NCBI GenBank assembly: GCA_963082975.1
Contig: OY720346.1
Coordinates: forward strand, 70,547,267 to 70,611,266
Reading direction: 5' to 3'
DNA: 64,000 bases
From: Labia minor
Lineage: Eukaryota; Arthropoda; Insecta; Dermaptera; Spongiphoridae
Shown here: positions 1 through 64,000 of the stretch, piece by piece
Position numbering within the stretch: position 1 is the stretch's first letter
Layout: each line of letters starts with the position of its first letter
Translations under genes and position numbers: made by a program
Notes under the pieces: generated by a model
What the model was told of the DNA's origin: nothing
The model's database searches: none
The model's input: only the letters and a program-made list of their open reading frames with translations

Positions 1-346
1 CAACACTTTCAAGACAAACGGACTTGCCTAAAGTAAAGTAAAGTAAAACCAGGAATCTATGCAGTAACGGGACTCGACTCCCAAAGCAATTTCGTATCAA
101 AAGTTTAAAAAATTTTAAAAATATTTTTAATTTTGTATCTTATATGTATATTGCAGATTGGTGTTTGTTAGAAATAAATAAATAAATATATTAATGTTAT
201 TATTATTAAAATTTAAACATTGAGCAATGTTTGGAATGTGAATCAGCCTTGTATTGTGTTATGAGTGCTCAAGCTATAGGCCTAGATATTTGTTAAGTCG
301 TTTTGGATGTGTACCTAAACTTAAAATAAAAAAAACTATGAAATAA
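1..346. other. AT-rich intergenic or intronic DNA
   Basis: I see no coding exon, RNA gene or recognised repeat here. Low-complexity A/T runs dominate. Confidence 0.5.
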
Positions 347-612
347 CGGGTGTTCAATTACTGGAATATCGAGCGTTCAAAAACTGGACATGTCTGTTCA
401 ACCACTGGGATAAAATCATAAAAAATGTTGTGAATTTTTTTTTGCTTTTTATTTTTCAGTTAAGCACTGTTTAATATTTTTTTTAATAACTACAATAATA
501 AAGCTTTGTTAAAAATCCATTAGCTTAGTTTTACGGCTAATAGTATAGAACTTACAACAGGATCCGTGGTAAACTGGCTTTATTTGTTCAACTATTGGCT
601 GGGTCACCCTAT
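347..612. repeat. Repeat with a recurring TTCAAyyACTGG motif
   Basis: Four same-strand copies of a motif close to TTCAACTACTGG lie in about 265 bp (near 353, 375, 394 and 586), plus a shorter AAACTGG copy near 571. The right border reads GGGTCACCCTATA. Motifs of the same kind recur at 61.3-63.2 kb. Repeated subterminal motifs are usual transposase-binding sites in DNA transposons, so I infer a non-autonomous DNA element. The family is not recognised and the terminal repeats are weak. Confidence 0.4.
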
Positions 613-617
613 ATTAT

Positions 618-764
618 ATTATATCCACAGGCCATACTTTTCTGTCTTTCAGTGCATAATACGTTCGTTTATTTTAATTTATGTTTTTTAAATTATTTGA
701 AATTGTTTCATATATTTTCTCGTTTATTTAATTTAATTAATAATCTTAATCAGTGAACCAGGTA
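618..764 (-). repeat. Family D Helentron-like fragment (copy D3)
   Basis: This is the reverse complement of part of the repeat at 11,846. Both contain a stretch reading ATATCCACAGGCCATACTTT followed by a CTGTCTTTCA.TGCATAATACGT core, and both end at a GTGAACCAGGTACT terminus. The copy lacks the far half of the element. Confidence 0.6.
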
Positions 765-1499
765 CTATTTATTAAATTTTCAAATTGTTTAGGCCGAAAT
801 ATTAGGATTGAGTATTTTTTTTTCTAATATAAAATTTAAAAAAATATATTTCAGAAACTTGATCTATAGTTAAACAAATTCTCAGAAGCTTACCTCAAAA
901 ATTTCATCAGAACAAAAGGCTCCCATTGCTTTAGATTATTTATTAAAAAGTAATTTGCACATACATATTATTAAATATGATTAGAACTTCTTCCTTCTTT
1001 AGTTTAAGTAAAATAATAAAAATGGTTATCCTATATGCTTCTCCAGATGTAACATCTCATTAACATAAAACTAATAAGGAACTGATCTTCAAAAGTTTCA
1101 TCAGCTAACTTTATAGTTTTTTTGTGTTTATTACTTTTCCACCTACAGGAGACGTTTCCTCATCAACTTAATATATTCTTTAGATTGGCCTTTCCTATAC
1201 TGAAATATCTTCTTCATATCTAGAAAAAAATGTTATTAATTCTATTAATATATTATTTTTATGGTATTTATTTATAGATTCTTATTCATTATTTATATTT
1301 TTTATTTAATTAATTTTTTTTTAAACTCATAATTTGATTAAATTGGATGTTAATTATTTATACTAATAAAAGAATGATAGAATAATAAAGCAATGAAATT
1401 AAATAAAAAATAAAATAAAATAAAACAAATATTTATCAAAGAGTGGATGAAAATAACTTCCCATTGTGGGAGTGTTTCTATGTTCTTTTTTTAATGCCT

Positions 1500-1850
1500 C
1501 AACTGATTTAAAGAATTAAATCCAATTAAATTGGTGGGTGAATGTGGAAAGGGTGGGGAGAGGGTTCAGGCTACTTGTGTAGATTTCTAAGTGTTGCCAT
1601 TGAAATGGCAGGATAGGAGAAGCAGCTGCCAACCTGGTTCGTAGCGGTGAGATTTATGCGCAGGGTGTCCTTGCCCCGCACACGAGGTCACTCGAAGAAA
1701 TCGAGAGGAATTTCAAACGGAATTCAAATACAATTATGAAACGAGAGGGAACGAGAGAAAATGTACATTACATGCCTGAAAGAGGCGCGACCAATTAATT
1801 AATGACTTCGTCAAGGAAGATGAAGATAGGGAAGAAACAAAACACATCCA
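1500..1850. promoter_or_regulatory. GC-richer island, possible cis-regulatory DNA
   Basis: Composition changes sharply from the flanking A/T-rich DNA to balanced, non-repetitive sequence. There is no open frame with coding character. In an AT-rich insect genome such islands upstream of a developmental gene such as follistatin are often conserved non-coding elements. That reading is inference only. Confidence 0.3.
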
Positions 1851-2229
1851 ATAGAAAAATTATCAAATTCCACTAAAAATATTTAGAATAAAGAGATGAA
1901 AATTTCTCAAGTATATTGATTCATAATAAATAAACTAGTATATACATTTTTATACGTTTGATGATGTATATATTTTCACATTTCTTCAGTATGATTGGAG
2001 CTTTAAGAATTTTTTTAGCCTCAAATAATAACTAACCTCACCTAACAGTCTTCTTCAAATTTTTGAAAGTAACATCTTCAAATTATCTGGAATAATCTAG
2101 AATAATTAGTAATTAATTTAATTTTATGTTTTTTATTTCAAATAATATTACCTCTGAAGAAAGTAAAATCTGCTATCATTAATTATTAAAGAAAAAACTC
2201 TAGAATGTTCAATTTGAATTTGTTTCTTG

Positions 2230-2640
2230 CCAAATGAGAGTGAATTTTTTTATCACCTTATCCCACGCTGTGCGTGAGAAAGTGACCTCTCACCCCTAAA
2301 CGCAGACACGCACATCCTATTACCCACCCCCCAAGACTGGCCGGTCCTTTGATCGTTTTTACGACACCTTTTCATCCCCTTTGAGCGTCAATTTACGATC
2401 TCAACGGAGAGGGTGACTGGTCTAGCACATAACAGCACCGAGTTTCTATTTAATCTGTCAATTTATTATGTCCTTTTCTCGATGTGTCTTTCACAAATTG
2501 ACTATTCGGTAGTCGTAAATTTAGTTAAAAGTGAAATCGGAGGAGATGGAAGGGTGGTGATTAAAGAGGATGAGGGGAATAACTAAAAAGAATAATTTGG
2601 GGAATGTGATGACCAATAAAGCGGGGTGTCTGCCTCTTCC
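2230..2640. promoter_or_regulatory. GC-richer island with TCF-like and Caudal-like sites
   Basis: A 400-bp block of complex sequence in AT-rich DNA. It contains CCTTTGATC (TCF/LEF core) close to TTTTTACGAC (Caudal/Abd-B type TTTACGA), then GAGCGTCAATTTACGATC, a second TTTACGA. No coding frame spans it. I infer a candidate enhancer, probably acting on follistatin, the nearest gene downstream. Confidence 0.35.
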
Positions 2641-3975
2641 AAGAACAACGAGACAAAACGAAATCAAAAAATTTCAAACTACCCTAGCTATATTTCAATG
2701 AACTTAATTGATTATATTATATTTTATATTATCTCTTAATATTAATAAAAGGGTGGAATCTTAATATTACATATTACAAATACAATTAAAAAATATTTTT
2801 TATAAATTACTATTCTAAAATATATATTGGAATATATAGTTATATAAATTGAATGATAAAAGATCTAAAATGAAAAAAAAATAAATGAAAGAGAAATCGA
2901 GAAAGTGAAGGGTTAAAAAAGACAACAATTTAAACTTCTGTGTTTTTTTTTCTTTTCTACAGAACATATCTAGAGAAAATCTGTTTCGGATTATTATTAC
3001 ATTATTTTATTTATTGATGAAATAAATATTGAAGCTACTTAATATGTTAATGTGTCGTAGGTATGCAGTCTCTTATCTCTCAATTCCATTCGAATTAGAT
3101 TGGAACATAAATTCGAAAGAACGAGTCCCTGCTAAAGAGTATTTTAAAAGACTTAGTAAGAAGAAAACAAGGGAGAGAGAAATAGAAAAAAGTGACAAAG
3201 AGAATAAATATATAATAAATAATTTCCGTTCCGGTTTCAAAATGTGTTTTAGATTTAAATATTAGAAAATTTGAAAAGCGGAAATTGAAATCTTTATAAA
3301 AAGAGATTGGAATATTATTTCTTTACCTTTTTTTTTTTTTTTTTTTTAATTAAAATTTAATTAACTCGAATCGAAGAGGTCGGAACTCGTAAATATTTTA
3401 ATCGAGTATCAAATAAATATTCTCTCTTTAATTAATGATAGGAATATCGATAAAGAAATGATATAAAGCATTCACTTCACCTCTCATTCAAGTGAAATAT
3501 GATTTCTTAATTGTTATTTTAATTTTTGTATTCTGTTTAATTTATGAATATCACTTTCGATTAATAAAATAGAATATATTGAAAAAATACCTTGAAAAAT
3601 TAGATATTGTCAGGTTTTTGAATTAATAAAATATTATAAATTCATTTTATTCTATTCCTTTTCAATCATATTATCGAGAAACAGCTTCAATCAAAGTGTA
3701 TAAAAAAAACTAAATATTAAAAAGAATATTAAAATAAATATTTAAAAAAATTTGATATGATAAAAATCATATATAATATTCATCATTATATTATGTCAAT
3801 TGTTTATAATAAATAGTTTATTAAAACAATTGTGAAATCATTTTGTTAAACATAATGAATGAAAATAATTAAAAGTTAATATTAAATTTGAATTTTCAAA
3901 TTAGATGTTAACAATTAAAATTCTATTGTTTAATGAAAATTCTTTTTTTTTTTAGTACTTAAGTAATTAAATATA

Positions 3976-5099
3976 GTTTGAAATTTGTAACAAAAATTAC
4001 TTAAAGCAATATTTATAAAACGACTACGATGGATAAACAAAAATTAAGAATTACTATTCCTTTAATATAGTTTATATCTAAATGATTTTTTACCGACCGA
4101 CGATAGTAAGGGAGGTATTGTTTTCACACCAAATTTCACATGTGGAGATTTTTACATATCTCCACGAATCATGCATTTTCTAAACAGAAAAAAGTATTTT
4201 TAGCATGATGTCTGTCCGTCCGTCTGTCCGTCTGTCCGTCTGTCCGTCCGTCCGTCCGTCCGTATAGATGTGTACAGCCTGAACGGCTCAACCGATTTTG
4301 ATGAAATTTGGTATATTTACTTAATGCATCAGTGGGATGAATTGATCAACTTTTGGTGCAATTCCGGAAACCGGAAGTGGTAGTATTAGCGATCGACGAT
4401 AGGAAGGAAAGGGTTATTTTCACACCAAAGGAGATTTTTTTATATATCACCACGAATCATGCACTTTGTATTGGTTTTATCCTCGAGAAAAATCATATTT
4501 ATTAGTTTTTTCTTGATTTAAAATTATATGACGTCATCCATCCATTCATGACGTCACAGCCTGGTCTTGCATATATATTATAAATAAAATAAAATTAAAA
4601 ATGTTTATATTTATTATTTATGTATGCCTATCTGTTTTTTATTACATTAATAGATATATGAAAATTATTTGAAATTGTTTCTGTAGCTGGAAATTAATTT
4701 ATTTCAAACCGTCGGTCGGTTCGGACCTGGCCACAGGTCAACTTATTTTTAAATTAAAAAATTATATTATTAATAGAGGGACATAAAAAATTGCTTAAAA
4801 AAACAAAATTAAACATATCTATTTTTAATTTTGTATAATAAATATTAGAAAAAATAAAAATGAAGAGAATCTGAATTTCTTCATTTTTTTAAAAGTAAAA
4901 TAAGTGGTATTTAAAAACACTCAGACACTAGTTTTAATATTTATTTATGATGGAATAAACTTTTTCAATATCCATTCAAGTGGCCATTTGAATAGGAATA
5001 GAGGGACATAAAAAATTGCGAAATGGATAGTTTGAAATTTATATGAAAATTTAGTTAAGGCAATATCTATAAAACGACTATGATAGATAAACAAAAATT
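3976..5099 (+). repeat. About 72-bp direct repeats flanking a family A insertion
   Basis: The segment at 3976-4051 recurs at 5028-5099 in the same orientation. The shared core includes ATAAAACGACTA and GATAAACAAAAATT. A shorter unit, AATAGAGGGACATAAAAAAT, occurs at 4774 and again near 4997. The family A element (4089-4743) lies between the copies. The two units could be ends of a decayed larger element or a local duplication; I cannot tell which. Confidence 0.55.
4089..4743 (+). mobile_element. Family A Helentron-like non-autonomous element (copy A1)
   Basis: The element starts TTTTTACCGACCGACGATAG and ends with a small hairpin, GACCTG-gcca-CAGGTC, followed by AACTT. The inner end carries CCGTCGGTCGGT, the inverted form of the 5' CCGACCGACG, so there are subterminal inverted repeats. 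A (GTCC/GTCT)n microsatellite lies at 4208-4264. There is no coding sequence. This plan is that of insect DINE-1/HINE elements, the short non-autonomous relatives of Helentrons. A second full copy is inverted at 59,574-60,224. Confidence 0.7.
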
Positions 5100-5179
5100 G
5101 GTCCTTAACCATTGGAAAATGGGCCCATTAGATAGAACAGGATTCATAAATTGAGATTTAAATGATAGTTAATTAATAG

Positions 5180-5340
5180 AATTAAAATGAATAAAAAAAA
5201 AGGTCGCAGGATCTTCTCGTTGGTTAGTTATCTCTACGCGCGCCAAGATGCTTTCGTAATGTTAATGAACCAATCAACAAGAGAAAACAATTTAATAAAT
5301 AGCGGCAGGGCGTTTGTCTTTAGAGAAAAAAAAAATTTAA
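5180..5340. promoter_or_regulatory. Small GC-richer island
   Basis: About 150 bp of balanced, non-repetitive sequence inside AT-rich DNA, centred on a CTCTACGCGCGCC stretch. An 83-codon open frame crosses it but turns into low-complexity K/F/L residues and looks accidental. A regulatory element is possible and not proved. Confidence 0.2.
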
Positions 5341-6424
5341 ATTTTTATCGAGTGATTTGTTTTACGGAAGGGAAAAAAGAATTTTTTTTCCTTATTCCGT
5401 CATTAACTTTTATATTATTACTAAAAAAACTGATTTAATGATGATTAGAAACTTTTATCTTTTATATTTGGAAATATTGTATATATGGGTAGTATCGGTA
5501 GCAAGTTGACCTTTATCTTGGCATCTCAATTATAAGGAGAGAAAATTCCAATTTTGGACCACTAAAATTTTTATTTGAACATTAATACTAATTTAATCAT
5601 TCAAACTCCCTTTTCTTTAATCTTTTTATAGAAAAAAAATATTTTTTTTCAACTAATAATCAGGCACTTTTAATTAGTGAGATTTTTTAAATTAATAACA
5701 TTTTCGATTAATTTTATATTTATGTTTTAAATTTAAAATATGCACAATGGGTTGAATGTTTTATTTTATAAGTTGATAGAAAATTCATAGGAAAATAAAC
5801 AGTCAAAATGAATTGAAATAAAAACCTTATATAGTATAATTTATTAATGTTTAGTCTGAAAATTCTGAAGACACTTAATGATTTACAACGGAAACGAGTA
5901 TATAATAAATCATATGAAACAGGGGCATAATATTTTACAAAATTTAAGAGGACTTAACTTGAAAGTTATTTATCCCTAAAAAGTCAACTTTGTTTTTTGA
6001 TTTTTTTTTTGATTTAATAAAAGAATAAATTATTATTATATTAGGTGTTTCAATATATTTTTTAGAATTGAAAAAACTAATAAAATAATTCAAACTAAAC
6101 ATGATTTCATTAAAATTTTTAAATATATTTTCTTTCTAAGATATCCTCACGCCTCTCAATATCATTAATAATAGCCAAAAAATTTTTAATTACTTTTGAT
6201 TTTAAATGTTAAATTATTAAGAATTATTTTTTATATTAATTTGTTGAATTGATAAGAAAATTGATGGAAATTTATGAGATCATAATATTTAATTAGCTAA
6301 ATTAATGTTTATGATTAATATATTCAATGTTGCCTTTACTACATCTAGTAACACAATAAACTATAAAATTTCACCTCTTGTTTTACACACATATAATAAA
6401 GTATTTTACTATCATGTGTAATTT

Positions 6425-6625
6425 TCAAGTTCATAATAATTTCTCCTTGATCGTTGAATAGTGGAAATGGTCGAAAGGTAGAATTGAGAGATTCAGAATT
6501 TGCTTGGTATAAGAGATCAATGAAAATGCATCGAATCGCGTCAAACAGGCTGCCCAAAGGCATTGCAGCTGGCGCCTTTGCGTAATTATTGCAACCTGCA
6601 GGTGGCAAAATAGATCCTTGCAATT
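6425..6625. promoter_or_regulatory. GC-richer island with E-box and homeodomain-like sites
   Basis: A 200-bp complex block contains CAGCTG, CAGGTG and GCGTAATTATTGC within 60 bp, near 6570-6610. The open frame on the minus strand over it lacks any family signature. E-box plus homeodomain clusters are typical of insect enhancers. I infer a candidate regulatory element of the follistatin locus. Confidence 0.3.
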
Positions 6626-7589
6626 GTCATTTAAAAATAAAATAATTTCGTAATCTATTTAAAGTGTGTGTGTAAGAGAGAGAGAGAGAGAAACCTCTCG
6701 TTTTGAAATGTCCATATATTAAGGGAAAAAAATGGAAGGTCATTGCAAGTAAAAATATTTCCTTCCAGAGAAAAGTGACAATTCATGGGTGATTGGAAAG
6801 AAAAATACAAAGTTTAAAAAAAAGATCATTTATTTGAATTGATTTATAATTCAATAACGATCTATCTTTTTGAAAGTTTGACTTACCACCATCCAACTTA
6901 CGACGATTGAGGTAGTTTAATTTTAATTAACAATTTAGTGTTAAAATAATATCAAAGAATAATTTATTTATTAAATAAGTGTACTGATTTGAATTGAAAT
7001 ATTTTCAAATAAATCCAAAGGTTACCAAGCTTAATTATAGTACTACGAGGACAAGGCTAGAAAATTCTTTATTTAGAATTTAAAAAATAAGGCGTGTCCA
7101 AGAAAAATATTTAAAAACGAAAGTCGTCCCTGCACTATCTTCCATAGAGATAAAATCAGTGTGTTGTCAATTAATCAGTAACATATATTTTTCAATTGGC
7201 TATCTCTCCCTTTCATCAATCCTTGAAATTATCTCCATTTAAAGGATAATCTCTCTTTCTCTCTTGGATCTATATAAAACTAATCAGACTCTTTAATTTA
7301 CATAAATTCACATTGTTATTGCCCATTGGAAATCAACATAAAGAGATATTTCAAAATTTATTGGATCTAACTATGTAGAGAAATTTTACCAAAACTTATA
7401 TTTTATTAAATCATATAAGAATTGGATCAATGAAAAAGATTATTCATTAAGAGAATAGTTTGAATTTCTTCAAATTTTATAAAATAGCAAGAATTGAGAT
7501 TTTCTCTAAATATTTGTATGTAGTTCATTAGAATTATCTAATATATGTATAACGTTTTAAAAATGATATCCCAGTGCCTGAAACGTTTG

Positions 7590-7653
7590 CAACCATATAT
7601 ACACTGTTCTACTAAATTTATCAACCATATATACACTGTTCTACTAAATTTAT
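7590..7653 (+). repeat. Perfect 32-bp tandem duplication
   Basis: The unit beginning CAACCATATATACACTGTTC occurs twice, back to back and without a mismatch (7590-7621 and 7622-7653). The perfect identity suggests a recent local duplication or an assembly artefact. Confidence 0.8.
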
Positions 7654-7858
7654 CAACACCTATTTTAATTTTATAATTTTTGATGTGTGAATTATATTGA
7701 TTTTTTTTTTCTTTTTCTTTAGAATCCATACCTCCAGAGTATTTTTTCATGGATTTATATAATTTATTATTTAGTTTAGATTAAATTCTTGATTTTCTGA
7801 CTAACTATTTCTTTTGTAATCAAAATTTATTTTAAGGTTGAGTATTTATTATTATTAT

Positions 7859-8998
7859 GGTAATTACTCAAATTAGTTTTTATGTCATGGATTTGGATAA
7901 AACTTTACCAGAGGGTTCCTTTTTTTAATTCTAAAAAAACTTTTCTCAAGCAATTTTGCGGGTCGCTTCTAATTTACGAGATAAATAAAGATTTTTTAAG
8001 TTTGACGAATTAGCTGGTTATGAACGTCGAAATGTGCCATTAAGTAATGTTTTATTGACTAATTCACTAATTATTCACTTATTCCTAATTCAATTTTTTC
8101 GATTTGGATATTTAATTAATTAATTTTTTAATTTTTCTATATTCAATCCGAACTGAGAAAAAACCGAAAATTAGTGGAACCCTCTGGTGATTAAATTAAT
8201 AAAACATGGTAGCTGAATGGATTTATACGCAAATTTTAATAATTTTTATCTCGTAAACTAGAAGCGACCCGCACAAATTGCATAAGAAAAGTTTTTTTAG
8301 GATTAAATAAGCTGGAGTGTCTCCACTCGACTATCTCGCAATTTGAATTGGATTAAATAACATAATATATTATTTTTAAATTAAATTTAATTAATTATAA
8401 ATTATAAATAATAAATATTAAACCAGCGCATGTTTGACTTTTTGTTGATGGCACCATGGCACGTGTTGGCGCGTGAGATTTGCAGTGTTAAAAAATTAAT
8501 TCTGGTACTTTCAGCAATTCAATCAAGCTGAAATTCTATATATAGCAGTTTTATACAATTATTAATCATGTGAAAAATTATCAAACATATATTTTTATTT
8601 TTACGGTCACTTTAGAGGAAAAAAAATCAAAACGTTGTAGGTAATGACCCTCTTCCGGTTGAGCTACATTTCTCAAAAGTTGATAGAAAACTATGAATTT
8701 TGAATAATGTCCATGTACCAAATTTCATCATTCTAGCTCAAACCGTTTTTGCGTAATCTTGTCTACATACATACACACACACATACACACACACATACAC
8801 ACACACATACACACACACAGACATTTTTCTCAACCTTAGTGAAAATGATTCAGGAACCTTCAAAACGTATAAAAACATCAAAATCTCAACATCGAAAATT
8901 TTCGTGATCGCAATACTATCTCTGGCGAGATAGTAAAAAGGAACCCTCTGGTAAAGTTTTATCCAAATCCATGACATAAAAACTAATTTGAGTAAGTA
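7859..8998. mobile_element. Long-TIR element C (copy C1), interrupted by family B
   Basis: The two ends are inverted copies: at least 56 bp reading from TACTCAAATTAG through ATGGATTTGGATAAAACTTT to GAGGGTTCCT are identical after reverse complement. The repeats continue more loosely inward through a TATCTCGTAAACTAGAAGCG box. There is no open frame. A family B element sits at 8311-8936 in the right arm. Copy C2 at 25,561 is uninterrupted and gives the unit length, about 520 bp. The superfamily is not recognised. Confidence 0.65.
8311..8936 (-). mobile_element. Family B Helentron-like non-autonomous element (copy B1)
   Basis: Read on the minus strand, the element starts TTTTTACTATCTCGCC and ends GCGAGATAGTCGAGTGGAGA plus CACTCCAGCT. 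It has subterminal inverted repeats (ACTATCTCGC/GCGAGATAGT), a terminal hairpin (GAGTG-gaga-CACTC) and an internal TG-rich microsatellite (8763-8820). The box ATGAAATTTGGTA is shared with family A. It carries no coding sequence and is inserted in the right arm of C1. Other copies lie at 13,995, 51,680 and 59,231. Confidence 0.7.
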
Positions 8999-9169
8999 CT
9001 ATTATTATAATTAATATTAAAAGCTGACAAAATATAATAAAAGTGTTAAATGTAAGTATATATGTATTTTAAATTATATTTATTATGGATATTTAACGTT
9101 TATTTATGTGAAAAATACTTCATTAAAATAATGATGATAAACTTATCTTTCTCGATTATCTATTAGAAT

Positions 9170-9720
9170 AATGTGTTGGATGTTATTCGAATTCCCGAAT
9201 ATGTAAGTGAAGTTCATTGAACATTGAAAAATTTCTACGAACAAGATCAGGTTTCCGAAAGTAAAATGGTTGTAAATAAGAGGATGGTAGTATCATGATG
9301 AATGTATTTGGACTCACTCGATGTCTAATTTTGTTTTTAAAAAAAAAATCCAGGTCGTTCCCCCTCGAGGTGTTAAGATTGCATTCATAAATATAGAGTC
9401 AAAAAATAGTCTTTAAAACAACAACAACAACCTGGTGAAGGCTTTTCACACGTAGTAAATTTAAAATTAATTAAAATAAAAATAAAGAGGGGGAAAAAAA
9501 CAGGCAAAATTTCGAAACGGAATAAACAAAAATAGATGTAGGCTGTCGATATAGAGAGGTAGATAGTTAGGTATAGGACAACAACATCAACAATATCAAA
9601 ACAATTTACGAAATATCCGATGTAATCCAAGAGAAATCGAGATCATTTTGCCCGCGCTACAACATCCTTTTGAAAGGGCTTTAAAAGGATGGAAAGTGAT
9701 TAGAATTTCCAGAAAAAAAT
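9170..9720. promoter_or_regulatory. GC-richer, non-repetitive island
   Basis: About 550 bp of complex sequence between A/T-rich tracts, including GGTCGTTCCCCCTCGAGGTG and an (AAC)n-rich stretch near 9418. Short open frames on the minus strand show no domain. A conserved regulatory block or untranslated exon is possible, but the sequence alone does not show which. Confidence 0.25.
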
Positions 9721-11269
9721 CATATAAAATAATATTTAATAATAAAAATTCATGGTTAAAGATTAAAAATAAGCCTCGCACACACACATTAAAATAAATA
9801 TTATTTTAAAACTCAAAATAAACAGATAAAAACGATAATTTTAAATTTTAATTCGTTTTATAAAATAAATTAAAATATTTCAACTAGTGATTTTGATTAA
9901 ATATTAATAAATTTGTTTAAAAGATATAATTTTAATTATTAAAAATGTCACAATAAAATCGCTTTTAAACAAGAATTATTATAGATGAAATATTTTAATC
10001 TTTTTTTTAAATGAGAGTAAAATATAGGCAGATGTATTTTCTAAAACAACATCCGATGATTTATTAATTAAATTACTAATTAACAATATATATTAATTCT
10101 TTAGATTGTTCTTTTTATTGTCCTCTCGATGGACTGGTTATTCTATTTTTGCTTAAAATAGTTAAAAATTATTTTTTAAATCTTTTATATAATTATAATA
10201 ATTTTTATAAATAAGTTTATATATATATACTAGCCGTTCTCGGCATCATATGTTGCAGGCTGCATAAAATTTTTCTTAGAGGGACAGGCGGCTTCTTACC
10301 GCACGAAATTGATTAATAATAATAATTTATAAGAAATTTTGTTTCAAATACTTAAAAAACAACACAAGGTTTAAAAATAAAATGAATAACTTTAATCACA
10401 CAAATTGTTGTAATATTTTTTTTATTTTTTTCAATATGTATTTAATAATAAAACAAAATTAAAAAAAATGAAGTTAGTAACAAATTGATTCTTTTGACAG
10501 GTTTCTTTTTATGTTTATTATGTTTAATAAATTCTCATTTATAATAAAAAATAATATTAATATCAAAAATTAAAAGATTTCAATTTTTATTTTAAATTTT
10601 TTTTATTTTAAATTCTATAAAAATTCTAAATTGTAAAATTCTAAATTTGTTGCTAACTTGTTGTAGACATTTCATACATACATACATACATACATTCTTA
10701 GAAAATTATATAAATATATATTTCAGGAGCTCTTTTGCTGGAAAATAAACGAATTAATTAAAACTGGATAATTTTAAAGACACTGTCCTTTATCTTTTAT
10801 CTTTTTAGTAAAACTTGAATTCTTTTTTTATATTTCCTAAAAAATAATCTTTCATCAATTATCAAAATATTATTAGAAAATATTTCTTAATAACTTTTTG
10901 TGCTAAATTATTTGAAAATATAACACACACACGCACACACGAATAAAAAACAAATTAATTATTTTGATTTATAGATAAAATACTTGTTTATCTTTTGATT
11001 TTAAAAAAAATTTCGACCAATTCTATGAAATAAATATTAATTTGTGAATTTGTTAGAATGCAAAAATTATATATCTAAAAGACATTTCTTTATCAAAATA
11101 TATTGATTGAATTTATTTTCTATAAAAGTATTGATTGTTATATTAAATTAATGAACCTAGCTAGGAGTTTTAATGCTTTGTCTTCAAGGACTATAGAAAG
11201 AGTGAAAAATAGATAAATTGAGTAAGAAATAAATTTAGCTGGTTCTACTATTTTCGATCGAATGGAATA

Positions 11270-11700
11270 AGATGAATGGAAGTTGGTTCGAAGGGATTTA
11301 GGCTCATGGACCGTGTGGCAGATCGCGTTCGTTTACTTGACCTCTATTCGTTAAATTCAGCTGTGGCTACATTTTTCCTGGGATAAATTTGGCAGCTCGT
11401 GGTAACCGATTCTATAAAAAAACGCCTGTCTGGACATTGGAGATTTGTTTAATTTGGGCAGCCTGCTTTGTGTGTGCAACTATCAATCAGCGCGCAGGGA
11501 CGCAAGAGAGGTGCGGGGTACCGAAGGGGGCCTACGCTAGCGTAACCTTCTCCCCCACTCCGTGCCAAGGTTACGTTCATTGATAGCAGAGCAGAGAGGG
11601 GAAATGAAGGGGCGGGGCCACCAGTTGGAAAGGGAAAGTGGCCACTAATTTAGATTTTCACTGGGCTCATTCCTCCCCCTCCCCTAGTCTTACCAGATAT
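11270..11700 (+). promoter_or_regulatory. Promoter-like GC-rich island upstream of follistatin
   Basis: This is the most GC-rich stretch of the first 12 kb. It includes GGGGCGGGGCC near 11,610, a TCTATAAAAAAACGCC TATA-like stretch near 11,402 and the palindrome ACGCTAGCGT near 11,533. It lies about 900 bp before the first certain follistatin exon. I infer a promoter and/or first exon of follistatin. Confidence 0.4.
11393..11568 (+). CDS. Candidate 5' follistatin exon (signal-peptide-like), uncertain
   Basis: An open frame here reads like a secretory leader: basic RGNRFYKK, then a hydrophobic run with TLEICLIWAACFVCA. There is no in-frame ATG; a stop precedes it, so it would need an upstream exon through the acceptor TTTGGCAG at about 11,385-11,392. 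A weak donor CAAG|GTTACG near 11,569 would join in phase with the first certain exon at 12,507, giving CQG-GYCW. Phase and leader character support it; the poor donor and missing start count against it. It may instead be untranslated or accidental. Confidence 0.22.
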
Positions 11701-11807
11701 GCGGTATTATTAATTAAAGAATAGGTGAATGCAGTTTAGTCTTAGATCTAACAGAATCTTCTAATATATTTACATATTTTCTATAACAAATTCCTCTCAA
11801 TAATACT

Positions 11808-11843
11808 ACTACTACTACTACTAATAATAATAATAATAATAAT
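11808..11843. repeat. Trinucleotide microsatellite
   Basis: A run of ACT repeats passes into ATA repeats immediately before family D copy D1. Confidence 0.8.
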
Positions 11844-11845
11844 AA

Positions 11846-12386
11846 GTACCTGGTTCACCAAGCCGCGGCTCAGTACTTTAAAAAAAAATTATTATTTAAA
11901 ATTAATAAACGAGAAAATATATGAAACAATTTCAAATAATTTAAAAAAGAACATAAATTAAAAAAAAAATAGTCATAAAACTTACAATCCTTAAACGTAC
12001 GTATTATGCATTGAAAGACAGAAAAGTATGGCCTGTGGATATAACATATTATATATTTCGTAATTTGATTACAAAATATTATTAAAATAAATATTTTTAA
12101 TTTTATTTTATTTATAATATTTTGTATTAATAAGGAAGCGCTGTCCGGTGTTGACTGGCGGCCTTTTTTATGTTAAAATTTATATTTTAAATAAGAAAAA
12201 ACTAACAAAGATTATTTTTAATGAGGCTGAAACCAATACAGATCGATTTTTCTTTATAAATATTATCTATGGTGTAAATTTCAAAAAAATCCTTTTAGCG
12301 CTTTAATATTTCAAAAATACAAATATAAATATATATATATATATATATAACAATTTTTGCTAATATAATAAGATAAGATAAGATAT
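11846..12386. mobile_element. Family D Helentron-like element (copy D1)
   Basis: One end reads GTACCTGGTTCACCAAGCC, the other runs into repeated ATAAGATAAG. The inner part shares with family A a box of AAGAAAAAACTAA followed by a GGCTGAAACCAATACA-like stretch and GGTGTAAATTTC, so D is a diverged relative of A. No coding sequence is present. Copies D2 (52,966) and D3 (618) confirm a repeat. It ends about 120 bp before the follistatin exon. Confidence 0.6.
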
Positions 12387-12506
12387 AATTATTAATTAAA
12401 ATTTGTGGTATGTTTTTACAAAAAATTATTTTAAATTAACCATTTTTTTAATAATATAATAGGATCTCTCTCTCTCTAATATATATAATCTATTATTGGT
12501 TTGTAG

Positions 12507-15500
12507 GTGGCTACTGTTGGTCCTCAGTGGGACGGGGTGGCCGATGCACTGAACTATTTAGCGAAAAATCAACCAGGGAGCAATGCTGTCATTCAGGAGC
12601 AGGAACTGCAACTGCATGGAGCCCGGACGAATATGATCCAGGAACTTTATTTTTTTGGCGAATTTTAGGAGGAGGGGTAGCATGTCAACCATGTCGAGGT
12701 AAGAATTAACTTATTATTAATTGAGTATTAAGAGCGATGGATTAGTACAAATTGGTATGCAATCCATTTACAAATAAAATAGTCAAAACATTGTAAATTA
12801 ATCCTTTGTTTTTACTTCTCTCTCCTCACTCGCACTCACAATTTGAGAATTTTAATACAATTGATAGAAGAACAATTCAAATAACTTGAAAGATTAAAAA
12901 AACGGAGGAATCAAGAAATAATAGATAAAAAATAGACAAACAGAAAAAAAACTCCCTGGATGAAATTAAAGGAAAAATAATGACTAGTTTATTTATTTTT
13001 TTTTTTGTGTCATATGTTAATATATTCAATCAAATGTTAAGAGAGAAAACCCACAAAAATCTTTTTCTTACCTCTCTTTTATATTTTATGTATATTTTCA
13101 AAGAAATAGAACAAATACAATTCATAATTTGATGATAAATAAACTGATTCAAATTGTTTATTATTGCCCAAGAACTAAAACAATATTTAACTCAATTAAT
13201 TTTAAAATTAATAACTTGTTGAAAAATAATCAATAAGATTTTTAAAATTATTATTCCATATGTATTTAATTTGGTGTTTATTTCCAGAAACATGTTCGGG
13301 TGTGGATTGTGGTGAAGGAAGAAAATGTGTTGTCCGCAAAGGGCGTCCGAAATGTGTCTGCGCACCAGATTGTAGAGGAGGCTCCAACCGGAATCGTGGT
13401 CTTCGTGGTCTCTCACCAGGCTCCGGAGGGGGTTCTGGACCTGTTTGTGGTACTGATGGAAGAACTTATCGTACCCTCTGCCGACTGAAGAAAAGAGCCT
13501 GTAGAAAACGAGCGAGTACTTTAGCTGTTGCCTATCATGGACATTGTCAGAGTAAGTTGGGGATAAGAATAATATCAGTGGTTCTTAGCAAACTCTAAAT
13601 TATTAAACATTTTATTTGTATACACCAATACCTCACTTTGCGTCGGAGTTACACTTTAAAAAAAAAACCGGAAATTGAAACGACGCAAAGTGAATTAAGA
13701 TTTTCTATAGCAAACCATGTAAAGATCGAAGATAGGTTCCAGGGTTACGAAAATACTACTTTATAAAAAGAAAATTGAACAAATTAAACATTTAAAAAAA
13801 TAATATAAATTTATTACATGCATACAAAAAACAAAAAAAAAAAACATATTCAATTAATAAACTAAATATTCTTTTGTCATTTAATTTTTCACTTTCGTGA
13901 AAATTCGACAATTTTTAAATTGCAATTATTGAATTTACACATCTAGATGAAACGAGCAATTCAATATATTATAATTAATATCTATTTAAAAATTAGCTGG
14001 GGTGTCTCCACTCGACTATCTCGCAAATTTGAATTGGATTAATTAACACATTTATTATATTTAAATTAAATTTAATTAATTATAAATTATAAGTTAAAAT
14101 TAATAAATAATATTTAATAAACCAACGCATGTTTAGCTCTTTGTTGATGGCACCACGTCACGTGTTGGCGCGTGAGAATTGCAGTGTTAAAAATTTTTTT
14201 ATGGTACTTTCAGCGATTCAATCAAGCTAGCAGTTTTATACAATTTTTAATTATGTGAAAAATTATCAAACATATATCCTTATTTTTACTGTCACTTTAG
14301 GGGAAAAAAAATCAAAACGTTGTAGGTAATGACCCTCTTCCGGTTGAGCTACATTTCTCAAAAGTTGATAGAAAACTACAAATTTTGAATAATGCCCATG
14401 TACCAAATTTCATGATTCTAGCTTAAGCCGTTTTTGCGTAATCTTGTCTACATACATACATACACACACACAGACATTTTTCTCAACCTTTGTGAAAATG
14501 ATTCAGGAACCTTCAAAACTTATAAAAACATCAAAATCTCAACATCGAAAATTTGGCGAGATTGTAATAAATTAAAATTAATAATTAATAAATAAAATTA
14601 ATAAATAAAATAAATAATAATAAATAAATTCAAATTAAAAAATACTATTTACAAAATTTGCGATGATCTCACTAGTAAACATAATTTTTTTAAATATTGT
14701 TTTGTTACACATTGTATTTAATTTTCCACAAAACATATCACCTTGATGTACATTCTGGGATATCCTTCTAGACTAGAGAAAAAAAGAAAATATCAAAAAG
14801 TTTAAAAACAAAACAAAAAACAAATTAAACAACGCAACCTCGAAAATCTAACGACGCACAGTGAAAATGAGCACTAATTAAGCAGCGACGCAACTTCGAA
14901 AAATGCAAAACGAAACGACGCAAATCGAGGTATTGGGTGTATTTATAAAGATATTTTGCTTCTATTTGGAAGTTGAGGGTTTTATTAAAATAAAACAATT
15001 TGAATTTTTTTTTTTTATTTTTTAATTTCAATTTGTTCATTTGAGAACCACTGTTTATCATAAGAATGGGAAGGGAAGGGAATACGGCGTGCAGATCAGT
15101 GGTGACCTACTTGTCCCCGCTGCTCACGCAGGATCCTGCGACAGGATCGTCTGCCCGGCTGGAAAACACTGTCTTCTGGATCAAAACCTGAGTCCTCATT
15201 GTGTGCGATGTGGAGCGCGTCGTTGTCCAACAACAGGAGGAGGCAAGCCTGTCTGCGGCGTAGATGGCATCACTTATCAGAGCGCATGCCATTTAAGGGA
15301 GGCGGCATGTCATAAAGGACGAGCAATTCCAGTCGCATATCGAGGAAGATGCAAGAGTGAGTTGACCCAAACTACTTTCATTTTCTTATCCATCTTTCAT
15401 TATTTATCAATATTTTATCAAATGATGAAGTTAAGGAGTTTTTGTTGAGTCAATTTGTGGGGTGTAGCGCAGGCAACATGTCGGACAATCCATTGCCGCG

Positions 15501-16670
15501 ATCGGCAATCCTGTCTAGTGGAGTTATCAACTGGCCTGCCTCGTTGCGTCACATGCAGTTACCGATGCAGTCTAACAGCACCATCCAACAGCAGCAATCC
15601 AAAACGCCTAACTACTCAACTGCAGCCGCTTTGCGGCACTAACAACCGCACATACCAATCCTGGTGCCACATGATCAAGGAGGCTTGTGCCACAGGATTT
15701 GTCATTGAGACCAAGTTTCCGGGCGCCTGCGAACTTAAAGGTAAACAGTATTTTTTTTTTGTTTTGTTTAAATTGGAATAAAAAATAAAAATAAAATTTT
15801 CGGTAGTTTATAATAAAAATAGAATCCTTTCAATTTAGGTTCACCATAAACTTTTAAAATCTTGAATTTATGAGAAAACCATCAAAAAAGATCTACAGTG
15901 TAAAATATTTTAGATGTTGCATGATGAACTTAAATACTTATGTTAATTTTAATCATCTTTAACGTTTGTTTTTCCCTCACTGCAGGATTTTAAAAGGTTA
16001 AGCTTTACAATAAATTTATGAAAAAGTTTATTAGATGAAATTAAATCTTTGTTATAATTTTTAGAAATTATGGATTTGTTTTTAATTCTGAATTTATATA
16101 CAGTATTTGTTTTTTGGTTGAAATTAAAAAATAAATATTTATTAAGGACATTGTTAATTTAAACATGATAAATTTATTATTTATCTCTGTGGCTCTACGG
16201 AACTCGAAAGTTCTTGGCCGCAGCAACCACACTTCTCCAAGTATCCATATTCTGAGCCACAACCCTCTAATCCCTATCCTCTCCTATCTCTCTCACTTCC
16301 CTTCCTACATTATCCACCCACCGAGTCCTTGGTCTTCGAAGCAGACGTTCCCCCCCCCCCCAATATATTTTTCGCCATTCTTTCCTCTCCCATTCTAGCC
16401 ACAAGAATATATATTTTATTCTTTCATTAGATCTTCTTTAAAGTTACAGTCCATATTTTATAAATTTGATCACATTTAATATTAATTCCATCCGATTATT
16501 TAGTCATCCCACTGAAAATTAAAAAGAAATATTAATTGTTTTAAAAATAAAATTACCATTAATTAATATTAATATATTTATTGTTAATAAATAACCAAAT
16601 TTGTGTTTTAGGGTTATCAAGTCAAGAGAATGCTGTATTATCTGACAAACAACCATCAAATATCTCATGA
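12507..16670 (+). CDS. Fs: Follistatin (TB domain plus three follistatin/Kazal modules), 5' end missing
   Basis: Secreted antagonist of activin/TGF-beta ligands. Exons: 12507-12698, 13288-13551, 15132-15356, 15468-15740, 16612-16670; all introns GT..AG and phases agree, giving 336 codons plus stop. Exon 1 encodes the N-terminal TB domain (GGYCW, GRGGRCTELF, EQCC, WRILGGGVACQPC). The next three exons each carry one follistatin module with its EGF-like and Kazal halves (VCGTDGRTY, VCGVDGITY, LCGTNNRTY). The last exon adds a short tail ending QPSNIS. Length and order match insect and vertebrate follistatins. The signal-peptide exon lies upstream and is not certain; two extra bases (GT) open the first exon. 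Intron 2 holds a Tigger-like element with family B inside; intron 4 holds an antisense LINE tail. Confidence 0.93.
13623..14939. mobile_element. Tigger/pogo-like non-autonomous DNA transposon in follistatin intron 2
   Basis: The ends are inverted repeats, CACCAATACCTCACTTTGCG on the left and the reverse complement CACCCAATACCTCGATTTGC on the right, bounded by TA on both sides. The CAATACCTCGATTTGCGTCG form resembles Tigger ends, and TA target duplication is expected for pogo/Tigger. Inside I see no transposase frame; a family B element occupies the middle. Confidence 0.55.
13995..14566 (-). mobile_element. Family B Helentron-like element (copy B2)
   Basis: It matches copy B1 almost end to end: GTGTCTCCACTCGACTATCT hairpin end, GTTGGCGCGTGAGA box, CTCTTCCGGTTGAGCTACAT box and the TGGCGAGAT inner end. 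The TG microsatellite is shorter than in B1. It is nested in the Tigger-like element. Confidence 0.7.
15993..16350 (-). mobile_element. RTE-like LINE 3' end, antisense in follistatin intron 4
   Basis: Minus-strand translation gives the C-terminal tail of a LINE reverse transcriptase protein: RPRTRWVDNVGREVREIGED, then WRSVVAAAKNFRVP and SHRDK. About 200 bp of 3' UTR follow and match the LINE at 38,870-39,475, ending at the same AAAGCTTAACCTTTT. It carries an in-frame stop, so it is dead. It is opposite to the direction of follistatin transcription. Confidence 0.75.
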
Positions 16671-17197
16671 AGAATTCCTGAATGAATCACACTTCCAATT
16701 TCTTTAATTTATATACCTAGTTTTTTAAATTATCGGCGCGAATGTGTGTGTATTAAAATCACCGTACTATATATAGTATTAAACTAAAAAAAAAATTATT
16801 TTCAGCTCTTTCTTACATTTGTATATATTTATATCTAACATATTCTAAGTTTCTAGAGATTATTTAAGAATTTTGAATTTCACACCTTATAACCAAAATA
16901 TATATTTGCAGCTCGTTAAACACACTAAAAAAAAACTAAAATTAAAAGATAATATAATATAAAATTCCTAGTTGTATTACGAGCCGTAAATATGGTAGAA
17001 AAAAAATATTCCGAATTATATAAGGAAGTGTAGATTTTATTATTTATTTATTTAATGAGCAAAACATTAAAGAGTTATTCCAATTTAGTTTACATAGCTG
17101 TGTGGGTAACAAAAAGGGTTCAAAAAGTATAAATTCCTAATTAAAAAAAAAATTAATTTATTTAATAAACACTCAAATAATAGAGATTTAATTTAAA

Positions 17198-17236
<39 letters not shown>

Positions 17237-18163
17237 TTTTTTAAATTATATTTTTATAATTTTTTTTTTCATTTATTAAATATAAATTTTATTCTGATAA
17301 CAAATTATTTTTCAATCATGCCAAAATGTAAAAATTGAATAATTATAGGTAGAATTAATCGTATATAAATAATTTATTTATCTTTAATAAATAATTTAAT
17401 TTAATAAATAAAAAAAAATTCGATTTAATTTATTAATTATTTCATTATAATTAGGAAAAATTATAAATAATTTTTTGAGCCCTTTTGAAATCTCTGGTAT
17501 TCTATTTTACGAATTACTAATTTATTTATGATGCATTGATGAAGTATTCAATTTTGATTATATAATATATCTTGAATTATTTTAATTTAATTTTTAATAT
17601 AGTTACTGATTGTTTTATTTTATATTATATATATAATTATTTTTTTTTATTACAATGCAATGAATGTGATATCAAGCATATTTTCCATTGTGTTTTTTTG
17701 TAAATAATTTACTTTTTTCATCTGCTTAACGAATTGAAGGTTGTATTTAACAGAAATGCTAACTTGGTTCGCCCTATTGAGATCCGTCAATAAGTCTATT
17801 GAATCATTATAATATTTCAAAACAAAATTTATATAAAAAAAGTACTTTTAAAGTATCATTTATATAATATATATATATATATTCTATTATTGTTAGACAA
17901 TATAGGTATTATTTAATTATTTTTTAATAAATTGTTTGTTTCTTTTTAATGCAAATGAAATTTATATTTTTTATAAGATTATTAAAAATTATCTTTAAAT
18001 AATTTATAAAAATATATATTATTATGATTATTTATATAATTATAAAATAGAAATTGTAAAATACAAATTTCTTAATACACAATATTCAATACATATGTTA
18101 TAATAATTATTTACTAAATTTATCTTTGAAATTTTGAATATTTATATTTGTTTTAGATATATA
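16671..18163. other. Follistatin 3' flank, AT-rich
   Basis: Probably 3' UTR followed by intergenic DNA. Many AATAAA-like hexamers make the poly(A) site impossible to choose. A (TA)n microsatellite lies at about 17,197-17,234. I see no gene. Confidence 0.5.
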
Positions 18164-18700
18164 TGAGGTGTGTCTAAAAAGTTCGGTGAATGGTATGATA
18201 AAAACATAAAAAGAGAATGTTAATTGTAAATACCTTTACTTACTAGCCACAACACACTTCTGACAACGTTCGTATAACGCTTGAAAACTGTTGGAGAAGT
18301 CTTGATGTGGAATCGTTCTCAGAATAGCAGGCACAACGTTCAGGCCGGCAATCCACATGCAGGACACCAGAAAACACTGAACGTGTTCGAGAGATGCTAA
18401 CAAAAGATCGGCGATTGACTGCGACTAATAGTCGAAGAATTGGGTATTAGCAAAGACAGAGTAAGTAGTGTTTTCTGGTGTCCTGCTTGTGGATTGCCGG
18501 CCTGAACGTTGTGCCTGCTATTCTGAGAACGATTCCACATCAAGACTTCTCCAACAGTTTTCAAGCGTTATACGAACGTTGTCAGAAGTGTGTTGTGGCT
18601 AGTGGAGAGTATTTTGAAGGTTAATAAAGGTATTTACAATTAACATTCTCTTTTTATGTTTTTATCATAACATTCACCGAACTTTTTAAGACACACCTCG
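18164..18700. mobile_element. Foldback (palindromic) mariner element
   Basis: Terminal repeats (GAGGTGTGTCTAAAAAGTTC and its complement) are flanked by TA. Both arms carry the same mariner 3' region: the right arm (18,469-18,700) reads NVVPAILRTIPHQDFSNSFQ and LYERCQKCVVASGEYFEG, the C-terminal end of a mariner transposase, and the left arm (to about 18,378) is its inverted copy with a roughly 20-bp deletion. The middle keeps an N-terminal-type fragment, RVREMLTKDRRLT. It cannot encode a transposase and can fold into a hairpin of more than 200 bp. Confidence 0.85.
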
Positions 18701-20292
18701 TATATATAACTATATATAATTGTTCGTTTTTTTTCAAATTTATTATTTTGGATTTTATTTATTTCATTATTAAGTTATTATAATAATAACTAATAATATA
18801 TAATATAAATATAATTATTATAATAATTATAATTATTCACATATATTTATTCTTATTCAATGAAAAATAAATTTATTATTTTAATGAATTATATTTATGA
18901 ATAATTTAATTGATAAAAATGTAATGATCATATATTTGTTAAATTTGAGATTAAAATGCTTTAATTTTTAATGCCTTATTTAAAATAGTTTATTGAGTTC
19001 GAATCTTTAAATAATTTAATATATTTTAATATATAGAATTCCATAATTTGATGGCGGATCTTTAAAAAAAAATCATATTTCTATTTGTTTATTATGCTTT
19101 TAGAAATATTATAATGATTCGTTTGATGTGCAATTCACAGACTGACTGAAGCAAACTTGGCTCTTTTCACTTCCTTCCTTCGTACGTTACTTATCAAACC
19201 ATCCCCAATCCCAATCCCAATTAATTCCTCAAATAACTTTCTCTATCATAGACACCTTCAAGGACTCCAATCATGGTATAATATTAAAATAAAAAAATCA
19301 AAGAGAACAAAAAAATATAACACTTAGCTATAAATATGATTAATATATATATATATGAATATATATATTAAGATTAATATTAAAAAAATTAAGAAAAAAT
19401 TATTATGAAAAATTATTTCGTTTGCATGCATCAATGAAATTTGTGTACTGTATGTATATATATATAATTATCTCTATGATCAGTATATAATATCATCAGC
19501 ATATTGTAGTCTAAGTCATAATTTTAGAAAAAAAAAAAAAAACAATACAACATGAAAAAAATGGTTCTCATTTAAAATTAGATAAAACTAATCTTATTGT
19601 AATTAAATGTCGATACAAATGAGTGAAGAAAAATAATTAAAAATATAAAAATTATATATTAAATATATATAAATAAATATATATATATATGATTCTTCAC
19701 AATTTTTTATATATTTACATAACATATATTTTATTTTACGGGTCAAGAAATAAAATCAACCTAGGAAATTACGAAAACAGGTAAGATAACGCAAGTAATT
19801 ATATATATCGATCAAATCGATATCTGTTTTAATATATCTGCTACCCTGGCTGGATGAGTGATTACACGATTAAATAATATAGATATATAGTACACTTCTT
19901 TTTAATATTATAAAAAATTGGTTAAGTAAAAGAAATGCTTAATTTATATTATTCTGTTAACTTAAATATAAAATTATTTTTTTTTTAAATTTTGAAAAAA
20001 GAAAAAAAATTCAAAATTTTATTAAGATGTATTTAAATACAAATTCTTAAAAAATCAATAGAAATTTTTGAAATTAGTAATAATTGTTTCAATATAATTT
20101 CTTTCCATCATCCAATTTTTTTTTATAATGGTGTAATCATTTATTTAGCAAATATGTTAATGAATATTCGAATCAAACCAATACATGACTACATGAATAT
20201 GATTGTAGTCTGAATATAATTATTTATTTTTCTTTCTATAATAAAGTTCAAAAAAAAAATTGTATATATTTATCTTACTAAGATGTATTTCT

Positions 20293-20324
<32 letters not shown>

Positions 20325-23300
20325 TTCTTTCTTTGTTAAGTAATGATTTTTTTGACTGAAAAAACAAATCTGTTCCCTCTGTAATGATCCTTTGTAATTT
20401 TATTTCTTATTATTGAATAAATTCTTTTTCTTATTTATTTCATTGTTTTGAATTTGTTTTACTTTATCATGTGATGATGAAAATAATTATGTTTAATTAT
20501 GAAAATTGGAGACTCAAAGTAAGTTTATTGTGAAGAAAAAAACATTTTTTTCTACCCAAATAAGTACATTTTAATATTTCTGAAATTAATAAATGTTAAT
20601 ATAATAAATTACTTAAATAAGACCAAATTAATTATAATACATTATAAATTTATATTCAAATTTAATATAAAATTTCTGAAATTATTATAATTTTACTGAC
20701 AGACAAGTATATACATATATCTTACTTACTATCAATAGTGGTGATTTAAGTTATTTTTTTTAATTTTAATAAAAATTAAATTTATAGAAAAAAAAATACC
20801 TTAAAAAGAGTTAATTAGATACAATTTATACGAATCTCACCTGTACAAGTTTATTGTTTAGTTTTTAAAAGAATTATTGTCTATTCATTATTCTATTTCA
20901 GTAGAAAAACTTATAAATTATTTATAAATTCAAATAAATAAATATTTCTGTTACTATCAGCAAATTCAATCTTATTTATGATAAAATTTCAGAATAAAAT
21001 GATGAGGTAAAAAGATTTCTATAAAGATGTTTTTAATTGAAAATGTATTTATATGTGTTTATTTATTTATTTATTTGTTATTATTTATATTTATTTTAGG
21101 GTAATCATTAGTTTAGCAATGTTTCCCAGACATTCTAACTTGTTTCAAGAAGTTGATATTTATATATCGAAAGAGAGAAGAGAGGGTTAAGTACTAGAGA
21201 AATGTTCAATTAGTATCGAGAGTGATAGGTGTGTTTGTGGAGTGCACTGGCGAGGTGCAGTGAACCCGTTTGGGTACCATCACCGGTGTGTTTCTCTGCC
21301 ACGCACATCACATCACCTTCTCGTTCAATTTGCCCCCAACAGAATTTTTAGCAATGGGAGTTGCCAAGGTCATCTGGTCTACATCACACATTCGCCACTT
21401 GCAATTGTATTTTATTTACAATATATATATATATATATATATATTGATATATTTAATAGGGACATATTCATGTCAACTAAGAATTGTTTATCTATCTCAT
21501 CAGTGCATTTCAAAGGATATTACATTTGATTTTATTATAACAAGACAAAAACCTAGGAATCACTTTAACAGTGCTAATCTGTAATCTACATCTTACACCC
21601 TTCCCCTTCCTTCTCATCTTTCTCCCCCCCTCTCATCCCTTATTTGTATAAACAAAATTAAAATATTTATAATAAATATTGATTAAAGAAAAATAGAAAA
21701 TTAAATTTTATATTTTCTAAACATAAGAAATGTAATTTAATTGAAATTTAATTTAATTGACTAGAGTGGAGAGCATGACAATGTTTTAATCTAAAAAACA
21801 CAATCTTGTTATTTTTTTTTAATCCTACGTTTAATAAGGAAAAAATTAATTAGAAGTAAAATTTAAAAAAAAATACCTGATAATTATAAGTGCTTTCATA
21901 TTCTTCATATTCCCATATTTAAAAAAAATTCCATAAAATAAATTTTTTGTAGAAATTATTTAATTTTATTTTAAATAATTTGTTTAATATCTTTAAAAAA
22001 AATTTGATTGGATATATTGTGAGATAAAATATAATGTTTGATTATGTGTTTACCTTGGATTAGGTTTTTGATTAGGAAAGAGATGGATAAAAAAAATTTT
22101 ATTTATGTGTTTAGCTTTTGTAAAAGAGTTTAACGATTTTTTTTAACTATCCATTTTTATATTGTTGAAATTTTTGAAAGCATTGTTTCCTGTAAAAGAT
22201 TTACTGATATATTAACTGAAACATCTAAAACGTTTACATATACCTATTCAATTTAATTTTTTTTTTTTTTTATTTTATATAATATGATTATAAAAATAAT
22301 TTTGAGGTAAAAGTTAATTAGTAATAAAATTGTAATGACATTTAATATTTATAAATTAATTTATAGTCAGTATTATATATTTATATATTCTTTAAATAAT
22401 TATATTTACCTTGATTTGATTTTGCCTCAATAATAATTTTATGAGATTTCATAGTTTATCACTTTTCTGATAGATTGAAAACTAATTTATTTTATTCGTT
22501 TTCTTCTCTAACAACTTTTATTTCTTGAATATTTAAAAAGAAATAAACGATTTCATAGTAACAAAAATACATAGGAAGTGCATTATTTAAAAATTACCAA
22601 GAATAATAATTTCATATAGTGTCAAAAGTATAAATTATAATTCTGATTTTTAAAATAAAATATAATACAAATAATAGGAAATAGAGAAAATTTAAAATTT
22701 TTTTTTTTAATAATTAATTGTAAGAATAATAAGAATGAAAAATAAATTAATCTTAAAAAGTTATTCGTTTATAACTAAATAAATATTTTTATAAATTAAT
22801 AAAAAGCATTAGTAAATTTTAGAAAAAGTATTATTAATTTAAAAAAGATTGATCTTTTAATCATATTCAAAATTTATCTAAAACAATAAACCTAATCTTT
22901 ACCATTATTTTACCTTTTTGTGTCATAAATTTTAAATATGTAGTATATATATTTTTTTATACAGAGGTATATCTACCTATATGTTTTATAAATATGTGCA
23001 TTTAAAGAGTTTCATTGCATATTGATCTTAATATTATTCTTATTTTAGATAACAAATTTAATTATTCTTGTATTATTTTTAAATCTTGCTAGAAAAAATA
23101 AAAATAAATATAATATAATAATATAAAATGATCAAATTTTCTATTAAGGTTTATAATAAACAATTTAAATTTTGATTTCTTTATAAAATTTTTGTTTTTA
23201 AGAAAATTACAATACATTAAACACTGTTAATATGAATTTAGGTTTATTTAATCCATATTAAAAAATGTCAAAAGAATTAATTGCACTTCAATTATATAAA

Positions 23301-24399
23301 TTATAAGATAAATAATTTTTTAGAAATAAAACCTTAAAAATATGAATAAAAATATTACAGTTTTAAGAAATGAAAATAGTAAATATGAATAAATTAATGT
23401 ACTAATATATATGAAAAACTAAAAATAAGTAAATGCATATGCCATCTATGAGTCATGTAAGAACTAACTCTTTGTTTAAATATGGTGCAAAATTGATTTA
23501 ATATAATATTTAAAAAGTAAGTTCCGCCATCTCTTATTAATTATTATACTAAGACCTAGTTTATTTACACCTGAAACTTATAAAATATAAAAGATATCAC
23601 TTCCTCCATCTCTAATTTATTAGAAGAACTAACTGTCATTTTGAATTAATTAAAAAAAAAAACATTAGTTCATAGAGTGAATCAGAGATGGAGGATTTGT
23701 TAACTTTTTTATAAGTTTTTCCCAATTAAATAGATAAATATACTATAGACTAGTTCATTTTACTTCCCAGAGATGGTGGACACCTTTACTCTTTAAGATA
23801 TTTTTTTATAATTCACCACCTGTGATAAAATAACAAGTTAACATTTTTTTATGATTATTTATTTGAGATAAACGGAACTTGAAAATTCGTTACTGTGGCT
23901 GTGTTGTAACTTAATTTAATTGTTAAAAAAATGAAAAAAAACTGTAAAAGTTAATTTAACGGGTTTATTAATTATTATACTAAATTTTATCTTCAGTGTA
24001 AAAGTTTCTCTATAGCCTTGCAGCTAAAATATCAACTAATATTTTATTTATTCTTTAAATAAATTTTATTGATTTTATTTTTTACATAATATAGAAACAA
24101 ATAAATTCCAAAAATACAAATTTGTAATCTAATTATTTTCTTTTGTATTTTTAATAATTATTAAATTATTCATTAATATACCTTAAACATTATAGAAATT
24201 AGCATTAAAACAAATGTATTTATGATTATTTTTTATTTAATTTTATTTAATCACTTAGATTTTTTACTAAATTTGAAAAATTATAGAATTATTTAAAAAT
24301 TATTATGCATATTATATTATATGAAGAAAACATCTAAAAAAATATTTAAAATTTTCAAAATTATAAAAATAAATAGAATTTAGTTAATACTTTTAGTTA
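18701..24399. other. Gene-poor AT-rich region
   Basis: I see no coding exon in almost 6 kb. An (ATT)n microsatellite lies at about 20,294-20,323. GC-richer patches at 19,130-19,270 and 21,120-21,400 may be regulatory; the second supports two overlapping open frames of about 100 codons that end in an isoleucine/tyrosine microsatellite and look accidental. Confidence 0.5.
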
Positions 24400-24412
24400 G
24401 AGATGGCGCTCG
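23441..24412. promoter_or_regulatory. Six-fold AGAGATGGmGGA motif array upstream of RP2
   Basis: Six copies of a core like AGAGATGGCGGA occur in 970 bp: near 23,441, 23,525 and 23,603 on the minus strand and near 23,684, 23,770 and 24,400 on the plus strand. Most have TTAGTTC or AGTTCAT 15-20 bp to the motif's 5' side, so the repeat unit is composite. GATGGCG resembles the YY1/Pho core. The last copy lies about 200 bp before the RP2 start codon. A promoter-linked array is inferred. Confidence 0.45.
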
Positions 24413-24606
24413 GTGTATGATTAGTGGGGCTTGTTTACTATATTATATTTTTCTTCTGGATCAAAAACATGTATTAATTCACCCTTGTTATTATTACGAA
24501 TGTTATCAGCTGATTGGTTTTTAACTGAAAGTAAACAAAAATATTTAGGTTCATTAGAAATTAAACAGACCAAAAATTACTTTCGATTTATTTCATTTTC
24601 TTCAAT

Positions 24607-27600
24607 ATGGGATGTATTTTTTCAAAAGAAAATTCAGCTCAACCTAAAGTCGAAGAAAATAAACCGAAAGAATATTCTTGGTACACTGTATTTATTTGTT
24701 TTTATTTTGTTTATAAAGATATATATTTTATTCTTATATAATATTTTACTTATACAGGGATAAACGAGAACGTGTTGATCCAAAAAAATATTTGATTGAA
24801 AATTTAAAAGATGAAGTTGTAATTAAATTGCCCGGATCTGTCAATGGAGAACAATTTCTTATTCAGAATTGTCAAAACACTTGCATTTATATACTGGATC
24901 ATATCAATACAATTTCAATTGATGAATGTACCAATTGTAAAATAATATTAGGGCCTGTTAAAGGAAGGTTAGTTTTAATATGTTTATTTACTTTTGTTAT
25001 TTAAAAGAATATTATTGCTGATTCTAGAACAAAATAAATTAATTAAACCAACATTCCAATCAAATAATAATATTTTTTGAATAGATAATTATTTTTATTT
25101 GTAAATTGTTTACTTTTTTAATTGATAAGTCAAATATTTGCTAAAGTTTTTTACTTTTAATCTTTCAGTGCTTTTTTGAGAGATTGCAGTAATTGTAATT
25201 GCATATTAGGATGTGGACAATTTCGTACTCGTGATTGTAAAAAGATGAATATATTTTTATGTTGTCCCACCCAGCCAATAATTGAGTCTTCTAGTTTGAT
25301 GTTTTTTGGATGTTACCAACTCTATTATAAAGAATTAGAAGGTAATAATACAACCATAAATTTAAAATTCAAAATAAAATAAAAAAAACAAAAATTAATA
25401 AATCTAATTTATTTAATATTATATTAATTATATTAATATTATATTATTATATATTTATTTATATACAAATTTATTTAATTTACTTGAATATAAAAAAATC
25501 TTGCAAGCAGGTATTATAATTGAATTTATAAGAAGATATTTTATATCTAACTTTATATTTGGTAATTATATAAACTGGTCATCCAGTCATGTATTTGGAT
25601 AAAACTTTACCAGTGACTTCCTTTTTAATTCCAAATAAACTTTTCTTATGCTATTTTTGCGGGACGCTTCTAGTTTACGAGATAAAAAGGATTAAAGTTT
25701 GTCAGATTAGCTTATTATGAACCTCAAAATATGATATCATTAAATAATGTTTTATTGACTAATTCACTAATTATTCACTTATATCTAATATTCGATTTTT
25801 TTCGGTACGGAGTGGATATAGGAAAATTATTTAATTAATCTATATCTAATCCGAACTGAATATAAAGAAATTAGTGGAGCCCTCTGATGGTCAAATGAAT
25901 AAAACATGGTAGATAAATAGAATATCAATGGATTTTGATGCAAATTTTAATACTTTTTATCTCGTAACTAGAAGCGACCCGCAAAAATAGCATAAGAAAA
26001 GTATATTTGGAATTTATAAAGGAATCCACTAGTAAAGTTTTATCCAAATCCATGACTGGATGACCAGTTTATATAATTACCTTATATATAGAGAACAAAG
26101 TAAGAATTAATTAAATTTTATGGTATTCTCTCTTATTTTGTTTTTAATTTTAGATCAATTTCATAAAGCTGGTTTAAGTTTTTTTAATAATTTATGGACG
26201 AACATCCATGATTATACTCCATGGGATTCAGAAAAAAATTCCCGTCTTCTCACCCGATCCACAATAAATTTAAAGGAATATTTTAATGATGAAACTTTTG
26301 AGTAATTTATTTTTTTTTATTAATTATATTATTAAATTTTCTTTGAATCTATTATAATTACTTCTAATTTAATTTTTATTTTATTTTTTCATTTGTTTCT
26401 ATTTAGTAATAAATTCTCACTAAATTCTGAGCTTAGTGTGGTGCCTTATACATATGGCGTTGAAAATTTGACAAGTAACGCCCAAAATGATTCTTGTTTA
26501 GTTGCATTCTTTAGTGATGGACAACATGTCGACCGTACTAGAGCATTTATACGAAATATTTACCAAGAAAATGTAAGAAAACTATTCAAGGATGGATCTA
26601 GATATTTACTTTAAACAATCGATTTTTTTCAATTCAACACTTTTATTTTTACACAAATAAATAAATTATATTTTTGAAATGAATCCATTATTTGTTTTAT
26701 GTGTGAATGATTTCACTTACAGGCCGAATGTATTTTAATATCTAGTAAAGAAATAAATTTAAAACCTGAGAAAGCTGAAACAATATTCTTAACGAATGCT
26801 TATCATTCCATTTTGCAACGAGGAAAAGTCATTGGCCTCTACTACAACGGTCCAGATTGTATTAAATCCTGTCAAAAGGTAACAAAAAAATTAAATAATA
26901 GACAGGATGATTTGAATGTTTTGATATATATCTCAAAAGAATACAAATACAAAAATTATTCTTGTCAAAAATACTTTTCTAACAATTTATCAACACAATT
27001 GTTTTAATTATTATCTAAATCTTGACAAATTATTTTCTCATCTTTTTAGATTCTACATTTTTATTTTATTCTATATAATAGATAGGTTAAACTATAATTT
27101 AATCCTCTGTTATAAAAAATTTCATAGTTAATTACCCAATGTAATTGCATAAGCAAATAATCATCCCATAGGAATATGGGGGTTATTATTTTCCATTTGT
27201 TTATGAATAAAAAAATAATACAAAATTGTTATACATTTGAATACTACACTAACTTCTATAATTATTTTGAGATGAAATTTATAATTATAATAAGTTTGAA
27301 AAATAATCAATAAATTATTGATTAATTTCATTTAAAATATTTATTCTTAATTATTAATTGATGAAACTAAATTTTATACTGGGAAATTATCTTTTATTTC
27401 TATTATTATTTGTTTCTTATATTTGATTTATATTATTTACTACTATGAAAATTTATTTAATTTTTATCCAATTTCCTTTTCAAAACTTTACAAATCTAAT
27501 TTTTTTTAATATCTTGTTTTTGTATAGGTCGCCATGGATATTGCAACATCAACAGGATCAACTGGTCTAGTTTATGTGAGCTCAAATCCAAAAACAACAA

Positions 27601-27647
27601 TTTTACAAATAAATCTTTTCTTCAGTTATATCAATGATTTTAATTAA
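24607..27647 (+). CDS. RP2: Protein XRP2 (RP2), ARL3 GTPase-activating protein
   Basis: GAP for ARL3 in ciliary and Golgi membrane trafficking. Exons: 24607-24680, 24758-24967, 25169-25341, 26154-26301, 26407-26572, 26723-26878, 27528-27647; 348 aa, against about 350 in vertebrates. The N-terminus MGCIFSKEN carries the Gly2/Cys3 dual acylation signal that anchors RP2 to membranes. Residues about 25-200 form the tubulin-cofactor-C-like beta-helix ([29 protein letters not shown]); this Gln and Arg sit where the catalytic Gln/Arg-finger pair lies in human RP2. [14 protein letters not shown] is family-typical. The C-terminal part ([10 protein letters not shown] to the end) is the ferredoxin-like/NDK-like domain; its last exon is diverged. 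Start chosen for the acylation motif. Intron 3 contains transposon C2. Confidence 0.95.
25561..26081. mobile_element. Long-TIR element C, uninterrupted copy (C2), in RP2 intron 3
   Basis: Ends are inverted: AATTATATAAACTGGTCATC at the left recurs as its complement at the right, and similarity continues for about 150 bp inward through TTTGGATAAAACTTTAC and the TTACGAGATAAAAA box. There is no open frame. The outermost 30 bp differ from copy C1 but are again mutually inverted within the copy. Confidence 0.7.
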
Positions 27648-28775
27648 TATTATACAAACATTATTATGAAAAATATCATATCCTGTTTCTATTTTAAAGA
27701 GAAAAACACTTTGGATCAATATTAATCTATTCTAGTCAATGTATGTGATTTCTATATCAAAAACAAAAACAAACAAAAAACGTCACAAAAATGATTATTA
27801 TAAATATTTTTTATATTTTATAAATGTTGCCTCAATATTTATTAATAATATAGATGTAATTTTATTCTATATATATATATATATATTATATACATGTAAT
27901 AAATATGCATTTATTTTAAACTATTGTGCCATTAATTTTTTTATATTATAAAAAACATTTTAAAAAATTATTGTCGTTAAAATACATTTTAAAAACTATT
28001 ATCTTTTTTCATGTTCCTTTATATGTATGGAAAAATAAATATATATTCTAAATATACATATATTACTAATATTTATTTTATTTTATTTCCTAATTCCCTT
28101 GTTATTCTTATTTTCTATCTAGTATAGTTTCAATTTTAATTAAAGAAAAATTTCAATAATTTTTTTATAATAACTATCTTCTTATCTCTATAATGCTGTT
28201 TAATTCAAGTTTCTGGTTGCGATAACTAGTTACATTAACTATTTAATTTTTATTCATTTATAAATAAAAAAACAAATTTGTCCGTCAAAATAAAATAAAT
28301 TCATTAATTAAATTTAAACTTTATTTAATTATTAGATTTATAATTAATTGAAGAATTTAATAATTCTATTTTATTTGAAATTCATGGGAAATTAATATCT
28401 CTTAAATAAAATAAATAAAATATTGTAATTGAATATCTCAATTTATTCATTTTAATAAATATATATAATTATTTATAAAATAATTAACAGTTTTTTTATT
28501 ATTTTTTAACAAATCTATTTATAATCTTTACAACTACAAATTGTACTGAAAACAGAACATTCTGTAAATATATACCATTCCCCTTCTGAACATTTAATGA
28601 TAAAAATAATGGTTAAAATAAAACTGCTTTAAGAATTTAAAAATATATAACAATTAAATTTTACATAAATGAGATCTTTACTGATATATAATGATTAAAT
28701 GATAGGATTATAGGATGATTCCAGTGTCATCATTTTAATCATTTAATGATTATTTTCAGCCTAAGAATCTTTTTA

Positions 28776-28806
<31 letters not shown>

Positions 28807-29521
28807 TTATGTTTACAGTAAATAATTATGTTAAGAGTTCTTAATTTCTCAAAAATTAATTATCATAATTAATTTTGATCATGAAATGTAAAGGTTCAAA
28901 TTGTAATAGTCATACAATTCTAATGACAATAATTCATACAAATCAGTTTTCTAAATGTTGTCAGTTACGAATTTTGAAATAATTATTACATATTTGAGTG
29001 TATATTATAAATTTTAAGTAAAAGTAATTTAATATGATAGTGATACAACAATCATAAGAATATCTAATATTAACAGAATATTGTAGACTCGTTGCATGAC
29101 TTTTTAAAATATTTTAAATATCTTAAGTGAACTTTAACTGGTTATATAAATTGAAAATTAATTGAAACTAATTAATTAGTAATTAATTTTAAGTGTAATA
29201 TAGAGATTAAAAAAGTATAATTTAACGATTTCTCTATTATAGATTCTGAAAAGATTGAATGTTATTATTAATATTTATTTTCAGAATAACACAGAAGAGT
29301 AAAGAGAATGAGAAATCTCCGCATAGTTAAAAAATTAATTATCTAAATACTTAAAGAGAACATTTCATGAATGTAAATAATGAAAGCTTACATTTGAATA
29401 GTTAAAGCTATGAAAATCCAATTACTGAATAGATGATTTAAATATATACTTAAAGGAACCAACTACCTTTCTGTTTTTAAAAATATCAAAGATATGTTTT
29501 GAGATATAGATTTCTTTTTTC
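27648..29521. other. Convergent intergenic region RP2/TRAPPC13
   Basis: AT-rich DNA between the 3' ends of two convergent genes. I see no coding exon. (TA)n tracts lie near 27,872 and 28,778. Poly(A) signals of both genes should lie here. Confidence 0.6.
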
Positions 29522-29557
29522 TTTTTACCGACCGACGATAGTAAGGGAGGTATTGTT
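29522..29557 (+). repeat. Family A 5'-end fragment (A3)
   Basis: A 36-bp match to the left end of family A (TTTTTACCGACCGACGATAG and GTAAGGGAGGTATTGTT). It stops within 5 bp of the TRAPPC13 stop codon, so it forms the start of that gene's 3' UTR, in antisense. Confidence 0.75.
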
Positions 29558-29561
29558 ATAA

Positions 29562-32500
29562 TTATTCTTCCATTCGAACAACAAATACTTGAGCGAGATC
29601 ATCATAAAAATAATTCCGTTTTAGTAGATTATCAATAAGGCGAATTCGTGAAATATTCTGAAATATTAAAAAAAAATATTAACAATATATAAGCAAAAAA
29701 CTTAAAATAATGATTCAATAAAAATATAGTTAAGAAGATTTTATAATGATCTTGTTAGAATGTTTATATTTAACTGAGGAAAGAGTATGTGTATGTTATA
29801 CTCTCACACACACACAAACATATATAATTTAATTTTATAGCTTTTCCAACAGTTTCTGTGGAAATAAATGAATTGCCAGACAATAATAGGAACAAATTTT
29901 AACTTTCAATAAGAAGTTGGCAATTTACATTTTTATATAACAAACAAACTGAGTATATATGATGCATAATCAAAGATGATATTATAAACTACATTTTAGT
30001 GATAAAATAATCTCAATAGCGAGAACTTAAATATTTAGAAATCGATATATTATTATTTTGAAATTATTATGAAAAATTGTTCACCTGTAAGCCGGGGGCG
30101 AGAGGAATTAAGCAAAGTGAGACGAGTGTTTTTCCACCAGGTTCTAATTTTCCAAGATGACGTCCAGAGACACCACTCCAGGCAAGGCCACTATTTGAAC
30201 TTGGTTCTAAATTCAGTGTCAGATCCATTTGTCTAACACTTAAATCAAAAAAATCCCAACATTAATTAATAAATTATTAATTCATATTAAAATTTTAATT
30301 TTTAATAATTATATAAGACAATTGGATCGTTGCAAAGTAAAAGGGTCGATGTCCATTATAGCAATTTTCCTAGGAACTAAAAAAAATGATCCGTTTTCAA
30401 TTTATTATCTTCTTATTTAGATGTATATTACATTTAATTAATTAATGAAAAGTACCCCCCCCCACCCAGAGAAAAAATTGCTTTAGTATAAGAAATGTAC
30501 GCTTATCAATTATGTATTAAATAATAAGCCAATAATTCAAACATTTTAATTTGCAACAATTCATTTAATATATAACATTACTAATAATTAAATATAATAT
30601 AATATACCATGTGTTCATAATTCGACAAACAAATTCAAATGGTTGTTCCAGGTGAACTATATTTGGTAGTTGTTGTACAGATAATCGAATATCATCATAA
30701 TTTGGTGCCTAAAAATAAAAAATGGAATGTCGATATTTAATTTTTATTTAAAAATTATAACTTTAACATTTTTTTAATTCATAAAATCCCTTTAATTATA
30801 TATATATTAGAATTTAAAAATTCTAATTAAATATTAAAAAAATTAAAAAAGAATTTAAATTAATTACTATTTTATAATTTTTTTTCTTTAAACAAAGTAA
30901 AAAAATCTTCTGGTTAAAAATACTATGAAACATTACTATTTTTCAAAATCCTACTAATTAAAAACGTTTCTATTTAAAAAATAAAAATAAATAATGTCGA
31001 GGTCGGATCCGATCTCACTCTAGTAAATCTGTTATTAGAAACTACCATAGAGAGTAAGGATTAATATTAATTAATATTATTAATGTTCCATAATGTTCAC
31101 TAGACGAATGCATTTTCTCATAATCTATAATAATATTTGTCTTCATTTTACTCAAAATTTTCTATCAAATTAAGTTTGGTTGTTTTTCAATTTTGGCTCG
31201 AAATAAAAATAATGATTGCCACTACTGCTATAGTCCATAGTTTTGAGTTCAAATGTCCTGGTATTTTCAGAAGAAGATATTACTATTACTATTCATTTAA
31301 ACAGATACATAATACAATAGAATCATTTGGGGATTGGAAAAAACAAATATTAAAACATACGAGTCGTTGTAATTGACTAGTTTGTAATCGTCCTCGTTCG
31401 CCAAGATTTGATCGCCAAACAATATCTAATTTGCCGATATTGGTTGCACCACTTAAAAGTTTCACATCCTGTGTGAGACTAGCATGGGGCGATAAACAAT
31501 AGAGAAACTGTCTACTTGCGTTCGCAGCAACTACATTTATGGATCCGAAAACGGACCCTCCTACCGGCTCGGGAACAGAGTTAAGCGCACGTACTAAAAG
31601 AAAAAAAATAACTCTTACTATTTCGTCCATTTGTACTTCACTTTTAATATTTGGAAAATTAAAAAAAAAAATTAAATTATTTACCTGAAAATAGATCAGA
31701 TGATTCAAGTGAAACTTTTTCCAAACATATTGGTCCAGATGTTATATTTTGTACTTGTGCTTCTAAATAAACTTCATCAGACTGTAAAATATTAATATAT
31801 CATATATATATATATATAGATTTATAATTTAAATTCTAAATTTTATGATTAAAATTTTTTTACAAGATGTTATTATAAATAATACCTAGTGTTAGAGAAA
31901 ACCATACTATAATATATATATTGTTATTACTTAGAATTGAGTTTATATGATCATTTATTTGAATGATCTTGGTTATATTCATGAATTTTTGGTATTAATA
32001 AATAAGAATATTTAGAAAACCAATTCTTAAAAAACTTAATTTAATTGTTAGAAAATTTTCTTCTCTAGTATTCTAGAAGAATTTAAATTAAGGTTCAAAT
32101 ATCGGATAACGTCTATTATTGTGCAGTAAATGGACTCATTTCATCAAAATTATTATCCAAGGTAATAAAAATTAAAATATTAAGATATATAAAACCATTA
32201 ATATTGTTGAATTATGAGTGTGAGACGAGGTCTAGGACTTTGATGGACGAAAATGGATTTATAGAATTTGAAAATAAGATTCTTTTAACCATTTATAGAG
32301 GAAGAAGAATGAAGTCACTAAGGAATGGGAGAGGTGAGGAATAGTTAGGGACATAAAATTGAAAAGGTTTCAATGAGTGGGATACATGACTGGAATGAGT
32401 GAGAAAGAATATTTGAGGGGAGACCAATTGAGAAGTAACGAGTTGGTAATCTAAGAACTCAGTGGGTAAACATAAAGAGAATATGAAGAGAGATGATAGG

Positions 32501-34756
32501 GAGAGAATAGTTGGATGATAGTGGCTTAGAATAAGAACAGTTGGAGGAATGTGGTTGTTAACGCCGAGAACTTTCAGAGTTCCGTGGCGTCATAGGGATA
32601 AATAGATAGATTTCTTCCCTCTGCCATTTAAATCATTCTCACTTAAGAAGTTTTGATATTAATCCAAAATAATTAATTTAATTAATCTTTAATGTTAACT
32701 AAAAGAATATATATATATATTTATATATATATAAGACATGAGAAAAAAGAATTAACATAAAGAGATTAAATAACTATAGAAATTAGAATAGAATAATACT
32801 AATAAATACTATTTTTAACATTTAAATTATTTTTTAAATTGTTTATTTCTATTTTGTGTTTAAATACATCTAAATTTAATCTAAAAAGCTTCATCTACAA
32901 CTAATACTTTCTGATAAAGCCAAATAATTTTAGAAGAAATTAACTTACAACAAAATCCTGAAACCATGCAAGTCAGCCAGCATGCAAATATAATTAGAAA
33001 AGAAAAAAATAGATTAGTTGATGATGATGATCTTATATACAAGTTTAGTACAAATTAAAATAAGCTAAGAAATTAAAAGTCAATGTGCACTATAACAATA
33101 TTTATACAATCTTATTATGAAGAAAAATAAAATAAATATTTACTTCTGCATTATAAAATTTCGTTTTAACATCAAGAGGCTTCAGAACTTGGAATTTAAA
33201 AAATTTTCTAAATGATTGACGTGACCGATTTGGTGTTGAATAACTTACTTCACACACAAGTCTAAAATAACATAAATTTTAATATATAATTTAATAAATT
33301 ATAATATTTTATCTGTAATTTGTTTTTATTAATTAGTACAGATATTTATAATTTTTCTCTTACATATGAGTTCCCACTTCTTTAACTTCATGGTGTATAA
33401 CATCATCTACCGTTTGACCAGGATGAAGTTCTAATGCCACTGATTCTGATTGATGGCCAGATAATGGGATTCTTTGTGTTGTTGTTTGTAAATCTGCCTA
33501 TGAACAAAAAAAAATACATATATATAATTTAATATAATAATATATTATTAATAAATCATATTTTATTTTTGACGTAATTATTAAGTGTATATTATTTCTT
33601 ATCAGAGGATTGGTAATGGGCACGCCCTCGGATGGCAATTGAATTTAATATTTTATACTAAAGTTAATTTCAAATATCCAGTCATTATTTAATTTTAAAT
33701 ATTTTTGAATAAGATTATGTATTACGAATGAGTTGAAAGTATTTTTACAATAAAATATAAATAGTATTTCATTAGATTCTATATTTTTAAATAAATTTTT
33801 GGATTAATGAAATGAGAAATTTTAAATAAATATTAATATTATTAATGATTCATAATGCTCACTAGACACTAGAGACTAGACGAATGCATTTTTCTCATTT
33901 TAGTAATTATTTTCAATTTTTAAATATAAAATAAATAAAAATGTATTATTTGTTAATGTATATATATATTTATATCTAATCAATCTATTTTCAATAAATT
34001 TGTATATAAATAAATTAAATTAATTACCTTTACAGAAACATCTTTGGCAACTTGATTACTATCATTATGAACACAAATATAACTTGAAAAAATTTCCCCT
34101 AAATAAATATTCCTAAAAAGTAAATGAAAATTAGATTATTATTAAGTTGATTTAAATTAAGGATGGTTGGTATATGTCCTTTTACCCGAAACTTTGTGGT
34201 AGGAGAAGAAATTGACCTGCAGTAAGCGTTTCAACTCCATGTACAGATGTAACATCATGTTTTAATGCGTTATTTAATAATGTTCCTGGGAGATCTTTTG
34301 AATCGCTTGTGACTATTAAAGGACTAGTCAGAGTAGGTCTTGTCAAGCGCATGACTAATTAGCAAAAAAATAAATTAGCATTATACAAAAATAAATTTTT
34401 TATTCATACATATTAATTATTTATATATAAATATATTTATTATTTATATATATAAACATAAATCAATTATCAACAATAATAATTCTCATATAAATTATAA
34501 ATATAATATGTGACCTAAAGATGTTCTATATTTATATATAACATACATTTAAGAACCTTGTTGATGAACAAACTATCATAAAAAATTCTGAAATTCATTT
34601 TGATGCCATTTCAATTTATAATTTACATAAGCATATGAAAAGACTTTATCTAATAAATGAATGAAGATCATTAAATTCAATGTAAATGAATATTGAATGT
34701 ATGAAAAGATTACCCTTTAATGCTAGTAGATGTTCATTTTTGTCTTTATTTTCCAT
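29562..34756 (-). CDS. TRAPPC13: Trafficking protein particle complex subunit 13
   Basis: Subunit of the metazoan TRAPPIII complex, a Rab1 exchange factor in ER-Golgi traffic and autophagy. Exons (minus): 34756-34714, 34354-34186, 34112-34028, 33497-33364, 33261-33144, 32957-32949, 31781-31685, 31593-31361, 30708-30608, 30238-30085, 29657-29562; 412 aa, near the 417 of the human protein. Family blocks in order: [107 protein letters not shown], and a C-terminal [17 protein letters not shown]. The fold is immunoglobulin-like with no catalytic site. One exon is only 9 nt. It shares a 510-bp divergent promoter interval with NDUFA11. Confidence 0.95.
31061..31122 (+). repeat. Dispersed intronic repeat, copy 1
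   Basis: AATGTTCACTAGACGAATGC and the following ATTTTCTCAT recur, with their AT-rich leader, at 33,826-33,900 in another intron of the same gene. Confidence 0.6.
32103..32607 (+). mobile_element. RTE-like LINE fragment in TRAPPC13 intron
   Basis: Plus-strand translation reads [32 protein letters not shown] and [19 protein letters not shown], the thumb/post-RT region of RTE-type LINEs (compare the usual YGCETW motif). It continues in degraded form into the same C-terminal tail as the LINE at 38.9-39.5 kb. It has several stops and is antisense to TRAPPC13. Confidence 0.75.
32949..32957 (-). other. TRAPPC13: 9-nt microexon of TRAPPC13
   Basis: The exon is GATTTTGTT (Asp-Phe-Val), with acceptor TGGTTTCAG before it and donor GTAAGTTAA after it. 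Including it keeps the frame between KFYNAE and SDEVYLEAQ and brings the protein nearer the length of homologues, which have a few more residues at this point. Skipping also keeps frame, so it could be alternative. Confidence 0.65.
33826..33900 (+). repeat. Dispersed intronic repeat, copy 2
   Basis: Same unit as at 31,061, with an extra internal duplication of CACTAGA/GACTAGA. Both copies are in introns of TRAPPC13. Confidence 0.6.
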
Positions 34757-35265
34757 TTTTATTTATTGTATTTGTAATCGGTAAGTTATTCGTTTTTCTT
34801 AATAAATATTGATTTAAATTAAATAAAATAAATTATTGAAATAGAATACATGCTTAAGTGTCAACTAAATTAAAATGTGACAGTCGGGAAAGCCAACAAG
34901 TAAATATAAAAAATTTGATTTTTAAAATATTATTTCTTTATATAAATATATATATATGTATATTTATTTATTAGATTTTTTTATTTAAATTTATATAAAG
35001 TATTTAATAAGATTCATATATAAATACAAATTTTGTTATATATGAATAGACCATAGACTTTAGATATTGTCCATACTGTATGGATATATATTTTGACAGT
35101 TTCTGTAACAATAAATTACTTATGTAAGAACTCTATATTTAAATATAAATATTTAATTATTCTTATTATTAATAATTAATATTTTATTTTTCATTCCAGC
35201 AAATTTATATATTAAATATCTTTGGCTTACGAAAGAAATAAATTTATATTTAAATTGAGGTTAAA
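34757..35265. promoter_or_regulatory. Divergent promoter interval TRAPPC13/NDUFA11
   Basis: Only 509 bp separate the two start codons, which point away from each other, so both promoters must lie here or overlap. The sequence is AT-rich and I cannot name individual core elements. Confidence 0.6.
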
Positions 35266-35763
35266 ATGGATTCTCAAAATCTTACAAAATATAAATATTA
35301 TGATAGTCCTGATGGTGAAGATTGTTTCTACAAATTGTTTTACACCACAAAAATTGCAGGCTTAACTGGGATTGGCGCTGGTACTTTTGATATTCTTTAT
35401 AATAGCAATCCCAGAGGTTTTGCACAAACAGCACGCAGATACGGCTATTATATAGGACCTTTAGTTGGTATGGCTGCTGCTTTTACTGCTACCACTTGTT
35501 TAGCCACTACAATAAGGAAAAAGGATGATCAATGGAATTATGCATTCGGCGGATTGGCTTCTGGCTCTATCGTAGGATTATGGACAAAAAATCGTCTCTT
35601 CGGCTTTGCCTGTTCATTAGCCTTGGCTGTTGCTGGTGCAATTAAAAAAGATTCTATCGTAAACAACTGGCGCTTTTACCCTGAAGTTGAGGGAACAACT
35701 TCTTTCATGTGGTCAAACACACATGATTATACTCTTTCTAAAGATCCACGGGATAGTAATTAA
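35266..35763 (+). CDS. NDUFA11: NADH dehydrogenase [ubiquinone] 1 alpha subcomplex subunit 11
   Basis: Accessory subunit (B14.7) of respiratory complex I in the inner mitochondrial membrane; it stabilises the membrane arm. The single-exon frame gives 165 aa, in the range of insect B14.7. The N-terminal YYDSPDGEDCFYKLF is typical of insect members, followed by Tim17-like membrane segments at about residues 28-45, 60-82 and 92-125 (small-residue-rich: GLTGIGAGTFDILY, GPLVGMAAAFTATTCLATT, YAFGGLASGSIVGLW). The first ATG in frame gives the expected N-terminus. About 25 polar residues extend the C-terminus past KDSIVNNWRFYPE. A poly(A) signal AATAAA lies near 35,842. Confidence 0.9.
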   Translation: MDSQNLTKYKYYDSPDGEDCFYKLFYTTKIAGLTGIGAGTFDILYNSNPRGFAQTARRYGYYIGPLVGMAAAFTATTCLATTIRKKDDQWNYAFGGLASGSIVGLWTKNRLFGFACSLALAVAGAIKKDSIVNNWRFYPEVEGTTSFMWSNTHDYTLSKDPRDSN

Positions 35764-36864
35764 CGACCTACTAAGAAGTGAATTAGAAAACAATTTTTTT
35801 TAATTTAGAAATCGTTAAATTGTAATATCTTATTGTAAATATAATAAAATAATTATTTAATTAATTATTTTTTTATTTTATATTCATTTTCTTTATTTTA
35901 CTATCATTCTGTGTTTAAATTAAATGAAATGAAACATTTTCAAGAAACTATCTATCAACAGTATTATTTTTCCCAAATAACTCAAAAATTAATATTATTT
36001 TTTTGAAAAATTATTTATTACTTATTTAACAAATATTTTTTACTTTCTCATCATCATATCTTAAATAATTTATATGAGTATTTAATAATTAATATAAAAA
36101 AGCTTCATTTCTATATATAACCATAGATTAATTTCAAGGATATTATTAAAAAAAAGCTGGGATTAAAACATAATCAAGATATCCGATTTCATAAAAAATT
36201 AATTAATATGAGGTATGTTTGATATATGCTCGGAAGCAGCAAGGGTAAAGTAGCTCTTTTTGACGAATGGAGAGCTATTCCTCAGGACAACATAAGAGCT
36301 CTAGTTGTCGAGATGCCAAGAATTGCAGCAATGATGGTTGCACGAGAAGGAAATACCTGTTTTTGAACTCAATTCACTATTTTTTTTTTCAATGATTTTT
36401 CTTGTTTAAGACAATATGTATAAATTAAAATCTCGTTGAAGATCGATGTGTAAATATGTAAGTATTAGTTTTTATTTAATTTTAATTGTAAATTTTAAAT
36501 AAAATATTTTAAATTTAAGGAACACTTATTAAGAAAAGTTATAAATATATCATATTAAGAGTTTATTCAATTTCATAAAATTAAATTTTATTAATTATTT
36601 TCAAAAAAATCTTATACGTTTTTTTGGTAGTTTATTTATTATATATGTGATTTGGAGAAAAATGTCATCTTGACTCAATATTCCTGATGTCAAATGAGGG
36701 CTGCCTGAAAATTTGCTAAATAAAAATTATAATATAATAGTATAAATTAATGAAACTTCACCGAGTGTTTAATAATGCTTTAATATATATTAAATAAAAA
36801 TAATTTAATTTTTTATGTACAATTACAATAATTACAGAAAATAAAACTAAAAAATATATAAATA
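35764..36864. other. Convergent intergenic region after NDUFA11
   Basis: AT-rich DNA between convergent gene ends. Its only recognised content is the Tc1 tail at 36,226-36,366. Confidence 0.6.
36226..36366 (+). mobile_element. Tc1-type transposase C-terminal fragment
   Basis: The frame reads LFDEWRAIPQDNIRALVVEM, then PRIAAMMVAREGNTCF and a stop. This is the C-terminal tail of a Tc1-type transposase (W..IPQ..I..LV.SMPRR). Forty-six codons are open, but terminal repeats and the catalytic region are absent. It is a relic. Confidence 0.8.
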
Positions 36865-38172
36865 TTAAAACTTCCATAAAATTTCTTTTGGTTGATCAGA
36901 AAGAAATGAATATTCTTGTGCATCTTTGCCATTTTTCATTAAAATCCATAAAAATTTCTGATGTTGGGTGGATGATAATGAAATATTTAGATGAATTGAT
37001 GTCTTTACTATTTCCATACAAGCCTGGTAGTTCCGATGCATAACTTAAAAGAGAAAGAAAGTCTAGTTAGATAAATATTGCTGATAATTAGTATTTTGGT
37101 ATAGGTATTAAATATAAATGTTTACTGTAAAGAATCTATATTATATATTTATTAAATGGAAATTATTATGGGTATAAGCTCTTTAGAAAATGAATTTGAT
37201 AAGAAAAAACTTACAGTGGTAATCAAAAAGTAGTTGAAATATAATTCGGCATTCTGCTGTCCAGTTGTAAAGTAAAATTATTTCAATAATCCGATTAATG
37301 GTTTCAAGATTGTGACAAGTAAAAGAGATCTGAGCAAGAATAGTTATTTGTGGACGGATTAGTTGAGGCAATTTGGGATTTTGTTCCATTATATGATTGG
37401 CAAGCTCCTGATTGTAATATTTTTTACTTAAAAAACATTCCTGCCAAAAGTAGAATAAAGGTATTGAACTAATTTCATCAATGCTAAGTTTTTCCACAAA
37501 ATATCGCATTTGTATTAGAGCATATTCCTCTTTAGTATCAATTGTATTCTTAATTGCAAGTTGAAGCAATTTTATCGTTCGCCCAAGATTTAAAGGATAA
37601 TATATAAAAACTTTATAAAAGAGTTCCAAGGAATTATCGTCTTCTCCATTGATCCAAAAAGCAGCAGCTTCGAAATCTTGTAGTTTGCCAGAAACAAGGA
37701 ATTGTTGAGGATTATTTTTAAAAAATATATCTTGAATAATGTTTATCCCTTTAGTTTGACCGTCGAGAGAAAGTTTATGCAAAATAACCATCCAATCACT
37801 ATTAGATAAATATATTTTTTTATCATTACAAATTTGTAAAAGTGAACAGACATTTGTATAATTTTTCATTTTGATATTAAATATAATCGATTCTTTTAAT
37901 TTTTTTTCATCTATAAGTTCTATATTCAATTTTGATTCACTTGGCATTACATTTTTAATGGTTAATATTGAATTAACATATTTTTTTAAAATACCTGAAG
38001 ACCATTTTTCCTGAGAACTTTTTACATGATTTGTTACAAATACATCAATCACATCATTAACATTATTGTCATTTTTATAATTCAGAAAAAAATTTCGTTT
38101 ACTATTAATTAATAACAAATTATTAATGTTTCTTAAATTTTTGTTAAAATTTATTAATATTGCATTGGCCAT
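36865..38172 (-). CDS. Uncharacterised helical protein, probably mitochondrial
   Basis: Two exons, 38172-37215 and 37043-36865, join through donor T|GTAAGT and acceptor TTTTAAG into 378 aa. I chose the ATG at 38172 rather than the GTG at 38,181. I do not recognise the family. The N-terminus is rich in Asn, Lys and Arg with almost no acidic residue (MANAILINFNKNLRNINNLL), as in matrix targeting sequences. The rest is predicted by eye to be alpha-helical with repeated pairs of amphipathic helices, as in pentatricopeptide or similar helical-repeat proteins; for example the segments around LELFYKVFIYYPLN, IPLFYFWQECFLSKKYY and CHNLETINRIIEIILLYNW. It lies between mitochondrial genes but is transcribed on its own. 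Confidence 0.75.
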
Positions 38173-39828
38173 TTTAAGCACAGACCATCCGTTATAAGGT
38201 TAGAAAAATTTTGACATTAATAAAAACAAAATAAAGAAAAATGTCAATTATTTATTTGTAATGCTATTATTATATTTACTTATGGTCATATTACTGAAAT
38301 TATAGAAAAGTAAACTAATCTAAATTAAAATTAAAAAAGAAAAAATTACAATTTTTGGGCGAGATTTGAATATCCCGAATTGACATTTCCTTTTGTCCTA
38401 ATTCATCCTAAATTGAAAATGTAAGGTACTCAACAAATAAGTTAAATGTGTTATTTTTTATAAAAAAAAATAAATGGAATATGAGCTATACCGATTTTCT
38501 TAAGGAATAAATAAATAAATGAGTTACTTATTAGAACAACTATAAATTTATTCATTTTTAACCATCAGATGATTTTATTTATAATAAAAATTTAGAATGG
38601 TTTATTTTAAATCATTTTATAAAAAAAATTTGAGAATAATGTTCAATGTTCTAAAATATTTTTAATGTTTTAGGTAATATATCTCAAATAATTTAATTAA
38701 AATATTAAATAAATTAATTGGTTCATAATTTATAAATCTAAATAAATAAAAATTAATGTAATGGATTTTATTGCGGTTTTAAATTTTTCTACAACTTTAT
38801 ATGTAAACAAATTTTATCTATTATGAAGTATATCGGCGATGGAGGGACTATTTTGAAAAATTAAACTCAAATGGAAGTAATAGTACAGAAACCTTAATGG
38901 TAGTCAGCAGAAATATTTAGTAACAGAGGAACAGTATTAACACAAAATGTAGAGAAATTTAAATACTTTCTATAATCACGAAGGATAATAATATTCGAGA
39001 ATTTAAGTCGAGGTTGAAATCGGGTAACGCCTTAAAATCGAAAAAGATGCGATGGGAAGGGCACGTGGCTAGAATAGGCGAGGAAAAATTGGCGAAAAAT
39101 ATATTAGTGAGGAGACCGAATGGGAAACGTCCGCTGTAAGCGATGGATGGACAATGTAGGAAGGGATGTGAAGAGGAGATGAGAGAAGGTAAGAGTTGGA
39201 TGGTTGTAGCTTAGGATACACTTAGAGGATTGTGGTTTCTGCGGCCAAGAACTTTCGAGATCCATAGAGCCACAGAGATAAATAATAAATTTATCATGTT
39301 TAAATTAACATTGTCTTTAATAAATATTTATTTTTTAATTTCAACCAGAAAACAAATATTGTATATAAATTCAGAATTGAAAAGCAAATCCATAATTTCT
39401 AAAAATTATAACAAAGATTTAATTTCATCTAATAAACTTTTTCATTAATTTATTGTAAAGCTTAACCTTTTGTTAAGTAACCATTCTAAAGGTGACTAAA
39501 GAACTAAGCACATATTTCAACTGCTGACTGTAAAATTAAGGAAGATCAATAAAGATTTAATTAAAGAATAAATCATGTTAAATTATTTGTTATTATTGAA
39601 CTAATAAATGGGTTTAAGTAATAAATAACGAATGAAAGTAAAAAACTAGATTTATTTAGAAAGAGTTACAAAAATTAATTTATGAAATTATAATTATTTC
39701 TTAAGAAAAAAACTTGAAATTACTGAAACATTTCGTTTAATATATATATATATATATTAAAAATAATTCATATAAAACATAACATATATATAAATATATT
39801 ATGAATTGTTTTTTAAGTGAAACATTTT
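38173..39828. other. Intergenic region with LINE relic
   Basis: Apart from the LINE at 38,870-39,475 this is AT-rich DNA holding the promoter of the gene ending at 36,865 and the 3' UTR of ICE2. A (TA)n tract lies near 39,740. Confidence 0.55.
38870..39475 (+). mobile_element. RTE-like LINE 3' fragment
   Basis: Successive pieces of a LINE ORF2 end are readable: MVVSRN, IITKDNNIREFKSRLKSGNA, KKMRWEGHVARIGEEKLAKN and RPNGKRPL, then the WMDNVGRDV tail in another frame. An internal deletion joins SGNA directly to the KSKKMRWEGH block. About 200 bp of 3' UTR match the LINE at 15,993 and end at the same AAAGCTTAACCTTTT. Several stops and frame changes show it is dead. Confidence 0.75.
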
Positions 39829-42800
39829 TTAAGCTGTTCTTTTTTTTCTTCCTCTCTTATTACGCGTCAATTTACTTTTACGTTGGGTTGATGATACTGG
39901 AGGAAATGTTAATGGTATTCTCATATATTTCCTATGATAATTATTACAAAGAAGCGGACTGAGTGGAATAAGTGGAGCGAATTCAGAATTTGGAAAATTA
40001 ATTTCCTCAGGTCCTTTACTATAAGATTGATGATAATCTTCACTAAAAACAAAAGAATACAAAATCAAATTATTGTGGATATTTTTTAAAAGATTTTTTT
40101 AAAATTTTACCCTTTATCACTTGCTGTCAATAATTCACAAAAGGCACCCTCGGTATGTTTCAGCAAATATTCTCCAACAGGTTGAGATTTCAGTTCACTT
40201 AATACAGCGAATAATGTTCCAAATATTGGGGCTGGATTGATATTTAAATCTCGAGGTTTAATTGTATCAATTGTCATTACTTCTTGAAATTCACTGTTTA
40301 TACGCACTGATAAAAATTATAAATTATTATTTTTTTTCTAAGAAAAGGTGTTTTATTTTTTTATCGATAAAATTAATTACCATTTAGAAAATTTGTATTT
40401 GGTTTGAAAAACAAATTTGACCATATGTGATGAATTTCTTGAGTAGTTAGATGTTCACATCCCATTTCAGGTTTAAGTTCTATTTTCGAACGTATCGTCA
40501 TAAAAGTTTTATCCTAAAATAAATATATTATTTAATTATTTTATTAATTAATGTTAGAATTAAAAAACAAATTTGCTCGTATATCTAAAGAATTAATATA
40601 ATCATAAATAATTTATTATAGATAGTTTAAGAATAATATTACATACTAAATGTCCATCAACTCTATTTCTTACAAGTATTTTTAATTGTGAAATACTCTC
40701 ATCGTGTTGTTTGATATAATCATTTTTTTTTCTAGATATTTTCCATAAATTATATGAAAAATTATCATGATAACTTGGCGTTGATAATTTATCTTCACAA
40801 TTGCAATCAATATAAAATTGATCAGGATTCGAATCATCTCCTTCCGAATCATCATTATTATTGGAACATGAACATTTAGGAAGTTTAAAATAACTAGAAT
40901 TAATTAAAAAAATGTATTATTTATATTTAAATATTTAACCACAATGGTTTTGATTTTTACAATTCAAAATGGAGATTATTCATATAAAAATTATCTTTAG
41001 CTTGATTTAATTTTTACAAGCCATCAAGCAATAAATATTTTGTATAAAATACACTTACATTGAATTAGGATTGTTTCTGTTAGTTAATAAATTTTTACTA
41101 GCCAATTTATAATACCAGTTCATTTGTTTTGCAACACTCATTTTTTTTGCAGGCCATGGTTTATCTACAAAAATTATAGTCTGCTTGTTTAATGAATAAC
41201 CTGAAAAAAAAACATATTTAATAAATAAGTACAAAAGAACATTTTATTTAATTTGTTTGTATTTAAGAGGAGTGTAATTGCACATCTTGTACCATCAATC
41301 TTTTGGGGAGAATAACAATTGAAAAAAAACAACCTTGTTTAAGTCATTTCAAATCCTCATATTAATTATATACTTTTCATTCAATATTTGAAAGAAAAAT
41401 ATGAAATTTATCAAAAATAATTTAATTAACTGATTACTTACGTTGATTAGCCGTTTTAATACTAATAGGAATTTCCCATTCCAACTTATTATCATGTATT
41501 GTTTCAATTAAACGATTAATGCCAGATGAGGAAATAACTATATCGGCCTCACTTTGTAGAGCAAAATATAAAGCATTAAGATCTTGAGAAACTGAAGTTA
41601 AAATGTCGATATATAATGATGATAAAGTATAATAAATTATCTCAAACACTATAAATTACCCGGTTGTTTATAAAGAATATTTTCTTTCAATTTTTTAATA
41701 TTATCACATTGAGTTGGAAATCGAAGATCAGCTTTTTTAAAGGTTTTAATAATGTTAACTTGATGCTTTAAATTAGGAATATTAATTAATGGAATCAACC
41801 CCTAAAAGAAAAAAAGAAATGTTTGATTTATTTTATTCTATTGATTAATAATATTTTTGAAGGAATATACTAGAGTTTGCATATGAGATAAAAATTGCAT
41901 TTCCAGAGGTGGTTTTTCATTTCCATAAAAAATTGGAATCATTATATTTTTTGAAACATAATATTGTGGATATTTTTGAACTCGGAGATAGCGATGCTAA
42001 AATATAATAAATATACAATACAATTATTTTTAAGATTTAACAAAATTATTATTGAGAAACATTTTTAAATTTAATAAAAATCTTATCAAATATCAATTCT
42101 AACAAAAATTATTTCTATTTCATTTTAAAATAGAAATTTACTTTGTATTACATAAAAGTAAATATTGCAACTTTGTTTGAAGAAAAAAAAATTACAATTA
42201 AATTTTATCCTTTTATACAAAATAAATGTAAGAAAAATTGTTATTACCTCTAATGCTTTGGTAATATATAATTTAATTTGTTCCGAAATTTTTAATGTTT
42301 TACCCTTATTTCGTTCGAGTGCAAAATTTTGAAAGGTTATTTGTTCTTCTATAACAATCGGCGTAAACTTCTATGATACAAAATAAAATTTTAAATAAAT
42401 TAAAAAAAAAATTAATTATATAAATGAATCTTTACATTATAAAAATGTTTATCATGAGCCAGGTCTCTGCCGATATTACGAAACATAATAGAAAAATATA
42501 TTTCTTGCTCTTTAGCATTTAATTGTGATTTGGGAAAAGTTTGGATAATTTTCAGAAGTTCTTTATTGAAATATAAAAGTTCCTGTTAATGGAAATTAAT
42601 AAATTAAAATATGTGTATTTAAATTAATATAAAGAAATAACAAACTTTTTTATACCTTTTCATTTATAATTTCATTCGGTTCGGAATCAGAATTTTCAGA
42701 CGAGGAATACATATTTTCTAAATCATCATTTAGTAAATGTTCTACATAAGAATCTTTTAAACGATCTTCTTTTAAAAATTCTTTCGAATGGATTCCTTGT

Positions 42801-42948
42801 TTTTTTAAAGACCTGAGAAATACATAGTAAATGGTATAGTAAATTAATACACAATTATATTTAATTAATTAGAAATAAGGATGAATTATTACCAGTTATT
42901 TTTTAAAAACTCTTCAAATGGTTCTATTAAAAGTTTGTCTTGCTCCAT
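39829..42948 (-). CDS. ICE2: Little elongation complex subunit 2 (ICE2/NARG2)
   Basis: Component of the little elongation complex, which drives RNA polymerase II transcription of snRNA genes. Twelve exons (minus): 42948-42893, 42812-42656, 42582-42436, 42370-42248, 41996-41871, 41801-41660, 41591-41442, 41200-41059, 40893-40647, 40513-40381, 40306-40111, 40042-39829; 610 aa, shorter than the vertebrate protein, which has a long disordered middle. Family blocks: LEWEIPISIK followed by PWPAKKMSVAKQMNWYYKLA, and the C-terminal NARG2 domain with MGCEHLTTQEIHHMWSNLF, LKSQPVGEYLLKHTEGAF and IPLSPLLCNNYHRKYMRIPL TFPP. The tail is basic (RKSKLTRNKRGRKKRTA), nuclear-localisation-like. An acidic Ser-rich stretch lies near residues 55-70. 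Identification rests on the two conserved blocks. Confidence 0.87.
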
Positions 42949-43245
42949 CGTCTTATTAATGAGGAATGAGAATGAATCAGAATGAATAATATTGCAACTT
43001 TTTAACTACAAATAAAAATATTAGTACACCGCTAGAAGGCAGTAGTATAGCTCAAAAGGATAGGGATGTAGTGTTAAGGTAAGAAAAAATGCGCAAAAAA
43101 TAAAACTACGAAATTAATATAATAATATTTATTATAAAAATGACTTTAACATAAATATTTAAATAAAAATTATCAGATAATTTATTAATTATGACAATTT
43201 TTAAAATATATCTACAATATAATAAAAAGATACACAAATAAAAAC
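42949..43245. promoter_or_regulatory. Short DAP3-to-ICE2 interval
   Basis: Only 297 bp separate the DAP3 stop from the ICE2 start on the same strand. It must hold the DAP3 poly(A) site and the ICE2 promoter. A complex patch near 43,024-43,080 (ACCGCTAGAAGGCAGTAGTA) is the best promoter candidate. Confidence 0.4.
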
Positions 43246-46200
43246 TTATAATGGGGCACAGACTTTCATTATTTTTTCGGGGTTGCCTAGAGTTAAAGCT
43301 AAAAGTTCATTTCTACTCTCTTCAGAAACGGCATACTTATTTTGTATCCAGAGTCGATCTAGATAATAATTAATACAAGAATGAAATTCTTTTTCAGTAA
43401 AGTTATCCACTCGGATAGGAACAAATGGATCGACATGCTCAAATCCCTGAAACAAAGTCAATATAAATTATAATAGAAAAATAAAAAGTTAAAATTTAAT
43501 TAATTCGAAATAACTTTTCGTTTTGGTAAACTTGAATAATTAAAGTTAAGATTTACTAATTTATTTTAAACATTATTAATTGTTTTAAACCAAAGTTAAT
43601 CTCTATAACTTTATCAATTAAATTATACATTAATTTAAACATAAAAACAAAAGAAATAAGTACCTTTTTGCCTAAACAATATATTGGCAAATCTGAAGTC
43701 CGTGAATTTAAATGAAGTGTTTTGGAATCAATTATCAAAACCATACATCCGTTTGGCTAAAAATTATATAAATTAACTAATTATAATTTTTGTAAGAATA
43801 TAAATAATATTAATATAGAATTAGAATATAAATATTTAAGAAATTATTTATCTTTTTAATTTTAAGATTTATATTGACTTCACCCTTTCCCAAGAAAAAA
43901 AAAGATTTTTACCCAGTCATTTCTTGTTAATTTTTTAAATGAATCAATGAGAGATATTTTCTCTGCACTGATCTCTTTCTTTAATTCGTTTTTGATATTT
44001 GTTTTTTCTTCAAAAAATGCACTATATCCATCAATACCTACAAATGTTTTTACTCTAAATATAAAAGAAGAAAAATAAATTATTAAATTTGATGTATATT
44101 TATTAATTCATATTAATTACTAACCTTCCTTCGGTTGAATGCTGTTTAATCTCATCAATAAGAACATCAATTATTTCACAAGCAAACCTCACCCGGGTCA
44201 TTCCCAAATTAACAATATTTATTAACGGGGCATCTTTTGGGGTTATTTCACGTTCACTCCATGTATATTCTTTCAAAGTCCTAAGCTATTAATCAAAACA
44301 ATTTTTAAATAAATACTATACTTATTAATTATTTTAAACTATTGGTTAATAAAATATCTAATATTATTAAATTATATGAAAATAATTTAAATTTCATCTA
44401 TTAATTTTATCATATTAATCACAAATCAAAAAATATTACTAAAGTAAATTAAAAAATATAAATTATATTATAAATTAATAGAAAATATATTATTTATTAT
44501 TTTTCAATTTAATTTCTCACCTGGAGTTTATTTAATAAATGTTCATTTTGCTTTTTAAAATGATTTAACCAGATTGAAGCATCAATTGGTAAATCTACAA
44601 AATCCGGTTTTTTAACTGAATTAGCAACTTCTTTGCATCTACGTATCCATTCTCTTGCTGATGAATATTAAAAACAGGATATAATTAATATTAGAAGATA
44701 AATTAATTTAATTATATTAAATGAAATGAATATCAATTAAATTTGGAGTTATGAAATAAATACAAATTTAATATATATATATATATTACCCCAAGGTATG
44801 TGAACAATGAGATATTCGTTATTAAATGCCCAATGTAAACAATGAGCAAGAGTAAGTGATTTCCCAGTTCCATAGGGACCATCTAAAAAAAATAAAAGAT
44901 TATTCATTATTTCATTTTTAATAGGCAAAGCTATTATTTTAATTTTTATTAATTCTCTAATCTGATATTTAAAAACTAATTTTTTTATTTGATTTATAAT
45001 CTTAAAAAAAAATATCAATTAATATAGAAATTTATATATTATTGATTATCGCAATGAATTCCTTTCTTGAGGACAAATGTTGTGTGAAAGCTAGTTTTAT
45101 GAGTAGATATATTTTGATTTTTGCATCATGATAATATTCTGATCGACAATGCATTGATTTCATATCACGAACATGCAAAAAACATATCGTTCTATAGTCA
45201 CTAAATTAGGCTGATTTAGAACAGCTTAACTTTTGACTGTTAAACAACCTATATAAAGATTGAAGAGAAAAGTAAATGAAATGAATTTTTTTTATAAGAT
45301 ATAAATAAAGATATTTTATTTTATAAACAAATTTATCATACCTTTCGATCATATCTTTATATATAGTACATTAAAAAGTTGATAATATTTAATAAAACTT
45401 ACATAGTAAAAAACGAACTGAAGGTTTCTTATCATCCATTTGTTTAAAATAATGAAACAATTCTAAAGCAGGTCTTCGAACCATAATTGTTGTTTCCACA
45501 AAGGTATCACATTGTTTCATGTAAGATAATGGAAGACCTTTGGTTCCATAAATTATGTTAGCAGTTTCTTGAGGCACAGTGTAGTATAAACCATGATGTT
45601 CTAAAGATTGTTTAGACTGTAAATAAAGTTAATTATATAAAAATGTTTTCTTGTTATTTATTTATTTGATCTATAGATATAGATTCTTGTTTTTGGAATA
45701 TTTAAACATCATTCATATGATTAAAAAAATTTTTTAAAGATATAAATGTTAAAAAATTACTCATTTATACAGAATATTAATAATATATTTGTTCTTAAAT
45801 TTTTAATAAGACTAATATATCAGTTAGTATATAGTTACAAAGAATACAATCATTTATTAGTTTTTATTTTATTAATAGTCTATTTTATGTTTTGTTTTTT
45901 ATTCACATCTTGAATAGTTTTCCTAATGTCATTTAAATTTGCTATTAGAAAAAACCTTTAAACGTCAAAATATTGGAAAGAACCTTGACATATCTTAGAT
46001 CTTTTGTTTTGTCTCTTAAACATCATTATTAAAAGCTTAATCAAAACAATTACAATTCAAACAAATTCGTGAATTATTTTTATTTCAAATAAATCCAAAT
46101 TGAACTTTCAGTCAATATTTCCTTTGTCCATGATATAAAAGATTGTCTAATTCTATCTTCTTTAAAATTACAACAAATTTAAATAATGAAAGAAATAAAA

Positions 46201-46517
46201 TCACTATTAAAAAGGATAAAAAAACTAATAAACCTAAATAATATTTGTTTAGAAATTATTGTCTTATAATTAATCATGTTTTTAATTACCGGATTATCTT
46301 CTTTCGTACGACATGGTAATATTTCATAATCCGTTTTAAAAGAGGTTTGTGTTACTTGAGAATTTATAATTGTCGAATTCAAATTCCGAATTAATTGAAG
46401 AGGACATTTTTTTGAAATAAGGAGTGGTGTAAAAACTAAAAAAGAATTATAATTAACTCATGAAATAACTGAAATTAAGAAGTAATTTCTAAATATCTTA
46501 CTATGTTTAAAAGACAT
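43246..46517 (-). CDS. DAP3: Small ribosomal subunit protein mS29 (DAP3), mitochondrial
   Basis: GTP-binding protein of the mitochondrial small ribosomal subunit, also known as death-associated protein 3. Nine exons (minus): 46517-46502, 46435-46290, 45616-45403, 44882-44790, 44657-44521, 44285-44125, 44054-43913, 43756-43664, 43446-43246; 400 aa against 398 in human. The first exon codes only five residues. The N-terminus (MSFKHIFTPLLISKKC, basic and hydrophobic) is a mitochondrial presequence. The P-loop GPYGTGKSLTLAHCLHWA spans exons 3-4; LIVHIPWG follows, then FVGIDGYSAFFEEKT, MVLIIDSKTL and the C-terminal FVPIRVDNFTEKEF block, all in family order. Upstream neighbour of ICE2 on the same strand. 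Confidence 0.95.
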
Positions 46518-46766
46518 TATTATCATTTACAAGAATAAGTCGGAATATTTTTATTATTTTTTTATGGTAAGGTTATTAAAAGTCCATTTTAGGTTTTGTC
46601 TTCCAGAGAGCGTTCGAATAGATTTTAAACAAAAAATTTTCTTTAAATTATTAATAATATAAAATATAAAAATAATTGAAATTAAGTAAACTTTTATTAT
46701 TTATTATAAATTTTATTGTTTATATATAAAAAAAATAAATAAATTAAAAATAAACAATTATCAATC

Positions 46767-46814
<48 letters not shown>

Positions 46815-47090
46815 TGAGTTTAGTCTAAATTACTTAAATATTATATTATAAATTTTTAACTTAGTGACGTTTCAATCCTTATTTTCAAGTTTAGTTTATC
46901 TAATATATTTTAATGTTATATATTATATATTTGGTACGCTATGATAGGAAAGAAAAATTTCGCCCTATCTTAATTTTTAATAATTAAAAAATATTTTGGA
47001 TATTAATAAATTTATTAATATATATATATATATATATATATTATGTTTTTTATTCTAAGCTATATTTAAAAGTTATTATGATTTGAAGAA
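46518..47090. other. DAP3 upstream region
   Basis: Contains the DAP3 promoter (not resolved), a (TA)n/(GA)n microsatellite near 46,768-46,810 and AT-rich DNA. No exon seen. Confidence 0.5.
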
Positions 47091-47094
47091 AAAA

Positions 47095-47530
47095 TGGATA
47101 TATAAAAAAATATTCTTTAAACATTGCCCATACCACACCCCATAACTTAGTTTTTCGTTACGCTCGAGAGATGACAGTAGTTGTATCAATTTTGTTGACA
47201 AGAGGGCGACACAGAAGCTATAAGAGAGAAAGAGAGAGCTTGTATGTGAGACAAGGATGGCGCGTATGTGATTGAAACAGACAGAGAGCTTGACCGAGCC
47301 AAGTGAGTTGTGAGTTGATGTCGTTGAGAAGACAACTCGACATCAACCTAACCGACACCACCTTCCTATTTTTGACTTGAAGGGTGAAATCCCTTAACAC
47401 TGTGCGTGTATATGAGTGCATTCCATTTTTCAAAAACATCTATTTATCCATACACCCGAGCCAATTGGTGAGATACGAATAACTGCTGCACCAAGCCTCC
47501 CGTTCGTTTTTCCAAAAAAGGTAATCACAG
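47095..47530. promoter_or_regulatory. Promoter-like GC-richer island with hairpin
   Basis: A 430-bp complex, non-repetitive block stands out from AT-rich DNA. A perfect 10-bp inverted repeat (GTTGATGTCG at 47,314 and its complement at 47,338) forms a hairpin with a 14-nt loop. A donor-like AAAAAAG|GTAATC sits near 47,520. It lies about 600 bp from the DAP3 start and could be the promoter and untranslated first exon of a plus-strand gene whose coding exons are beyond the window. No convincing coding frame. Confidence 0.35.
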
Positions 47531-47559
47531 AACAAACACCCGTGCTTTATAATTATATA

Positions 47560-49303
47560 AAAAACATTTCTTATGACCTATATAAGCTTTAGAAGTACAC
47601 CCCTCGTGACGGGGTCAAAGTTCTTCTCCAACGTGCAGCCGCTCTATTTACCTAACCAACGAAATTCAAACATTAACTTTCCTGATAAAATTATATTTAT
47701 ATATAACACTACTCCTTATTTTATAAATCACCTAATATTCCCCTCTCATTATTTCTTTTATTAAATAAAAAGCATTTAATGTTAAAAAATAATATCACAA
47801 ATATAATTATCACCATGAATTGACATGACATTTGAATTATTTTAATAATCTCTAATATATATATATATATATATATTATATATCTCAATTAACAAATATT
47901 TTCAAATCATTCTTTTGATATTATTCAAAATTATCTTTTATATCATTAATCTATTATAATTGATTCAAATAATATTTTAAAAGAACATTGAAATGTTTAT
48001 TATTTATATTCTCTGCTAAGTGTGATACGAGTAACTTTATTTTAAATTATTCTAAATTTTAAATATTTTTTTTTAAAATTGGTGAATCTTTGATTGTTGA
48101 ATACTAGACTTCAAAGCTTGAGGATTATTTACCAAGCGGCTCTATGGGGTGCTATTAATACCCAACCCTTTTTTATAAAAGGAAATGAAACGTATAACCT
48201 ATCCATATATGAAATAAAAACTTGAATACAATATATATATATATATATATATTATAATTTTTGTTTGTATTAAAAATATTAATTGTATAATTCTATTTAC
48301 AGGATTTCAATAAAATATAATATAAACTTCAACATTAAAAAAAAAGTTTTTTTTGTGAATTTTTCATTCCGAATATGTAATTATATACCAAAATTTATAC
48401 ATTTATTTAATTATAATTATTAAAAATAAAAAGTACCTTTTAAAATAGTTTAAAGATGTAATCCCCCCCCACATTATATATGTTTATAATTTACCAATAA
48501 CAATTATGTTTTTTATTTTAAATTCATTAATTTTACAGCCCTAAAATGCACTTTTTTATGGGGGAAAAGAGGTTCATTGTGTAGAAAATTTATTTACAAA
48601 TATTTAAAGCAAATCACTAAAAATATTAGATTTATACAATTTTTTTTTAAATTCTTAAAAATCAATTTTATAGAATGTTTACATATACATTTATTAGTAT
48701 ATTTTTTGTAAAATACGTTTTTATGGATAAATAGTTTTTTGAGTCCCAAATTTTTATATATTTTCAAATGTTACATTATGAAAAATTATTAGATAATTAA
48801 AGAGTAAATATCATAATATATTTATTAGTATATATATATTACTTATAAAAAGATAATATTTTATAAAGTAAATATTATAAATTATAATAATATATATAAT
48901 AATAATATATATTAAAACTATTATAGCACAATAAATAAAATTAAATTTCATAAAGTTAAAAAATATACATTTAATATTTCTATTTTGATAAATCATGTCT
49001 AAATGCATTTTAGGATAAATTACTTAATATAAGCGTCACAGATGATATAATTTTATGATTCATTAAAATATTTGAATTGTTTAATTTGTCAATAATTATT
49101 TATTCAAATTTAATCACAACTAAACGAGTTTTATGCACACATATAACAGCTATTATTGTATATTTATTTATTTGTTTTATTTAAATTTATCATATATCTC
49201 ATCTATAAAAGAGAATACATTCATTATTGAATCGTTCGATTAAATTGCTTTATCTTGAATTACTATGAAAGTATAAATAATATACATGTATATATATTTA
49301 TAT
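47560..49303. other. AT-rich DNA without recognised gene
   Basis: Several (TA)n tracts (about 47,856 and 48,231) and short accidental frames; nothing I can name. Confidence 0.5.
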
Positions 49304-49304
49304 A

Positions 49305-49802
49305 CGAGGGGTGTTCAAAGTATTCTCGGTAACGGGGTAATTTAGCAGTGACGAAGGGATTTAAATTATTTCAGTTGGTAACGACACTCCCTGAGAACAT
49401 AACCTCAAAATTTCATTTATTTATCATTAGTACTAATCTAATTATCGTTGGTGTAAGAAGACCAGAATGACTGATGCGACAATGTTGAGAAAAATGTTTT
49501 GAAGAAATATAGCATACACCTTACAGCCCAGACCTTGCCCCCAGTAATTACTTCTTGTTCCCCAACCTAAAAAAAGATCTTCGTGGAAAACGTTTTTCTG
49601 ACGATGAAAAGCTGAAGGTGGCAATTAACGCACATTTTGAGGACAAGGAGGAAAAATATTTTTTAGAGGGAATTCAAAAGTTAGTTTCCCGAGCAAACAA
49701 GTGTATTGAGGTTATGGGGGACTAGATTGAAAAATAAATTTTAATTAGAAGTTTCTGTATTTTCCTTCATACCTATACCGAAAATACTTTGAACACCCCT
49801 CG
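49305..49802 (+). mobile_element. Internally deleted mariner element
   Basis: Inverted ends (CGAGGGGTGTTCAAAGTATT and complement) are flanked by TA on both sides. The right half reads the mariner C-terminus: YSPDLAPSNYFLFPNLKKDL, then RGKRFSDDEKLKV and FEDKEEKYFLEGIQKLV to a stop at 49,724. YSPDLAPS is the block of the third catalytic Asp of DD34D transposases. The N-terminal two thirds are gone, so it is non-autonomous. Confidence 0.88.
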
Positions 49803-50024
49803 TATATATATATATGTGATAAATTATTCATATTAATGTTAATATATTGTTTAACTATCATCATCTTTACAAATTCTAGAAATATTTATTTATATTCTAG
49901 ATTCACATATTTTATTTATAATTTTTTATTTTTAAATATTTTTTTAATTTTTATACATTTTAATAATCTCAATTTAATTTATTTAAATTTATGTCTTTAT
50001 CTTTTCATTATATTATTAAAAATA

Positions 50025-50070
50025 AGTTGTACCTGGCCACAGAACCGACCGACGATTTGAAATAAATTAA
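50025..50070 (-). repeat. Family A terminal fragment
   Basis: ACCTGGCCACAGAACCGACC plus GACGATTTGAAAT matches the hairpin end of family A in minus orientation. It directly precedes the next mariner relic. Confidence 0.6.
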
Positions 50071-50079
50071 ACAACATTA

Positions 50080-50410
50080 TGTCTAAAAAGTTCGGTGAAT
50101 GGTATGATAAAAACATAAAAAGAGAATGTTAATTGTAAATACCTTTATTAACCTTCAAAATACTCTCCACTAGCTACAACACACTTCTGACTACGTTCGT
50201 ATAACGCATGAAAACTGTTAGAGAAGTCTTGATGTGGAATCGTTCTCAGAATAGTAGGCACAACGTTCAAGCCGGTAATCCACAAGCAGGACACCAGAAA
50301 ACACTACTTACTGTGTCTTTGCTAATACCCAATTCTTCGACTATTAGTCGCAGAGTCAATCGCCGATCTTTTGTTAGCATCTCTCGTACACGTTCAGTGT
50401 TTTCTGGTGT
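50080..50410. mobile_element. Truncated copy of the foldback mariner
   Basis: One whole arm (TGTCTAAAAAGTTCGGTGAA onward) and the central segment match the element at 18,164; the second arm is cut after TGTTTTCTGGTGT. The centre is in the opposite sense relative to the shared arm, as expected for the same palindromic element inserted in the other orientation. This copy keeps the roughly 20 bp missing from the left arm at 18.2 kb. Confidence 0.85.
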
Positions 50411-52965
50411 TTATTTATTTTTCAATCTTAATTTGTTCTTATAATACATTCAGTAATTTAAATAATTTATAAAATATTTTAATTATTTCTATTTTTTTTG
50501 AAATTTATTTTTTAAAACTTGAATGTATTAGTTTATTCGATTTAATTATTTGTTTATTAATATTACTATATATTTTATATTGGGCACCTTTATAGCTGGT
50601 TTTGGGAAATGTATCATTCTAATTCATGTATATCTTCTTATTCCTTTTTTTAAACTCATCTTTTCCCTCCTCTCTCACAAGCCAAAATATTGATTTTTTA
50701 CTTTTTGACATAAAAAATAAATAAATAAATAAAAAAATCAACAGTTGTCATTTGTCGTCTAGTTGTCTAATTTTCTGAATATTGTTAGCATTTAAACATT
50801 TAAACATTTAAAAGAAAAATCTCCTCCGATATCCGACTTGGCACAATTCTAAATTTAATTTGAGAGCTACGAGGTGACCCCGTGGGAGCGTTTAGGAAGT
50901 AAAACGAACCTCTTTCCCCTAAAATTGCATTATCTCTATGATTTCCTATCTCGCTCTCTCCCAATGGAATTAATGTGATTATTTAATTTTCAATTCCACT
51001 TCTCTCTTATTATTATTGATTTTCATTTACATTTATAAATAAATATAAAATTCAATTAAGAATTTAAACACTTTTACTGTCCAACTCACAATAGATATTA
51101 ATTTTAATTTATTTTATTTTTAAAAGAACACCTAATTGCCTAGGATTTGTAGTGAAAATTCTTTTATTTTTTTACTATCTTGTCAGAGATTACTATTTTC
51201 AAGTCATATTTCTTCAATTGCTTATTGGGAGGGGAACGCGGGGGAACGACGTTCCCTTACCTTTTTTCAGAACCAGAACGCGTTCCAGTACTTTTTCATG
51301 TCCCGACAACTCCCACTTAAATCTACTGTTAGAATTTCTTTTTTTGTGTTCGTTAATATTTTGTATAGTAAGAATAAGAAAAAATAAAAACTTATATGGA
51401 AAAAAAAATGGTTTGCTGAAAATAGGACTTTTTTTTGCCCCCACTATGCGTTCCCTTACTTCTTATTTTACCAATACATCACTGTATTTCTTACAATAAA
51501 TATGTTCACATCTGTGTAAAATCTACTTCCATGTGAAGGTATTAACTCTAAGTCAATGTGTTAAATTTTTACTTAAAAATGAAGGTAAAGGTTTTAAATT
51601 TAATATATGTTAATTAATTAATTTACTTGAATAACAATACTATACTGTAAATTTAATTTTTTTTCATTAATTAATTAATCCAATTCAAACTTGCGAGATA
51701 GTCGAGAGGAGACACTCCAGATTTCTTTTGTTTATAAATGCGAACATATAAAAAATTATTTCTTTCTCAAAAAATATTCTACAGAAGTTCTTTTCAATTT
51801 TCATAAACTTTTTATTAATTAAAATTTTAAGAGTTTTGATAAGTGGACATTATTGTTTTTTTTTTAGTTAAATAAATAAATAAAAAAGAAAAAGAGAATT
51901 AAATTAAATTTCTCAAGAACCCAGATCATTCATAAAAATAAATAATACATGTTTTGCTTCAAGTTCTTATCATCTACAAAAACTAATAAATTTTATATTT
52001 AATCATATTAATAAAAGGATTAAATTAAATGAGGGCTGATTTCTTCCAAATTCAAGCAAATTCATTACTAGAAATTCTACTGTTTATATATATGTGGGTG
52101 ATGTTTTTTTTTTTCACTTTTGTACATTTCACTTTTTACCTCAACTCTTTTTGAATAAATTTCACTCTAATCTATCTATTTATTATGATATACTTAATCT
52201 ACTCTCATGTGTCATCGAGTTAGTCATCTATTTCACTTATTTTCTAAAATAAATATTTATATTCTAATTCATTAACATTTTAAAAGAATTTTTGATATTT
52301 GTTATAAATATTTATTATATTTGTATTTGATTGATGTTAAGATTGATTGGAATTCGTTGAAATCAATTCTTAGACTATTGAGAAATAGACCACCCATCAA
52401 GCTCTGAGATTGTGTGTATGAACTTATTATTAGTTGGTCAAAATGATCCAGGCTACAAAAGTCTTGGGTCCTATTTATAGGAGGAGCAATTTAAGAATAA
52501 TTTGAGAATAAATGGATAGAGAAGAAGATATTTATCCTGTTCTCTAACGTTAATATTAACGATAGAACAATCATCGTATTTTCAAAGTAATTAAGGAGTT
52601 TTGTTCTGAGAATTCTATTGTTTTGTTCATTCCTACATGATTAAGGTATATATATATATAAGGGCTTGAATAGATGAAATTTACTGATATATATTTGAAT
52701 GCAACTATTTATATAATATATGGTTAACTTAAATTCTTATCAACAAATGAGGTATTTATCTGCTATTTATCTATCTTTTTTTTCAATGAAGCTAATGATG
52801 TAAAGTAATATTCTTCTTTATGATAAACATGTCTCTGAAATTTATTTTCTATTAATTGGGTTCGCTTAAAAAAATGTGTCGAATATTGTTAAACGAACTA
52901 AACCAGACCGTATAAATAAATTTTAATTTTAAAAGATATTTTTTTTATAAATTTTAAAAAATTAT
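50411..52965. other. Intergenic DNA with a few complex patches
   Basis: No coding exon. A GC-richer patch lies at 50,815-50,970 and a near-palindrome GGGAACGACGTTCCC near 51,243. The canonical MEF2 site CTATTTATAG is at 52,471-52,480 inside the palindrome-like TCCTATTTATAGGA. A remnant of family B lies at 51,680-51,720. Confidence 0.45.
51680..51720 (+). repeat. Family B terminal fragment (B4)
   Basis: Ends GCGAGATAGTCGAGAGGAGA plus CACTCCAG, the hairpin terminus of family B in plus orientation. The remainder of the element is absent. Confidence 0.65.
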
Positions 52966-53355
52966 ACCTGGTTCACCGAGCCACCGTTCAAATAATTTAA
53001 AAAAACATATATTAAAAAAAAAAAAAAATACAACCCTTAAACGTACGGATTAATGCACTGAAAGACAGAAAAGTATGCTCTGTGGATATAACATAATATA
53101 TTTTTCGTAATTTGATTTTATTTATATTTATTTTATTATTATTATTATTTTATGTCTGACGTCATTTAAATTTAAATTAAGAAAAAACTAATAAAGATGA
53201 TTTTTCAGGAGGCTGATACTAATAAAGTTCGATTTTTCTTTATAAAAATTAACTATGGTGTGAATTTAAAAAAAAAAACCTTCATGCGGTTTAATATTTC
53301 AAAAATACAAATACAGTATATATATAATTTTTGCTAGTATAATAAGATAAGATAT
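52966..53355. mobile_element. Family D Helentron-like element (copy D2)
   Basis: Parallel to copy D1 from ACCTGGTTCACCGAGCC through CACTGAAAGACAGAAAAGTA and TCGATTTTTCTTTATAAA to the AGATAAGATA end, but about 150 bp shorter in the middle. Confidence 0.6.
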
Positions 53356-53954
53356 AAAAAATATTAATTCATTTGTTCTTTTATAGTAATTTTGATGACT
53401 TTAATAAAATATTTGAAAATTAAAAAATAAAATGGAATTTTTATATCTAAAGCCGTTTAATTATCTGGCTTGTGTTATTGTAGCACCCCCAATGCAAATT
53501 TAACTCCCTGCCCCTCCCCACTTCTACTTTTAAACCTGGAAATGAACATTTAATTTTTTTTTATTTTCAAATGAACAACAATAATATACTTAATTATATT
53601 TATATTCACATATAAAAACAACAAAATAATGAAATATCTTTTATTAATTAAAATATAACTTTCAAGTATTATTATAACAAAATAAAAATAATTAATATAA
53701 ATAATAAATAATTTTTTTGCTTTGGCTGCTTTAAATTTACAATATTCTATATGTTCTTTATCAGTGATTCCCAAAGTGGTCCTTACGGGCCCAAAGAGGT
53801 TCATGGATTATTCAGGGGCTCCTTGGAAAATTAAAATCGATTGTAGGTCCTTGAACATGGTCAGGGGGTCCGTGCAAGGTTTAATATAAAATAAAAAAAT
53901 TCTGATACATTTTTATTAATATGGACCTTAAAATAAATAATGGATAAATTATTA

Positions 53955-54960
53955 ACGATTTTTACGTTCTAGGTAAAATATAAATATACACAGGTCTAAA
54001 AAATACAAGTAATAACTCGCATCGTGGTGAGCCAGGCAGATTTATACAGGAATATAGACTCGATACCAACTGGTTTATAATATGAACTATAAGAGTGGCA
54101 CATATAATCTACAATTTGGTGTATTTGTTGCAAAACATTTGCTATACAAACAAATCTTGGGAAGAGTAGAATATTCTGTTTCTAAATCGCTCTAAATTGC
54201 AAAATAGAGATAAAGATTTGTTAGCTTATCTATGCGCACGGCAGTGCGCCGGCCAAGTTCCAGCAAGCCGCGCGCATGCCGTAAGTATATTTACACGAAT
54301 GGTTTGGAGTCACTTTTGACCCCCCTGTATCTCAGTGCCTATTGCAAGTACAGAGATAAAATTTTATCTACGTAGTCATATACTAGAACTAAAGCAGTAT
54401 GCCAAATTTAATAGTTATAGCTTCAGTAGATCCTGAAATATGACCCTGTGAAAATAGCTTATTTTGGAACTGATTCACTGATTGGTCAACAAAATTCTTA
54501 GGGTATTTCCAATTGTCCTAGCGCTATGAAATTTGGCATACAGGTCGTGTGTTATAAGTAAGTTAACAAAAAATTATGAAATTTAAGAAATCGGTCAAAA
54601 TTGAGTTGTTATAATCGAATATCAATGCGATTTTAACGAATTCAAACGAATTCATTGGTTTTGTCAGAAACTAATCAAGCTAGGACTTCGAAATTTGGTA
54701 CACCGATATTATTCACAGTTTGTAGATTTCTTTTAAAATTTCGTCAAAATCGGTTAACCGGAAGTGGTACTTTACCTACACTGGTTGCGTTTACCTTTCA
54801 AGTAAAGTACCAGTTTGCTTCGAGATATTTGCTTCATATTTTGTATATAGATTTAAAAATATGAAAAAAATTCAGATACCAAATTTAATCATGATCTGAC
54901 TACCGGAAGTGACATTTTACCTATACAAGTAGCGTTAGGTGTAAATTATAAATATATATA
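53955..54960. repeat. Repeat E, with recurrent AAATTTGGyAnA boxes
   Basis: A GC-richer kilobase with boxes such as ATGAAATTTGGCATACAGG, CGAAATTTGGTACACCG and ATGCCAAATTTAATAG, and with ACCGGAAGTGGTACTTTACC and CTACCGGAAGTGACATTTTA. The AAATTTGGTA box is shared with families A and B, so a related non-autonomous element is likely. No coding frame. Confidence 0.4.
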
Positions 54961-55280
54961 ATAGTGTTAAACCATTTTACTTTATAATTTAAATTAATTA
55001 GTTTGTTTATTTTTATTGTTATAACTTAACAATTTCTATATAATTTTCAATGAATTAATTAATAGTTCTAATTATTTATTATTCAATACAAGTTGGAAAT
55101 TCAGAACTATAAAATAAAAGAACAAATAAAATTATTATATTTAATATATAAACAAATATAATTTTAATTTAAAAAAATTTGCAATTTTTTTAAACACAAA
55201 ATTACTTCCAAGGCTAAGAATGGACGCGGGCGCGGCACAAAAAGGAAAAAATAGGAAGCTTTCTTAAAAAAAAGTATTGA

Positions 55281-56286
55281 AATCTAATCAAAAACATACC
55301 TGTTAAAAAGGGGGCCAAGTTCCTATCGGCTATTTGTTTGCCTAAAAAAGTGTTCAAATCCATCCCAATGCCAAGTTTAGATGCACTTTAAAATCAATCA
55401 TAATCATTTTCATCAACAGCCTGATCCACTGGTAAACATTTGGCATTCCCAAGAATCGCCACCACCCCCAGTCCTCCGCCTCCTGCATCCAGGCACGCCA
55501 CTTTATTCGCGTCAACGGTCCATCTGGCCGAAATTCACTTTACCATACACCCAACTTAAAATATGGTATAGTTGTTAAAATACGTAGGTACATGGTTTAA
55601 AATATCTAAAATTATAATACTTAGAAATTTGAACTTGGCAGGTTTTCGTGCTGTACGTAACACTAGATTAATTGTATAATTATATTTATTATTTAAATAT
55701 ATAAATCAACCTGCTAAGTTCAAATTTCTAAGTATTATAATTTTAGATATTTTAAACAAAGTACCTACGTATTTTAACAACTATACCATATTTTAAGTTG
55801 GGTATATGGTAAAGTGAATTTCGGCCAGATGGACCGTTGACGTGAATAAAGTGGCGTGTAGTGTGCCTGGATGCAGGAGGCGGAGGACTTGGTATGGGAC
55901 TGAGTGTTATGTACAGCACGAAAACCTGCCAAGTTCAAATTTCTAAGTATTATAATTTTAGATATTTTAAACCATGTACCTACGTATTTTAACAACTATA
56001 CCATATTTTAAGTTGGGTGTATGGTAAAGTGAATTTCGGCCAGATGGACCGTTGACGCGAATAAAGTGGCGTGCCTGGATGCAGGAGGCGGAGGACTGGG
56101 TGTGGTAGCGATTCTTGGGAATGCCAAATGTTTACCAGTGGATCAGGCTGTTGATGAAAATGATTATGATTGATTTTAAAGTGCATCTAAACTTGGCATT
56201 GGGATGGATTTGAACACTTTTTTAGGCAAACAAATAGCCGATAGGAACTTGGCCCCCTTTTTAACAGGTATGTTTTTGATTAGATT
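55281..56286. repeat. Large inverted repeat with 383-bp arms
   Basis: Left arm 55,281-55,663 and right arm 55,904-56,286 are reverse complements with equal length and few visible differences. The 240-bp spacer holds a second partial copy of the right arm (about 55,709-55,898). The sense reading of the right arm includes WRAWMQEAEDWVW, which recalls the C-terminus of some LINE proteins, but this is weak. A transcript would fold into a long hairpin. Confidence 0.85.
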
Positions 56287-57189
56287 GATAATACTTGAAC
56301 AGCTGAGTTTGACTACTTGCAAAAGTGTTCAACTCCCAGTGAAGAATGTCTAAAAATCTTTAGTTAAGGTCGGAATGCATTTCATTTGGAATCTAACCTT
56401 CAATAAAATGTTTGATTTATATTTTATTTTTACGTCATCATTTACCATTCAAAATATCAGAATCAAATTTGAAATTTTTCTTTTCTGCTTTTATGTAATT
56501 TTTTCACCCAGAATCCGTGGACAAGTTTCGACTACGAAAAGTGTGTGGCTAAAAGAGTTTGTGAACCACTGTTCTATGTATTGCTGTCTTTTAGTTTAAA
56601 ACTAGTTTAGACTAGTCAGCTAGAACTCCTCTTGCTTGTTGATCGATATGAGGAACTATTTAAGCTACCAATTTTCATTAGCAGCCTATTAATTTTTTTG
56701 CAACGCAATAGCAGCCACAAATTTGCCTATTCTTACTGCTAGTAGAACCTTTAATTACAGATATGAGTTTTTACAAGAACATGGATATCTTGTACTTTAT
56801 CAGACACCAGCTGTCTTCTGTCATTTGTTTAAGATTGCAACACCTGATCAGAATTTTTACTCCAAAATATTCTTTTTTTACAGGGCAAGATCTAAATCAG
56901 CCAACCTTGTGTCTCATAGCCCCTTACTGGAGGTTGATAGTTTCCCATCGCCCCCCCATTCCTCATTTAATTTTCATAGGATGCCATTATTTTAATTTGA
57001 AGTAAAGTGTAAATAATAAAGTAGTTTTATTTATTTATTTATTTATTAAACATTTAAAATGTACATTTTTTTTTACAGATTTTTTTAAGAACAAAGAAGT
57101 AAAATAATTAATCCATCTTAATAATTTCATTATAATACCTATACTTTTATATTATAATGCTCGAACAATATTAATATTTTCTAATAAAA

Positions 57190-57310
57190 TTTTAATCATC
57201 ATACCTTTATTGAACCCATCGCCTCCAAATCGCCACCATTTATTTATCGCCCCCCTGATAACCAAAATTACCCACTTGGGGGCGATCGACCCCAGCTTGG
57301 GAACCACAGG
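57190..57310. repeat. Degraded hAT-like end
   Basis: TTGGGGGCGATCGACCCCAG followed by CTTGGGAACCACAGG resembles the right end of the hAT MITE at 57,577. Its left end is not recognised. Confidence 0.35.
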
Positions 57311-57576
57311 TCTAATTGCTCAACCATCAAATCAAAAATCAACCATACCCTTTCAGATTTTTTTTAAGATGCTCCTTTTATCTATAATCGAAATCATTAG
57401 TTTATCATTCTAGCCTATTCTATAATCCTTTGTTAAGTTATCTCTCTATAAATTTTGGAAAAAACTAAAAATAAAACATTCCTTTAAAATCCCGGCAATA
57501 TTAGTACATACATACAAAATACTGTAAAACGTTAGCATATATTGATTTATTTATGAAATTATTTATTTCTTTAATT

Positions 57577-57865
57577 CAGTGATTCCCAAAGTAGGCACTA
57601 CCGCCCCCTCGTGGGCGCTGGAGCGATCCAGGGGGGCGGTGATGGTCACAGGTGCATTTAGGGAAAATTACCTATATATTACTTTTCTATTCTATAGATA
57701 CATAAATTCAATGTTACTAATTTACACCTTTATTTATAATATTTGCAATAGGTACATTTATCTCTTTCTGTATTAAAATTAAAAAAAGTTAATTTCCAAG
57801 GGGGCGCTGAGTAAATTTTTTTCTGGAAAGGGGGGCTTTTGGCCAAATAAGTTTGGGAACCACTG
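57577..57865. mobile_element. hAT MITE with 8-bp target duplication
   Basis: Inverted ends CAGTGATTCCCAAAGT and GTTTGGGAACCACTG; flanking 8 bp CTTTAATT and CTTTAGTT differ at one base. At 289 bp it has no coding capacity. The interior carries G/C-rich boxes (GGGGGCGCTG) seen in the neighbouring degraded end. Confidence 0.8.
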
Positions 57866-57873
57866 CTTTAGTT

Positions 57874-58780
57874 ACTACTTTCAAATTAATAAATCAATTG
57901 TACGATAGTTCATATTTTTATATCAAATTTCTCTTCTAGACTTTGTTTAATACTTAATCCATGCCAAAACCAAAAACACAGTTTTCTGGTTCATTCCAGC
58001 GGTCTTAATAACCCAAGGGCTGATCTTTTAAACATAAATTATAAAATCATAATCGATAAAATAAAATCATTCTTATTTCCTATCATATCCTTTTTGTCTT
58101 TTTGTTAAAGTTAAGGTTGTGAGCTGGAAAAAAAGATTTTCCATCCTTATTAAATAAAGATGAATGAAAAGAGAGGTGCAATTTATATCCCCCCCTCTCT
58201 CACTCTTTGCCTTAACAAAAGTGATTCTGGAATATAAAAATAATCCCCTGCTCCTCACATTGTTCTCTTTATATTTTTTTTCACACCCTGAATAATTAGA
58301 AAGATGTAATCTTATTTAATACCCTAGCCTTTGATAATAATTTCATTCTTATTTTCATCAAGCATAAAAGAAAAATCTAAATTCATATTTTTCATTTTTT
58401 TTTTGTTTATTTTCTTAATCTTAATATATTTTCATAATTATTAAACAAAAACTGTTTTAAGATATTTGAATAAAAATTTGAATTTTTCCTACAAAAGAAT
58501 TGAACTTCAAAAGAAATTAAAAATCATTTTATTTTCCATTACATTCGATACATTCATTTCAATTCATATTTTCTGTAAATATATTCATTATTTTTCTGAC
58601 ATTTTATATTGAGGTTTTGTTTTATCTAGATTATTTTTTGATAAATTAAGTTAAGAGGGAGAGAGAATATTATCGTAAATATATTGATAGTTAAACATTA
58701 AATTATTTATTTTTCTAATAAAATCATTGATAAATTTTATATGTTAAATAAAGATATATCTTGATAGAGATGAAGAGTAA
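57874..58780. other. AT-rich intergenic DNA
   Basis: No gene or repeat family recognised; short pyrimidine-rich tracts only. Confidence 0.5.
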
Positions 58781-59115
58781 AAAAATGGAGGTCATTTGAT
58801 GGGCAGCTCTCCTCAATGACCTTTCCACTCAAAGAGAAATTACCCCATCCCCTTTTCTCTCTCTCTTCAACCAGTAAAAATTAATTTTTTTTATTTTCAG
58901 CGTAGATCATTGACGTATTTGTTTGAGGAAATGGAAAAGAAAGGGGCATATCGTGGTCGTCGTTCTCATCAACGAGAAATCCATTAATTGCGTCAATTAA
59001 CGCTCACTGTAATGCCCTAATGCCCTTCATAACCGGAAATGGTTACGAGAGGGCAAAAACAACTTTCCTCTTTGGATATCTTTAATCGAATCATTTGAAA
59101 ATGATATCTATTCTT
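58780..59115. promoter_or_regulatory. Complex island with paired homeodomain-like sites
   Basis: A 330-bp non-repetitive block containing CCATTAATTGCGTCAATTAA near 58,980, that is TAATTG and CAATTA 8-10 bp apart, plus CGTGGTCGTCGTT. No coding frame spans it. Inferred enhancer candidate; the target gene is unknown. Confidence 0.3.
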
Positions 59116-59162
59116 TCAGGGTAATGAAAGGGAAAAAAACACACAAAAACAAAAAAAAATCT

Positions 59163-59230
59163 TGGTAATTATTTAGTCTAATTGATGTATCATGGATTTG
59201 GATAAAACTTTACTAGTGGATTGATTTCTT
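59163..59230 (+). mobile_element. Element C left-end fragment (C3)
   Basis: GGTAATTATTTAGTC then ATCATGGATTTGGATAAAAC matches the end of copies C1 and C2. It is broken by family B at the same internal position of the C arm as in C1. Confidence 0.65.
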
Positions 59231-60370
59231 TTTTACTATCTCGCCAGAAAAATTTTCGATGTCGAGATTTTGATGTTTTTATACGTTTTGAAGGTTCCTG
59301 AAACATTTTCACTAAGGTTGAAAAAAATGTCTGTCTGTCTGTCTGTGTGTGAGTGTGTGTGTATATGTAGACAAGATTACCCAAAAACGGCTTGAGCTAG
59401 AATAATGAAATTTGGTATATGTGCATTATTCAAAATTTGTAGTTTTCTCTCAACTTTTGAGAAATGTAGCTCAACCGAAAGAGGGCCATTACCTACAACG
59501 TTTTGATTTTTTTCCCTCTAAAGCGACCATAAAAATAAAGATATATGTTTGATAGTTTTTCCCATGATTAATAAGTTGACCTGTGGCCAGGTCCGAACCG
59601 ACCGACTGTTTGAAATCAATTAATTTCCAGCTACAGAAACAATTTCAAATAATTTTAATATATCTATTAATGTAATAAAAAACAGATATGGATACATAAA
59701 TAATAAATATAAACATTTTTAATTTTATTTTATTTATAATATATATGCAAGACCAGGCTGTGACGTCATGAATGGCTGAATGACTTCATATAATTTTAAA
59801 TCAAGAAAAAACTAATAAATATGATTTTTCTCGAGGATAAAACCAATACAAAGTGCATGATTCGTGGTGATATATAAAAAAATCTCCTTTGGTGTGAAAA
59901 TAACCCTTTCCTTCCTATCGTCGATCGCTAATACTACCACTTCCGGTTTCCGGAATTGCACCAAAAGTTGATCAATTCATCCCACTGATGCATTAAGTAA
60001 ATATACCAAATTTCATCAAAATCGGTTGAGCCGTTCAGGCTGTACACATCTATACGGACGGACGGACGGACAGACGGACAGACGGACAGACGGACGGACA
60101 GACATCATGCTAAAAATACTTTTTTCTGTTTAGAAAATGCATGATTCGTGGAGATATGTAAAAATCTCCACATGTGAAATTTGGTGTGAAAACAATACCT
60201 CCCTTACTATCGTCGGTCGGTAAAAATTGTATAAAACTGCTATATATAGAATTTCAGCTTGATTGAATTGCTGAAAGTACGGGAATTAATTTTTTAACAC
60301 TGCAAATCTCACGCGCCAACACGTGACGTGGTGCCATCAACAAAGAGCCAAACCTGCGCTGGTTTCATAA
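59231..60370 (+). mobile_element. Family B element (B3), split by family A
   Basis: The 5' end TTTTTACTATCTCGCCAG and the boxes of copy B1 run to about 59,573, then resume at 60,225 with TTGTATAAAACTGCTATATA. The hairpin end is lost; a (TTTA)n tract replaces it from about 60,371. The internal (TCTG)n/(TG)n microsatellite is at about 59,331-59,365. Confidence 0.75.
59574..60224 (-). mobile_element. Family A element (copy A2), nested in B3
   Basis: Full-length and inverted relative to A1: hairpin end AAGTTGACCTGTGGCCAGGT at the left, ACCGACCGACG end at the right, and a (GGAC/AGAC)n microsatellite at about 60,052-60,105. High similarity to A1 over the whole length suggests recent activity of the family. 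Confidence 0.75.
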
Positions 60371-60637
60371 ATATTATTAATTTATTTATTTATTATTTAT
60401 TTATTTATTATTTATTTATTTATTATTTATTTATTTATTTATTTATTTTAAAGTAACAAATCGAAGAACACACAAAAACGTAACTAACTTTTTCAGTTAT
60501 CAAAACAAACTACTAATCCAAAATGGCTGATAATGTCAACATATGAGCAACATATATGTACCAACATAACAAAAAAAATTCCGAATGTACACAGCCCGCG
60601 AAAATTCATAATTCATCTTTTCTTTTGAATAAATTTC

Positions 60638-60668
<31 letters not shown>

Positions 60669-60690
60669 CATAATAATAATCTTAATAATA
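60371..60690. repeat. Microsatellites (TTTA)n and (ATA)n
   Basis: A long TTTA tract at about 60,371-60,450 and an ATA tract at about 60,642-60,669. The open frame over the second encodes only an isoleucine run. Confidence 0.8.
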
Positions 60691-60949
60691 TCTACCCTTA
60701 TCATTTGCGTATTTTACATTCAAGTTAATTTTTTTATATAGCCACCTTCACCCCAGTTCATATACAATTTAAACAGTTTAAATTCTTTATAATGTGGCTG
60801 ATAAGATTTCTCTTGACAAATAAACTGTTGAACATTTATTATACAACTTTAATTTTTATCAATTTTGATGTATTTTTTCTTCTTAATATTTATTAAAATA
60901 TTCATTATTCAAGAATTAATTTAATTTCTATTAATAATTGGTAATTGAC

Positions 60950-61280
60950 ATTGCGATTGGACGAGTAAGTTGGAATTAGGGTGGAGAAGGAATATTGGTG
61001 AAGATATAAGGCAAATGATAGGTATGGGTTTAGACTGCAATTTTCCGCGTCAAGCACAATTCCTTTCGCCTCGTCTACAAAGGACCTGTTGTGTCGATGG
61101 GAATAATAAATATTTGTTTAAATCGAAGAGTCAAACATGAAATGACGAGAAATGCGATAGGATCCACGTAGCAATCGGCAATTGCTACGTATTGGTTACC
61201 AAATCAAACATTTCCACCTTGAGTATATCTTATAACCACGTTTCCACCGACGAATTGCTTTATTGATACCTTTACTACTC
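60950..61280. promoter_or_regulatory. Complex island with perfect 10-bp inverted repeat
   Basis: A 330-bp non-repetitive block. ACGTAGCAAT (61,166-61,175) and ATTGCTACGT (61,181-61,190) are perfect inverted repeats around CGGCA. Also present is AATAAATATTTGTTTAAA (forkhead-like TGTTTA). Regulatory role inferred only. Confidence 0.3.
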
Positions 61281-61289
61281 TACAAATAT

Positions 61290-63160
61290 ATATATAAGGT
61301 GAATGTATTAGTGGTTGACACTATAAGGACAAATTTATGATAAAAATTTGATATTTTCTATTTTTTATCAGATATCAATTTGAGTTTTGGGCAATATGAT
61401 TTATTGGCCAATAATGAAGAATTTACCTACAAACCAATTCAATTTTCTATTTTTTTTATTTTTTAATTTTTTTTAACATTAGCATCTGTAGTTATTAGTA
61501 GTTCACACCTCTAAAATTCAAATGATCCACAGTGATTGACACTAAATTAAAAATTCATATTTTTTATCTTTGTTTATTTATTTAATAAAAATACAACATA
61601 AATATATAATTATAATATAATATTTTTTAATTGCTATGTAATGCCGAATGTGGCTAAATACATTTGAGAATAAATAAATAAATATATAAAATACAACTTA
61701 CATGTAATATTATGCTAACATGTTATACTGTCTCAATGAAATAATGGGTTGTTTTTCATTTTCTTTCATTGATTTTTAGCTTTCCCTTGATTTTTTTTTA
61801 ATTTTTCTTTCTGCTTCTTTTTAGCATAGCAGCAGTTCTCTCTTGTTTTATTTTTTCGGCACGAAGTTTCTTTAGCAATTTAACATTGTGGTACTACTGC
61901 CATTCATACTACTTTTCTAAAAGGGCTAGGTATGTTTGGTTTTGAGGTTTCTGACTGAGAAATTATCAGTAATTTTGGTTGGAAATAGTATTATTATTCT
62001 TAGAATTATATTAATAATATCAAATGCTGTATAATCTTCATTGTTAACCTCAATTTTTTCAAAATCTTTTTCCTGAGTTCTTTCTCCACACATTCTATTT
62101 TAGGTACATTAACCTAATAATTTAAATTAATCGAATAGTTAATATTTTTCCATATATCATACAGACTTCTACCTTCTTAATTTCTTTCTTAATCATTCGT
62201 TTTCATTAAAACAGTGAAACATTGCTTTTGAATTTACTTTAAACTGCAGATTATTTTCACTTTTTGCAATTATGTCAATTATTGGAATCATCTTCTACTA
62301 GTAGATGACATCGATGTCAACTACTAGATAATGAAACGATAATGTAAAAAATAAAGCAACAAGCCGAATAAAATTTATCTCACCGTTTGCACCAGTAATT
62401 GACATCACTATCAACTATTGGTACCGATAAATATTATGAGTACCCAGAACTTGACATAGCCCTAACGCCAAATATTCTTTCACTTAAAGTTAAGATCTTT
62501 TAGTACAGTGATTCTCAACCTTTTTTTTACCGCGACACACTTTTAACGTTTAAAAATTTTTCGGCACACAAAGAAAAAGATAAGTGTAAAAGTTATTTAC
62601 TTATTTACCATATTGAAAAAATTGAAAAAAAAAAAAAATATTTAACACCCTGATTGCAAAAACTTTTTACCTTTAAGTCGGAAATATTTTTTTACATACA
62701 TATAAAATAAATGAGTACTTTTTCTTAATTTGAATTTTACATTTGTAAAATTTGGTGGCACATTTTGAAAATCTCGCGGCACACAAAAGTGCCGCTGCCC
62801 AGTGGTTGAGAATCACTGTTTTAGTATTATCTTCTAGGTAATTTGGACATTCAATTAATAAAATTTAATATTGATGTCAATACTAGAAAAATAAAAATAA
62901 AAATAAAAATTAGTGATTTGTCTCCTTAAGCATTCGAAGAACAAAATATTAAAATATCCATTTGTTCGATTCTATAAAAAGTGAATGTTTTGCCGTTTAC
63001 TCTGTGATCAAAAGTTTTATATTTACACATTATTAATAGAGAAGGAATTACTTTCATTTAGATAGTTTTGACAGATATAAGTCTCATTATCCGATATTAG
63101 GTACAAGTGTCAACTACTGATGCCCTGTCAACTACTGGTAGGTACCTTTACCCTGATAAA
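61290..63160. mobile_element. Possible DNA element with TCAACTACTGG motifs
   Basis: The left edge (TTAGTGGTTGACAC near 61,306) and the right edge (GTCAACTACTGATGCCCTGT and CAACTACTGGTAGG near 63,108) are roughly inverted. At least five more TCAAnTACTGG-like motifs lie inside on either strand (about 61,530, 62,317, 62,392, 62,414, 62,873). On the minus strand near 61,880 a short basic stretch, KLLKKLRAEKIKQERTAAML, could be a transposase tail. Ends are uncertain. Confidence 0.35.
62506..62818. mobile_element. hAT MITE with perfect 8-bp target duplication
   Basis: Ends CAGTGATTCTCAACC and GGTTGAGAATCACTG are perfect 15-bp inverted repeats; TTTTAGTA flanks both sides exactly. 313 bp, no coding frame. 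It sits inside the possible element at 61,290-63,160. Intact ends and duplication point to a fairly young insertion. Confidence 0.9.
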
Positions 63161-63690
63161 TAAAATATTTGTATATCTCAATTTAGGAATTTACATCTAA
63201 TAAATATCAGACAATAGAACTATTATATTAATTTTATTCAGTATTTTACTTTCTAATATAACTTCCTTCCCTCATGTTTATATAAGAAGTATTTTCCTTT
63301 CCAAAACTAACATAAATTAATAACTGGTTAGGTTAGTTATTGATAAAAAAACATGTTAAAATAGTATAAATCTTATAAATATAAATATTTAATATTATAA
63401 ATTGAAAGAAATAAACTACAAAGTCAACCCCTTTAATAAAAAAAAACTAATTTTAATTAAGATAAGGAATTTGTCAACCCGAATCGTTAGAAAAAATACC
63501 TGTATGTATTTTTATAAAGATATTTTAATTTTATTTATTACAATTATTATTATTATTTTATAAATATATTTATTATTATATAAATTAATTAATAAACAAT
63601 ACTAGGCCAGGACTTTGTAAAGTTATTTTAATAAATTATCATAAAAATTATACTAAAAAATATTTTAAAAGTTTATTTTATCTTTATTTG
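63161..63690. other. AT-rich DNA
   Basis: Nothing recognised. Confidence 0.5.
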
Positions 63691-64000
63691 GAATTCTTCC
63701 CACAATGTGTGACCACTTGTGCCTAAAAATGGATCGGAAACTCAGCTTCTTTACATTTCATTGGAAAGTCGACCTATCCTTGAGCATTTTTTTTTGCATG
63801 TTAGTTGATTGTTTGGCAAGTGTGGATTTTTACAGACACTTAATTAAGTATTAAAGAGCTTCGGCATGAATAAACACTCTGCATGACATCAGTTGATAAT
63901 CTAGTAACGAATGTATGAATCATTCATTTGCCGGTTGAGAATCTATGGGTATGAAAAAGGAAAGAGATGAATCAGTGGAAGAAAGGGCCGCCATTGGAAT
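63690..64000. promoter_or_regulatory. Complex island at the window end
   Basis: Non-repetitive sequence with balanced composition, including CACAATGTGTGACCACTTGT and TAACGAATGTATGAATCATT. No coding frame. It may be a regulatory block that continues beyond the window. Confidence 0.25.

Follow-up and report, generated by a model that had tools for sequence, protein, structure and literature searches.

The window, a stretch of 64,000 nt of Labia minor DNA (assembly GCA_963082975.1, OY720346.1, positions 70,547,267–70,611,266, forward strand; contig C4 in the genome searches), was analysed together with the 604-Mb assembly (71 contigs). It is AT-rich, with a GC content of 0.18–0.34 in 2-kb steps, and contains protein-like stretches of Kazal-domain, TRAPPC13 and Tim17-family type. 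Two repeat families, A and B, and a long-TIR element, C, are present (Table 1): A as two full copies, A1 and A2, plus two end fragments, and B as B1, B2 and the split copy B3, plus a 3' fragment near 51.7 kb. Further repeats of the window are a fold-back element with the TIR GAGGTGTGTCTAAAAAGTTCGG at 18171–18688 and 50080–50353, with an apparent mariner transposase fragment (recognised by eye), and an inverted repeat of 384 bp (99% alike) at 55281–56286, which has a spacer of 238 nt and is accompanied by a direct repeat of 151 bp.

Table 1. Repeat features of the window (positions counted from its first nucleotide)
Feature	Position	Strand	Remarks
A2, full HINE of family A (ACCGACC...CAACTTATT)	59570..60221	-	inserted in B3, opposite orientation
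TTTTT preceding the A2 5' end	60222..60226	-	taken as target T run
A2 5' subTIR ACCGACCGAC	60212..60221	-	subTIR scan
A2 3' end: subTIR GTCGGTCGGT, hairpin GACCTG-GCCA-CAGGTC, tail AACTTATT	59570..59606	-	scan and folds
A2 GTCY-rich microsatellite	60054..60104	-	
A1, other full A copy	4092..4747	+	
A fragment	29522..29557	+	only 5' end
A-related fragment	50021..50070	-	only 3' end, inverted hairpin
B3, HINE of family B	59235..60381	+	split by A2; without 3' subTIR and hairpin
C3, single end of C element	59164..59234	+	adjoins B3
B1, complete B	8306..8934	-	within element C1; A-free comparator of the sequence-only reading
B2, B copy	13991..14565	-	not in C; TTTTT at A2 target
B 3'-end fragment	51671..51723	+	
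Element C1, long-TIR	7859..9000		contains B1; 8-bp flanks ATTATTAT on both sides
Element C2, C copy	25561..26081		without B; 8-bp flanks alike at 7/8

A1 and A2 agree at 646 of 654 aligned bases (98.8% identity), the sole indel being a 4-nt gap inside the GTCY microsatellite. Read on the Helentron strand, A is composed of a T run, ACCGACCGACG, the GTCY microsatellite, a core, GTCGGTCGGT, the hairpin GACCTG-GCCA-CAGGTC and AACTTATT; the parts of B1 are, in order, a T run, ACTATCTCGC, a GTCT/GT microsatellite, a core, GCGAGATAGT, the hairpin GAGTG-GAGA-CACTC and CAGCTTATT. Ten 3' ends of B were read, with CAGCTAATT in six and CAGATTT or similar in three. As in HINEs, the subTIR at the 5' end (ACCGACCGAC(G) in A, ACTATCTCGC in B1) is repeated before the 3' end, and in B1 an inverted repeat lies next to ACTATCTCGC (fold z −4.1). 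Scanning the window for 9-mer subTIRs combined with a hairpin returned 10 rows, against 0–2 per shuffle (15 shuffles); seven of these correspond to A1, A2 and B1, the other three lying near 54.3–55.6 kb and 4.7–5.5 kb. The 3' subTIR is followed by a hairpin before the terminus is reached, also as in HINEs, with DNA fold z values of −3.8/−3.7 for A1, −1.7/−2.1 for A2 and −1.2/−1.7 for B1; in B2 the fold of the 3' hairpin (z −0.6 and −0.9) does not surpass that of shuffled sequences, which counts against the assignment, and the same was found for the 3'-end fold of the inverted A-related fragment at 50021–50070. A and B align with each other across most of their length, with a local score of 175 against a best of 101 among 60 shuffles, which keep base composition only, and with part of the score coming from the microsatellite. 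Both families are thus HINE/DINE-1-like, of Helentron-type anatomy. The sequence-only reading had placed A in the Helentron-type class, and this was borne out by the anatomy and by the B ends that flank an autonomous Helentron (see below). Rfam at gathering thresholds returned nothing, the motifs of A, B and C gave no match in viral contigs, and blastn of 59163–60390 against phages gave none.

Two minor observations concern the same sequences. The 5' end of A recurs within the element in degenerate form (A2, 59570–60221; A1, 4092–4747), 75% alike over ~95 nt. The fragment at 50021–50070, a single copy, reaches an alignment score of 81 with the hairpin inverted and of 71 as it is; none of 2000 random replacements attained 81.

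B3 runs CATGATTAATA as far as A2 and then continues TTGTATAAAACTGC; the same place is uninterrupted in B1 (reverse complement of 8530–8600), and both A2 junctions are exact, so that the sequence of both copies upholds the earlier statement that B3 is cut by a full A where B1 is not. Nesting on three levels, A in B in C, had been proposed as well, and this holds in part: A lies in B, and B3 adjoins the C3 end, but the far end of C3 was not found, C3 being one end only (59164–59234), and neither the subTIR nor the hairpin of the B3 3' end was found. Element C1 contains all of B1, and at C3 one side only survives. The nesting of A within B is real, and only A-in-B is complete. As to the order of events in the window, B would have entered a T run in a C arm first and A would have entered B later, in opposite orientation. 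B occupies comparable T runs in C1 (8925–9000) and C3 (59164–59240), which may reflect either transport of B by C as one unit or two separate hits of B on the run. Close to the tip of the C arms, a stretch of 19 nt is identical at 19/19 between the arms within C1 and within C2, and at 7–10/19 between copies (C1 7859–9000, C2 25561–26081, C3 59164–59234).

When the genome was searched for exact matches to the 30-nt 3' end of A, 15,828 were counted (7932 + 7896), against 0 for the backward control. For the analysis of termini 40 of 872 first-look candidates were scored; A1 (98%) was absent from those 40, and the copies analysed are therefore neither a complete nor a random sample. A total of 41 A copies were examined (39 fetched and the two of the window), two of them without a readable 5' end. 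The 3' end is AACTTATT in 39 of the 41, and the terminal ATT, which had been given to B, consequently belongs to A. TT precedes ACC in all 39 copies with a readable 5' end, and 32 of the 39 have at least five T; exactly five T were counted in 26 of these 32 copies, where 58% would be expected from flank T runs (p 0.0046). A 181-base B query against the own genome yielded no candidates, the search being one that skips common words and uninformative here.

The empty site of A2 was compared with both B1 and B2. Against B1, six parses are equal, namely zero duplication at A/T, T/T or T/A (the slash marking the insertion point), 1 bp twice, and TT once; against B2 there are ten equal parses, other than those against B1. 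Among nine B copies, the A2 target reads TTATT in eight (two of the eight in one element) and TTTTT in B2, whereas the A2 flank is TTTTT, and this difference between the A2 junction and most B paralogues was counted against the main reading. Most simply, B3 would already have carried TTTTT, like B2, when A2 arrived; alternatively, the Ts beside A2 could have been brought by A. Insertion at T/T without duplication, as deduced earlier from the single A2/B1 site, does not follow from that site, as six parses fit and B1 differs from the A2 flank. The B1-only empty-site analysis was rejected, being ambiguous and, given more copies, misleading.

Further empty sites were obtained for two cases of A in A (L020 and L021), for A in a C arm (L016), and by flank matches to window positions 51329–51436 (L027) and to a 28-nt stretch near 11.9 kb (L035), the latter being kept in the scoring despite its match of only 28 nt. 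A2 contributed two comparisons, one with B1 and one with B2, which brought the total to seven from six insertions. Of five paralogous C arms, the one that fitted L016 best entered the scoring, the remaining four deviating in T number or by a base at the junction. The joined-flank matches L011, L015, L033, L041 and L042 were dropped as unconvincing. Comparison strings for the boundary models were transcribed by hand from the flank matches, and 11 models were printed, those with 12 or more mismatches being left out. The lowest mismatch count over the seven comparisons, 4, is shared by four models: ACC..CAACTTATT and TTACC..CAACTTA without duplication, ACC..CAACTTAT with a duplication of 1 bp, and ACC..CAACTTA with a duplication of TT. 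The one-T model TACC..CAACTTAT without duplication gave 5 mismatches and places the insertion in T runs, the target type of HINEs, at T/T in six of the seven comparisons and at T/A in L027; this and a one-base difference beside the L027 junction were counted against the main reading. The A boundaries of the sequence-only reading (TTTTACC..CAACT) produced 8 mismatches over the same comparisons; among the 11 models three score 8 and one is worse.

A larger set of target sites was provided by insertions of A into A. The host run inside A is AAAAATAC-TTTTTT-CTG; 45 places without an insertion were read, and 44 of them have T6CTG. The left-junction pattern of A entering this T6 run had 423 genome matches (198 + 225) and none in the backward control, and among the 100 left junctions listed, 98 have only T (four to seven) between the anchors (five T, 64; six T, 31; seven T, 2; four T, 1; other letters, 2). 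For the right-junction pattern 81 genome matches were obtained (control 0), reading ATT+T in 44, ATT in 34, ATT+TT in 1 and CAACTTTTTT in 2; the gap between 423 and 81 is explained in part by the right pattern demanding CTGTTTAG, where many hosts read CTGTTAAG. Right-hand stretches were fetched for 20 places (10 with six T, 9 with five and 1 with seven). The junction was absent from eight of them and present in 12: five T on the left were joined by one T on the right in 6/6, six T by none in 5/5, and seven T by none in one. Pairing of the left and right lists by place gave 10 pairs, each summing to six, two of which were already among the 12 and one of which had CAACTTTTTT. In 19 of 20 paired junctions, which may include copies of one event, left and right T add up to six, as in the empty site, and in one to seven.

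The 19 sites read as T/T without duplication if A is TACC..CAACTTAT and as a TT duplication if A is ACC..CAACTTA; since the letters are identical under both definitions, no duplication and a TT duplication cannot be told apart by sequence. The T/T claim, when applied to many A copies, was accordingly upheld for the T-run target and for the lack of net gain in 19 of 20 junctions, but the same letters would result from a TT duplication, and L027 is T/A. Insertion at T/T without duplication is thus consistent with the self-insertions. One B copy (L046) is inserted in the same T6 run of A. That A carries its own landing site, the T6 run serving as a self-target, is a tentative suggestion that we regard as rather doubtful; if true, family A would become a trap for itself, which could yield the doubled 5' end of A.

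Helitron_like_N was matched 104 times in the genome at E up to 0.001, some of the matches being neighbouring pieces of one element. On contig C1 at ~47,862,607–47,874,777 (minus strand), B ends (5', 515 nt at 96.5%; 3', 44 nt at 97.7%) flank a stop-free ORF of 2181 aa. It combines an HUH Rep with a PIF1-family helicase (Pfam: Helitron_like_N, 7.5e-24; PIF1, 1.2e-31), and it also shows an HxH motif (PHEHIFLWL) and a Walker motif. Behind the helicase, two weak endonuclease-superfamily matches, both below the curated cut-off, lie on overlapping stretches: Exo_endo_phos_2 (Pfam, 3.3e-4, residues 195–281) and xth/exodeoxyribonuclease III (NCBIfam, 6.8e-4, residues 98–239). Taken together they lean towards a C-terminal apurinic-like/EEP endonuclease; no endonuclease match to the ORF was found in PDB sequences. 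A C-terminal Ulp1/SENP8-like stretch was matched weakly (E 0.019, PDB sequences), and the end of the ORF shows a Ulp1/C48-like stretch (HW...DCG), again with weak matches (L069, 8402–10000, minus strand, contig C1 47.86 Mb). A B-type 3' end is also located downstream of the Rep match at contig C1 44.70 Mb. For B, ends common to an autonomous Helentron and to short copies therefore occur in one genome, and B would most simply be a deletion derivative of the 47.87-Mb Helentron. The A 3' end was not found near 12 of the 104 Rep matches (loci at contig C1 47.87, C9 34.50, C1 85.86 and C2 66.56 Mb, plus eight 6-kb downstream stretches), a set in which some stretches may stop short of the element end; the search for a driver of A gave a 36-nt match to the A 5' end (L082), and neither A nor B ends were detected in 20 Rep loci with 1.5-kb flanks.

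From the anatomy, the termini, the T-run target, the T number kept in the sites read and the Helentron ORF between B ends, it is very probable that A and B are non-autonomous Helentrons (HINEs, DINE-1-like), which move by a rolling-circle mode and land in T runs without net T change. A Helentron protein with an HUH Rep, a PIF1 helicase and an endonuclease-like domain would nick the T run before the 5' subTIR, rolling-circle replication would displace one strand as far as the hairpin that lies slightly inward of the 3' end, and the displaced strand would be joined into a T run elsewhere. A, in the form T(0-2)ACCGACC...CAACTTA(TT), would land near the end of a T run and leave the T number unchanged net. 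We infer from the sequence that B would be moved in these steps by the protein of contig C1 and A by a sister protein.

The insertion sites would be described just as well (4 mismatches each in the seven comparisons) by MITE-like cut-and-paste of an element ACCGACC...CAACTTA with a 2-bp TT target duplication; the TT before ACC in 39/39 copies fits such a duplication, and an equivalent reading was once proposed for DINE-1 (PMC2374699). However, the 3' inverted repeat of A lies ~25 nt inside the end with the hairpin outside of it, unlike the terminal repeats by which DDE MITEs are defined, and the B ends flank a Rep/helicase ORF and not a DDE transposase, so that cut-and-paste is improbable; a TT duplication arising without a MITE mechanism could nonetheless have left the same letters. 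The case for a canonical Helitron (TC...CTRR, inserted at A/T) is weaker still: A/T is one of the three zero-duplication parses against B1, but the ends are ACC...CAACTTATT, in contradiction to it in 39 of 41 copies, and the A/T parse (TTTTTACC...CAAC) accumulates 8 mismatches over the seven comparisons, making this reading very improbable. That the nesting itself is an artefact of assembly or recombination could be suspected from the incompleteness of C3 and B3 at the right, but is hardly conceivable in view of the exact A2 junctions, of A-in-A junction patterns found at hundreds of places and never in the controls, and of the agreement of the paired junctions.

In published features, A and B resemble DINE-1/INE-1 of Drosophila (Yang and Barbash 2008, PMC2374699); by contrast, the subTIR sequences differ, the A subTIR has 10–11 bp versus 13, and the target of A is mostly T5. 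With HINEs and Helentrons as described by Thomas et al. (2014, PMC4067079) they have in common a Rep/helicase with an endonuclease-like stretch, autonomous and short copies with common ends, a T-rich target without detectable target modification, and a self-complementary 3' subTIR (A1 fold). Differences from that description are the position of the A 3' subTIR, 27 nt from the end versus 38–60, and the Ulp1-like C-terminal stretch of the contig C1 ORF. FoHeli of Fusarium oxysporum (PMC5148889) likewise shows self-insertion and doubled 5' ends with one 3' end; its termini differ, and the target of FoHeli1 and FoHeli2 lies between TNAT and A. HINEs and Helentrons, their T/T targets, and Helitrons that are inserted in themselves and have doubled 5' ends have all been published (PMC2374699, PMC4067079, PMC5148889). 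In the literature searched, no title or abstract opening naming family A or B was found, and a text search with the A/B core motifs returned nothing; A and B may stand in a repeat database. A and B would be new within the known HINE/Helentron class, and A offers unusually clean target-site data.

Target duplication by Helentron-type elements is hard to read because they land in T runs. As many A copies have entered one and the same known T run, its uninterrupted form gives the empty site, and the Ts to the left and right of an insertion can be counted; whether TT is part of the element or a duplicated target could be settled only by a transposition intermediate. With a full-length candidate driver for B in the genome, the system could be assayed. 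The 47.87-Mb Helentron also contains a 3'-truncated A (A 1–550, 92.6%).
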